Part shown: positions 1-48,506 of the stretch, in pieces | Layout of the letters: each line of letters starts with the position of its first letter | How positions within the stretch are numbered: position 1 is the first letter of the stretch | Virus record (IMG/VR): IMGVR_UViG_3300035670_000335 | Location: 1 to 48,506 of that record | Strand: one strand, 5' to 3' | DNA: 48,506 nt | DNA from: a virus | The notes under the pieces: model-generated | The model's database searches: none | What the model was told of the DNA's origin: nothing | What the model saw: the letters and a program-made list of their open reading frames with translations, nothing else | Translations under genes and position numbers: made by a program

Positions 1-402
1 GAAACACCAATGAATCCTTTTGATTTCTGGAAGGGTGCAAACTTCAAGTTGAAGATTCGCAACTATGAAGGCTATCGCAACTATGACAAGTCAGAGTTCG
101 AAGCACCTTCTGCTTTATTTGATGGCGACGATGCCAAGATCGAAGCAAAAGTTTGGAAGGCAGCTCATTCACTCAAGGATTTCTTGAAGGAAGAAAACTT
201 TAAGACTTATGATGAGTTGAAGGCGAAGTTGGATCGCGTTCTTGGCGCAGGTGGTGCTGCTGGTGCAACTGCTTCAAAGATCGATGATGAGGAAGCAGCT
301 GCTCCTGTCGTTCGTTCTGCTCCTGCCAAGAAAGTCACTGCTGAAGATGTCAGCGTCGATGATGACGATATGGCGTTTTTCGAGCGTCTTGCACAAGAAT
401 AA
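1..402 (+). CDS. gp32: gp32 single-stranded DNA-binding protein, C-terminal part (5' end outside window)
   Basis: The frame is open from base 1, so the gene begins upstream of the window; 133 residues are visible. The stretch FWKGANFKLKIRNYEGYRNY followed by KSEFEAPSALF resembles the end of the T4 gp32 core ([26 protein letters not shown]). The rest is a flexible linker with Gly/Ala and Lys, then an acidic tail (DDEEAA, VSVDDDD, AFFERLAQE). In T4 the core binds single-stranded DNA cooperatively, and the acidic C-terminal domain contacts the replication and recombination partners. An internal ATG at position 10 is unlikely to be the start because the homology runs through it. The stop codon is 15 nt before a long hairpin that probably terminates the message, and the next ORF is convergent and begins at the following base. 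Confidence 0.9.
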   Translation, partial: ETPMNPFDFWKGANFKLKIRNYEGYRNYDKSEFEAPSALFDGDDAKIEAKVWKAAHSLKDFLKEENFKTYDELKAKLDRVLGAGGAAGATASKIDDEEAAAPVVRSAPAKKVTAEDVSVDDDDMAFFERLAQE

Positions 403-858
403 TTATTCTTGTTTGAGCTGGGATAGGTGTCTGCTTGATTGTAGATGCCTATCCCAGTTACTTTTTCCTTTCACAATTTTGTTGCAACGATCACAAATAA
501 AACTTTTTCTATTTTTGGCTTTTTCTGATAATTTGTTTCTGGTTTCTTGTGAATGCTTTTTGCCAAACATAGGAGAAGATTCACCGAAACGATGAACACC
601 ATACATTGGGTTTAGACTGCCAATTCTGGATTTGCTTTTCTTTAGTTTAGTTTCTTCTGAATCTTTATATCCAGTTCTACCTTTTCTAACTGCTTCTTTA
701 TGTTCTTCAGATATGGTTCCACCTTTATTGGTGAAATTCCATTTCGAAGAATAATCAGTTGGGATGATAGACAATTCCTGATCAGAAGGTAATTGTTTTG
801 ATTCGAATTCTGTGTTGAGAATTTCGCAGAGTCGTTTTGAGATGTTATAAGTATACAT
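403..858 (-). CDS. NUMOD3-type DNA-binding protein with C-terminal zinc finger, homing-endonuclease-like but with no visible nuclease domain
   Basis: 151 residues. Residues about 48-118 contain repeated motifs of the type SEEHKEAVRKGRTG, LNPMYGVHRFGESSPMFGKK and HSQETRNKLSEKAK, which are characteristic of NUMOD3 modules that bind DNA in GIY-YIG and HNH homing endonucleases. The C-terminus carries a C2H2-like finger (CDRC, about 12 residues, H-x5-H). I see no GIY-YIG or HNH catalytic motif, so it may be a remnant, a DNA-binding regulator, or a partner of a separate nuclease. The start at 858 is preceded by AGGAG at a good distance. It lies convergent to gp32, a common insertion site for intergenic homing genes in T4-like phages. 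Its stop codon abuts that of gp32. Confidence 0.7.
   Translation of the reverse strand: MYTYNISKRLCEILNTEFESKQLPSDQELSIIPTDYSSKWNFTNKGGTISEEHKEAVRKGRTGYKDSEETKLKKSKSRIGSLNPMYGVHRFGESSPMFGKKHSQETRNKLSEKAKNRKSFICDRCNKIVKGKSNWDRHLQSSRHLSQLKQE
418..457 (+). terminator. Terminator-like hairpin after gp32, inside the convergent ORF
   Basis: CTGGGATAGG (418-427) and CCTATCCCAG (448-457) are perfect complements. The stem continues inward to 434/441 with a few G-T pairs and leaves a 6-nt loop. A pyrimidine-rich tract (TTACTTTTTCCTTT) follows. It sits 15 nt after the gp32 stop, as expected for a gp32 terminator. It also encodes the last zinc-finger residues of the opposing ORF. Confidence 0.6.
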
Positions 859-990
859 GCTGGTTACTCCTATTCAGTGCTAGAGTCGGTGGATACTCGT
901 AATATCGCGACCGACACCTTTATTTAGTATTTTTGTTCTTTGAGAAGTTGGCAGCAGAGTAATTTAGTTTAGAAAACAAATCATGTTTTC
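859..990. other. Non-coding interval with a short inverted repeat and a possible minus-strand late promoter
   Basis: No gene is seen. GTCGGT (885-890) and ACCGAC (910-915) pair, with an inner GATA/TATC pairing at 892-895/903-906. On the minus strand, about 60 nt before the ORF starting at 858, the string ACTAAATAAAG (918-928) partly resembles the T4 late box TATAAATA. That promoter assignment is weak. Confidence 0.35.
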
Positions 991-1017
991 AGGGGGACTA
1001 CGGTCCCCCTCTTTTTT
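991..1017 (+). terminator. Rho-independent terminator with a UACG tetraloop
   Basis: AGGGGGAC (991-998), loop TACG, GTCCCCCT (1003-1010), then CTTTTTT. The perfect 8-bp GC-rich stem is closed by C(UACG)G, the stable UNCG tetraloop type favoured by T4 terminators, and is followed by a U-tract on the plus strand. No plus-strand gene lies directly upstream except gp32 beyond the minus-strand ORF, so it may be the ancestral gp32 terminator displaced by the insertion. Its T-tract overlaps the stop codon of the convergent gene ending at 1016. Confidence 0.88.
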
Positions 1018-3370
1018 ATGCCAAATATTTTTCGAATTCTGTGTTTCTTGCCAAATTAGTTCTTGAATTTCTTTCTTGTATGCTTATTCGACTGTCATGA
1101 CTATTAATCTGTTCTTGCACTCGAGTTATTTGCCCATTCATTGCCGCAGAAACTTGCAATGCTGCCTGAGAAGTTATTTGCGCATCTTGAATTTCAACTT
1201 TTTCTTCGGCTGCTGTTGTAGACACAGTTATGTCGCTTCTAGGTGGTTCTGACACTGTTGCATTTGGAGTGGTTGAAATTGGGGGCACTTGTGGAGTTGG
1301 TGCTGGCATGACAGAAACATTGATCCCTTGAGATCTTAAAGACAACCTTCGTTCTCTTTCATATTTAAGTGCAAGAGCTGCTTCTCTTTTTGATATACTT
1401 GCCTTATCCTTTGCATAATAACTCTTCATTTGATCATATTCAGTCGAAACTGAAGCCCATTCTTGAGCTAATGCCAATAAAGCTGCCTCAAGGTTATCTG
1501 AGGTTCCATTTAAATAATCTCGTATTGCTGGTCTTTTATCGCCAATCAAATAGTTCGCGAAAATATACTCTTGTAATTGTGGAGTAAACTTTTCGTTGCC
1601 AGTAAGACCGAGTTTTTCTTTTGCCTCTTTCAATGTTGTTGGAATTAATTGATATTTGCCAACAGCAAAAAATTGTCCTCTAGATTGAGCGCCAATAATA
1701 TCATTTACAGTGAGCTTTTCCAAATCTGCTCTACCTGCTTTAAAGGTATTGCCAACTTTTTGATTATATGCCGTATATCCACCAAATGCCCGACTTTCTC
1801 CACGTTCAAGTAAAGAAGAAAGAATAGGTGTTGATGGTGAAACAGGTGGTCTTGTTACTTGTTGTTCGCCCATACTACCTGCAACACCAGCCACTCTACG
1901 TGATTCATTGATTGATGCAACCATTCCAGTTTCTGTGGAAGTTGCAGCAGTTCCTCCTCCGTGAATCAATTCAAAAACTGTTTCTGCCAAGCCTTGCAAG
2001 TCATCCTCGAAATATATTGAAGCCAAATATCCTGTTAATCCACCGCCTAGTGCCCCCAGCAATGTTCCTACAATTGGAGTTGCAAATGTTCCTGCAGCTC
2101 CACCCAGTATAGTTCCAAATCCAGTCAATCCAACGGTTGAGATTAAATCTGAATACTCACCAACCATTTGCGCTTTGAACTGCTGATCTGAAATTTTTCC
2201 CATTGATTTATCTGAAACATAACCAGACATTTGAGCGAGAGTAATTGCCACATCAGCAGCTGCAATTGGTGCAAATATTTTTGCACCGCCTTTAAATGCT
2301 TTCATTATAGGTTTGAATCTATTAATCTGCTCTGGCATTTTTTTGACTTTTTGCCCAGCTAATCGTTGCGCTTCTCGATATTCATATCCCTGTGATCGAA
2401 ATTCTTTTGTGTATTGATTTATTAATTGCATTCTCCCTTCTGTGGGGGTTGCCATTTTCCTTTTTCTTATTCTTTCTCGTATTTTAGACGCAGCATATAT
2501 TCCACCAGAAGTGACTGTGGCAGCTGAAATGCCTAAAACTCCAGCGTCAAATACTTTAGAAATTTCTTCAGTTGTTGGTAAACCGAGCATTTGCAAGAAT
2601 TTATCTTCTGGTGTCATCTCGAATCCAGGTTCACCCTGAAATCTTCCCATTGTTCTCTCAAAACTTTTCGTTAGATTAAACAAGGCTGCTGCTTGTGCTG
2701 CAAATGATCCAACACTTACTGCTGCAGCAGCCCCGCCAGCCATTAACGCAAGAATTCTTGGATTTCTCAATAAGAATGGTAGCGCGTTATCCAAAAAACT
2801 TTTTTGATCTTTCGCTTCTTCTTGTTTCGTTTTTTTCTTTGCGGTTGTACCACGGATTCTTTCGCGCTGTTTTTTATTTTGTTTTTTTAGAACTTCCAAT
2901 TCTTTAGCAATTAAATCTAATTTACCTTTCACTGTTTTGGAAGGCATTTGAACGCGAACAGCAGTCATGAGAAAGCGAGGATCAATTCTTCGCTGCGTTC
3001 TCCCAGAACCCAACTCAGAGTAAAGATTAGATATTAATTGAGAATTTCTTTCTGCAATTGTAGTGAGCAATCCTATTCTTCGATTGAGCGTGGCGATAGA
3101 TGAAGTTGTGAAACGTTTGAAGTCATTATCAGCCTTTTCCTTTTCTTCTTGCTGTTTATCTTGCTTTCTCTGGAGTGGTGTGCGTTTTCCAAATGCAGTT
3201 TGTGCTACAGTTGCTATAAATTCAGATTTGGTAATGATCCTCGCCAGATTATAGACTGAGAAACGCATTGCCAAATCTTCACGAACGATCATTGAAAATG
3301 CTGTTTTTAATGGAACGTTTTTTCTAGCCTGTATAGTGTACAGCTCAGCAGCAATGGTTGAAATTGACAT
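1016..3370 (-). CDS. Tape-measure-like baseplate/tail protein with C-terminal muramidase-like domain
   Basis: 784 residues. The N-terminal half is helical and basic, with likely coiled coils near residues 60-95 and 150-195. Two Gly/Ala-rich hydrophobic stretches follow (about 203-230 and 412-450), typical of tape measure proteins that insert into membranes. Residues about 515-670 resemble lambda-R-like muramidases/transglycosylases: RGES with candidate catalytic Glu525, then AVGKYQLIPTTLKEAKEKLG from about 569, and an ALAQEWASVS segment. The C-terminus is Ala/Gln/Thr-rich. It follows the gp26-like frameshift pair, the position of the tape measure in lambda-type tail operons and near gp29 in T4 (590 residues). 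Its start overlaps the previous stop (TAATG). It would set tube length and probably open the peptidoglycan. Assignment to gp29 rests on position and architecture, not on clear sequence similarity. Confidence 0.68.
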   Translation of the reverse strand: MSISTIAAELYTIQARKNVPLKTAFSMIVREDLAMRFSVYNLARIITKSEFIATVAQTAFGKRTPLQRKQDKQQEEKEKADNDFKRFTTSSIATLNRRIGLLTTIAERNSQLISNLYSELGSGRTQRRIDPRFLMTAVRVQMPSKTVKGKLDLIAKELEVLKKQNKKQRERIRGTTAKKKTKQEEAKDQKSFLDNALPFLLRNPRILALMAGGAAAAVSVGSFAAQAAALFNLTKSFERTMGRFQGEPGFEMTPEDKFLQMLGLPTTEEISKVFDAGVLGISAATVTSGGIYAASKIRERIRKRKMATPTEGRMQLINQYTKEFRSQGYEYREAQRLAGQKVKKMPEQINRFKPIMKAFKGGAKIFAPIAAADVAITLAQMSGYVSDKSMGKISDQQFKAQMVGEYSDLISTVGLTGFGTILGGAAGTFATPIVGTLLGALGGGLTGYLASIYFEDDLQGLAETVFELIHGGGTAATSTETGMVASINESRRVAGVAGSMGEQQVTRPPVSPSTPILSSLLERGESRAFGGYTAYNQKVGNTFKAGRADLEKLTVNDIIGAQSRGQFFAVGKYQLIPTTLKEAKEKLGLTGNEKFTPQLQEYIFANYLIGDKRPAIRDYLNGTSDNLEAALLALAQEWASVSTEYDQMKSYYAKDKASISKREAALALKYERERRLSLRSQGINVSVMPAPTPQVPPISTTPNATVSEPPRSDITVSTTAAEEKVEIQDAQITSQAALQVSAAMNGQITRVQEQINSHDSRISIQERNSRTNLARNTEFEKYLA

Positions 3371-3579
3371 TATCGTCTCTTACTCTTTTTAAATAGGCTT
3401 TGTAAATCGTTTTTCTGTTGATCTGATTGTTGCTTTAATCTCTCAGCTTCCTCTTTTGCCCAAGTATTCACCATTCCGATATACATGTCACGCTCCCATG
3501 GAATCATATGTTCTAATTCTGTGAGAGTATATTTGTATTGATGAGTCAATGTAAACATGTTGCTGTAGTAATTTTTCAA
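3370..3579 (-). CDS. Short ORF read as the -1 frameshift extension of the gp26-like tail assembly protein
   Basis: 69 residues if translation began at the TTG at 3579, with a poor initiation context. The visible motif is YTLTELEHMIPWERDMYIGM followed by VNTWAKEEAERLKQQ and a basic end; the WERD...EE.ER.K pattern is the sort seen in tail-assembly T-domain extensions. The reading frame is open further upstream to the slippery T-run in the preceding gene and lies in its -1 frame. I therefore think it is translated mainly as a fusion: 250 residues of the gp26-like protein plus 77 more, 327 in total. The stop codon overlaps the start of the tape-measure-like gene. Independent translation from TTG or from the internal ATG in NYYSNM cannot be excluded. 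Confidence 0.7.
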   Translation of the reverse strand: MKNYYSNMFTLTHQYKYTLTELEHMIPWERDMYIGMVNTWAKEEAERLKQQSDQQKNDLQSLFKKSKRR

Positions 3580-3596
3580 ATTCGCATTACGAAAAC

Positions 3597-4352
3597 TTAG
3601 GTAAAAAAATCGGTGAGTCCCTCCATATGCAACTTGTGCTCAAATCCGCATTTTTGACAAGTCGTTTCAACATCGTGTTCCATTTTAGGAAGATTCTCAA
3701 AAAATGATGTAATTCGATCAAATTGTTCTTGTGTCAAAGACTCTAGGAATTGATAGAATTCTTCCTTTGGCGTTTCATGTGCATAATACATTCCGTCATT
3801 ATCAAAAATGTATTCTGTGCACTCATAGATCATATCAAAAACTTTAGTATTGGTGTCAGTTGCCACCATATCTTCAATTGGTTTAAATGATTTCAAAGTT
3901 GGAAATTTCAGCACAATTCCTATTTTGTTTGTGATATAAATTTTTGGTGAAATGTCAGATACTGGTGGTTTGATATCAAGAACATTAAATGTTACAGGCA
4001 TCATATTTTTACATTCAACTTCTACTTCAATACCTTCATCGTTCTTTTCAGAACCAACTACATTTCTGCATATGAAGTAAGTTTCAATTTGTTCCCCAAC
4101 AGATCTGGCTCTCAAATTCAAAAACAAATACTCGATATCGAAAATTGGCAACTTATCGATATCAATTTCATCAACTAAACAATTATTAATAATTTGCTTG
4201 ATGGTTTTATAAATTGTATCTTCTTCTTCACTTTGAAGTGCCATTAGAAGAAGTTTTTCTTCTTTTACAAGAAATGGTCGAAACTTGATTGGTGTTGGAT
4301 TTGATACTAATTTCAATTCAAAAATAGGCAAATCAATTTTAGGTAAAGGCAT
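3597..4352 (-). CDS. gp26: gp26-like baseplate hub / tail assembly chaperone protein (T4_baseplate family)
   Basis: 251 residues. The opening PLPKIDLPIFELKLVSN..IKFRPFLVKEEKLLLMALQS and the later LVDEIDIDKLPIFDIEYLFL match the pattern of T4 gp26 (family T4_baseplate), where an EEK/REQK motif and DIDKL..D.EYLF are conserved. Cysteines at about 90, 106 and in CQKC near residue 236 may form a zinc-binding site. T4 gp26 is a baseplate hub component or assembly factor. The ORF ends in GAT TTT TTT ACC TAA, and the next ORF lies in the -1 frame, which suggests a lambda G/GT-like chaperone pair ahead of a tape measure. It sits 14 nt after the gp54-like gene in one minus-strand operon. Confidence 0.75.
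   Translation of the reverse strand: MPLPKIDLPIFELKLVSNPTPIKFRPFLVKEEKLLLMALQSEEEDTIYKTIKQIINNCLVDEIDIDKLPIFDIEYLFLNLRARSVGEQIETYFICRNVVGSEKNDEGIEVEVECKNMMPVTFNVLDIKPPVSDISPKIYITNKIGIVLKFPTLKSFKPIEDMVATDTNTKVFDMIYECTEYIFDNDGMYYAHETPKEEFYQFLESLTQEQFDRITSFFENLPKMEHDVETTCQKCGFEHKLHMEGLTDFFT
3603..3624 (-). promoter_or_regulatory. Programmed -1 ribosomal frameshift signal
   Basis: Read on the minus strand: GGAGGGA (3624-3618), 8 nt, then TTTTTTT (3609-3603). In the zero frame the run is GA T_TTT_TTT ACC TAA, a correctly phased X_XXY_YYZ heptamer three bases before the stop codon. An internal Shine-Dalgarno-like sequence about 10 nt upstream is the arrangement that stimulates -1 shifting in E. 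coli dnaX. After slipping, translation continues YLSFRNANLKNYYSNM into the downstream ORF without a stop. Only a weak TTCG/CGAA hairpin is visible downstream. Confidence 0.75.
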
Positions 4353-4366
4353 AATCTAACTCCATA

Positions 4367-5191
4367 TTAATCTGGAAAATTAATTTTAGGTGGCTGTAAT
4401 GATCCCAAGAAATCTCGCTTGGCTTTTTCATTAGAAGTGATTGCTTCTTGTCTTAGATAATCATCAAGAGATTGAGTATCTAATGGACGATTTCTCATAT
4501 CAGAAATTATATCTGCAGAAAACCCTAATTTTCTAGCTGGTACGTCAATCATTCCTGTATACTCATATGCAAATGTTACTGTAAGTTTATGGAAGCCATC
4601 ATCAGCCCAATTTGATGGCAATGAAGCAACTGTCACTGGATATGCATTGTATAGTTTTACTTGCATATCAATATATTTTACATGAGGACCACCACCGCCA
4701 CCTAAAACAGTAGAATACTTCGCAGCTGTATCATAGAATTGAAAAATATTAATGTCATTTACAACGTCGTCGTAGTATCTATTTGATGCTGTGTTTGGAG
4801 AGATTTCATCTAACCAATTGCTGTAATATTGATAGATTGGAAATTTTGCATTATGATAAAATGTCAATGTAACTTCATTAAAATCGCGCTTGTATGGCGT
4901 TCTAATTTTTTGTCTACCTGGAATATTAAAATCTGAGGTTGTGATTGTTCTTCCTGGGAATTCTACGGAATCACATAAAACTGTAAATTCTCTTAAATCT
5001 GATGATGCATAGTAATCTAAAACATTAGGGTGCCGATCAAATCTAATTGCAAATTTGCAAGAGCGGAGGAGGTTTTGATTACGAAAATTGTCAAGATTGA
5101 AATAGTTAAAATTATCTGGTGTACGTTCAGCTGTTACTGTGATTTGCGCAAGACCATCGATTTCTGGAATAATTTGATCTAATTCTGCCAT
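4367..5191 (-). CDS. gp54: Tail-tube-fold protein, probably gp54-like baseplate tail tube initiator
   Basis: 274 residues. The segment LREFTVLCDSVEFPGRTITT, then NIPGRQKIRTPYKRDFNEVTLTFY and PIYQYYSNWLDEI, has the layout of the gp19 tube fold: strand, CxxvefPGr loop, YKRDFNEVTLTF strand, then an amphipathic helix. The later segment YIDMQVKLYNAYPVTVASLP plus HKLTVTFAYEY completes the barrel. T4 gp54 (320 residues) and gp48 use this fold to start the tail tube on the hub. The real tube protein gp19 would be shorter and lie beside the sheath gene, so gp54 is the better fit; a gp48 candidate is encoded nearby on the plus strand. It is placed between an unassigned structural gene and the gp26-like gene. 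Confidence 0.6.
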   Translation of the reverse strand: MAELDQIIPEIDGLAQITVTAERTPDNFNYFNLDNFRNQNLLRSCKFAIRFDRHPNVLDYYASSDLREFTVLCDSVEFPGRTITTSDFNIPGRQKIRTPYKRDFNEVTLTFYHNAKFPIYQYYSNWLDEISPNTASNRYYDDVVNDINIFQFYDTAAKYSTVLGGGGGPHVKYIDMQVKLYNAYPVTVASLPSNWADDGFHKLTVTFAYEYTGMIDVPARKLGFSADIISDMRNRPLDTQSLDDYLRQEAITSNEKAKRDFLGSLQPPKINFPD

Positions 5192-5212
5192 TACTTTCTA
5201 TACACCATAAAG

Positions 5213-5761
5213 TTAGGGGTTGGTTATAAACTTTTGCACAGGAAGAAACACTGCAGTTTCCCAATTATCAGGTTCTATGTAAATCAAAGAGGACATTATA
5301 TGTTGAAACAAGTATCTTTTTATACACGGCTCAATTATTCTATATCTCCGCGAAGTTGATAAGAGCGAATATGAAAGATTAAATCTTGTAGTATCGTCAT
5401 ATTTATCGTTGTTTATAAAATCGTGAAGGCGATCTAAGAGAACAAGGCGGCTTCCTGGATCTAGATAATGTAGATTTAGTCCCAAAAACCCGTCTGAATA
5501 GGTATCCATTGGGATCACAAGGGGAAATTTATCCCATATAGGTAATACATCTTTGTATTTTGCATCATATGCGAAAAAATACATCTTTCCGATAAATGCT
5601 TTTGGGGAAATTCTTGTTGCATCGTTTAAAATATTGCTACGATTAGTGGGAATTCGTATGCGAGAGATTTTATCACCCAACCATGCACGTGCAGCTGAAG
5701 TTCTGGGCGCGATTCCAGCAGCATTCATCTCCCGATTAAGTTTATCTAACAATGATGGCAT
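5213..5761 (-). CDS. Conserved T4-like phage structural protein, function unassigned
   Basis: 182 residues. After a short basic, Ala-rich N-terminus comes IGKMYFFAYDAKYKDVLPIW and DKFPLVIPMDTYSDGFLGLN, then LHYLDPGSRLVLLDRLHDF. I recall this FxYDpK..LP.WDrFPLV...GFLGLNLHYL signature from many T4-like environmental phages as an unnamed structural protein, but cannot tie it to a T4 gene. There is no signal peptide, membrane segment or catalytic motif. The start overlaps the gp4 stop (TAATG), which suggests translational coupling, and the gp54-like gene follows after 21 nt. A baseplate or neck role is inferred from position only. The gp2/gp3 slot, next to gp4 in T4, is one possibility. Confidence 0.6.
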   Translation of the reverse strand: MPSLLDKLNREMNAAGIAPRTSAARAWLGDKISRIRIPTNRSNILNDATRISPKAFIGKMYFFAYDAKYKDVLPIWDKFPLVIPMDTYSDGFLGLNLHYLDPGSRLVLLDRLHDFINNDKYDDTTRFNLSYSLLSTSRRYRIIEPCIKRYLFQHIMSSLIYIEPDNWETAVFLPVQKFITNP

Positions 5762-6198
5762 TAAATTCCCAACTCTTTTTCAGTTATGACTACAAATTTC
5801 CAATTACGATCCTTGCAGTATTCTTCTGCAGCCTTCCATTTCGCCTGATTAATCCCATAGGTCATAACTTCAGTGATGTATCTTTCAGTGATCCTTTTCT
5901 GTTTCTTAGGCTCAGTTGCTTGACTACTTGGCTTCACTTCTATAACAACTGTTTCTATCAATCCCTGTTTATTTCTTGATTTTACAAGAAAATCGGGAAA
6001 ATAACGATGCCAGCGACTATCAACTGGAGATATATAAGGTATAATGATTTCTTCGCTTGACCACCCAACTACATTTTCATTTGTATCCAAGTGCGTCATT
6101 ACTCTGCGCTCCCACAGACTTCTATACCATATATTCGCAGGATCGCCTAAATATTTATTAGGATTTTTGGGATTAAATTTTCCAGAATACGCCATCAT
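5761..6198 (-). CDS. gp4: gp4 head completion protein
   Basis: 145 residues, or 144 from the second ATG. The beginning MAYSGKFNPKNPNKYLGDP.NIWYRSLWERRV matches T4 gp4 (MAYSGKWVPKNISKYRGDPKKITYRSNWEK; 150 residues). The core has the restriction-endonuclease-like pattern PDFLVKSR...ETVVIEVKPSSQ, and then QAKWKAAEEYCKDRNWKFVVITE. T4 gp4 acts after DNA packaging so that the filled head can join the tail, and the D...ExK motif implies a nuclease fold. T4 similarity favours the second ATG (6195). No clear ribosome binding site precedes either start; a TATAAATA box lies one base upstream of the first ATG. It is divergent from gp48 and is the first gene of the minus-strand operon. Confidence 0.88.
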   Translation of the reverse strand: MMAYSGKFNPKNPNKYLGDPANIWYRSLWERRVMTHLDTNENVVGWSSEEIIIPYISPVDSRWHRYFPDFLVKSRNKQGLIETVVIEVKPSSQATEPKKQKRITERYITEVMTYGINQAKWKAAEEYCKDRNWKFVVITEKELGI

Positions 6199-6199
6199 C

Positions 6200-6207
6200 T
6201 ATTTATA
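6200..6207 (-). promoter_or_regulatory. Candidate T4-type late promoter for the gp4 operon
   Basis: The minus strand reads TATAAATA exactly, the T4 late -10 consensus, in the 19-bp divergent gap between gp4 and gp48. Late transcription normally starts about 6 nt past the box, which falls at the gp4 start codons, so the message would be nearly leaderless. It could be chance in AT-rich DNA. Confidence 0.45.
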
Positions 6208-6217
6208 GGAACATTTA

Positions 6218-7465
6218 ATGAACCCTAACGCTGTTCTAGACAGATATAACCACTATAAAGACAATCCTCCACCAAGAAGAAGTGGTAGAGGGGACTCCGA
6301 TATCCTGCAGGAAACGCGACAACAAAATTCGTTACCTGCATCAACTGCAGATTTACCACAAGATCAATCAACAACTGCCCTAGAACCCAGACCAGATGTA
6401 GCTCTAACTCAAGAACCTGATTATTCTGGTGAAAAATTAACGCTCATAAAATTCCCGCAAGATATGGAGGAACGCGGAACTCCATATATGTTGATTAAAA
6501 TTTATGAGACAAATACAGCAGAAATTCCTCAGCCCACAGATGAATTTAGTGCATCGATTCGAACTGGCGCTAATGCCGCTGTAGCTACGATAGAAGCATT
6601 AGAACGGGCTACTGGTCTCGGAAATGAAGCTGCTGCTGCTGTCGCTGGTGGCGCATTTTTCGGCGCAGCAGGTGCAATTGGTGGTGCATTAGTTGGCACG
6701 GAAGCTGGACTCACAAAATTTAACGAGTTTGCAAATAACGTTTTTGGTGCCGTTGAAGGTGGATTAAGTTCAAGGGCAAAAAATCTGGTAAAGAATTTTT
6801 CAATAAGAAGAAACACTACCAGAATTTCGCGAGCTATAGCATTGTTCATGCCTGATGGAATCAATACATCCTATGATAACGAATACAGCGCGATATCGAT
6901 GACAGCTACTTTTGGTGTTTTGGGTTTAGCAACGCAAGCTCTCTATGCCAAAGGGGATACTGGTCAAACCAATGCATTTATTAATGAAGCGGCTGCTCGC
7001 ATTGCAGGGGGGTTATTGGGTAACGAAGATGTTACAAGAGCAGGATTATTTGCTACTACTGGTAAAGTGCTAAACCCTCAACTTGAAATGATCTATAACA
7101 CACCTGTTCTTCGAAAATTTGTTTTTGACTTCAGATTAATACCGAGAAATGTCACAGAATCAATTCAAATTAATTCTATTGTTCAAATGTTAAAGTATTA
7201 TTCTGCGCCAACTATTCCAAATGGAGTTGGTGGCAGATACTTGATACCACCTGCTCAGTTTGAAATTGAGTTCTACGATGGTGCTGGATCTAAAAATCCA
7301 TTTTTGTTTAAAACTAAAAAGTGTGTACTCTCGGGTTTAAATTTGGATTTTACACCAAATGGATATGCTTCTCACGACGATGGCGCGCCAGTAGAAACTA
7401 GAATGCAACTCACATTTCAAGAAGTTTCTATCATCGACAGAAATGCAGTAACCAGAGGTTTCTAG
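6218..7465 (+). CDS. gp48: gp48 baseplate tail tube cap protein
   Basis: 415 residues (T4 gp48: 364). The C-terminal part carries the gp48 pattern: RKFVFDFRLIPRNVTESIQI, then PPAQFEIEFYDGAG, CVLSGLNLDFTPNG, and DDGAPVETRMQLTFQEVSII, where T4 has a similar CVLTSC..NYTP followed by a DGsP...L.F.E segment. The central part holds a Gly/Ala-rich stretch (about 140-170), and the N-terminus is polar and Pro-rich. gp48 sits on the hub below gp54 and starts tube polymerisation. AGGA lies 7 nt before the ATG. It opens the long plus-strand baseplate operon, with gp53 2 nt downstream. An additional N-terminal domain is likely given the extra length. Confidence 0.8.
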   Translation: MNPNAVLDRYNHYKDNPPPRRSGRGDSDILQETRQQNSLPASTADLPQDQSTTALEPRPDVALTQEPDYSGEKLTLIKFPQDMEERGTPYMLIKIYETNTAEIPQPTDEFSASIRTGANAAVATIEALERATGLGNEAAAAVAGGAFFGAAGAIGGALVGTEAGLTKFNEFANNVFGAVEGGLSSRAKNLVKNFSIRRNTTRISRAIALFMPDGINTSYDNEYSAISMTATFGVLGLATQALYAKGDTGQTNAFINEAAARIAGGLLGNEDVTRAGLFATTGKVLNPQLEMIYNTPVLRKFVFDFRLIPRNVTESIQINSIVQMLKYYSAPTIPNGVGGRYLIPPAQFEIEFYDGAGSKNPFLFKTKKCVLSGLNLDFTPNGYASHDDGAPVETRMQLTFQEVSIIDRNAVTRGF

Positions 7466-7467
7466 TC

Positions 7468-8148
7468 ATGTATTTCTCACAATTTCCAAAAAAATTATAT
7501 ACCTTTGACTTCAGTAAAAATAATCCAACTCAAGTCACAGATATATTTTCTAGATTTAAAATTTCTAGTTCTGTATTAAACAACACAGTTGGATTTTATA
7601 AGTATCAGCTGCGAGACGGTGATACTCCTGAGATAGTCGCATATCAAAAGTATGGAGATCCAAAATTGCACTGGGTTATTTGTCTTGTAAATAATTTAAT
7701 TGACCCTCAGTTTGATTTTCCATTAACACGAAATGCATTGGAGAGATTCATACTAGATAAGTATGGGTATAGTTTAATTGAGCATGCATATTCGAATGTT
7801 CATCACTATATTTTAGAAGTAAAAGACACTCTAGTAGAAGTAGACGGTCCGACAACAGTTACCACTAAAAATAGTATTGTCACATTAGAACAATTTAATT
7901 ATACTACAAATACACTTGATACAGAGCTATTGAACGTTCCACAAACTCAAACTGCAACTTTTTACGCAAATAACTCTGACAATACTTCTGCTGTTGTGGC
8001 GACATTTAGCAAAGTCTCTACATATAAACCAGTTTATGTTTATGATCATGAAGATCAGTTGAATGAAGAAAAAAGAACTATTAATATCTTAAAACCAGAA
8101 TATGTTTCTGGACTCGCAATTGAATTGGAAACAGTATTAAATGGCTGA
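7468..8148 (+). CDS. gp53: gp53 baseplate wedge protein
   Basis: 226 residues (T4 gp53: 196). MYFSQFPKKLYTFDF at the N-terminus and YQLRDGDTPEIVAYQKYGDP followed by KLHWVICLVNNLIDPQFDFPL are the gp53 LysM-like core; T4 has YYIKGSPRPEEIANAIYGNPQLYWVLLMCNDNYDPYYGW at the same place. The end, RTINILKPEYVSGLAIELE, matches T4 IKIISKSDIQSFMNDL. gp53 clamps neighbouring wedges around the hub. Between core and end is an insertion of threonine-rich beta sequence (about residues 115-190). It overlaps the following hub gene by 8 nt. Confidence 0.9.
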   Translation: MYFSQFPKKLYTFDFSKNNPTQVTDIFSRFKISSSVLNNTVGFYKYQLRDGDTPEIVAYQKYGDPKLHWVICLVNNLIDPQFDFPLTRNALERFILDKYGYSLIEHAYSNVHHYILEVKDTLVEVDGPTTVTTKNSIVTLEQFNYTTNTLDTELLNVPQTQTATFYANNSDNTSAVVATFSKVSTYKPVYVYDHEDQLNEEKRTINILKPEYVSGLAIELETVLNG

Positions 8149-9508
8149 TTTAAATTTAGCATCTTCAACACAGTCAGTATCTGTTGTTGAATGTAAAATA
8201 ATTGGATCAAATGGAAGAATTAAAGATCTAACAAATCCATTAATCTATGACAGTATTCAAATCTATGAGAGTATTTACTCTCCAGTGATTACAGGAACAA
8301 TTCAGCTCACAGAAGGTGTCAACTTAGCTACTGAATTGAGTTTACATGGTAATGAATATCTGTTCTTATCATTTTGCAGACCTGGTGAAAATGATAAAGA
8401 ATCGCGATATACAAGAACTTTTAGAATTTATAAATGCGGAATGAAAAGACCGAACAGTCAAATTCAATCTTATGTATTATATTTTTGTTCAGAAGAACTT
8501 GTCTTTTCAAAACAGCAAACAATATCTAGATCGTTCAAGGGCAGATCAACAAGCGATTACATCTATAACATATTGACACAAGATTTGAAAACCAATAAGA
8601 AACGAGTCAACACCAGATATTTTGAAAAGGCTGAAGGGAATCATAATTATGTTATAACGAAATACAATCCACTCGATGCAATCAAATACTTGGAATTTTG
8701 CTCATATAATGCAAATGAATCGCCGTTTTTATTTTTCGAAAATCGAGATGGATACAACTTTGTCTCCCTTGAAACACTATTCAAAGCACCTGCCTTAGAT
8801 CCGCCTTTAAATTATAATACTGCTAAAATTTTGTTCGATCAATCCGAATCAGCATTCAAAAACGCAAATGACATTAAATCATTTGAATTCAATCAACTGT
8901 TTGATGTTCTTGACAGTGCAAAAGAATCTGCTTATTGCGGAAGATTATATACACTTGATCTAATCCGTCAAAAGTTTACCAAACACGACTATTCTCTTGT
9001 CAATAGTTTAGCAAGAAATACAATGATGGATGGATTCTTTCCAGTGAATAACTTTAAGAATAGAAATGACCGTGCTTTGTTCGAGGAATTCAATGGTCAA
9101 CCGATGTTTTGGTTGACAAATTTAAATCAAAATGAAACAGAATACTTCATTTCAAAGGCAGTTCGTGAACAAAATACTGATATTGAAAAGTTTCTTCTTC
9201 AAAGAAAAGTTCAACTCGGAATGTTAAATAGAGCAAATGTTGAGTGTCGAGTTCCTGGTAATCCAAACTATTCAGTTGGATACATGGTTGAGTTTAATTT
9301 GCCAGCATTTATGACTCAGGTTGGAAGTGTTAATGAGAGAATTCTAGATCCATACTACAAAGGTAAATATTTGATAACTCGAGTTAGACATTCAATCACT
9401 CCAGATAGTTTAGAAACTGTGCTTGAGTTGAACAAGAATTCTGTTGCCATCTCTTTCGATGGTGCTTCAAATGATAATCAAGCGGTAAAAACGGCAAGAG
9501 ATTTTTAA
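8141..9508 (+). CDS. gp27: gp27-like baseplate central hub protein
   Basis: 455 residues (T4 gp27: 391). Features include VECKIIGSNGRIKDLTNPLIYDSIQIYESIYSPVITGTIQLTEG (residues about 16-60), a beta domain, then TSDYIYNILTQDL and NPLDAIKYLEFCSYN. The latter resembles the phage hub layout in which two tube-like beta domains form the pseudo-hexameric ring (gp27, Mu gp44 family). The late segment NPNYSVGYMVEFNLPAF ... YKGKYLITRVRHSI is the usual second ring domain. Position directly before gp5, its structural partner, supports the role. Sequence similarity to T4 gp27 is low, so the call leans on family pattern and order. Confidence 0.72.
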   Translation: MADLNLASSTQSVSVVECKIIGSNGRIKDLTNPLIYDSIQIYESIYSPVITGTIQLTEGVNLATELSLHGNEYLFLSFCRPGENDKESRYTRTFRIYKCGMKRPNSQIQSYVLYFCSEELVFSKQQTISRSFKGRSTSDYIYNILTQDLKTNKKRVNTRYFEKAEGNHNYVITKYNPLDAIKYLEFCSYNANESPFLFFENRDGYNFVSLETLFKAPALDPPLNYNTAKILFDQSESAFKNANDIKSFEFNQLFDVLDSAKESAYCGRLYTLDLIRQKFTKHDYSLVNSLARNTMMDGFFPVNNFKNRNDRALFEEFNGQPMFWLTNLNQNETEYFISKAVREQNTDIEKFLLQRKVQLGMLNRANVECRVPGNPNYSVGYMVEFNLPAFMTQVGSVNERILDPYYKGKYLITRVRHSITPDSLETVLELNKNSVAISFDGASNDNQAVKTARDF

Positions 9509-10815
9509 TGGATAACGCATTTTTAGGCTTAAATAATTTTGTTTGGTGGTTTGGTGTTGTAGAAAATCGCCTTGATCCGCTAGAACTCGGACGCTGCAAA
9601 GTTCGTTGTTTTGGTTGGCACAATTCAGACATTAATCAAATTCCAATTGATGATCTTCCATGGGCACATCCAGTTGTCCCATATGGTGTGAAGGCAGTAC
9701 AACCACCACCAGAAGGAACAATGGTTTTTGGATTCTTCGCTGATGGTAAGATAGGTCAATATCCAATTATCATGGGCACAGTTCCAGGCGTTCCTGAAGA
9801 ACTCGTTGACAATAATCTTGGTTTCACTGACCCATATACTGAAGCAGAAAAAGCCTCTCAAAATTTCCCCAGAAAGATTCGAGAAGCAAGTATTCGAACA
9901 GATACTCGTGGCGTTCAAGTTGTTGAGGATGTGGCAAAAAGAAATCCTGCCAATTTAAACGAACCAACGATCTCTCGTCTGGCACGACCAGTTCGCGGTG
10001 TCGCTGAAGATGGAACGTATGATGGTATTGCTCCAGAGTCAATTGCAAATACCACAATTGATATTCAAAGAAAAACAAGAATCACTGATATTAACACTGC
10101 AGCTGGAACCACGTGGGATGAACCATATCCCTCATACAATGCTCAATATCCCTTCAATCACGTCTCAGAAACTGAATCTGGTCATGCATTTGAAATGGAC
10201 GACACAAAAGAATTTGAGCGCGTTCAATTGTCGCATAGAACAGGATCAACTTTAGAATTTCTTCCTGAAGGTCATACCAAAATTAAATCACAATCAGGTC
10301 GTTATGATGTAACGATGGGCGACCATCGCAATTATGTCAACGGCACTAAATATGAAACAGTAGACTCTGATTATTTTATTCGTGTTAATGGTAAACTTCG
10401 TATTGAGTGTGATGTGTTTGAGCTAGTCTGTAAAGGAAATCCTGGAACTGCCACAATCACAGCAGAACAAGGCGTTGATGTAAAAGGTGGGACTAAATTT
10501 AGTGCTTCTGGATTGTCTTCAGCAATGACTGGTGCAACTGTTTCAATTAATGGTGCGATTAACACTTCTATTTTCGGCGGCACAAATGCAAGTTTGTCAA
10601 GTGGCGGTCAAGCGTCTATGGGTGGAACACTCGTTCATCTTGGTGGCAATATTGTTGAAGCGGATGCTCAAGTGTTCAAAACTCATGGAATTCAAGATTT
10701 GAACTCATGCTTACCTCCACTCGGCGAAGTATTGAAAGTTCCAGAACCAGAATTGATTGATGCAGGAACGCCTCAATTTAGCGTTCCTGTGATTCCTGGA
10801 GTGACAGATGGCTAA
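9508..10815 (+). CDS. gp5: gp5-like baseplate hub spike, OB-fold plus beta-helix needle, lacking the lysozyme domain
   Basis: 435 residues (T4 gp5: 575). The N-terminal OB-fold is clear: FVWWFGVVENRLDPLELGRC, then RCFGWHN, LPWAHPVVPYG and GTMVFGFFADGKIGQYPIIMGTVPG (residues about 10-95). The C-terminal part from about residue 235 has the short-period beta pattern of the needle (GSTLEFLPEGHTKIKSQSGR, GDHRNYVNG, ECDVFELVCKG, TITAEQGVDVKGG). Between them is a roughly 130-residue polar linker with no T4-lysozyme signature. The protein would puncture the outer membrane mechanically, while the muramidase may reside in the tape-measure-like protein at 1016-3370. It overlaps its neighbours at both ends (TAATG; 8 nt). 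Confidence 0.85.
   Translation: MDNAFLGLNNFVWWFGVVENRLDPLELGRCKVRCFGWHNSDINQIPIDDLPWAHPVVPYGVKAVQPPPEGTMVFGFFADGKIGQYPIIMGTVPGVPEELVDNNLGFTDPYTEAEKASQNFPRKIREASIRTDTRGVQVVEDVAKRNPANLNEPTISRLARPVRGVAEDGTYDGIAPESIANTTIDIQRKTRITDINTAAGTTWDEPYPSYNAQYPFNHVSETESGHAFEMDDTKEFERVQLSHRTGSTLEFLPEGHTKIKSQSGRYDVTMGDHRNYVNGTKYETVDSDYFIRVNGKLRIECDVFELVCKGNPGTATITAEQGVDVKGGTKFSASGLSSAMTGATVSINGAINTSIFGGTNASLSSGGQASMGGTLVHLGGNIVEADAQVFKTHGIQDLNSCLPPLGEVLKVPEPELIDAGTPQFSVPVIPGVTDG
10763..10789 (+). repeat. Perfect 9-bp inverted repeat near the gp5 end
   Basis: CAGGAACGC (10763-10771) and GCGTTCCTG (10781-10789) pair around a 9-nt loop. The repeat lies 18 nt before the next start codon. No T-tract follows, so it is not a typical terminator. 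Confidence 0.5.
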
Positions 10816-11221
10816 AGTAGATGTACTAAATGCTGCACCATTGAAGAGAGTACCTTCCCGTTCTCCGCATCCTCCCAAAACAGATCGATTCTCAAAAGTG
10901 GATCAGTTGCGAAAACAAGAACCTGAAGTTACAACAGCAAATGTTGTTACAGGTAATACTGTTAGCGATCGATTTGCAGGAGATACAGGCGCTAGTGCAA
11001 CAGCAAGAATCAATCCAACTACGAATCAGCGCGAAATTACGGGAGTGATTCCATTTATTGACAGTGAAACAATTACTAAGATTTTCACTGCAGGTGAAGA
11101 AAGTGCTCCAATACAAGGTAAACGAGTTGCTTTCAATCAAACTTTAAATCCTCAAGCAGATACTTCAGGTGAAAAATCCGCTTCCAATACTGCCCCATAC
11201 TTCGGCGGCAGTGGTGGATAA
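10808..11221 (+). CDS. Unrecognised small protein downstream of gp5
   Basis: 137 residues, overlapping gp5 by 8 nt. The N-terminus is basic and Pro-rich (PLKRVPSRSPHPPKTDRF). The rest is rich in Thr, Ala, Asn and Gly, with the phrase REITGVIPFIDSETITKIFTAGE in the middle and a glycine end (YFGGSGG). No signal peptide, membrane helix or known motif is seen, and it lacks a PAAR-like pattern. Its place after the spike gene suggests a baseplate accessory or assembly protein, but this is inference from position. I do not recognise the family. Confidence 0.5.
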   Translation: MAKVDVLNAAPLKRVPSRSPHPPKTDRFSKVDQLRKQEPEVTTANVVTGNTVSDRFAGDTGASATARINPTTNQREITGVIPFIDSETITKIFTAGEESAPIQGKRVAFNQTLNPQADTSGEKSASNTAPYFGGSGG

Positions 11222-11223
11222 AT

Positions 11224-11409
11224 ATGTGTATTAGTCAGAAAGATTTAAAAGACTATCAATTGATTATGGCAAAAATGTCGAAACTTGATGTCCTCTCTGA
11301 AGAAGATAAAAAATTTCTACTTGACCATAACCTAAAACAGAAGTATGATGCATATAGCATCGTGTTAGATGTCGTCAACAAATTGAATAGGAGTAATGTG
11401 TCTTCCTAG
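11224..11409 (+). CDS. Unrecognised 61-residue helical protein
   Basis: The product is short, charged and probably alpha-helical: KDLKDYQLIMAKMSKLDVLS then EEDKKFLLDHNLKQKYDAYS. A GGTGG stretch lies upstream of the ATG, and the gene begins 2 nt after the previous stop. It contains no cysteine pair or catalytic motif. Its end overlaps, in another frame, the open upstream part of the next large ORF, whose start is unclear, so the two may be translationally linked. Function unknown. Confidence 0.5.
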   Translation: MCISQKDLKDYQLIMAKMSKLDVLSEEDKKFLLDHNLKQKYDAYSIVLDVVNKLNRSNVSS

Positions 11410-11447
11410 GTAAAATTATAGGCAAAATTATTAAAATTATCCTCTGC

Positions 11448-13457
11448 TTGATCGGAGGATTGCCGCTATTACAAACACTTGCCATGGTGTTCTCTTGCGT
11501 CCCAATTCCGTTTGCAAAGAACGGAGGGTTCAACTTTGCCGCAAGTAAATTCGGCAAGTTTCTATCAGACATTAAAGACAACATTCAGAAAGGTGTCGAC
11601 GGTGTCAAGGATTTCTTTTCTCAAAATTTCATCAATCCAATTCGTGACGGAATTCGAGACAGTATACTTTCACCGCTTGATAAAGCAGTATCAACTCCAT
11701 TTAATAAAATTAATGAAGAACTCGAAAAGCTCACTGCAAATGATTATGCAGGAATAGAGGCATCATTGCCATCACTATTCAGTAGAACTGAACCGAGCGT
11801 GGTAACTGCACGTAATCGATTGCTCGATGTTCTTGGGAAGGTAAACACAAGCGCAGATAACTATAAGATTGGACCATTCATGCTTGGTGAATTGATCACC
11901 ATGGCTCAATCTGCAGATTCTCTCGCAAAAGCGATGAGAGAGTTTGAGCAGCATACTGACAATCTTTCAGGTTTGGGTGGTTCTGGAACTGCACTTGAGC
12001 TTCAAAGGCTTTATGGTAATGTTGTTTATACTGGAGCAACAGCAAATATCGCCTCAAGCAATCAAGTCAGTCCAAATCTAAGTGCATCTGTTTATCCGAT
12101 TGTCGATATCGGTGACACGGTTGTAATTAATTCTTTAGAAAAAATCGTTATTGATAAGAATTTCACTGCTGCCCCTGCTGGAACAGTTGCAGTGGATGTT
12201 TTAACTGACAGTTCTAAAGTGACGACAGCTTCTGTGGCGACTTTGAACTTGGCTAACTGCTTACTTGATACGAATGGAACAATCAAATTAAATAAAAATA
12301 TGTACATCTCTGTGAACGGAGAAGTTCGTCAGGTGAATACAATCAATTCTTTGGGCGACTATCTCACTGTTTACAATCCATTCTATAATTCTGCATCAGG
12401 TCAAACTTTCTTCAAGGAAACCTCGTTTAACGTCAACACTGCATTTGTCACCACAAGTACAGATCTAGAAATTAAAGTTAAAACCTCGTTCGTCTGTAAT
12501 TCAGTCTGTTTGGATAATGTTATCACAGGTCAAGGCACAACCTTTACCTCTCAGCTTCAAGCAAATAACAAGATTCTCTATGATGCTCGAGAATATATCG
12601 TCACATCAGTAACCGATACAACGATTACAGTCGATGACTATCTAAGAGCCACAAAGAACTTTGCAGTCTATAAAGTTACAAACGAAACACCATTTGTGGG
12701 TCTAGATGACGATCTTGTTGATCCAGATGGAATCATCAATGCGTTCACGCTTCCAGGATCCATCACTGGCGATCCAAACTTCATGAATGGAGTTACGACT
12801 CGAGTTCGCCGCGCAAATGGCGTTTATCAAACTGTCAATGCTTCAAAGCCAACTGATGCCGCTCAAGCTCTATTCCAAGATCAGCTAATGGAACGCGCTC
12901 GTGAAATTTTAAATCAAATGAAATATGATCTTCGTGATGATGCAATTCGTTCACTCACTGAAAGCCAAACAGTAACAGCAATTAATGATACAATCGGCAG
13001 ATTGAACACAGTCAGAGATGACGTTCGAAACGTTATTGAACAGGATATCGCAGTTCTAAATCAGGCTAAGAATCTTGTGAAAGGTATGGTCAAACTGTTC
13101 TCGCTCTCTTGCTCGAAGAAAAAGAGAAAAGATAGCGGTGTAAATGATTCCGACGAATACTTGGATATTATTCTATATCCGAACCCAGATAGGCAGGGTT
13201 GCGATGCCACAACCAGCGACTTCATTGATATTCTCGATGATTTCGACGCAGAGTATAATGATCCAGGTTTTGCAAATAATCCTGTTTCGGCAAATACAAC
13301 GGTACAAAACTTTGATGCTCTGGATGATCTAAATGGTCTCACTGGTCCATTCCCAAGACAAGGAACAGGCACTGGAGAAGGCGAAGGCGACGCTGGTATC
13401 GATAATCAGAACCCAGATGTCAATGTTCCAGAGGATCCATGCGCAAAACCATGCTAA
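11448..13457 (+). CDS. Large putative virion structural protein, unassigned
   Basis: 669 residues from the TTG at 11448; the start is uncertain. The frame is open back to 11397 without ATG or GTG, and the next ATG is 11484. The N-terminus is hydrophobic (MIGGLPLLQTLAMVFSCVPI) and is followed by amphipathic helices (DIKDNIQKGVDGVKDFFSQN). The middle (about residues 215-425) is beta-rich and includes modules like those in gp7 and gp8: RQVNTINSLGDYLTVYNPFY and a second copy around GQGTTFTSQLQANNKILYD. A helical section follows, then an acidic Gly-rich tail ending in DPCAKPC. It lies between gp5 and gp25 in the baseplate operon, suggesting a baseplate or tail component. The lipoprotein-like hydrophobic start could instead indicate membrane contact. 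Function not recognised. Confidence 0.55.
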   Translation: MIGGLPLLQTLAMVFSCVPIPFAKNGGFNFAASKFGKFLSDIKDNIQKGVDGVKDFFSQNFINPIRDGIRDSILSPLDKAVSTPFNKINEELEKLTANDYAGIEASLPSLFSRTEPSVVTARNRLLDVLGKVNTSADNYKIGPFMLGELITMAQSADSLAKAMREFEQHTDNLSGLGGSGTALELQRLYGNVVYTGATANIASSNQVSPNLSASVYPIVDIGDTVVINSLEKIVIDKNFTAAPAGTVAVDVLTDSSKVTTASVATLNLANCLLDTNGTIKLNKNMYISVNGEVRQVNTINSLGDYLTVYNPFYNSASGQTFFKETSFNVNTAFVTTSTDLEIKVKTSFVCNSVCLDNVITGQGTTFTSQLQANNKILYDAREYIVTSVTDTTITVDDYLRATKNFAVYKVTNETPFVGLDDDLVDPDGIINAFTLPGSITGDPNFMNGVTTRVRRANGVYQTVNASKPTDAAQALFQDQLMERAREILNQMKYDLRDDAIRSLTESQTVTAINDTIGRLNTVRDDVRNVIEQDIAVLNQAKNLVKGMVKLFSLSCSKKKRKDSGVNDSDEYLDIILYPNPDRQGCDATTSDFIDILDDFDAEYNDPGFANNPVSANTTVQNFDALDDLNGLTGPFPRQGTGTGEGEGDAGIDNQNPDVNVPEDPCAKPC

Positions 13458-13466
13458 ATATAGCAT
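13451..13466 (+). repeat. Small hairpin spanning a stop codon before gp25
   Basis: ATGCTA (13451-13456), loop AATA, TAGCAT (13461-13466) overlaps the TAA stop of the preceding gene. There is no T-tract. It could be an mRNA processing or stability element. Confidence 0.35.
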
Positions 13467-13484
13467 ATTCTGCGGGAAAAATAA

Positions 13485-13877
13485 ATGGCATTAGAGACTC
13501 GTACATATAAAGACTTAGACTTAAATTTCAGAGCTCACCCAATTACAAAAGATGTTGTGAAGCGTACTGGGAATGCTTCAATTATCGGCGCTTTGAGAAA
13601 TTTAATTCTTACAAATACTTACGAGAAACCCTTTCAGCCTACATTTGGATCTCGCGTCCGCGGATTACTGTTCGAAGACGTTTCATTTGTTACAGCTAAT
13701 CTACTTCAATCTGAAATACAAGAAACGATTCAACGTTTTGAACCTCGTGTTTCAGTAGATGCAATCCGTGTTCAGGCAAATCCTGAGCAAAATAGATATG
13801 ATATTACGCTTCGATTCTTTATTAATAATTTGCAAGCACCTGTAACTGTTAACTTTTTCTTAGAGAAGGTCCGTTGA
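13485..13877 (+). CDS. gp25: gp25 baseplate wedge protein
   Basis: 130 residues, against 132 in T4. The family pattern is plain: KDLDLNFRAHPITKDVVKRT, then IIGALRNLILTNTYEKPFQP, FGSRVRGLLFEDVS, and IQRFEPRVSV with a final beta pair (RYDITLRFFINN). It belongs to the gp25-like/GPW family, which forms the core bundle linking sheath and wedge in contractile injection systems and resembles VgrG-side proteins of type VI secretion (TssE). GCGGGA upstream serves as a modest ribosome binding site. Its TGA overlaps the gp6 start (TGATG), as expected for wedge subunits made together. Confidence 0.94.
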   Translation: MALETRTYKDLDLNFRAHPITKDVVKRTGNASIIGALRNLILTNTYEKPFQPTFGSRVRGLLFEDVSFVTANLLQSEIQETIQRFEPRVSVDAIRVQANPEQNRYDITLRFFINNLQAPVTVNFFLEKVR

Positions 13878-15943
13878 TGGCAAACACAGACCAAAAGCTA
13901 GTTGTCTCCGAACTTGATTTTTCTGAAATCAAGGCTAATCTTAAAAATTTCCTTCGAGATCAGTCTGAATTTTCTGATTTCGACTTCGAAGCAGCAGGCA
14001 TTAATGTTCTTCTAGACATTCTAGCATATAACACTCACTACATGGCATTCTATAACAATATGATTGCCAATGAGATGTTTTTAGATACTGCAATTCTTCG
14101 AGACTCAGTAGTATCTCACGCTAAAATGCTCGGATATACTCCACGTTCCTCAGTTGCTGCTCGAGCAATGATCAATTTACAGATCATTCGTCCATCAGGA
14201 GACACGACTGCCTCTTTGACGCTTCCTAAATTTACAAAATTTCAGTCAACACCTATAGATGGCATCTCTTACACATTCGTTAACCTAGATGCTAGAACAG
14301 TTGACTATGATCCTACCTGTAATCGTTTCTGTTTTGATGATCTTTTCATCTATCAAGGTCAGCCACTGACCTATACGTTTACATACAATGCTACAAATAA
14401 TCCATCTCAATCATTCGAGCTACCAGATGCTGGAATTGATACAGGAACTTTGAGTGTAATCGTCCAAGAATCATCATCTAGCCTTCGTAGAGAAAGTTAT
14501 ACTCTTTCAACTGATGCAACTACTGTAACTTCGAACTCTGCAGTATACTATCTTGACGAAACTCAAAATGGAAAATATAAAATCTATTTTGGTGATGGGA
14601 TCATCGGCAAATCTTTGACAAATGGTAATCTTGTAATCGTAAGTTATATTCGCACCGAAGGTGCAGCTGCAAATAAATCAAATGCATTCACTTTGATTGA
14701 AACCGTTGGTGGATTTACCAACTCAATTGTATTTCCTATGAGTGCAGCATCAGGTGGTACGAGCCAAGAATCTATTTCGCAAATTCGCTTTACAGCACCA
14801 AAAGCCTATGTATCAAATGGTCGTGGTGTCACGAAAGACGATATTATTGCTATCGTGAATCGTAACTATCCATATTTCGAAGCTGTCAATGTTTGGGGTG
14901 GAGAAGAAAACGTTCCACCAGTTTATGGAAAGATTTTCATTGCTGCAAAACCCACTGCTGGATTTGAAATCACAGAGTCTGAGAAGTTGACAGTAATTAA
15001 TGATATCATCAAGCCAGTTTCTGTAGTAACAGTGATCCCAGAATTTGTTGATGTTGATTATAACTATCTAAACGTATTTGTTGATTTCTATTTTGATCCA
15101 ACAAAAACAAATCGATCTGCAGATTCTCTTCGCGCATTAGTTAGAAATGCAATCATCAACTTCAGAAATACTGATTTGAATAATTTCAATAGCAGATTTA
15201 AGATTTCTCGTTTGCTACGAAACATAGACGACTCTGAAGTCTCAATTTCTTACTCAGATGCAGTTGTAACAATAACTAAGAGATTAATACCTCAAGTTGG
15301 TGCTTCCAGAAATTACACACTAGATTTTGGCACCTCTATTTCTAGAGAAGATCCAAAGTATAGAATTTTCTCCACACCTGCTTTCAACAAGTTTGACGAC
15401 GAGGGAGTTCTTCGTGAGTGCTTCTTTGAAGAAACACCAGGAACTTCATCAGGTATTGAGGGGATTACAATCCTTGAAGCACCAAGTTCTTATGAGTCAA
15501 TTCCAACTATTTCTATCTCTGGTGATGGTGTTGGTGCAAACGCATATCCAATCGTAGTCAACGGTAGAGTGACTCAAATTGTCGTTGATGATCCTGGTGT
15601 CAATTATACCACTGCAACTGCTATCTTAATCTATGAAGATGAGGTAGACACTACAGCAAGATTTAGCGTATCTGTTCAAGGTAGATTTGGATCATTAAGA
15701 ACATACTTCTTTGACGATAATAATATCAAAACAGTGCTCGATCCAGAAGCAGGTTCAGTCGACTATCAACTCGGAAGAATAACTCTAAATCAATTTGATC
15801 CGTTTTCAATTAACGATCCATTGAAGATTATGAGATTTACAGCAAAACCTGCTACAAACAATTTTGAGTCAAGTAGAAACAAGATTATAACTTTAGATGA
15901 CAGTGATCCTACTTCTATTGTGATTAACGCAAGAACAATTTAA
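13877..15943 (+). CDS. gp6: gp6 baseplate wedge protein
   Basis: 688 residues (T4 gp6: 660). The N-terminus ELDFSEIKANLKNFLRDQSE then FEAAGINVLLDILAYNTHYM and ANEMFLDTAILRDSVVSHAK is the strongly conserved gp6/J-like start. The middle segment GRGVTKDDIIAIVNRNYPYFEAVNVWGGE and the following ferredoxin-like part are also typical. gp6 dimers form the inter-wedge ring that opens during baseplate rearrangement. Near residues 530-590 is an insertion of the GxGY type (SYESIPTISISGDGVGANAY, VVNGRVTQIVVDDPGVNYTT) that recurs in gp7, gp8 and the 967-residue protein. The start is the ATG overlapping the gp25 stop rather than the TTG 3 nt earlier. Confidence 0.93.
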   Translation: MANTDQKLVVSELDFSEIKANLKNFLRDQSEFSDFDFEAAGINVLLDILAYNTHYMAFYNNMIANEMFLDTAILRDSVVSHAKMLGYTPRSSVAARAMINLQIIRPSGDTTASLTLPKFTKFQSTPIDGISYTFVNLDARTVDYDPTCNRFCFDDLFIYQGQPLTYTFTYNATNNPSQSFELPDAGIDTGTLSVIVQESSSSLRRESYTLSTDATTVTSNSAVYYLDETQNGKYKIYFGDGIIGKSLTNGNLVIVSYIRTEGAAANKSNAFTLIETVGGFTNSIVFPMSAASGGTSQESISQIRFTAPKAYVSNGRGVTKDDIIAIVNRNYPYFEAVNVWGGEENVPPVYGKIFIAAKPTAGFEITESEKLTVINDIIKPVSVVTVIPEFVDVDYNYLNVFVDFYFDPTKTNRSADSLRALVRNAIINFRNTDLNNFNSRFKISRLLRNIDDSEVSISYSDAVVTITKRLIPQVGASRNYTLDFGTSISREDPKYRIFSTPAFNKFDDEGVLRECFFEETPGTSSGIEGITILEAPSSYESIPTISISGDGVGANAYPIVVNGRVTQIVVDDPGVNYTTATAILIYEDEVDTTARFSVSVQGRFGSLRTYFFDDNNIKTVLDPEAGSVDYQLGRITLNQFDPFSINDPLKIMRFTAKPATNNFESSRNKIITLDDSDPTSIVINARTI

Positions 15944-15947
15944 AAAT

Positions 15948-18900
15948 ATGTTTGCAAACAATAACATTTCAGTCATTGTTGAAGATCAATTACCTGAATT
16001 CATTCGGGCAGATCATCCCACTTTCGTAAATCTACTTAAAAAGTATTACGAATATCTTGAATCAGATGGCAAAACTATTAATGTTGCAAAACAGTTATAT
16101 GATTATATGGATGTTGACACAACTCGTCAAGATCTGATTCGTTATTTTAAATCTAAAATTATTCCAAATTTCCCTGAAGAATCTGAACTTTCTACAGAAA
16201 AAGTTTTAAAATCAGCTCGTGAGTTCTATTCTAAAAAAGGAACTCCTGATTCTTTCAAGTTTCTTTTCAGAACATTATATAATCAAGAAGTAGATGTTTA
16301 CTTCCCAAAACAAGATATTCTTCGCGCTTCAGATGGTAAGTGGAAACTTCCTCAAGCACTTCGATTATCGTTTGCTGACGTTCTCACGTTAGTTCCTGGT
16401 GGAAATGTAAACGTTTCTATTTCTACTGCCAACACAGTTGTTGCAAATGGAATCAATCTCGCTTCTGAAAATCTTTCTGTCAATACGAGCATTAGAATTG
16501 GTGAAGAAAAAAGAAAAATCACCAGTGTCAATGCATTAGGCGATTTTTTAACAGTAGAAATACCATTTGCAAGTACAGCAAATAATGCAAGCAATACTCA
16601 GATTTATGATAGTGCTCGTTTGTTTAGAGTTACTCCAAACGAATATGAAAATTTTGACGTAAATCTTCTTGAAAGAAAACAAGGAATCGGTGAAATATCT
16701 AGAACCACGTGTATTATTGAAAAGGCTGTCAAGTCTGTAGATAAAGACACTGGTCGCGAATTCGTTGAGTTATATGTATCAAATGTAACTCGATTGTTCG
16801 AAGCTGGTGAGAATTTGGTTGTTGCATATACTGATGAAAACGGACTTCAGCAAACTTTCAAATCAAAGATTATTTCTCTAATTTCAAATATCAGCTTGTT
16901 CCGAAATCGTTTGGGTGTGGTGCAAACAGGTCGCAAATACAAACCTGGCGATCCAGTAGTTATTTTTGGCGGATTAAATCCTGATTCTGATGAAGCTGTA
17001 AAGGCAGTTGCTACAGTTCAAAATGTTTCTACTGGTGGCATTGAATCAGTCTCTCTCACAAATCCTGGATATTTCTTTAGAGCAGATCCAAACTCTGAAG
17101 TTCGAATTTTCTCCGACTCTGGAATTGGTGCAAGTCTTCTAATATCAGCTATCTGGGAAGATGGTGGTGCTAATAGTGACACTTTCAATTTTAACACAGA
17201 TGCTCTCGTTTATAAACGTGACATTGTCTTGAATGATGAAGATGGTTTTGATTTTGACAACGTCACAACATTTGCAAATCAAATTTCAACAGTTGGAACA
17301 ACAACTACAACGGTAAATCTTGATTCAGTCACATATACACCAAGCAGCATAAATGATTATTATAAGTCATTTGTGATTAAAATTGTGGACGGAACTGGTG
17401 CTAATGGAGCTCCAAACTCTGCAGTAATCGCACAGTATTACGGTGCAAATCAAATCGCTGTTCTTTCTAGTGCCCTTGGAATTGCTCCTGATGTAACAAG
17501 TAACGTTTTGATTTATGCAAATGCGCAAACTGAGATTGGAAGAGCATTTGCATATGAAACAATCACTCTTGGTAAAATTAGACTTCTTGATCTAGAGGAT
17601 GGTGGATCATTCTTCGAACAGCCACCGACATTTGACGCAATTTCATTGCATGATACTGATTATTCTCTTGATGAAGATAGAATTCTAATTCCATCAGGTC
17701 AGTTTTCAAATTATAATCCATTAGCTTTGCCATTCCCAACTATTCGATTGAGCTCTTCAAATAACTCATATAGTTTAGCAAATGGATTTTATACTGGCAC
17801 ACGATTGTTCTTGGATGTAGGTCAAACAGAGCACTTTGCGGAAGTCGTAGATTATGTTGTAACAAATCCATTAACTTCTTCGAACGTTAAAACTCTATTT
17901 TTAGATAGAAAATTTGAAAATAACATCAATCCAACTAATATTAATAGATTTAATCTCCTATTAGATGTTCGTGCAAATGTTCGTGGGACTGGTCGCCTTG
18001 GAACAATTCTGGTCAAGAAAGGTGGTGACGGTTATAGCAGCGGTGATCAAATTGAATTTATTGGCACAGGATATGGAGCAAATGCTACATTGACTGTAGT
18101 CGGTGGTGAAATTACTGCTGTTACTCTAACTGAAAGAGGTGAAGGCTATTATGAATCTCCATCATTTAGAATTCTTGACTCTTCTGGTGCCCTCTCTGCT
18201 GGCGCAAACGTTGAATTAGAAATTTTAGGTTTAAGCGACGGTGAAGAGTTTGTTGCCGAAACCGATGATATTGGTCGAATTCAAAGTTTCAATATCATTA
18301 ATCGTGGATTCGACTATGCTGAAACTCCAACTGTTTCGCTAAAAATTGTTGACATCCTAACAGATACTCTTGCTCAAGGGACAATTGTTTTGGGCGGAGA
18401 TTCTGTGTGGCAGGGTGGAGCAACAAACGCTGGATCTACGTTCAATGGACTCGTTGATGAAATTTATAGATCAGACTCTACAAATACTGTAATCCGCGTT
18501 TTCAATTATAATGGCAGTATCAATACTGCCCAGCCATTGCAGATTAGCACTCTTTCTGGAAACATCTCTGTTAACGTTTCCACACAAAATACAAGCATTT
18601 CATTCAATGAAGTAAACCCAGCAGAGCCAAGAACATATCCACTTTTCTACGGAGACGGTCTTGCAAAAGCTAACGCAGAATTCCTCCGTGGATTGATCAA
18701 ATACGATGGCTTCTATTTGAATACAGATGGATTTATTTCTGCAGATAAAAAACTACAGGATGATAAGTATTATCATAACTATTCATATGAAATTCAGTCT
18801 TCTAAATCTCTTGATGAATATAAAGAAACCATCAAGAGAGTCGCGCACCCAGCAGGTATGCAGCTTCTATCCAGATTCTTGATTAGAGATGATCTAACTG

Positions 18901-19412
18901 AATTTGTGACTGTAAGCGCGAATATTGCTGTTACAAATACTAATCTTTCAACAAATATCAATACCAGCTTCTCGAGCAACGTTGTGTATGGTAATAGCTC
19001 CAACTTTGCAACCACAGCAAATGTTGGTGATATTATCGTAATAAATACTACTGAAACTGCTCGAAACAAGCAATATTCAAGAGTCATCACTTATGTTGAT
19101 GGCGCTAATGATATACTCTGGCTAGAAAGTCCGATCGGTGGATTGGGTGATGGAAGATTTGCAATTACTGCAAACAATGCAGATGTAATTTTCTTCGCCA
19201 ATACAGACGCTATAACGCAAAGTTTGGAATTTGAAAGTAATGACGTTATTCAGTTCTCAATCGGTGGAAACACATATACTCGATACATTGATAATATTAG
19301 TGGTAATGTAGTAACATTGAATGCAAGCGTTGATGCAACAGGAAATGTATTGTACAAGAAACTTCCAACGTATAATGTCGTCGACTATAAGATAATTACA
19401 TTTAACGGATAA
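15948..19412 (+). CDS. gp7: gp7-like baseplate wedge initiator
   Basis: 1154 residues (T4 gp7: 1032). The N-terminus EDQLPEFIRADHPTFVNLLK with KKYYEYLE, and later AREFYSKKGTPDSFKFLFRT and KQDILRASDGKW, is the conserved opening of gp7-type wedge proteins in environmental T4-like phages. It is followed by a mosaic of beta modules: VNVSISTANTVVANG...RIGEEKRKI (about residues 154-205), a GxGY-like module (about 325-400), another at about 685-760 (KKGGDGYSSGDQIEFIGTGY), and a third-type module near the end (NVVYGNSSNFATTANVGDII). Near residue 965 a helical segment (LDEYKETIKRVAHPAGMQLL) returns. gp7 bridges gp10, gp8 and gp6 in the T4 wedge. Order between gp6 and gp8 agrees. Direct similarity to T4 gp7 is not obvious to me. 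Confidence 0.75.
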   Translation: MFANNNISVIVEDQLPEFIRADHPTFVNLLKKYYEYLESDGKTINVAKQLYDYMDVDTTRQDLIRYFKSKIIPNFPEESELSTEKVLKSAREFYSKKGTPDSFKFLFRTLYNQEVDVYFPKQDILRASDGKWKLPQALRLSFADVLTLVPGGNVNVSISTANTVVANGINLASENLSVNTSIRIGEEKRKITSVNALGDFLTVEIPFASTANNASNTQIYDSARLFRVTPNEYENFDVNLLERKQGIGEISRTTCIIEKAVKSVDKDTGREFVELYVSNVTRLFEAGENLVVAYTDENGLQQTFKSKIISLISNISLFRNRLGVVQTGRKYKPGDPVVIFGGLNPDSDEAVKAVATVQNVSTGGIESVSLTNPGYFFRADPNSEVRIFSDSGIGASLLISAIWEDGGANSDTFNFNTDALVYKRDIVLNDEDGFDFDNVTTFANQISTVGTTTTTVNLDSVTYTPSSINDYYKSFVIKIVDGTGANGAPNSAVIAQYYGANQIAVLSSALGIAPDVTSNVLIYANAQTEIGRAFAYETITLGKIRLLDLEDGGSFFEQPPTFDAISLHDTDYSLDEDRILIPSGQFSNYNPLALPFPTIRLSSSNNSYSLANGFYTGTRLFLDVGQTEHFAEVVDYVVTNPLTSSNVKTLFLDRKFENNINPTNINRFNLLLDVRANVRGTGRLGTILVKKGGDGYSSGDQIEFIGTGYGANATLTVVGGEITAVTLTERGEGYYESPSFRILDSSGALSAGANVELEILGLSDGEEFVAETDDIGRIQSFNIINRGFDYAETPTVSLKIVDILTDTLAQGTIVLGGDSVWQGGATNAGSTFNGLVDEIYRSDSTNTVIRVFNYNGSINTAQPLQISTLSGNISVNVSTQNTSISFNEVNPAEPRTYPLFYGDGLAKANAEFLRGLIKYDGFYLNTDGFISADKKLQDDKYYHNYSYEIQSSKSLDEYKETIKRVAHPAGMQLLSRFLIRDDLTEFVTVSANIAVTNTNLSTNINTSFSSNVVYGNSSNFATTANVGDIIVINTTETARNKQYSRVITYVDGANDILWLESPIGGLGDGRFAITANNADVIFFANTDAITQSLEFESNDVIQFSIGGNTYTRYIDNISGNVVTLNASVDATGNVLYKKLPTYNVVDYKIITFNG

Positions 19413-19415
19413 AAA

Positions 19416-21041
19416 ATGGAAAACATAGTAACCAAAGATTTTGGAATCACAAACGCTAAAAATTTCGAAAGCATGATTTCTTTTCCGTTAGCAAACGTGT
19501 ATGTCATGCTCGGAAGATCTCTGGAGTGGGCAAATACTCAAAATACTGCACTACTAGATGATGTAGAGATCGAAAAGCCATATGACACAACTCAATACAA
19601 ATTTAAAACATTTAAAGACGGAATAATCTTAAAAAGAATTACTGGTAACGACGTTCAACCTGTGGTTCCAAGAGTCGACTGGCAGCAAAACGAAATTTAT
19701 GTAGCATACGATCAAACTGCAAATCTATACGTCAAAACAACAGAAACTCAAGTTTCAAATGGAACAGTCAATGTAAGCCTTGCGCTCGCAAACACTGTTG
19801 TTGCAAATGGGTTTTTCTTCACCAATTCTTCCCCAACTGTAATCGTTGGAGACTTTATTCGAATTGGAGAGGAAATAAAAGAAGTTGTCACAGTAAATAC
19901 AACTGGCGATTTCTTGACAGTCAATTCAAACTTCACCAGTTCTTATACCAACGCGAACGTTTTTGAGTTGTTTTTCTCGACTGTACAGTATTCGAATAAG
20001 TTTTATGTAAGAAATACAGAAGATCAAGTTTTTAAATGCTTGTTCAATAACGAAGGCGCAACATCGACGATTATGCCTGAAATTTCTATCGACGGGCAAC
20101 TACCAGAAAATCCTTTTGTGGAAACTGCTGATGGATATAAGTGGAAATATATGTACACCATACCGTCAGGATTGAAGAACAAATTCTTTAGTGACAAATA
20201 CATGCCTGTCATTCAGGAAAACATCGTTCTTGATAATGCTGTAGATGGAAGAATTGACATTGTAGAAATTATAAGTGGTGGCTCTGGATACTATGATGGA
20301 AGTACTGTGAATAATTATGCAGTGGTTGATGTTACTGGTGATGGACGAGAAGCCAGCTTCACAGTAGATGTTTTAAATGGTGAAATTGTTGAGGTTAATA
20401 TTCTAGATGGTGGACAAAATTACACTGAAGCCACAATTACTCTGGATGATCCACTTCAACAGATTATCGGAACTGATGCAGTCTTAAGAGCAGTCATCAG
20501 TCCTCAATATGGACATGGAGCTGACTCTGTTCGAGAACTTGGTGCATCGAATCAAATGATCAGTGTTGACTTCCAAGACGATGTCGATGGAAATTATCCA
20601 GTTACCAGTGATGGAACGGATGACTTCAGACAAATTTGTATTGTGAAGGATCCACGATTAGCGAATGGAGCCTTTGCGACAGCCTCTGTTTACCCAATGA
20701 CTACTAAGATTTTCACCTCTGATCCTCCTGTCAACTATAGTCATGATGAGTATGTTTATGTGGGAGCGGATTTCGATAATGCTGTGTTTACAGCAAGAGT
20801 TGTACATTTCGACGATAATCAAAATCTTCTTTATGTGAATAATCTGGCAGGAAATGTCGACGCGATTTTGACTGAAACCATCTATCAAAAAGACGCACCA
20901 TCTGTTTTTGCTAAAGTCTTCGCAGTCGAAGAACCAGATATAAATATCTTAACGGGAGAAATCCTTTACATTAAGAATAGAGAAAAAATTATTCGCTCTC
21001 TAGATCAGACCGAAACTGTTAAACTAGTAATAGAATTCTAA
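19416..21041 (+). CDS. gp8: gp8 baseplate wedge protein
   Basis: 541 residues, well above T4 gp8 (334). The beginning VYVMLGRSLEWANTQNTALL matches T4 ITFGRSEPW; PRVDWQQNEIYVAYDQ matches T4 RRDW; FVETADGYKWKYMYTIPSGL matches T4 EPGDGYVWEYLFEIP; and ILYIKNREKIIRSLDQTETV at the end matches T4 MENRPPIIMAMDQTEEI. The extra length is explained by inserted modules: VNVSLALANTVVANG...RIGEE (about residues 118-185) and a GSGY module (about 281-360, SGGSGYYDGSTVNN, VEVNILDGGQNYTE). gp8 is a wedge dimer that contacts gp10 and gp7. The gene starts 3 nt after the gp7 stop. Confidence 0.9.
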   Translation: MENIVTKDFGITNAKNFESMISFPLANVYVMLGRSLEWANTQNTALLDDVEIEKPYDTTQYKFKTFKDGIILKRITGNDVQPVVPRVDWQQNEIYVAYDQTANLYVKTTETQVSNGTVNVSLALANTVVANGFFFTNSSPTVIVGDFIRIGEEIKEVVTVNTTGDFLTVNSNFTSSYTNANVFELFFSTVQYSNKFYVRNTEDQVFKCLFNNEGATSTIMPEISIDGQLPENPFVETADGYKWKYMYTIPSGLKNKFFSDKYMPVIQENIVLDNAVDGRIDIVEIISGGSGYYDGSTVNNYAVVDVTGDGREASFTVDVLNGEIVEVNILDGGQNYTEATITLDDPLQQIIGTDAVLRAVISPQYGHGADSVRELGASNQMISVDFQDDVDGNYPVTSDGTDDFRQICIVKDPRLANGAFATASVYPMTTKIFTSDPPVNYSHDEYVYVGADFDNAVFTARVVHFDDNQNLLYVNNLAGNVDAILTETIYQKDAPSVFAKVFAVEEPDINILTGEILYIKNREKIIRSLDQTETVKLVIEF

Positions 21042-21052
21042 AGGTAAGTTAA

Positions 21053-24000
21053 ATGGCAGATTTTAATGCAGAACCATATTGGGACGATTTTGAGGCGACA
21101 AATGGTGCGCGCGAACGAAACTATATGCGAATTCTATTTCGCCCTTCTTATGCAGTTCAGGCGCGTGAACTAACTCAAATTCAATCGATTCTTCAGAATC
21201 AGATTAAACAATTTGGCGATCATATCTTCCAAGATGGCTCCCCTGTTATTGGTGGTCATTTAACGCTAGACACTTCAATCAATTATGTTCGATTGAATGC
21301 TCAATTTGGTGGTTCGGATATCGACTTGGATGACTTCTTAGGTCTTACAGTCTTCAATACAGGTTCTCCTAAAGTTCGTGCAAAGGTCATTCAAACCTTT
21401 TCATCCTCAACTGATCGCATTCTTCTTGTAAAATATCTTCGCGGTAGTGGCTTTACTGCTGGACAAACCATTTCTACTGCTGGTGGTGCTCAAGCCACTA
21501 TTGCCTCTGTAGATTTCTCAGGAACGGGTTCAGTAGTTTCTATCAACGACGGTGTTTTCTACGCTGATGGATTCTTTGTAACAGTTCTTCCACAAACAAT
21601 CGTTCTTGATGCATTTAGCTCTACGCCAACTTTCAGAATCGGTCTAGAAATTGACGAAGAAATTATCACTGAATCAATTGATAATGCTCTCTTGGATCCA
21701 GCACAGCTCTCATTTAACTATCAAGCTCCAGGCGCTCATAGATATCAATTTGCGCTTAACTTGGCAAAAAGAACATTAGATTCTGTTGACGATCGTCGTT
21801 TCTTTGAACTGCTTCGCGTTGAAAACGGTGTAATTACTAAGCAAGTCAGTTATCCAATTTATTCTGAACTTGAAAAGACTCTAGCTCGTCGTACATACGA
21901 CGAATCAGGAAACTATGTTGTAAAACCATTCCGTATTAATCTTTCTGCAAATACTCCAGTTGGATTATCAGAAAATACAAATACCTTTATTGTTAATGTT
22001 GAGCCAGGAAAGGCATACGTTAAGGGATTTGAGTTTGAAACAATTGGTACAACAAGAATCTCAGCCCCACGAGCCAGAACAACAAAGTTCAGCAAAGATT
22101 ATGACCTTTCTGTATACTATGGAAATAGAATTCAGTTGACCGATGTACTGGGGAATACTTCTGGTATCGTATATCAAGGAGAACTGCAAGAAGTCGATAT
22201 TCACTGCGTTCCAACTGATGGTGTAAAGCTAACTGGAAACTCATGCTGCTACTATGCAACTCGAGTCGGAACAGCTAAAATACGAAACTTTGATCGCGCA
22301 GGTTCTGCGAATGTATTTTTCAGTTATCTAACAGACGTAGACTTCACTCCAATCATTACAACTGTTGCAGGAAATTCTACCAATCTAAATTCTGTCAACT
22401 TGGCTTCTAATTTCTCTGATGTAAATGGCGCATACGTTGGCGGTACAGTCACTCTTGTAAATACAACAGGTGGCACAGGAAACTCTGCAACTATTATCAA
22501 TTATGATGGAAGTTCAAAAATTGCCGTTGTTGATAGAAATTTCTCAACTACAGTTGTGGGTGGAGATCCAATTACACTCTCCATGCCACTTGCTACAGCT
22601 GAATCATTCTTGATTGCAAACACGACTTCGTATACTTCATCTAACCTGCAAGCTAATGTTGCTGCTACAAGTAGAGACGCTCTAGGCAATACTACCATTG
22701 AAGATAGCAGCTTCGACAGAAACTTGTTCTCTTTGCCAAACTTCTACATTAAGTATGATAGTGATGACAATGTTGAATTGTACAGAAGATTCCCAGCACT
22801 CAATCAAAGTTTCGCTGGTAATGGTGCATTGACTGTAACTCTCACAGGATCTGACACTTATGATTTTGGTACTGATGGAAGTTTGATTTCAAATGCAGAT
22901 GTTTCTGAAAACATCATTGTAGTCGCTAGATCTGGGGCAAATGTTGGTCAGATTATTGATCTAACTACTGGTGGCAGAAGTGTCTTCAGAACAAACCCAC
23001 AGTCAATTACAATCTACACAAATAGCGGATCAGGCGCATCCTTTACTGGTGACGTTTTTGTAACAACGAAGCTATCAAACGCTGAAACTGTAAGAAAATC
23101 AAAAACATTGATTGAAGCAAATACAGAACTAACTGTTTCTGATACTCTTGGTTCTGCAACAAGTGTTTCTGGATATGATGAAGTTAAGATTAATACTTCA
23201 AATGGTATTGCATGGTTTACGAGCTCAAATGTAATTAGCTATATTCCAGAAGAACCCCATTCATTGTTTATCTCTGATGTTGTACAAATTAAGAAGGTGT
23301 ATGACTCTGGTAATTTGAGTTTTGCACCAAATACCACAAATATGACAGACATCACTGATCGCTATTCATTTAATAGCGGTCAAAACGATAGCTACTACGA
23401 TCATGCCTCTATTTCTCTCAAAGTTGGTGCTCAACCACCTGCAGGTCAGACTGCAGTTCTGTTTGATTACTTTATCACAGACTCTGCAGTAGGCTATGTT
23501 TCTGGCAAATCATATGGACAAACACTCTATGATACAGAGCAAATTCCAATCTACAAGAGTCAAAATGGTCGACTTTTCTATCTAAGAGATTGTATTGATC
23601 TTCGACCAATTAGAGTTTCTGGAACAACAGTAAATCCTTTCAAAGAAATTACATTGACGACAAAAGTTAATGTTTCTTCTGGTGGTGTAACTGTAACTGG
23701 AAATACACCTCTTGTTCCTCCGCTTACTACTGGAACTGTGATTAAAATTGGCAATGATTACCGTAAAGTTGTATCAGTTATTAATACTGTAGCTGTCAAT
23801 GTCTCTACTGCCTTCACAGCTTCTTCAACGCTAGGTGATATCAAGATCATTGAACAAAATTATGACTTTACAGACTCGATTACACAAAGACCAACTGACT
23901 CAATGGAGTTGGATTATGAATACTATTTGCCTAGAGTCGATAAAGTTGTAGTCACAAAAGATAAAGAATTTAAGATTTTGACAGGTGTGCCTTCTCTTGC

Positions 24001-24982
24001 ACCACAAGAACCACCAGATAGTGAAGACGCATTGACCATCTACACTATGAGCGTTCCAGCATATACTGCCTCACTTCAATCTGTTGATTTGAACTATATT
24101 GAAAATCGTCGCTATACGATGAAGGACATTGCAGCTATCGATCAAAGATTGAATGATCTAGCTGAATATGTCAATTTGAAAGAATCTGAGAATGATATTA
24201 TCAATAATCCACCTCGTTCTCCTGTCACACCTACACTAAACAAACCAGTGTATGGTACAGTGGTCGATGAATTTGATGATTTCTCGATTGTTGACACGAC
24301 ACAAGACTTTGCAACATCAATTGAAAACGGTAAACTCGGACCATATCGCGATGTTCAATCGTTCTCTTTAGAGCCAACAAATCCAAGTGACGCTAGAGTG
24401 AGAGATAAGTTTATTTGTCTTCCATATTCGGAAACTGCGATTGTCACTCAAGCTCTAGCGACATCTGATGGAGCGCAACCAGTTCAAACAGCAATGATTG
24501 CTAAGTTTGAAGGCTTTGTGACATTGACGCCAGAAAGCGATTACTTCTATTCTACAGTTCATCAACCTTCTGTGACAGACTCAATTGGAAGATTCTTTGA
24601 AATTCCACTAGAAGGTGGTGTGTCTGATCCTGCGCTTACTGACAGTCTACTAGAGAATATTGGAGGAAATAGATATACAGACATCTATAACAATCCATTT
24701 GTTCTTGGAAGTCAGCAGTTTGCAACACGACAAAGCACAATCTTTGCGCCAAACTATTCTGTCGCAGCAACGGCTACAAATAATCCACCAATTACATCGA
24801 TTATTGAAAGAAACATTGTTGGTCATGCACCTGAAACGTTCTTGAATAATGAGTGGTCAGGAGCTCCAGCTGCTGAGAAGGTCTTTGAACCAAATCAATT
24901 CCCAGCTGGATGGCAGCAGAATTCGTATCTCCCAGGTGGAGTTTTCCAATTTGATGATGTTGGTCGAATCGATCTGGCTTAA
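21053..24982 (+). CDS. Large DUF4815-type baseplate/virion structural protein
   Basis: 1309 residues. The N-terminus FRPSYAVQARELTQIQSILQ, then IKQFGDHIFQDGSPVIGGHL, is the hallmark of the DUF4815 family found in tail regions of many large myoviruses. The long middle is mostly beta sequence with Thr, Ser and Asn, including LKVGAQPPAGQTAVLFDYFI and a module with VNVSSGGVTVTGNTPLVPPL...IKIGNDYRKVVSVI (about residues 868-930) like those in gp7 and gp8. The C-terminal part has MKDIAAIDQRLNDLAEYVNL, a likely trimeric coiled coil, and a short fiber-like tail. It lies after gp8 where T4 has gp9 and gp10, so it may be the peripheral wedge or fiber-attachment protein. RBS: AAAGGTAAG before the ATG. 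Confidence 0.75.
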   Translation: MADFNAEPYWDDFEATNGARERNYMRILFRPSYAVQARELTQIQSILQNQIKQFGDHIFQDGSPVIGGHLTLDTSINYVRLNAQFGGSDIDLDDFLGLTVFNTGSPKVRAKVIQTFSSSTDRILLVKYLRGSGFTAGQTISTAGGAQATIASVDFSGTGSVVSINDGVFYADGFFVTVLPQTIVLDAFSSTPTFRIGLEIDEEIITESIDNALLDPAQLSFNYQAPGAHRYQFALNLAKRTLDSVDDRRFFELLRVENGVITKQVSYPIYSELEKTLARRTYDESGNYVVKPFRINLSANTPVGLSENTNTFIVNVEPGKAYVKGFEFETIGTTRISAPRARTTKFSKDYDLSVYYGNRIQLTDVLGNTSGIVYQGELQEVDIHCVPTDGVKLTGNSCCYYATRVGTAKIRNFDRAGSANVFFSYLTDVDFTPIITTVAGNSTNLNSVNLASNFSDVNGAYVGGTVTLVNTTGGTGNSATIINYDGSSKIAVVDRNFSTTVVGGDPITLSMPLATAESFLIANTTSYTSSNLQANVAATSRDALGNTTIEDSSFDRNLFSLPNFYIKYDSDDNVELYRRFPALNQSFAGNGALTVTLTGSDTYDFGTDGSLISNADVSENIIVVARSGANVGQIIDLTTGGRSVFRTNPQSITIYTNSGSGASFTGDVFVTTKLSNAETVRKSKTLIEANTELTVSDTLGSATSVSGYDEVKINTSNGIAWFTSSNVISYIPEEPHSLFISDVVQIKKVYDSGNLSFAPNTTNMTDITDRYSFNSGQNDSYYDHASISLKVGAQPPAGQTAVLFDYFITDSAVGYVSGKSYGQTLYDTEQIPIYKSQNGRLFYLRDCIDLRPIRVSGTTVNPFKEITLTTKVNVSSGGVTVTGNTPLVPPLTTGTVIKIGNDYRKVVSVINTVAVNVSTAFTASSTLGDIKIIEQNYDFTDSITQRPTDSMELDYEYYLPRVDKVVVTKDKEFKILTGVPSLAPQEPPDSEDALTIYTMSVPAYTASLQSVDLNYIENRRYTMKDIAAIDQRLNDLAEYVNLKESENDIINNPPRSPVTPTLNKPVYGTVVDEFDDFSIVDTTQDFATSIENGKLGPYRDVQSFSLEPTNPSDARVRDKFICLPYSETAIVTQALATSDGAQPVQTAMIAKFEGFVTLTPESDYFYSTVHQPSVTDSIGRFFEIPLEGGVSDPALTDSLLENIGGNRYTDIYNNPFVLGSQQFATRQSTIFAPNYSVAATATNNPPITSIIERNIVGHAPETFLNNEWSGAPAAEKVFEPNQFPAGWQQNSYLPGGVFQFDDVGRIDLA

Positions 24983-24989
24983 ATTTTGA

Positions 24990-24997
24990 AATAAATA
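24990..24997 (+). promoter_or_regulatory. Candidate T4-type late promoter
   Basis: AATAAATA matches the late consensus TATAAATA at 7 of 8 positions. It lies in the 37-nt gap, 23 nt before the ATG at 25020, which leaves a leader of about 16 nt containing AGAGGA as ribosome binding site. Confidence 0.5.
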
Positions 24998-25019
24998 CGA
25001 ATAAACAGAGGATAACTAA

Positions 25020-27923
25020 ATGGGACTGGGTAGAAATTCATTAAACAATATTCGTCAAATTGGCGAAAGAACTGCCAAGTTGATTAGACGCAGAGAGCCA
25101 GATAAGGCACCTGACCCAGAATATACTCAAGTTTCAGTTGGACTCACTCCATTCGTTCGTGAAAACGATATTAACTTCGCAGCAAGAAATTTAAAGCCAG
25201 ATGCTGCAGCAAATTTGTTTTTCGATGACATTAAAGTAAATAACTTTGCTCAAAGAGCTGCCATTGTCAATGCAGCATCAAGCTCAATTCTTTCTACATT
25301 GCGCTTGAATGAAGGTCTTTATGCGACCACATCAAAAGCCTATGCTGAAGTATTGGGAACCTCTGCGACTGGAACTCAGAATCTAGTTTATGTAAATGAC
25401 AACTTCATTACATTCAGAGTCTCAAAAGTTTCTCTTGGTCCAAATCTAACAATAAATGATTATAAAGTCGGCGATTTAGTTTATCAAGCACCAAATAACC
25501 AAGCCTTCAATTTTAGCCTCTACACTGGTTTCACTCAACCAAATTTCACTTTCTTAGGTAAAGTTAAGAAATGGGAAGTTATCGATTCAAGCAATGGTTT
25601 CTTGGTTGTTGATCCGTTTTTGGGCAGAGCAAATACAACAGGAACCTCTGCAACTTCCGATATTGTTTATAATCTTTCCACTTTGAGCGCATATGCTCAA
25701 GTCAGTGATCTAAATGCAAATAATCGATTCCGCACTGGCGAGACTGTTCAATATTCTGGAAACTCTGTAACAGCATTCACGATCAGTACAGGTAACTCCT
25801 ACGTTGCACTTTCCTCTGTTGTTACTGCTGCAAATACATTGAACCTTCGTTCGATTGTATTGTCTTCAAACGATACAAGTCGCGATGGAATCAGCACTCT
25901 TGTTGGAGACAAGATTTATATTGTTTCTGGAACGAACATGGGCTTCTCAGCTAATGTTACCTCTGTTGCAACAAACACTGCATTTGGATGGACAGAAGCA
26001 ATTCTAGACGCTGCGATGCCAGCACTACCAACTTCAAATACTGTATACTCCATTGGTGAGCATACTGTAGATGATGTTGGCGCTCTATGCGGCATATTCC
26101 ATATTCCATCTCAAGATAAACTTCGCTGGCTAACTGGTGAAAGAGTCTTCACGATTACTGATACTGCAACGCACAATGATAACAATTATAAAATGCGCGC
26201 GATTGCCAGATACTCTGCTCTTGGAAAGACTAACACAGCAGAAAATGCTCGCAATATCGTTCTAAAAGAATTCACACCAGCAACTCAACAAGCTGCGCCA
26301 AAGGTTATCGTTGATGCACCAAAAATCAATGATCGCAAGTTCATGGCTCAAACATTCTTTACTCCTCGTGCAAATGAGATTGTAAATGGCGAAGTAAAAA
26401 ATGCATATGGTATCTTTGTGTCTTCTATTGATTTGTTTTTTAGAGCAAAACCAACAAACAATGATGAACTGTTGCCATTCACAGTAGCAATTTCTCGAGT
26501 AGTTGATGGTCTCCCTGGAAATGATATCATTGCAGAAAAAACATTAGAACCGCATTATATTAATGTTTCTGCTGCGCCAAGTTTCTCAAATACATCAACG
26601 TTGACGAAATTTACATTTAAAGATCCAGTTTATTTGCAACCATCAACAGAATATGCAATTAAACTTATCACAGAATCTCCAGAATATGAAATCTGGACTG
26701 CAACATTGGGTCAAGAGTATACAGACGAACTTGGAAATCTTCGTCGCGTTTCTGAGCAGCCTTACATTGGAAACTTCTTCAAGTCACAAAATGCTTCAAA
26801 TTGGAATCCAATATTGAATCAAGATTTGATGTTCCGTGTCAACAGAGCTTCGTTTACAACCGCCGCGCAAAGCGTGTTCTTTAATCTAGAACCTGCAGTC
26901 TTTGCTCAAGTCATCGGTTTGTCAACAAATACCGTATTTGACTTAATGAAAATCTCTTCAACTGAACAACAGTTCTCTCCAACTTCGATTACTTATGAAG
27001 TGAAAACTCGTTTGACAGACGGAACAGAACAAGATTATATTAAGTTGAATAATAACGAAATTTACAATTTTGGTAAAGACACAGATATTTCTAGTGTAAC
27101 TTCGAAGAGAAGAAGATTAATTAATGCTGCAAATGTGAATAGTGTTAATGTCAGAGTCACACTTCAAACCTCTGACGAAAGTGTTTCGCCAATCCTCAAT
27201 CGCGAAAGATTTAGTTTGTTTACACTGCAGAATATTATAAACAACGCTGGCATATCAAATAACCTGATCACTATTACAAATAGTGGAAATCACTCAAATT
27301 CTGAAAACATTGCAGTAACATTCAGTCTACCTGATATTGGAAGCAATCGCGCAACAGGTAATGTTACGCCAGAGCTTCTCGATGGAAATAAAGTCATTGG
27401 AATTAATATTATCAATCCAGGTTCTGGATATTTCACATCTCCAACAATTACTATTGCAGAAGGCGCTGCATCAAGCAATGCAACTGCAGTTGTGGCTGGC
27501 GAAACAGGATCGTTCGGTGGTAACATTCTTGCGAAATATCAAACTAAGATCGTTGAACTCGATCAAGGCTTCGATTCTGGCGACCTTGTTGTTCGTTTGG
27601 ATGCAATTCGTCCAGCTGGAACAGATATTCAGGTCTATTTCAAAGTCCTTTCTGGTGTCGATTCTGAACCATTTACTTCAAAAACATGGCAGCGAATGGA
27701 AAAATCAGCAGAAAACTTCTCACCAGATCAAATCAAACCAATTTCTCTTGAGTATCGTTACTCCTTTACCAAGGGATCTATTGAATACTTCGATGGAACG
27801 AGAATCATGCCTCTTGGCGGAACATTTAAATATTTCGCAATCAAGATTTGCTTGACTGCTGAAGACCCAACAGTTCCACCTGTAGTAGAGTCAATGAAGG
27901 CAGTGGCTGTTCCAGGTGGCTGA
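25020..27923 (+). CDS. Large peripheral baseplate wedge protein (gp10-like by position)
   Basis: 967 residues. The N-terminus is basic, then VSVGLTPFVRENDINFAARN with LKPDAAANLFFDDIKVN, a signature I associate with large wedge proteins of environmental T4-like phages. The middle shows KFMAQTFFTPRANEIVNGEV...GIFVSSIDLFFRAKP...PFTVAISRVVDGLPGNDIIA and LQPSTEYAIKLITESPEYEI, a jelly-roll-like repeat layout. A GSGY module (INPGSGYFTSPTITIAEGAA) is at about residues 755-830. The C-terminal segment KSAENFSPDQIKPISLEYRY closes a beta domain. With the DUF4815 protein it probably takes the roles of T4 gp9/gp10/gp11 in holding fibers; the sequence itself is not recognisably gp10. A candidate late promoter precedes it. 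Confidence 0.68.
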   Translation: MGLGRNSLNNIRQIGERTAKLIRRREPDKAPDPEYTQVSVGLTPFVRENDINFAARNLKPDAAANLFFDDIKVNNFAQRAAIVNAASSSILSTLRLNEGLYATTSKAYAEVLGTSATGTQNLVYVNDNFITFRVSKVSLGPNLTINDYKVGDLVYQAPNNQAFNFSLYTGFTQPNFTFLGKVKKWEVIDSSNGFLVVDPFLGRANTTGTSATSDIVYNLSTLSAYAQVSDLNANNRFRTGETVQYSGNSVTAFTISTGNSYVALSSVVTAANTLNLRSIVLSSNDTSRDGISTLVGDKIYIVSGTNMGFSANVTSVATNTAFGWTEAILDAAMPALPTSNTVYSIGEHTVDDVGALCGIFHIPSQDKLRWLTGERVFTITDTATHNDNNYKMRAIARYSALGKTNTAENARNIVLKEFTPATQQAAPKVIVDAPKINDRKFMAQTFFTPRANEIVNGEVKNAYGIFVSSIDLFFRAKPTNNDELLPFTVAISRVVDGLPGNDIIAEKTLEPHYINVSAAPSFSNTSTLTKFTFKDPVYLQPSTEYAIKLITESPEYEIWTATLGQEYTDELGNLRRVSEQPYIGNFFKSQNASNWNPILNQDLMFRVNRASFTTAAQSVFFNLEPAVFAQVIGLSTNTVFDLMKISSTEQQFSPTSITYEVKTRLTDGTEQDYIKLNNNEIYNFGKDTDISSVTSKRRRLINAANVNSVNVRVTLQTSDESVSPILNRERFSLFTLQNIINNAGISNNLITITNSGNHSNSENIAVTFSLPDIGSNRATGNVTPELLDGNKVIGINIINPGSGYFTSPTITIAEGAASSNATAVVAGETGSFGGNILAKYQTKIVELDQGFDSGDLVVRLDAIRPAGTDIQVYFKVLSGVDSEPFTSKTWQRMEKSAENFSPDQIKPISLEYRYSFTKGSIEYFDGTRIMPLGGTFKYFAIKICLTAEDPTVPPVVESMKAVAVPGG

Positions 27924-27938
27924 TCAGGTTAATCATTT

Positions 27939-28145
27939 ATGAAAGTTAAAATTGAAGGAACGAAATATAGTCGTGACTTAAATACAATGGCTATACTTTG
28001 CACCGATCCAAGTGTAAAAATGAAATATGAACAAGAACTCGCTCAGTATAGAGAGAATATTCGCAGAGATGAAGAAATAAATACTCTGAAAAGAGACATC
28101 TCTGAAATTAAATCTATGCTGCAATCTTTGATTAAAGGGCAATAA
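27939..28145 (+). CDS. Small coiled-coil protein of T4-like phages, function unknown
   Basis: 68 residues. [20 protein letters not shown] is a beginning I recall from short conserved proteins placed between wedge and fiber genes in cyanophage-like genomes. The C-terminal half ([20 protein letters not shown] then [12 protein letters not shown]) has heptad spacing of hydrophobic residues, giving a likely coiled coil of about 30 residues. It is located 15 nt after the 967-residue wedge gene and 5 nt before the collagen-like fiber gene. It might act as a fiber assembly factor or connector; that is inferred from size and place. Confidence 0.6.
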
Positions 28146-28150
28146 ATCTA

Positions 28151-30352
28151 ATGGCAAATGCAAATATTACTTCTATTCAAGTAACAAATACTTTCGATGA
28201 ATGGAGAGTCGCGACGAACAACCTCGTCAGCGATAGAAACATTCTTCGAAATGCTCCTTATGTCAAAGATAATTCAAACTTCACTGTTGCGAATGGTGCA
28301 GTCACGATTTCTCGCGCTGGTGGTGGTGTTCTTCTTACTGTCACTGGAACTGGTGGCGCTTCTGTCGGTGGTTTAACTGAAACAACAGATCTTCGTGTTA
28401 ACGATGAAGCCAATCTTCATATTGCAAATGTGACCACTACACTTGAAGTGACAGGAAATACAAGACTTTATTCGAATCTAGCTGTTTCCAGAAACGTTTC
28501 GATAACCCAAAATGCAAATGTTACTGGAACATTAAACGTTGCTTCCAATACAAGTTTAGGAAATACTCTTATTCGCGCCAATGCTAATGTTGAAGGCGTA
28601 TTGTATGTAAATAATCAGTCAATTATTGTCGGCAACGCAACGTTGCAATCAAATGTTTCTGTTGCTTCTAATGCCTTTATCAATCAAGATCTAGAAGTAA
28701 CTGGTCAGTCTAATCTATTGTCCGATTTGATCGTTTCTGGACTTAGCACACTAACAGGAAATGTTTCAGCTCTTGCCAACAGTTCTGTTGCACAAAATCT
28801 AGAGGTAACTGGCACCACAACATTAATTGGAAACACTCAAGTTTCTTCAAATCTAGTTGTTTCGCAAAATACTACAACCGACACTCTCGTTGTTTCAACT
28901 AGAGCAAACATTGTAACAGGAAATATTGTTACAGCTAATATCGCAACCTTGAATGTCAATGCCTCTGGCGCGCGAGCTAATATTGCCCTAGCTAATATTT
29001 CTACAGCCAATATTGCAACATTAAATGTGAATGCCTCTGGCTCGCAGGCAAATATTTTGTCTGCAAATATTTCTACTGCAAATATCGCGACACTAAACGT
29101 AAATGCTTCTGGCGCTAGTGCAAATATTGCTCTCGCCAATATTACAGCATTATACTCGAATACAATTGATGTTCAAACATTGACAGTGCAAGATCCAATT
29201 CTAGCTCCTGCAGTAACTGCAGATTCAGGCTATGTTCTAAGATTTGGAGCGTCAACTGACGGAGATGGATTTCTACGAGTTGTGAGAGTAAGTGGTAATG
29301 CGCAACTTTCATGGGATGACACGACAGATAAATGGAGATTTTTGGTTGCTGGATCTCCTGCAGATGTTGTCATCAACACTTTAAACGTCACGACAACAAA
29401 TACAACTACTGCAGCGATAACAACGTTGCAGGCAACAACAGGTAATGTGTCAACAGCCAATCTTGGCAGCGTTGCAATTACTGGTTATGGTCAAGTTATC
29501 GCCTCTAATGGTGTTTGGGTTGGTCAACAAACAAATTTGATTGGACCACAAGGTCCATCAGGTCCACAAGGTCCATCAGGTCCACAAGGACCACAAGGTC
29601 CATCAGGTCCACAAGGTCCATCAGGTCCACAAGGTCCATCAGGTCCACAAGGTGTCGTTGGTCCGCAAGGTCCAGGTGGTGGTCCAGGACCATCAGGACC
29701 ATCAGGTCCACAAGGTCCAGGTGGTCCAGGTGGTGGTCCAGGACCATCAGGTCCACAAGGTCCAGGTGGTCCAGGTGGTGGTCCAGGACCATCAGGTCCA
29801 CAAGGTCCAGGTGGTCCAGGTGGTGGTCCAGGTCCATCAGGTCCACAAGGTCCAAGGGGTCCACAAGGTCCAGGTGGTGGTCCAGGACCATCAGGTCCAT
29901 CAGGTCCACAAGGTCCTGCTGGCGGATTTACAACTGGATCAAATGCTCAAGTAAATTCATTGGGTGTAGGAACTGCAGCTTCTGGAACTGGTGGTGAAAT
30001 TCGCGCCACCAATGAAATTACAGCATACTTTGTCTCAGATCGTCGGTTAAAAGAAAATATTCGAGCTATTGAAAATGCGCTTGAGTTAATCAAACAAATC
30101 GAAGGCGTTCGTTATGATTGGAAAGATGAACAAATTCAAAAACGAGGTGGTGAAGACGGTTATTTTGTTCGAAAAGAAGACGTTGGCGTGATTGCACAAG
30201 AAGTGCAAAAAGTTCTGCCAGAAGTTGTGGGCGAGAGACCAGACGGAACTCTCGCAGTTCGATATGAAAAGCTAGTCGCTTTGGTAATCGCTGCTGTTAA
30301 AGAACTTGATAATAAAGTTGATAAACTTAGAGAGAATTTGAGGAACGTTTAA
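28151..30352 (+). CDS. Tail fiber with collagen-like stalk and C-terminal S74 intramolecular chaperone
   Basis: 733 residues. The N-terminal part (about residues 75-400) consists of fiber repeats such as [20 protein letters not shown], including three 24-residue tandem copies of [11 protein letters not shown]... (about 263-334). Residues about 465-592 are collagen-like Gly-X-Y, mostly GPQ, GPS and GPG with some GGP, GVV and GPR. From Ser629, [20 protein letters not shown], then [15 protein letters not shown] and the final [13 protein letters not shown], is a Peptidase_S74 chaperone (endosialidase type). In that family it trimerises the fiber and cuts itself off, usually just before the SDxRLK serine. 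The protein is a trimeric adhesion or side fiber. The gene is followed with TAATG overlap by a 174-residue gene. Confidence 0.92.
28937..29152 (+). repeat. Three tandem 72-bp repeats in the fiber gene
   Basis: Three in-frame copies of 24 codons each begin [11 protein letters not shown] and continue with a variable [13 protein letters not shown]-like part. Copies differ at many third positions, so the repeat is not recent. It is a shaft repeat of a trimeric fiber. Confidence 0.8.
29543..29926 (+). repeat. Collagen-like Gly-X-Y tract with 45-bp tandem units
   Basis: About 42 consecutive triplets are encoded almost only by GGT/GGA, CCA, CAA and TCA codons. Within it, a 45-bp unit coding [15 protein letters not shown] occurs three times in a row (29705-29839), nearly identical, which suggests recent expansion by slippage or unequal recombination. 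The reading-frame triplet phase is never broken. Confidence 0.92.
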
Positions 30353-30876
30353 TGGCAGTAACTCCAAAAAGCGGAGCAATCAAATTCAGTGAATTGAATA
30401 CTGCAATATTCAATGTTACTTCTACCAATGCAATCAGATTGTCCGATGCAGGTAAGAGACTCGGTTTCAGCAGTGCCTATAAGATGTCAGATTTGAGAGG
30501 AGTTTACGGATTTGAAATTACAAATGGAACTACAACCGTTGGTGGCAAATTGCCAACTGTTTTTTCTGGATATAGAAATGATGGGTCTGGAATTACTTTC
30601 GGTTCCATCAATCCAGCCACAGTAACAGGATCACAGACAACTACTGGAGCATATACCGCACAAGGTGGCGGCACAACAGCGAATAATGTTACCTTCACAA
30701 ATGTAGATCCAGCATATGAAGGATTAGATGCAGATAGATTTTGTCTTGCTATTGGACCAACTGGAACTGTTGCGAATGTTCGTACACCAATTAATAAAAC
30801 TTCAACTCAATTCAGTTTTATTGGAGAATTATTCCAGGCTTCTGGAAGAACAAATTGCGCTGTGAGGTTTATATAA
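30352..30876 (+). CDS. Small fiber-associated structural protein
   Basis: 174 residues. The N-terminus SGAIKFSELNTAIFNVTSTN then IRLSDAGKRLGF and YKMSDLRGVYG is a pattern common in proteins next to fibers in T4-like environmental phages. The rest is a Gly/Thr-rich beta sequence (FGSINPATVTGSQTTTGAYT, GGGTTANNVTFTNVD) ending with a hydrophobic strand (CAVRFI). There is no catalytic motif. It is coupled by TAATG to the collagen-like fiber, and a tip or attachment role is plausible. The family name is not known to me. Confidence 0.6.
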   Translation: MAVTPKSGAIKFSELNTAIFNVTSTNAIRLSDAGKRLGFSSAYKMSDLRGVYGFEITNGTTTVGGKLPTVFSGYRNDGSGITFGSINPATVTGSQTTTGAYTAQGGGTTANNVTFTNVDPAYEGLDADRFCLAIGPTGTVANVRTPINKTSTQFSFIGELFQASGRTNCAVRFI

Positions 30877-30880
30877 TCAA

Positions 30881-31510
30881 ATGTTGTTTCAATATCCGCT
30901 TTTTACTTTCGAAGAATTTATTCCAATTGACGAATCTTTTAGAGCGCATTATGGCGTCTATAATGATCTTTCTGAATGGATTTACATCGATGGCATTTTC
31001 TCTAATCCAGATCATTTTAACTGGAAACCTCATCAATATGTAAACACAAACTTACCGTTTCCAAAAGAAGGAACAGAAAATGGTGTAGATTTTTCTTGTT
31101 ATGAACATGCAACAGTTTGCATTAATGGTTCAGCAGATTATGATTTAGAAAAAAACGATGATTCTGAAAAACATGTTTCGAAATGGACTTTTGGAGTTCA
31201 TAACGTTGATAACGGATGGGGATATTTACCCGACAAGTCTATGCATTGTCGCAACTTTAAAAACTTCGAAACTTGTTGTATTTTGCAAAAAGAAGGTGGA
31301 AGAGACCTTACTTTGCCCTACACCAAATTTGAGGTTTTATCAGAAAGCGGTGTAATCACGACTTCTCGAGAATATAAATGGATTCATGTTGCTGCTGGTT
31401 CTGTTGAACTGAATGATTCTGAATATGATCAAAAACAAACTATGTATAGTGTGGCAACTGGTTCACAATTAAATCTTGCAGAGAAAACTATTTGTATTGC
31501 AGCTTATTGA
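30881..31510 (+). CDS. Unrecognised 209-residue protein with cupin-like C-terminus
   Basis: The N-terminal half is aromatic-rich with many Tyr, Phe, Trp and His (HYGVYNDLSEWIYIDGIFSN, HFNWKPHQYVNTNLPF), unlike the Thr/Asn-rich fiber proteins around it. The C-terminal part (YKWIHVAAGSVELNDSEYDQ, YSVATGSQLNLAEKTICIAA) looks like a single-stranded beta-helix or cupin strand pattern, but no metal-binding His set can be shown. It begins 4 nt after the previous gene and ends 7 nt from the convergent oxygenase gene. It could belong functionally with the modification operon next to it, or be a receptor-binding protein. I do not recognise it. Confidence 0.45.
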   Translation: MLFQYPLFTFEEFIPIDESFRAHYGVYNDLSEWIYIDGIFSNPDHFNWKPHQYVNTNLPFPKEGTENGVDFSCYEHATVCINGSADYDLEKNDDSEKHVSKWTFGVHNVDNGWGYLPDKSMHCRNFKNFETCCILQKEGGRDLTLPYTKFEVLSESGVITTSREYKWIHVAAGSVELNDSEYDQKQTMYSVATGSQLNLAEKTICIAAY

Positions 31511-31517
31511 TGACATT

Positions 31518-32054
31518 TTATTTTGAGTTTCTCTGAAAAAATAACTGGATACTAATTCTTGGCTCTGTTGCCGCTCTATTGATCAAAGAAACTGAATGCC
31601 AAAGTGGACTTTTAAACCAAACGCATCGATTATAATGGGGATTGATCCAACCAGAATTCATTCCGTTCTCTCCCTGAAACAATAGCAATCCACCCCAATT
31701 CAAATCCCAAGAATTATTCAAATAAATCGTTGCTGCCATACGATCTTCCATATCAGTATGCCAATTAATTCCACTTCCATTAGTCCAAACTTGTAGAAAA
31801 GTTGTTCCAATAGTTGAATTGACAAAATCTGGATGAATTCTATTAAACTTTTCTACAAAATAATCATCATATTCTGATAATGACATCATATAAACAGGAC
31901 CATAATTTCCATGATGTAGTTTTGGATCCCATCGAGCAAACTCATTTATCTGAAAAACAGGTTCTGATTTAGAATCCTCATACTTTGACAAAATTTCTTG
32001 TGCAATATGTGGTTCTAAGAAGTTTTCTACTACATTGATTATGTTATTCATCAT
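31518..32054 (-). CDS. 2OG-Fe(II) oxygenase, prolyl-hydroxylase-like
   Basis: 178 residues, the size of a single double-stranded beta-helix domain. The iron triad is readable as WHTD (His99, Asp101) and LWHSV (His153), with Arg166 in PRISIQLFF at the position that binds 2-oxoglutarate, 13 residues after the last His. Between them ATIYLNNSWDLNWGGLLLFQ is the usual core strand pair. Such enzymes hydroxylate proline, lysine or small molecules using O2 and 2-oxoglutarate. It is the last gene of a five-gene minus-strand operon with glycosyltransferases (ATGA overlap upstream) and lies two genes from the collagen-like fiber. The substrate is unknown; fiber prolines, a glycan or a nucleotide sugar are possible. 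T4-like cyanophages are known to carry such genes. Confidence 0.82.
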   Translation of the reverse strand: MMNNIINVVENFLEPHIAQEILSKYEDSKSEPVFQINEFARWDPKLHHGNYGPVYMMSLSEYDDYFVEKFNRIHPDFVNSTIGTTFLQVWTNGSGINWHTDMEDRMAATIYLNNSWDLNWGGLLLFQGENGMNSGWINPHYNRCVWFKSPLWHSVSLINRAATEPRISIQLFFQRNSK

Positions 32055-32821
32055 TCTACCAATTCACAAGTTAACGAATTATATGTTTTCTCAGGATCCA
32101 TAAACTCAAACCATTCATAATTTGGCTCGCCCTTCAATACACGTTTACCCTTTGTTTCAATACCTATATGTTCGATTAAATTTTGCCCACTATTACCTTT
32201 CAAAAACACATTATATTTGTTATATCGTTCTCGCAGATGTGTCATCATGATCCCTTCGTTATAATTAAATCCATACTCTTGAACTAAATTATCTTTTGTA
32301 ACCCACGAAGGATACAGACTAAAAATAATTGGGAATGTTATATTCCTAGTGTCACTATAATCTCTCTTTTCAACCCAATATCTATTTTTAAAATATGAGT
32401 CTTCAGGTTTTATGCATGGAATTTCTTCTCTCTCGTACCATGGTTGTCTTTGTAGAATCACAGAGCAAATATCATTATCTGTGTTTAGTAATTCAATTAA
32501 ATCGTCGATGTGAACAGGTTCGAGTAAAACAACATCATCCTCTTGGTGTAGGATGTAATCAAAATCTTTTTCGCGAATCCAATCGAAAAACTCAGTCCAA
32601 GTAGCTGATAGCCCTTTGTTTTCCTCGTGCATCCAAATTTGATCTAATCTATGAATTTTTTGAAGAATTTTAAAGATGTTATAATTTCTGCTTTTGGGGT
32701 AATCATCGATTAAAATTCTAGTGACTTCATGATTCCCATAATTTAAGTTTTTATGAGACTCTAATGATTTTGTTAAGTATTGTATTCTATTTGTAGAAAA
32801 TATAACGTGGCAAATTTTCAT
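32051..32821 (-). CDS. GT-A glycosyltransferase-like protein
   Basis: 256 residues. The start MKICHVIFSTNRIQYLTKSL with L.SHKNL...RILIDD is a GT2/GT-A Rossmann-like opening. ENKGLSATWTEFFDWIR followed by FDYILHQEDDVVLLEPV gives an acidic EDD motif (Glu94-Asp96) at the site where GT-A enzymes hold the divalent metal and nucleotide sugar. Further on, the MMTHLRERY.. region may contribute the acceptor side. There is no membrane segment, so it is a cytoplasmic enzyme. It overlaps both neighbours in the operon (ATGA and TGATG). The sugar and acceptor cannot be told from sequence. Confidence 0.75.
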   Translation of the reverse strand: MKICHVIFSTNRIQYLTKSLESHKNLNYGNHEVTRILIDDYPKSRNYNIFKILQKIHRLDQIWMHEENKGLSATWTEFFDWIREKDFDYILHQEDDVVLLEPVHIDDLIELLNTDNDICSVILQRQPWYEREEIPCIKPEDSYFKNRYWVEKRDYSDTRNITFPIIFSLYPSWVTKDNLVQEYGFNYNEGIMMTHLRERYNKYNVFLKGNSGQNLIEHIGIETKGKRVLKGEPNYEWFEFMDPEKTYNSLTCELVE

Positions 32822-33369
32822 CAGTATTCCGTGTTAAAGAAAAAGGTTTGAAATAATCTAGCATTATAGAGCGAGTCTCCGAAATAATTAAGAGAAGCAT
32901 GAAATAAATCTCCACGATATAAAACCAGTCTATTGTAGCGATTGGCGATATAATCCGTCATTTCCCATTTAGTATAATCGTTGCTCTCATAGTCATCATT
33001 TGTTTTTGAAAATTCTCCACTAGAGATATGTTTGTAAAGAGCTGTACCTGAAGAAATAGGCGCATTCGGAGTCAAATAACAAACGCCAGCCCAAGTATTA
33101 AAAGGATCAGCATGAATCCACGTTCTATCATCTGCAGTACAAAGTTGAAAAGCTCCAGTATATCCATATTGTTCTAACCAATCAGTAATTCTTCCACCTG
33201 CAGCAAAAATAATGTCTTGAATTGCTTGTTTAGTATCTTCTGTAAGAAATTGAGTGGTCCTCGCTCCTGGAAAATTCCCTGTTATATCAAAGGGTTGTGT
33301 TAATGCAAAATTTCTAACCTGATCTGGATTAGAATAAAAATCATCTACTATAATGACATTTGTTTTCAT
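32821..33369 (-). CDS. DUF6445-like putative 2OG-Fe(II) oxygenase
   Basis: 182 residues. It starts VIIVDDFYSNPDQVRNFALT, as in many prolyl-hydroxylase-like proteins. The stretch DRTWIHADPFNTWAGVCYLT gives His86 and Asp88. LFHASLNYFG gives His157, and Arg171 in NARLFQTFFF is 14 residues further. This H-x-D...H...R set fits an active iron/2-oxoglutarate site, with a family layout (HxDP...WAGVxYLTP..P..SGTALY) different from the 178-residue enzyme downstream. Its TGA overlaps the start of the glycosyltransferase gene (TGATG). It is probably a hydroxylase acting in the same pathway as the neighbours; the substrate is unknown. Confidence 0.72.
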   Translation of the reverse strand: MKTNVIIVDDFYSNPDQVRNFALTQPFDITGNFPGARTTQFLTEDTKQAIQDIIFAAGGRITDWLEQYGYTGAFQLCTADDRTWIHADPFNTWAGVCYLTPNAPISSGTALYKHISSGEFSKTNDDYESNDYTKWEMTDYIANRYNRLVLYRGDLFHASLNYFGDSLYNARLFQTFFFNTEY

Positions 33370-33378
33370 ATTTAAATC

Positions 33379-34134
33379 TCAATAACACATAAATTTTGCA
33401 TGTGCTCCTTCCCAACCCATCAATTTCCAATCTGTATGAATTATGCTTTCTTGAAATGGTCGAGTGAAGAAATACATCGAAGTTTCCATGTCAAAATTTG
33501 AATGTTCTGGGCGGTCGATAACATGATTTAAAGTTTCAAACATATCGATAAAATAATTAAGATATGATGTCGAAAGACCGTACAGTACGGTGCTGTATTG
33601 ATACAAATAGTTGTCGTTCTGTTCCTTTCTTAAGTCAACCATACCAAAATTCCAATAATCTTGCCATTCAAATTTCCATGGATGTTTAAAGAAAAGTTTA
33701 TTTTTATTTTCCTCAGAAAATATAGATGCGTCTAAATTATGATAAACATATCTTCCAGTGGTCTTAATTATAAAGTCGAACTGGTTTAAATATGCTTTAT
33801 TGAGTTTAAAGAATGTTTTTAGCATTAAACTTTCGCAATACGCCACACTTGAATGAGTGGTGATGATTTTATGTTGTTCTGGATGATTTAATGCAAAGGG
33901 GTAATATTTTGCGTTGAATAGATCGCAATGTTCTTTATAGTATTGGAAATTGCTAAATGAACAATCAACTACGATAATTTCATCTTCAGGAAAGATATTT
34001 CTTAGACAATTTAAAGTGTATAGAGTTTGCCTAAAGCGTTCTTCATCTGTAAACGCGGATCGAGTGCTGCCATGAGAAAATTTAAATTGATTGTTAGTTT
34101 GTATGGAGGAACAAACTATGATTAATTTTTTCAT
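33379..34134 (-). CDS. Putative glycosyltransferase or sugar-related enzyme, weakly assigned
   Basis: 251 residues. The opening MKKLIIVCSSIQTNNQFKFS and DEIIVVDCSFSNFQYYKEHC resemble a nucleotide-sugar-binding Rossmann half. HSSVAYCESLMLKTFFKLNK is a helix, and FDFIIKTTGRYVYHNLD takes the place where GT-A enzymes have a metal-binding DxD (here the motif is TTGRY, as in some cyanophage and bacterial capsule proteins). The end, WKLMGWEGAHAKFMCY, is aromatic. I place it with glycosyltransferases mainly from its layout and because it lies between a GT4 gene (ATGA overlap) and an oxygenase gene in one operon. Confidence 0.5.
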   Translation of the reverse strand: MKKLIIVCSSIQTNNQFKFSHGSTRSAFTDEERFRQTLYTLNCLRNIFPEDEIIVVDCSFSNFQYYKEHCDLFNAKYYPFALNHPEQHKIITTHSSVAYCESLMLKTFFKLNKAYLNQFDFIIKTTGRYVYHNLDASIFSEENKNKLFFKHPWKFEWQDYWNFGMVDLRKEQNDNYLYQYSTVLYGLSTSYLNYFIDMFETLNHVIDRPEHSNFDMETSMYFFTRPFQESIIHTDWKLMGWEGAHAKFMCY

Positions 34135-35114
34135 AAAATAGAACTATTTGATATTCGCTGAATATATTTATCATGAAGATCATGTATTCTCTCGTCAGAA
34201 TAATTTAATCCATGATCTCTACATTCATGGGGGTTTAGTTTCGTAATATTTTCTATTGCAGATAACATTTGATCATAAGATCTAAATCTATATCCAGTTT
34301 TTCCATGAATTACTGTTTCTGTAAATCCGCCCCAATCCGTAGTGATTACAGGAGTTCCGCATAAATTGGCTTCAATCACCATATTCCCAAAAGGCTCGAC
34401 ATATAATGTGGGACCAAGAAGACATTTCGCATTAGACATCAACTCATTGCGCATTTTTTGATCTGCTAAACCAACATAATGTACGTGCGAGGGGAATGTT
34501 TTATACTTTTCTTCGTAAACTGGTCCTGCAATGACAAGGGGTATGTCAGCATCTTTTGATAGGTTGATACAAAGATCTATCCCCTTTTCCTCTGTCACTC
34601 TCCCGAAATATAGAAGATAATCTTTTTTGTTTTCGTTGAATGTGAAATCAGAAATTGTGAAAGAATTGGGGATGACATCATCATATAAATTTGGCGACAT
34701 TAAGAGCCCTTTCTCACCATAAGTCATATGCATTTGCGAATATGAAACGAAAACTCTATACTTTGCGAAAACGGCACTTGCTCGATATCCTATAGATGGT
34801 TCTATCACTCTGCAATCTTTATGTTGAATTGTTGCATCTCGATTATCATAGCCGTAGAAACACGCGATAATATCTCCAGGACTCTTTCGCTTAGAAATTT
34901 CTCTGGAAGCTAATGCATTGAACAATTGCAAGTTTTTTGGTGCATCGATTGTAACTAATTCGCAATCAACCTGCGATCCTGGAAGACCGTACAAGATTAC
35001 CTCGTACTTTGGTGATAAATACTTGGCATATTTCCACGCTGCAATTGTAAACGGATCTATGGGATTGAGCGTATTTGTTGGATTGTGCGGATTTGGCAAA
35101 ATATGTATTTTCAT
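34131..35114 (-). CDS. GT4-family (GT-B fold) glycosyltransferase
   Basis: 327 residues. The C-terminal domain is typical of GT4: YLLYFGRVTEEKGIDLCINL (Gly171-Arg172 and Lys177 at the donor phosphate site), LVIAGPVYEEKY, HVHYVGLADQKMRNELMSNA, and the E-x7-E motif (Glu240 to Glu248, EPFGNMVIEA), then CGTPVITTDWGGFTETVIHG. The N-terminal domain is somewhat short and begins HILPNPHNPTNTLNPIDPFT. The family is a retaining transferase using nucleotide-activated sugars. It is the first gene of the accessory operon, reading away from the divergent fiber block, and the next gene overlaps it by ATGA. The acceptor is unknown. Confidence 0.88.
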   Translation of the reverse strand: MKIHILPNPHNPTNTLNPIDPFTIAAWKYAKYLSPKYEVILYGLPGSQVDCELVTIDAPKNLQLFNALASREISKRKSPGDIIACFYGYDNRDATIQHKDCRVIEPSIGYRASAVFAKYRVFVSYSQMHMTYGEKGLLMSPNLYDDVIPNSFTISDFTFNENKKDYLLYFGRVTEEKGIDLCINLSKDADIPLVIAGPVYEEKYKTFPSHVHYVGLADQKMRNELMSNAKCLLGPTLYVEPFGNMVIEANLCGTPVITTDWGGFTETVIHGKTGYRFRSYDQMLSAIENITKLNPHECRDHGLNYSDERIHDLHDKYIQRISNSSIL

Positions 35115-35203
35115 ACGAAAATTGTACTCTAAATTCAGCTAAAAGTAAAATTTTAGCGTTAGTCAGTTTTTATAAATAACAAATATATCTATAGGATTTA
35201 TAA
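35115..35203. promoter_or_regulatory. Divergent regulatory region: plus-strand late promoter, palindrome, minus-strand -10-like box
   Basis: On the plus strand a perfect TATAAATA (35171-35178) lies 26 nt before the ATG at 35204, with AGGA as ribosome binding site. GCTAAAA (35138-35144) and TTTTAGC (35151-35157) form a perfect 7-bp inverted repeat. On the minus strand, TACAAT at 35127-35122 resembles a sigma70 -10 box for the accessory operon, but the -35 match is poor. Confidence 0.55.
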
Positions 35204-35536
35204 ATGCCCTACGCAGAACTCACGATCGATCAAGGTGCAACCTTCGAAACCACTCTGGATCTAATTGCAGACGATGGAACTGCGATCAACGTTGCAGGGT
35301 ATGTTTTTTCGGGACAAATTCGAAAATCCTACTATTCCACGAATGCAACAGCAAATTTAGACATTACCATCTCCAATTCTGCCAATGGCAATGTCATTAT
35401 CTCATTAAATTCTGCAACAACAGCGAATATATCCGCTGGAAGGTATCTTTACGATGTAAAAATGATTGATACCGCAAATACGACAACAAGAATTCTAGAA
35501 GGAGTTGTAACTGTAACTCCACAGGTAACTAAATAA
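35204..35536 (+). CDS. Small beta-structured fiber-base protein
   Basis: 110 residues. MPYAELTIDQGATFETTLDL, then INVAGYVFSGQIRKSYYSTN, SATTANISAGRYLYDVKMID and LEGVVTVTPQVTK form an immunoglobulin- or BppU-N-like beta sandwich pattern that I recall at the head of fiber blocks in cyanophage-like genomes. Such domains usually connect fibers to the baseplate. It follows a perfect late promoter box and is the first gene of the rightward fiber block. It contains no enzymatic motif. The attachment role is inferred. Confidence 0.65.
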   Translation: MPYAELTIDQGATFETTLDLIADDGTAINVAGYVFSGQIRKSYYSTNATANLDITISNSANGNVIISLNSATTANISAGRYLYDVKMIDTANTTTRILEGVVTVTPQVTK

Positions 35537-35539
35537 AGA

Positions 35540-35785
35540 ATGCAGGTAGTAGTATCAAATAGATCTAAACTCACCAAAGCGCCAAATCGCATCGTTGTTC
35601 AGAATATTAACAACGTTGGGAGAGTAACCTTTGGCAAAATCGCCAAGGTTGGTTCTATAAGTTTAACAGAACTGACTGATGTCGTTACTGCTGGGCAGCA
35701 AGACGGAGATGTTCTCGTTTATCAAGCGAATACATCAAGTTATAATATAAAAACACTTCCCAAGATTGACGGGGGCATATTTTAA
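35540..35785 (+). CDS. Small fiber-associated protein
   Basis: 81 residues. It has a basic N-terminus (VVVSNRSKLTKAPNRIVVQN), a strand-rich middle, and the phrase LTELTDVVTAGQQDGDVLVY followed by an end in IDGGIF. The end resembles the LDGGSF end of the next protein, so both may share a C-terminal docking strand. The LxELtDV...dGdvLvY phrase is common in phage fiber hinge segments. It overlaps the next start (TAATG) and begins 3 nt after the previous stop. Function is inferred as a connector or chaperone. Confidence 0.55.
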   Translation: MQVVVSNRSKLTKAPNRIVVQNINNVGRVTFGKIAKVGSISLTELTDVVTAGQQDGDVLVYQANTSSYNIKTLPKIDGGIF

Positions 35786-37122
35786 TGGCAACACTAGTCC
35801 AAATTAAACGTTCCACCTCGAACGTCTCACCAACTACTCTAAATGAAGGCGAACTAGCGTATTCCTACGTCAGTAATGTAATCTTCATTGGCGATACTGC
35901 TAATGGTGTGATGAATATTGGCGGTCAGTACTATACTGATCTGATCGACAATGCCAGCGCTGCAAATGGTGCTTCTAATTTTGTTCGCCGTTATGCGAAC
36001 GGAACAGCTCAGTTCGAACAGCTAGATATTCTCACTCTACCTACTGCAAATAGCCATGTTGCGACAAAAGAGTATGTTGATACTGCTGTTCTTGCAAATG
36101 TCACTCTTGCGTCTCTGAATGACGTTGATATTGGTCCAGATTTCTCTGATCAAAATAACAAGATTTTGATTGGTAACTCAGCTGGATATTATGTTGGGAC
36201 GAATGTAACAGGTAATGTTAGTCTCTCAAATACTGGCGTCTTCACGATTGGTACTGGTCAAGTTACCAATTCAATGCTTGTTAACTCAAACGTTGCAGTT
36301 ACCGCTGGCGCTGGTCTCATTGGTGGTGGCACAGTAGATCTTGGAAGCACGATCACCGTCGATGTCAATGCTGGTGACGGTATTTCCAACGCAAATAGTG
36401 ACACAGTTTCTGTTGACTCAACAGTTGTTCGTACTGATAGAAACCAAACATTAAATGGTTTCATGACGTTCTCCAATACCGTCACGATTACTGCAGACCT
36501 TGACGTGAGTGGAAATCTTTATGTCTCTGGTAACACCTCATATATTAACGTCGCAACTCTTGTTGTAGATGACCCACTCATCTTCTTAGCTGCAAATAAC
36601 ACCACAACAGATCTTGTTGATATTGGTATATTCGGAACCTATAATGCTACTGGCAACGTTGAACATAGTGGTTTCGTTCGCCATGCTGCTGATAAAACAT
36701 GGTATTTGTTTGATCATGAAATCGCTGATCCAGAAAGTAACGTTGTCGATGTTGCAAACTCCACATATGCGTTGTTGAAAGCAAATATTTCTGCACAACA
36801 AGTCAACACTGGCATTCTAAACGTTTCAACTGAATTTGTAACAGCTGATCTAACAGTTACTGGCAACTCTATCCTTCAAGGAACATTGAATGTCGCCAGC
36901 ACGATGAATGTCAACTCATCAGCTTGGATTTCTAGCTTGACGCTTGGAAGTGCACTCGGAGTTGGATCTGGTGGTACAGGATTGACATCTTTCACCGCCA
37001 ATGGCGTCTTCTTCGCAGATACAACATCTTCTCTAAGTTTTGCAACAGGTACAGAGGGTGAAGTTCTTCAAATCGCATCAGGAGTTCCAGCGTTCGCAAT
37101 GCTAGATGGCGGCTCCTTCTAA
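35785..37122 (+). CDS. Modular tail fiber protein
   Basis: 445 residues. The N-terminus MATLVQIKRSTSNVSPTTLN then EGELAYSYVSNVIFIGD is the standard opening of fiber proteins in this phage group and probably attaches to the baseplate. The shaft includes AVTAGAGLIGGGTVDLGSTI and VNAGDGISNANSDTV. Fiber repeats follow (ADLDVSGNLYVSGNTSYINV, ATLVVDDPLIFLAANN), and a head-like part GNVEHSGFVRHAADKTWYLF which recurs in many phage fibers. The end GVGSGGTGLTSFTANGVFFA...LQIASGVPAFAMLDGGSF is the usual hinge, without a C1q or S74 tip, so a partner may complete the fiber. A terminator overlaps its stop codon. Confidence 0.8.
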   Translation: MATLVQIKRSTSNVSPTTLNEGELAYSYVSNVIFIGDTANGVMNIGGQYYTDLIDNASAANGASNFVRRYANGTAQFEQLDILTLPTANSHVATKEYVDTAVLANVTLASLNDVDIGPDFSDQNNKILIGNSAGYYVGTNVTGNVSLSNTGVFTIGTGQVTNSMLVNSNVAVTAGAGLIGGGTVDLGSTITVDVNAGDGISNANSDTVSVDSTVVRTDRNQTLNGFMTFSNTVTITADLDVSGNLYVSGNTSYINVATLVVDDPLIFLAANNTTTDLVDIGIFGTYNATGNVEHSGFVRHAADKTWYLFDHEIADPESNVVDVANSTYALLKANISAQQVNTGILNVSTEFVTADLTVTGNSILQGTLNVASTMNVNSSAWISSLTLGSALGVGSGGTGLTSFTANGVFFADTTSSLSFATGTEGEVLQIASGVPAFAMLDGGSF

Positions 37123-37133
37123 GGAGTCTTTTT
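37111..37133 (+). terminator. Rho-independent terminator at the end of the 445-residue fiber gene
   Basis: GGCTCCT (37111-37117), loop TCTA, AGGAGTC (37122-37128), then TTTTT. The stem includes one G-T pair and contains the stop codon TAA (37120-37122). It would end or attenuate rightward transcription before the coiled-coil gene. Confidence 0.72.
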
Positions 37134-37147
37134 GAGGAGTATAAATT

Positions 37148-37702
37148 ATGAATGATCAACAATTTGTCAATGCGTACATTCGCATTTTGAATGATACAGT
37201 AACTGAGGCGATAAACAAAAATCTTGTGATGCAAGCTCAACTCGAAGTTTCCAAAAATAGCGGAAATAGAGTTGCTGAACTTGAGGCAAAAGTCAAAGAG
37301 CTCACTAATGTTTCTTCTGATAATAATGCACTTCAGACACAACTTAATAATCTAAAGGCACAGCTGGATCAATCTAATTCTCAGTTGAATAATAAAAACT
37401 CTCACGTAGAGACGTTTAAACGAGAACTAATTGAAGCCAGAAATACAATTAAAACTATTACTAATCAACATCAAATAGAATCAGAAGCACTCAAGTCTGG
37501 GCATCAGAAAGCTATTGATGTTTTAAATGAAGAGAACCGAAAAAAGGTTGATTCGCTAAACGCGGAAATTGAATTGTTGAAAGCCGAAATTGCGGAGCTG
37601 AAGTCGAGAAAGCGAAAGAAAGAAAAGGCTCCAGCTCTAAATACGGTAGAATCTGCATTAGTTGCAGAAAACAATTTAATTTCGGTTAGCGACACCTTTT
37701 AA
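37148..37702 (+). CDS. Long coiled-coil protein within the fiber block
   Basis: 184 residues. After a short N-terminus (MNDQQFVNAYIRILNDTVTE) nearly the whole protein is a predicted coiled coil: RVAELEAKVKELTN, LQTQLNNLKAQLDQSNSQLN and then SLNAEIELLKAEIAELKSRK. A basic cluster KSRKRKKEK (about residues 154-162) and a non-helical end follow. There is no export signal. GAGGAG is a strong ribosome binding site 8 nt before the ATG. It lies after a terminator and overlaps the next fiber gene (TAATG). It could be a fiber assembly chaperone, comparable in role to T4 gp57A, or a structural rod; both are guesses. Confidence 0.65.
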   Translation: MNDQQFVNAYIRILNDTVTEAINKNLVMQAQLEVSKNSGNRVAELEAKVKELTNVSSDNNALQTQLNNLKAQLDQSNSQLNNKNSHVETFKRELIEARNTIKTITNQHQIESEALKSGHQKAIDVLNEENRKKVDSLNAEIELLKAEIAELKSRKRKKEKAPALNTVESALVAENNLISVSDTF

Positions 37703-39666
37703 TGGCGACAAAGATTCGATTAAAAAAATCTGGCGCAACAGGTAATACACCGACAGTCGGTGAACTGGAGTTCGGTGAACTTGCGCTAAACTATGCTGAT
37801 GGTATCTTGTATTATAAAGATGCCGCGAATACGATTCAGCAGATCTCTGGCGCAGTTTCCAATACATTCGATACAATCAGCGCGAATGGGACTCTTCTCA
37901 TTCCTGATTCAAATGCTGATATTCTTTCCATCAATTCAGGCGATGGTATTGATGTTATTGGTGATGGTCTTAATGACACAATCACAATTAATGTTCGATT
38001 CAATGACACTGTCACCTCGAATAATCTTACAGAAGCAGCAACTGCGAATGCAGTCAAGACAGCTTACGATTTAGCGAACACTGCAAATACTACAGCTGCT
38101 TTGGCTTACGATGCAGCAAATAATGCAGCTGTCAAAGTTACAGCAAATTCTGGCGCAGCATTTTCTGCGAATACTCTTTCGTTTAATAACACAGCAACAG
38201 TCACCGTTACTGTTACTCAAGATGGCGCGAATGCGAATATTTCCTTTGACGCAGCACCACAGGTCATCGTTGACGATACCTTTACTGCGCAGGGAAATAC
38301 CTCTGCTGCAGCTACAGCAAACATTGCAAATGGATTGTATCTTCTTGTTACAAATGCTGCAAACACAGTTCGCGTTTCACAGAATGGTTCTTCAACTCTT
38401 TCTTCGAAACAATTAAACTTTATTAACACAGAAAGCGTTACTGTCACTGTCTCTGATTCAGGTGATGGTAATGCGAATATTTCTTTCGCAAGTATTGGTG
38501 CTGCAAATGGATCAATAGAAAGCGATCTATTTACAGGCACTGGTGCTTGCACAGAGTTTGCTCTTTCGCAAAGCTCAGACTCAGAAAGAACATTTGTTTT
38601 CGTCAATGGTGTTTCTCAAAAACCCATCACAGATTTCACTGTTTCAGGTTCAGTTCTTACACTAAACGTTCCTCCTGCAAATGGAACGATTGTTGAAGCG
38701 CGAACAATTGAAGCCATTGACATCATTGAAGTCGCGAAATCAAGACTTGACTCTGATGTTTTCTATGGCGACGGTTCAAACACTGTATTTACTTTAACTT
38801 ATCCAAGTGCTACAAGTAAAACATTTGTTTATATCGATGGTGTTTCGCAGATTCCTGGTCTTGATTACACTGTCAGCGGTACAGCTCTCACATTTAATAA
38901 TGCTCCACTCAGCAATACCGTCATTGAAGCAAGAACAGTCAGCAATTTCTTTGTTTCTGGAAGCAACGTTGCTTCGATTAAATCAAATACTCATATCGCA
39001 AATGGCGCCTGCACAGAATTCTTGCTTGCGAGCAACAGTACAACGCTTGGAACATTCGTTTTCGTAGATGGTGTTGTTCAGGTTCCAACAACAGATTATA
39101 CTGTTGCGAATAACTTAGTCACATTTACCAATCCACCAGAAGCAAATGGCGTGATTGAACTTCGTTCATTGTCTGATTTACAGTATTATAGCAGCGAAGG
39201 AAATAACATTGTCAAAAACGACACAGTGTTTGAAGTTTTTGATGATGGATATAAACTATCCGCTGCTGGTTTTAGCACTCGTGACGATTCAATTTCAAGA
39301 ACTTATATTCTTCGTGGAACAACAACAAGCAATACTGAAACTGAATTGAAGTCGGTAAACCTTGGAAGAATAAGTGTTCCTGCAAATACAACCATTTTTT
39401 ATACTGCAGAAATCGTTGGTCGTCGAACAGATGCTACTGATGAGTCTGCAGGATTTCATCTCAAAGGTGTTGTCGACAATTTCAGCGGCACAGTTGCAGA
39501 CGTTGGGAGTCTTTATGAATTAGTGGTTGCTGAAGATGATTCTGATTGGGCAGTTGATGCAAGAGCTGACGATACAAACAACTCTATAAATATTTACGTC
39601 ACAGGCGAAGATTCTAAAACAATTCGCTGGACTGCTCTGGTCAAAACAGTTGAGGTTGCTCAATAA
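37702..39666 (+). CDS. Modular tail fiber with three tandem fiber-knot-like repeats
   Basis: 654 residues. The N-terminus MATKIRLKKSGATGNTPTVG then ELEFGELALNYADGILYYKD is the common baseplate-binding start of phage fibers. A part with Asp/Asn/Ala repeats (AYDLANTANTTAALAYDAAN) is probably a coiled shaft. Beyond it, about residues 265-495 contain three copies of a roughly 76-residue unit: TFVFVNGVSQKPITDFTVSG, TFVYIDGVSQIPGLDYTVSG and TFVFVDGVVQVPTTDYTVAN, each closing with a VEARTI-like strand. The C-terminus is a beta domain (TELKSVNLGRISVPANTTIF ... ALVKTVEVAQ). Similar units occur in the 1294-residue fiber downstream. The TAATG overlap couples it to the next gene. Confidence 0.8.
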   Translation: MATKIRLKKSGATGNTPTVGELEFGELALNYADGILYYKDAANTIQQISGAVSNTFDTISANGTLLIPDSNADILSINSGDGIDVIGDGLNDTITINVRFNDTVTSNNLTEAATANAVKTAYDLANTANTTAALAYDAANNAAVKVTANSGAAFSANTLSFNNTATVTVTVTQDGANANISFDAAPQVIVDDTFTAQGNTSAAATANIANGLYLLVTNAANTVRVSQNGSSTLSSKQLNFINTESVTVTVSDSGDGNANISFASIGAANGSIESDLFTGTGACTEFALSQSSDSERTFVFVNGVSQKPITDFTVSGSVLTLNVPPANGTIVEARTIEAIDIIEVAKSRLDSDVFYGDGSNTVFTLTYPSATSKTFVYIDGVSQIPGLDYTVSGTALTFNNAPLSNTVIEARTVSNFFVSGSNVASIKSNTHIANGACTEFLLASNSTTLGTFVFVDGVVQVPTTDYTVANNLVTFTNPPEANGVIELRSLSDLQYYSSEGNNIVKNDTVFEVFDDGYKLSAAGFSTRDDSISRTYILRGTTTSNTETELKSVNLGRISVPANTTIFYTAEIVGRRTDATDESAGFHLKGVVDNFSGTVADVGSLYELVVAEDDSDWAVDARADDTNNSINIYVTGEDSKTIRWTALVKTVEVAQ

Positions 39667-41414
39667 TGGCACGAAATCGTACTGCAAACATTTCTGGTGA
39701 ACTGATCACAAATACGATAATTGTGACCTCAACTGGTGCCAATGTTTCAAATGCATTGGTGAAGACTGGCGACACCATGACAGGCGAATTAAATGTCGCG
39801 AATAATCTGGTGGTCACTGGGAATGTGGGGATTGCGACAACAACTCCATTATATCCACTTCAAGTTCGAAGATCAGGAGCTGCATCCTCATATGGTGTTT
39901 TTATAGACAACTACGGGGACGATCCTAATTTACTTCGAACTGTACATCACTATGCTGTAGCTGATTCTACATCAGATAAAACAGGGCACATATTTTTCAC
40001 TCGCAACGCTTCAGCAAACGACGAACCTAGATTAACTATCAATGCTCTAGGTAATATTGGTATTGGAACAACAAATCCTGCAGTTAAATTAACTTCTATT
40101 GGTGGGTCATTATTTGGCGGTATTGCTGCAGGTGTATCGCTTACTGATCCATCTTATGGAGGTTTAAGTTTAGGATTTGATGGTGGGTCAAATCTAGCAC
40201 AAATTGTGGCAGTGAATCCATCTGGTTCAAGTTTAGCGTTTTATACCAAACTGAGTGGCGGTGTTGCTCCAGCCGAACGTTTGAGGATTGATTCTCTAGG
40301 TAATTTAGCAGTAGGAACAAGTTTCCCAGTTTCAAACTCACTAATTGGCGCAGTCACAATTTATAAAACGCACAATGGTGACAGCGCAAATATTCCATCA
40401 TTGTCAGCGCAACCTTACGATTTAAATCAGTCAAATTTATTTTTATTTGGTAGAAATTCTGGCATAACCATTGTTTCTAAATTTAATGAAGGCGGTAGTA
40501 TATTATTTGCAGATGATGATAGAAGAAATAGTGGTGCTATTGAGTATTCGCATACAACTGACACCCTTGCATTTTCGAGCAACGGTTCATCAAGAATGGT
40601 GATAAATTCAATAGGTAATGTTGGAATTGGAACAACAGATCCTGGCAGTTATAGATTGAATATTGCGGGCAACTTAGCTTTATCTGGTGGCTCTCGTTAT
40701 ATTCTAGTTGATGGCGGAGATTTATATATTGATACCGAAAATGTTACAGGTAGAGATATACTTTTACAAACACAAAGTGGACAAAAGGTTGGTATTGGAA
40801 CAACAGCACCATCAACATACAGCCGCTTACATGTATATGGGACTACTGGTGCAATTAGTTCTCCAGGATTACTTTACTCACAAAATCTTGATGATGCTTC
40901 AGCATTGTATGTTTCAAATAACGGTACTACTGCTCAATATGATCGTGCTGTGTTTGAAGTTTATACTGCTGGTGGTTCAACTAACTTATTTAAAATATTC
41001 AATGGCGGTGCAATATCAACACCACGTAATCCAGCATTTTTTGCAAGAAGAACTAGCGGATTCACTATATCTGGTGATTCTGTAATTGTTTATGACAGCG
41101 AAGTTGGTGATAGAACAGGAAATTATAATGTATCTAATGGTCGATTTACTGCTCCAGTAGGGGGTTATTATTTCTTTAGAGCACATGTGCAACCAACAAC
41201 ATCAGGTGTAAACGTCAGAATTAATTTTTGGGTTAATGGATCAGCGATTGCATATCAAACTGTTGGGACGACAAATTTATATGCAAGAGGTGATATTATT
41301 AATGATATTGTATATCCATTAAATCAAAACGATTATGTTGAAGTTGTTGTATCTGCAAGCAGTAGTTGTGGATTCGACAATCATGGAACTTTTGGTGGTT
41401 TCTTAGTTGGGTAA
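39666..41414 (+). CDS. Modular tail fiber with C1q-like tip (first of three)
   Basis: 582 residues. The start MARNRTANISGELITNTIIV and LVKTGDTMTGELNVANNLVV, then GNVGIATTTPLYPLQVRRSG, begin a string of GNIGIGTTNP-type shaft repeats (about residues 55-375). Residues about 445-582 form a C1q/TNF-like jelly roll: SGDSVIVYDSEVGDRTGNYN, then SNGRFTAPVGGYYFFRAHVQ, VNGSAIAYQTVGT, LNQNDYVEVVVSASS and the final GTFGGFLVG. C1q-like domains form trimers and bind sugars or proteins, which fits a receptor-binding tip. It is coupled to the previous fiber gene by TAATG and is followed by a candidate late promoter. Confidence 0.84.
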   Translation: MARNRTANISGELITNTIIVTSTGANVSNALVKTGDTMTGELNVANNLVVTGNVGIATTTPLYPLQVRRSGAASSYGVFIDNYGDDPNLLRTVHHYAVADSTSDKTGHIFFTRNASANDEPRLTINALGNIGIGTTNPAVKLTSIGGSLFGGIAAGVSLTDPSYGGLSLGFDGGSNLAQIVAVNPSGSSLAFYTKLSGGVAPAERLRIDSLGNLAVGTSFPVSNSLIGAVTIYKTHNGDSANIPSLSAQPYDLNQSNLFLFGRNSGITIVSKFNEGGSILFADDDRRNSGAIEYSHTTDTLAFSSNGSSRMVINSIGNVGIGTTDPGSYRLNIAGNLALSGGSRYILVDGGDLYIDTENVTGRDILLQTQSGQKVGIGTTAPSTYSRLHVYGTTGAISSPGLLYSQNLDDASALYVSNNGTTAQYDRAVFEVYTAGGSTNLFKIFNGGAISTPRNPAFFARRTSGFTISGDSVIVYDSEVGDRTGNYNVSNGRFTAPVGGYYFFRAHVQPTTSGVNVRINFWVNGSAIAYQTVGTTNLYARGDIINDIVYPLNQNDYVEVVVSASSSCGFDNHGTFGGFLVG

Positions 41415-41417
41415 CAA

Positions 41418-41425
41418 AATAAATA
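41418..41425 (+). promoter_or_regulatory. Candidate T4-type late promoter
   Basis: AATAAATA, 7 of 8 matches to TATAAATA, lies in the 31-nt gap and ends 21 nt before the ATG at 41446. The implied leader of about 15 nt holds CAGGA. Confidence 0.5.
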
Positions 41426-41445
41426 ATCATTAAACAGGATTTTAA

Positions 41446-44400
41446 ATGACAACAAGAGTTCCCATAAGATACGGTGGTACTGGCGCGAATACTGCGGCAG
41501 ATGCACGAACAGCACTTGGAGTCTCCTCTTCCGAGACAACCAATGCTGCTTATGCTCAGGCGAACTCTGCATTCGATCAAGCCAATAGTGCTTATGCTGC
41601 CGCAAATCTTAAATTAGACTTAGCTGGTGGGACAATCTCTGGAAATCTAACGATCTCTGGAAACCTTGAAGTTCTTGGCAACAGCACCACATTGAATGTT
41701 GAGACATTGTTAGTCGAAGACAATGAGATTATTCTCAACTCAAATGTGTCAAGTTCACCAGTCCTCAATGCTTTTATCACTGTCAATCGCGGATCTTCGT
41801 TAAACACTTTTGTGAAATGGGATGAAGATAGCGACAAATGGGGATGGAGCGACGACGGATCAAATACCTTCTACTTCAGCACTGCACTAGATGCTTATGA
41901 TGCTGCAAATACTGCCAACACAAATGCATTAGCAGCTTATGATCAAGCTAACTTAGCATACACTCAAGCCAATACTGCCTATGGTCAAGCGAATGATGCT
42001 TATACCGCAGCAAACTCAGCAGCCAATACGGTTCGAGTATCTCAAAATAGTTCATCAACGCTTTCTGCGAAACAACTGAACTTTGTCAATACAGCAAACG
42101 TAACGATTGCGATTACCGACTCTGGTGATGGAAATGCAAATGTTGAGATTTTCTCCGCTGCAGGTGGTGGAGCAGGAATCGCAGACTTCCCAGTTTCTGC
42201 AAATAGTGGCTCAACAGTCACTGCAAACGCATTGAATTTTAACAATACATCCTCTGTCATTGTAAACGTAGAAAGTGGAACAGATGGAAATGCAAATATT
42301 TCCTTCACCTCTGTTGGAGCTGCAGCTAATTTAGAAATTTTAGACGAAGGATCTTCATTAACTGCTGCTGTCACGAGTATTGATTTCGTTGGATCAGGTG
42401 TCACTGCTACAGCCAATGGTTCTGATGTCACGGTCACAATCACAGGTGGTGGCGGTGGTGGAACAGAAACTGTTGCCAAGTCAGACGTGTTTACTGCAGC
42501 AAATGGTGATGCAAATCTCACCTATTCATTGACTTATGCAGTTCCTGGAACAGATTATGTTTTTGTAAACAAGAACGGCATTGCTCTTGTTCCTGGAACT
42601 GATTTCGTCGTTGACAGTTTTCAAACACTTCGAGTGATTGACACTGGCGAGGCTGGTGATGTCATTGAAGCACATTATTTCACTCCAGCTTCAACGATTC
42701 TAATTCCAAACACTGATATCATTATTGACACAAACACAGTCACTGCTCAGACCAATACATTCTATTTGTCTGCGAATATCACTTCAATTAATCTCTTGAC
42801 CGTCACCAAGAATGGTCTAACACTTACACCAAATTCACACTTCACGTTGTCAGATAATAATACCATCACATTGACAACAGTGGCAGAAATCGATGACGAA
42901 TTGGTCTTTAGATTCTTCCGTGACGTGACACTCGAAAGAGCCAATTCAAATAACTCTGTGAGCTCGACATTCACTGCAAATGGCTCAGCGAATGTGTTCT
43001 TCATGGACTCTCATGCAACTTCGAACAACAATGTTCTTGTGACAATTGACGGTGTTGTTCTAATTCCAGTTGATGATTATACGGTCGATGGTCCAATATT
43101 GACCATCAATTACATGCCACCAAATGGCGCGAAGATTGAAGCTCGAACAATCACTGGTGGTGGTGATGGTGGTGGAGCGACACTTGGATTTGTTCGCAAC
43201 TCTTTTGTCGGCGATGGCAATACAGTCAATTATACACTCACCGTTGCTCCGAATGACGAAGATAACTGTTTAGTTTTTGTTGATCGCGTTTTCCAAAGAA
43301 ACAATGCCTATAATGTCAGCGCAACGGTCTTGACATTTACCACTGCACCAGATGCAAATGCATTGATCGATGTCTTCACGACAACGTATAAAGCCACCAG
43401 CTTTGCATTGATGAAAGCTGGGGACACAATGACAGGCAATTTGAATGTTTCAGCGACATTGATCACGCAAAATGTTGAGCCTGTTGCGAATGTCACTTAT
43501 GATCTCGGAACGAGCACCAAAAGATTTAAAGACCTCTGGTTGAGCAACAGTACAATTTATTTGGGCGAAGCAACCATTTCTGCAAATGGCGGAAACATTG
43601 TTGTTCCATCGATTCAGACTTCAAGTGGTGTAAATGTTGAAGCAGTTCTTGCTGATGCATACAATCAAGCGAATAGTGCATTTGATGCAGCGAACAATCG
43701 AGTGTTGAAAGCTGGCGATACAATGACTGGATTGTTGAACGTTGCGAATAGTTTGATTGTTACTGGAAATGTTGGGATTGGGACAGAAAATCCGCGCTCA
43801 AAAATGCATATTCTTGGCGGATTTAATGCGTTAAGCAATTCATCTATTCCATCATTATCTCTCTCTGGAGATTATGGCGGCGGTTTAGCATTCTTAGACA
43901 CAAAAGAATCTGGTTTTTATAGTCAAGATAATGGAGATTCGTTTTTTGCTTATGTTGGAAGAACTGTTGACACAGATACAACTGGATCAAAAATAGTTCA
44001 AACATGGAAATCTAATGGAAGTGTTGGAATTGGAACCACAAACCCAGAATATAAATTGCATGTCGCAGGCACTGTGGTTATAAAGTCTTCAGAAGAAGGC
44101 GGTCCTTATTTGTATAGAGATAATGATAGTTCACCAGATATTCGCTTCCATTCAACAGCAGGAACTTTTGCTTCCCCTTCACCAAAAGCTAGTGGTGGCT
44201 TATTGGGTCAAATTCATTGGCATGGTTGGGATGGAGATGCATATCGTGTGGGCGCTCAACTCTGGGCTCTTGTAGATGGTGCAGTTTCTTCTGGAACATT
44301 ACCTGCAAGATTGGAGTTTAAAACAGGAACAAATGGTAATCCAACACCAAGAATGGTGATTAAGAGTGATGGTAAAGTTGGAATCGGAACAACTAGTCCA

Positions 44401-45330
44401 GCGCAGCAGTTAGATATTTCTGGAAGCACTAGAGTCTCAGGATATTATTTGTTTAATGGCAATTCGTCAGATCCTGGTGATTCTGCAGCAAGTTTTTACG
44501 ATCGTGCTTTAACAGGTCCTACTATTTCTGGACTCAATATAACATTCAGAGCTGGTTCGACACCAGCAGAATACTTGAGAATCAGTAGTACAGGCAATAT
44601 TGGTATTGGTAATGACTCACCAGGATTTAAACTTGACATATCAGAGGCTGGTGCAGTAATTGAAGGAACTGCCACGACTGGCAGTAACATGAAGGGTCTT
44701 CGCCTCTACAACACAACCACAGCAACTACAAATAATGCAATTGGTCTCTGGCTTGCAACTGGTCCGCACCAAGCAGGTATTGCATCATTTAGAGCAGCTG
44801 CTGCAACAGGATGGGATACTTGTTTAGCATTCTATACTCATGGAAATGCAACAACAAATTTAAATGACGCCACAGAAAGAATGAGAATTCATGGCGAGGG
44901 ATATGTAACGCAACCATATCAACCAGCCTTCACAGCACTTTCAAGTGCAGGAACAACTGATTATTCTGCTGGACAAGTAATTGTATTTAATCAAACACAT
45001 TTTAACACAGGAAGTCACTATAATACTTCAAATGGTCGATTTACTGCACCTGTTGCTGGTAAATACATATTCACTTATACATTATATGGATTCAGTAGTG
45101 GAATAGTAGCAACTGTGTTAACAGTAAATGGAAATCAGCTTGGAAGCCCTTCAAGTGATGTTTGGCCATACATTTACGGTTCTCAAGATGGAACAACAGA
45201 TCGATCGCGCAGTACATCAGTAATTTTAAATTTAGCTGCAGGAGATTATGTTGAAATGCGTTCACGCGCTACAAATACCTCAAAAATTTACATGGGTCAC
45301 TCATACTTTAGTGGATATTTGATAGGATAA
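41446..45330 (+). CDS. Very long modular tail fiber with C1q-like tip (second of three)
   Basis: 1294 residues. The start MTTRVPIRYGGTGANTAADA then RTALGVSSSETTNAAYAQAN is followed by coiled AYDQANLAYTQANTAYGQAN repeats. Four knot-like units follow around residues 345-655 (VFVNKNGIALVPGTDFVVDS, LTVTKNGLTLTPNSHFTLSD, VLVTIDGVVLIPVDDYTVDG, CLVFVDRVFQRNNAYNVSA). Then come KAGDTMTGNLNVSATLITQN and RFKDLWLSNSTIYLGEATIS, GNVGIGTENP-type repeats (about 770-1060), and a C-terminal C1q-like jelly roll (about 1160-1294: FNTGSHYNTSNGRFTAPVAG, VNGNQLG, LAAGDYVEMRS, FSGYLIG). Its length and order suggest the main long fiber, or a fusion of two fiber parts. Confidence 0.84.
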   Translation: MTTRVPIRYGGTGANTAADARTALGVSSSETTNAAYAQANSAFDQANSAYAAANLKLDLAGGTISGNLTISGNLEVLGNSTTLNVETLLVEDNEIILNSNVSSSPVLNAFITVNRGSSLNTFVKWDEDSDKWGWSDDGSNTFYFSTALDAYDAANTANTNALAAYDQANLAYTQANTAYGQANDAYTAANSAANTVRVSQNSSSTLSAKQLNFVNTANVTIAITDSGDGNANVEIFSAAGGGAGIADFPVSANSGSTVTANALNFNNTSSVIVNVESGTDGNANISFTSVGAAANLEILDEGSSLTAAVTSIDFVGSGVTATANGSDVTVTITGGGGGGTETVAKSDVFTAANGDANLTYSLTYAVPGTDYVFVNKNGIALVPGTDFVVDSFQTLRVIDTGEAGDVIEAHYFTPASTILIPNTDIIIDTNTVTAQTNTFYLSANITSINLLTVTKNGLTLTPNSHFTLSDNNTITLTTVAEIDDELVFRFFRDVTLERANSNNSVSSTFTANGSANVFFMDSHATSNNNVLVTIDGVVLIPVDDYTVDGPILTINYMPPNGAKIEARTITGGGDGGGATLGFVRNSFVGDGNTVNYTLTVAPNDEDNCLVFVDRVFQRNNAYNVSATVLTFTTAPDANALIDVFTTTYKATSFALMKAGDTMTGNLNVSATLITQNVEPVANVTYDLGTSTKRFKDLWLSNSTIYLGEATISANGGNIVVPSIQTSSGVNVEAVLADAYNQANSAFDAANNRVLKAGDTMTGLLNVANSLIVTGNVGIGTENPRSKMHILGGFNALSNSSIPSLSLSGDYGGGLAFLDTKESGFYSQDNGDSFFAYVGRTVDTDTTGSKIVQTWKSNGSVGIGTTNPEYKLHVAGTVVIKSSEEGGPYLYRDNDSSPDIRFHSTAGTFASPSPKASGGLLGQIHWHGWDGDAYRVGAQLWALVDGAVSSGTLPARLEFKTGTNGNPTPRMVIKSDGKVGIGTTSPAQQLDISGSTRVSGYYLFNGNSSDPGDSAASFYDRALTGPTISGLNITFRAGSTPAEYLRISSTGNIGIGNDSPGFKLDISEAGAVIEGTATTGSNMKGLRLYNTTTATTNNAIGLWLATGPHQAGIASFRAAAATGWDTCLAFYTHGNATTNLNDATERMRIHGEGYVTQPYQPAFTALSSAGTTDYSAGQVIVFNQTHFNTGSHYNTSNGRFTAPVAGKYIFTYTLYGFSSGIVATVLTVNGNQLGSPSSDVWPYIYGSQDGTTDRSRSTSVILNLAAGDYVEMRSRATNTSKIYMGHSYFSGYLIG

Positions 45331-45333
45331 AAA

Positions 45334-47229
45334 ATGTCAAAACAACAAGTTTCAATTTTCATGGGTGGCACTGGTGCGAACACGGCATCAGACGCACGCA
45401 CAAATCTTGGTGTTGTTGCTCGCTCTGGCGACACCATGACAGGAAACTTGAATGTTGCTGCCACATTGATCACACAAAACGTCATTCCGAATGCAAACAT
45501 CACCTATGATCTTGGAAGCAGTGAAGCAAGATTCAAAGATCTTTGGTTGAGCAACAGCACGATTTATTTGGGAGAAGCATCGATTTCCGCGCAAGGTGGA
45601 AATGTGTCCTTTGGGAATGCGGAAATTCAATTGTCCAACGTGACGACAAAGTTGAACGTGACCAATGATTTGTTTGTGAGTGGGAATGTGGGGATTGGAA
45701 CTGCTAATCCAACATTGTCGTCAGGAAAAGGATTACATCTTTACAGCGACTCTGGGCACTCAAATTTAAAACTACAGTCTCTAGGCGGGGCATGGGAACT
45801 TTTATCAACAACTGCGGGATATTTTAGTATATTTGATACTATTGACGCTAATGATAGATTTTCAGTATCTAATACTGGAAAGGTTGGTATCGGCACCACT
45901 AATCCACAAGATTCAATTCATATTGCCTATACAGGGTCGCCATCAACATTCAAAATGGATACTCAATGGATGCCTGTGTATTATGGTACTGACAATGAAA
46001 TAGGGCAACTATCAGTAAATAGAGTCCCTACTACTGGTGTTATAGCTAACTCCTCACACACTGCAATCTACATCGATTTAGTTGCAAATACAAATAATAG
46101 TTATTTCTCTGTTTCTACTGGCACATCTCCAAATGGACAACCAACAGAAAAATTTAGAATTACTGGTGATGGAAATGTTTCTATTGGAACAACAGTTCCA
46201 TCTCAAAAATTACATGTGAGTGGAAATACTTATATCAGTGGAGATATGGGAATCGGGACGAACAGTCCTGCAACTAAGTTGGAGGTGGTTGGCGCTGCAA
46301 CAACTGGAACTGTAGAAACAGCTTCTGTATTTAGAATCGGTAGACCGTTAACTGGCGGAGTGTCGTTTGATCAATATGCTGATTTTAAGATTGGTAGATA
46401 TGCAAATGCTGGCGGTGTATACGAATCCTTCACAAGATTAGATGTCGATTTGCGCGATAATTCGACGTCTGGCAGCGGTCAAGTCAAAGTGATGACTTTG
46501 ACCAATGCAGGTTATGTTGGTATTGGAACAACGAATCCAACTCGAAACCTTCATGTTTTTGGAACTGGACCAATTTTAGGATTAAATTCGACCTCAACTG
46601 GTTCAACGTCATACATAGCATTTCAAAATAGCGGTGCAAATGATGCTTATATCGGAATAGAAAATAGTTCTGGTGGTGGATTGTTTGGCAGTAACGATGC
46701 TTATGGAATGAGTTTGGGTACAGTAGGTGCAAGAGGCGTTAATTTTTCAACAAATAATATTGTTCGTTCGCGCATTGATAGCAGCGGAAGATTACTAGTC
46801 TCTAGTTTCGGAGCGCAACCAAGATTTCACGTTGAAAGAGCTGGCAATCAAACTGGATATAATTCTACAACAACTGGAGATTCTGTAGTTCTATACAATA
46901 GTGCTATCGACAATATTGGTAGTCATTTTAACACATCTACTGGAAAATTCACAGCTCCAGTTACAGGTATGTACGCATTTCAAGCCAGCGCTTATACAAC
47001 AGGAACAGCGTTTACGCAATGTTGGCTGGTAAAAAATGGATCTAGAGGATTTTACACTGATTGTGTGTATCAAAATGGTGCTTCATCTGGAATAATAGTT
47101 GGAACATGGATCATTTATCTCGCTGCAAATGATTCTATTGGATTTCATCCATATAATCCAACAGATTCAAGTCAAACTATAGAAGCGAATGTTTACCACA
47201 CATGGTTTAAGGGATACTTATTAGGATAA
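45334..47229 (+). CDS. Modular tail fiber with C1q-like tip (third of three)
   Basis: 631 residues. The N-terminus MSKQQVSIFMGGTGANTASD then ARTNLGVVARSGDTMTGNLN joins directly to ATLITQNVIPNANITYDLGS and RFKDLWLSNSTIYLGEASIS, which is closely similar to an internal part of the previous fiber. GNVGIGTANP-type repeats run from about residue 115 to 410. Residues about 500-631 are a C1q-like tip: NIGSHFNTSTGKFTAPVTGM, LVKNGSRGFYTD, LAANDSIGFHPYNP and the final HTWFKGYLLG. It looks like a shortened paralogue of the upstream fiber with a different tip sequence. It begins 3 nt after the previous stop. Confidence 0.84.
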   Translation: MSKQQVSIFMGGTGANTASDARTNLGVVARSGDTMTGNLNVAATLITQNVIPNANITYDLGSSEARFKDLWLSNSTIYLGEASISAQGGNVSFGNAEIQLSNVTTKLNVTNDLFVSGNVGIGTANPTLSSGKGLHLYSDSGHSNLKLQSLGGAWELLSTTAGYFSIFDTIDANDRFSVSNTGKVGIGTTNPQDSIHIAYTGSPSTFKMDTQWMPVYYGTDNEIGQLSVNRVPTTGVIANSSHTAIYIDLVANTNNSYFSVSTGTSPNGQPTEKFRITGDGNVSIGTTVPSQKLHVSGNTYISGDMGIGTNSPATKLEVVGAATTGTVETASVFRIGRPLTGGVSFDQYADFKIGRYANAGGVYESFTRLDVDLRDNSTSGSGQVKVMTLTNAGYVGIGTTNPTRNLHVFGTGPILGLNSTSTGSTSYIAFQNSGANDAYIGIENSSGGGLFGSNDAYGMSLGTVGARGVNFSTNNIVRSRIDSSGRLLVSSFGAQPRFHVERAGNQTGYNSTTTGDSVVLYNSAIDNIGSHFNTSTGKFTAPVTGMYAFQASAYTTGTAFTQCWLVKNGSRGFYTDCVYQNGASSGIIVGTWIIYLAANDSIGFHPYNPTDSSQTIEANVYHTWFKGYLLG

Positions 47230-47232
47230 ATA
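47225..47232 (+). promoter_or_regulatory. Candidate T4-type late promoter
   Basis: GATAAATA, 7 of 8 matches to TATAAATA, overlaps the stop codon of the preceding fiber gene and ends 27 nt before the ATG at 47259. The leader carries AGGAG. Confidence 0.5.
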
Positions 47233-47258
47233 CTTTAATTTAACAGGAGAAATTTATA

Positions 47259-47531
47259 ATGTCAGTACAATACACAATAACTCTATCAGCAGCTGAAGAC
47301 AAAGCACTTGCTTACGTGGCTGCTTCTCAGCAAGACTGGATCGACAATGCAGTTCATGAGCGTTGCAGAATCGCGATTGAAGAAATCGTGGCTGCTGAAG
47401 TTCAACGAAAACTCGCAGCTGGCGAATCCATCACTGGAACAAAAGACGACATCGTTCTTGCTGCTCCAATCAAGTCTGCTGCAGAACGCAATGCTGAAGC
47501 TGCTGCAATGACTGCAAACACTGCTGCCTAA
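47259..47531 (+). CDS. Small helical protein between fiber genes
   Basis: 90 residues. The sequence YTITLSAAEDKALAYVAASQ, then QDWIDNAVHERCRIAIEEIV and AAEVQRKLAAGESITG, is mainly alpha-helical, with an Ala-rich end (AERNAEAAAMTANTAA). I recall short proteins with the AxQQDWidNavheRc..A.eei pattern next to fiber genes in T4-like environmental phages, without an assigned function. AGGAG precedes the ATG, and a late-promoter-like box lies upstream, so it may be expressed strongly. A role in virion or fiber assembly is inferred from place. Confidence 0.6.
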   Translation: MSVQYTITLSAAEDKALAYVAASQQDWIDNAVHERCRIAIEEIVAAEVQRKLAAGESITGTKDDIVLAAPIKSAAERNAEAAAMTANTAA

Positions 47532-47541
47532 GAGAATCTAA

Positions 47542-48506
47542 ATGGCAGATAAGCTCTCAGGGTTAGCAATAGAACCTGGAACAATCACTTCTGTACAGCT
47601 TTCTTCTGAGCTGGGTCCAGTCACAAGTCAATTGGAACTGGTCGGTTCTGGAGTTTCTTTGAATGTCTCAAACAATGCAGTGTTTAGCGGCAACATCGCG
47701 ATTGGTGTGAGTTCTCCTCTTGCGAGAACTCACATAATTCCAAAGTCAGAATTTAGCACTGCATATAACAACTACGATGGCGATGCACTGTTCATCGACG
47801 ATGCGAATGCAAACACAGGCGCAGGAAACTATGGCGGTGCAATTAGCTGGAGTCGATTGTCCAATCCACCATCTCGAAAAGCAGCCATTGCAATCTTTCA
47901 AGACACGGCTGACATCAATCAAAATGGATTGGCGTTCTTTGTTTCTCCTGGAGCAAGTAGCTCAGATCCTATTGAAGAAGCAGTTCGCATTTCTTCAAGT
48001 AAGAATGTGGGGATTGGAACGACTCTTCCGGCAGAAAAATTACACGTGGTTGGAGATGTTATAGCTACCACATATTATGGATCTAATACTCAATACTTTT
48101 TGTACCCAGAGGGGACCAGTTATTTACGATCTGCATATTTTCTCAATAATCCTTCTGGCGGAGGTTATGTCCAGATAGGTCAAAATTATGTTTATGGGAC
48201 TGATGATGTTACTGGTGGATCATTTGAAATTCGTAATAATGGAGAATCGTTTATCACTGGAAACGTGGGGATCGGAACAACGAATCCTTCCACAAGATTA
48301 CATGTTCAGGGAGGTCCTGCAACACTAAATGGTGGAGCAATATTATATGGATACCATCAATCAGTAGCAGGAGATCACACCACGACACCTACACCTGCAT
48401 ACAGAATAACTTCTGTGGGTTCTGGAACATATTGGAGAGCAACACATCTATCGGATCATTCAACCGTTAGTGGTGTATATAATTATGAAACTACCAAAGA
48501 TGTGTA
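47542..48506 (+). CDS. Modular tail fiber, 3' end outside window
   Basis: 321 residues are visible and the frame stays open to the end. The start MADKLSGLAIEPGTITSVQL then SSELGPVTSQLELVGSG has no close match to the preceding fiber starts. Shaft repeats begin with GNIAIGVSSPLARTHIIPKS, then KNVGIGTTLPAEKLHVVGDV and GNVGIGTTNPSTRLHVQGGP, so the gene belongs to the same modular family. It starts 10 nt after the 90-residue gene. The tip lies beyond the window and could be another C1q-like, S74 or other receptor-binding domain. Confidence 0.85.
   Translation, partial: MADKLSGLAIEPGTITSVQLSSELGPVTSQLELVGSGVSLNVSNNAVFSGNIAIGVSSPLARTHIIPKSEFSTAYNNYDGDALFIDDANANTGAGNYGGAISWSRLSNPPSRKAAIAIFQDTADINQNGLAFFVSPGASSSDPIEEAVRISSSKNVGIGTTLPAEKLHVVGDVIATTYYGSNTQYFLYPEGTSYLRSAYFLNNPSGGGYVQIGQNYVYGTDDVTGGSFEIRNNGESFITGNVGIGTTNPSTRLHVQGGPATLNGGAILYGYHQSVAGDHTTTPTPAYRITSVGSGTYWRATHLSDHSTVSGVYNYETTKDV

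Follow-up and report, generated by a model that had tools for sequence, protein, structure and literature searches.

A poly-T slippery site at the end of a gp26-like gene and a very probable −1 frameshift into a gp51-like domain in T4-like phages

Results

Organization of the locus

The window, i.e., the whole stretch of DNA analysed here, is a virus record of 48,506 bases. On its minus strand it carries, in this order, a gp26-like ORF, a gp51-like reading frame in the −1 register and a 784-aa ORF that is tape-measure-like by position only (Table 1). The protein encoded in the 0 frame matched PF12322 T4_baseplate (E = 4e-58, 197 bits against a curated cut-off of 24.5), phrog_150 “baseplate hub” (E = 2.7e-64) and, by profile, T4 gp26 (hhalign probability 99.4), and the −1 ORF matched the gp51 family phrog_634, “baseplate hub assembly catalyst” (E = 2.8e-17). 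Other T4-type baseplate genes (phrog_232, 430, 219, and 438) were present in the window together with homologues of DNA end protector and head closure, and a sequence search of the PDB, directed toward solved proteins of the short tail assembly chaperone type (TAC-N), gave no match.

Table 1 Features of the gp26/gp51-like locus in the window
Feature	Position	Strand	Basis and remarks
gp26-like ORF, 0 frame, putative short tail assembly chaperone (TAC-N)	3597..4352	minus	251 aa; PF12322, phrog_150, T4 gp26 profile
Internal Shine-Dalgarno-like GGAGGGA, presumed upstream stimulator	3618..3624	minus	Sequence; anti-SD duplex energy
Slippery heptamer T_TTT_TTT, in phase with gp26	3603..3609	minus	Sequence; conserved in relatives
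0-frame stop TAA, one codon past the slip site	3597..3599	minus	Sequence
−1 frame, gp51-like C-terminal domain (putative TAC-C)	3370..3603	minus	77 codons after the slip plus TAA; phrog_634; register; T4 gp51 C-terminus
Predicted gp26-gp51 fusion (TAC-NC)	3370..4352	minus	250 + 77 = 327 aa; from slip position and frames
Next ORF, tape-measure-like by position	1016..3370	minus	784 aa; ATG

The gp26-like ORF ends with ATG GAG GGA CTC ACC GAT TTT TTT ACC TAA, so that, as a preliminary description of this DNA had claimed, a correctly phased T_TTT_TTT heptamer is preceded by an internal GGAGGGA at a distance of exactly 8 nt, in a dnaX-type arrangement. The open −1 frame spans 3639 to 3370, and the last base of its TAA doubles as the first base of the 784-aa ORF’s ATG (TAATG, 3370-3372); the 77 open codons and the overlap with the start of the next gene had likewise been read correctly. 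Runs of seven T residues are scarce across the window (7 observed against 44 expected from dinucleotide shuffles, both strands), as if slippery homopolymers were avoided elsewhere.

Conservation of the slippery site

Related loci were collected in a first-round set of 82 (79 IMG/VR contigs, two cyanophages, and the window) and a full set of 198, from which 93 representatives less than 85% identical were taken. An in-phase T_TTT_TTN was present in all 82 first-round loci, the last base being C in 53, T in 27, and A in two, and in 174 of the 198 loci after further groups had been added. The codon preceding the heptamer ended in T in 82/82 loci despite encoding Ser, Asp, Asn, Ala, Gly, or Arg. 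As descriptive figures that ignore relatedness, a preceding codon ending in T and TTT as the first Phe codon were each found in 93/93 representatives, against 64% and 72%, respectively, from codon usage. A single codon separates the slip site from the 0-frame stop in 66 of 82 loci; in one locus (L059, near 3711), the slip site lies eight codons ahead of this stop, which gives the 0-frame gp26 a longer tail. The conservation of the site is far beyond chance: among 486 other ORFs of the same loci, used as a control, such a site occurred near the end in four, and in none did the −1 frame then stay open for a further 40 codons. The alignment of relatives proposed in the preliminary description as a check of T run, phase, and startless −1 ORF thus turned out in its favour, the −1 start being unconserved as well (see below).

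The phages bearing the site include P-SSM2, S-ShM2, S-CAM1, Aeromonas phage phiAS5, a KVP40-like Vibrio phage, phages of Desulfovibrio, Stenotrophomonas, and Xanthomonas, Pootjesviridae, and C48C1. The canonical site was missing from Ackermannviridae, Vibrio phage D495, a T4-type Karamvirus, and locus L182, and its universality in gp26 is ruled out by the first three of these. In Ackermannviridae and D495 (L092, L093, L097, L183-L200, L094), the −1 frame continues without a stop into a short C-terminal domain, and the sites are of the degenerate form N_NTT_TTC (G_ATT_TTC, A_ATT_TTC, G_GTT_TTC, and A_CTT_TTC) with poor P-site re-pairing; they resemble the signal of T7 gene 10. The T4-type Karamvirus has no such site, and its gp26 and gp51 are separate, divergent genes. 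In L182, which is close to Stenotrophomonas phage YB07, the frame differs at the slip site (near 2240-2260) and gp26 runs into the third frame; this is probably a homopolymer sequencing error, or possibly a real variant.

Upstream Shine-Dalgarno-like element and downstream structure

The position of the internal Shine-Dalgarno (SD) element is conserved in relatives: the distance from the end of GAGGG, GAAGG, or GGAGG to the slip site is exactly 9 nt in 67 of 82 loci. The energy of the anti-SD duplex peaks for 9-mers ending 7–9 nt ahead of the slip (mean −7.1 kcal/mol; −9.8 kcal/mol in the window) and is weak elsewhere.

Downstream of the site, an excess of RNA structure was found at offsets +6 to +12 (mean z −1.6 to −1.8, with 40–49% of sequences below −2), and synonymous resampling with the protein preserved gave a mean z of −1.94 against −0.64 and −0.35 further downstream. 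About half of the representatives fold a hairpin just past the site, most often with a 5-nt spacer among those that fold strongly. The register of the hairpin is clade-specific, and a single hairpin conserved in all relatives was rejected, since RNAalifold gave no consensus on the ungapped alignment. Covariation in the P-SSM2-like clade was modest, with one pair showing a T-A/G-C change but also A-C mismatches. For the window itself, a downstream hairpin was not significant (z +1.2), while its nearest relatives fold strongly (L001, z −4.0; L002, z −3.2). Since the window has no significant hairpin, its frameshift efficiency could be lower or could depend on the SD element alone.

Start codons and coding in the −1 frame

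In the window, no start candidate is met in the −1 frame before a TTG at codon 8 after the slip, and an ATG does not follow until codon 15, which already belongs to the conserved domain, in agreement with the earlier remark that the downstream ORF has just a poor TTG of its own. Among the 93 representatives, the first candidate start lies anywhere from codon 1 to codon 32; 48 have no ATG, GTG, or TTG within the first five −1 codons, and one locus (L071) has no start in 30 codons. The conserved −1 residues (His at codon 5 in 74%, Leu at codon 8 in 96%, then NFALMQHHKYSL) sit at or ahead of the first start in many loci, the conserved register is ungapped from the slip site onward in relatives, and the variability of the −1 frame is greatest at third codon positions. 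This pattern fits a fusion and not a separately initiated protein.

The principal alternative is that gp51 is made as a separate protein from a weak codon of its own (TTG in the window, ATG or GTG in others) through reinitiation once ribosomes have terminated at the gp26 stop, without any fusion. The 0-frame stop does lie near the −1 ORF, an ATG is found inside the first five −1 codons in 40/93 relatives, and database records annotate gp51 as a gene in its own right; in the relatives with an early ATG, some separate synthesis of gp51 may take place. As a general explanation, we regard it as highly improbable. Neither the position nor the codon of the start is conserved, and in many loci the first start falls within or past conserved residues, whereas the heptamer, its phase, and the preceding T, none of which reinitiation needs, are absolutely conserved in these groups. 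Moreover, no representative (0/93) has a −1-frame start codon within reach of the internal SD element, only the T run lying at start-codon distance from GAGGG, so this element does not serve gp51 initiation. T4, finally, appears to have the fused form as a single gene (see below). The pattern named in the preliminary description as contrary to a fusion, i.e., a well-conserved separate start and no slippery run, was absent from all groups except T4’s own branch.

Slippage of RNA polymerase on the T run, which would give mixed mRNAs encoding the fusion, is still less probable. The run reaches T7 in the window and T8–T9 in a few relatives (L008 and L031), and a one-base insertion would yield the same fusion protein. 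A run of T6 is short for polymerase slippage, and 67/93 representatives have only T6 followed by C, yet retain the exact ribosomal phase; the SD-like stimulator with its fixed spacing and the downstream hairpins, furthermore, act on ribosomes. A broken gene or a sequencing indel, for which one could cite the error-proneness of homopolymers and the frame difference at the site in L182, is refuted by conservation and has a negligible probability, since 174 loci, among them finished genomes of isolated phages, are arranged alike.

Relation to T4 genes 26 and 51

Residues 7–185 of T4 gp51 matched the profile of gp26 (hhalign probability 93, E = 2.9e-7) and residues 206–242 matched that of the −1 ORF (E = 1.2e-4, with a probability of only 55), while T4 gp26, used as the negative control, did not match the −1 ORF profile (probability 0.1). 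Since T4 gp51 matches both profiles and T4 gp26 lacks the −1 part, gene 26 of T4 appears to encode TAC-N, and gene 51 the long form, TAC-NC; the two genes lie in opposite orientations. The abstract of the 2022 study by Vladimirov and co-workers is said to describe frameshifting as conserved in several T4-like groups and T4 as using genes 26 and 51. T4 gp51 is described as required for assembly but missing from the finished particle; gp26 is given as a chaperone of hub assembly, although some studies place it in the hub itself (PMC3004832).

Discussion

Taken from sequence comparison, the data make it very probable that the locus uses a programmed −1 ribosomal frameshift to produce two proteins, TAC-N (gp26) and TAC-NC (gp26-gp51); the G/GT-like fusion, the dnaX-type placement of the internal SD element, and the gene order suggested in the preliminary description are supported by the comparative evidence. 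Most ribosomes would terminate at the TAA right after the slip site and release gp26 of 251 aa. In a minority, pairing of the internal GGAGGGA to 16S rRNA, assisted in many relatives by the hairpin just downstream, would hold the ribosome back, whereupon the P- and A-site tRNA-Phe would slip back by one base on T_TTT_TTT and the ribosome would read on in the −1 frame to give the 327-aa TAC-NC. By analogy with lambda gpG/gpGT, both forms may coat or chaperone the tape measure protein presumably encoded directly downstream.

The locus shares with lambda G/GT the order of chaperone, C-terminal extension, and tape measure, and the position of the −1 shift, close to where the first gene ends; the heptamer is T_TTT_TT(T/C) here against G_GGA_AAG in lambda. 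Xu, Hendrix, and Duda reportedly found in 2004 that a −1 frameshift of the G/GT type is conserved in the tail genes of dsDNA phages. In E. coli dnaX, an internal SD about 10 nt upstream of the homopolymeric heptamer A_AAA_AAG is combined with a downstream hairpin, and the shift yields the shorter product. The upstream SD at about this distance from a homopolymeric heptamer is common to dnaX and the present loci, as is, in many relatives, the downstream hairpin; the window differs in its T heptamer, in its longer shifted product, and in having no clear hairpin.

The preliminary description was not aware of any such frameshift for T4-type gp26, and in this respect it has to be corrected: frameshifted chaperones in T4-like phages had already been proposed in 2022, and the window adds another predicted case. 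The proposal of tail assembly chaperones in T4-like phages is credited to Vladimirov, Gautam, and Davidson (2022, Virology 566:9-15) by PMC10885494 and PMC12846349. Citing this work, the PRFect paper (PMC10885494) states that, in some T4-like phages, frameshifting is replaced by two genes, one short and the other longer and fused, and PMC12846349 states that the TAC-N genes of T4-like phages have poly-T slippery sequences. The chaperones so described resemble those of the window in belonging to T4-like phages, in having a short and a long form, and in the poly-T slippery sequence, and T4 itself differs from the window in that its long form is the separate gene 51. The accessible text on T4-like chaperones contains no mention of the internal SD or the hairpin, which may be reported elsewhere. 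A −1 frameshift in the TAC genes of Vandenendeviridae and Andersonviridae (phage Adele) has the conserved poly-T signal GTTTTT (PMC12846349); like the window, the Adele-type genes have a −1 frame open to a TAC-C domain ahead of the tape measure gene, but both the phage families and the signal are different.

In marine and other T4-like phages, a probable frameshift is a widespread and strictly conserved way to the long chaperone. In T4, by contrast, gene 51 corresponds to the whole long form, so that a shift of frame and a dedicated full-length gene present themselves as two different means of making the same two-form chaperone. None of the annotated records inspected joins the two frames as one gene, so the fused protein is missing from those records. 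The site also constitutes a ready-made, testable poly-T frameshift signal.

The −1 stop and the next ATG overlap by one base (TAATG or TGATG type) in 21/93 representatives; most of the others have a short overlap of another type or a short gap. Because this stop overlaps or abuts the ATG, part of the translation of the tape-measure gene may be due to shifted ribosomes. Tentatively, and as a rather speculative generalization, T4-like phages other than those of the T4 and Ackermannviridae branches might have in common a two-part stimulator, consisting of an anti-SD-pairing GAGGG at a fixed 9-nt spacing and a fast-evolving hairpin of clade-variable register, together with a frequent short overlap of −1 stop and tape-measure start that would couple translation of the tape measure to shifted ribosomes.

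The tape-measure-like nature that the preliminary description assigned to the next gene holds only in part: searches of PHROGs and Pfam with ORF 1016-3370 gave no tape-measure match, but its position agrees with this role and the corresponding downstream ORF of Pelagibacter phage HTVC008M is annotated as “putative tail tape measure.” Directly downstream of this gene, a small ORF on the minus strand (403-858) matches homing endonuclease families (phrog_314, E = 1.3e-12).
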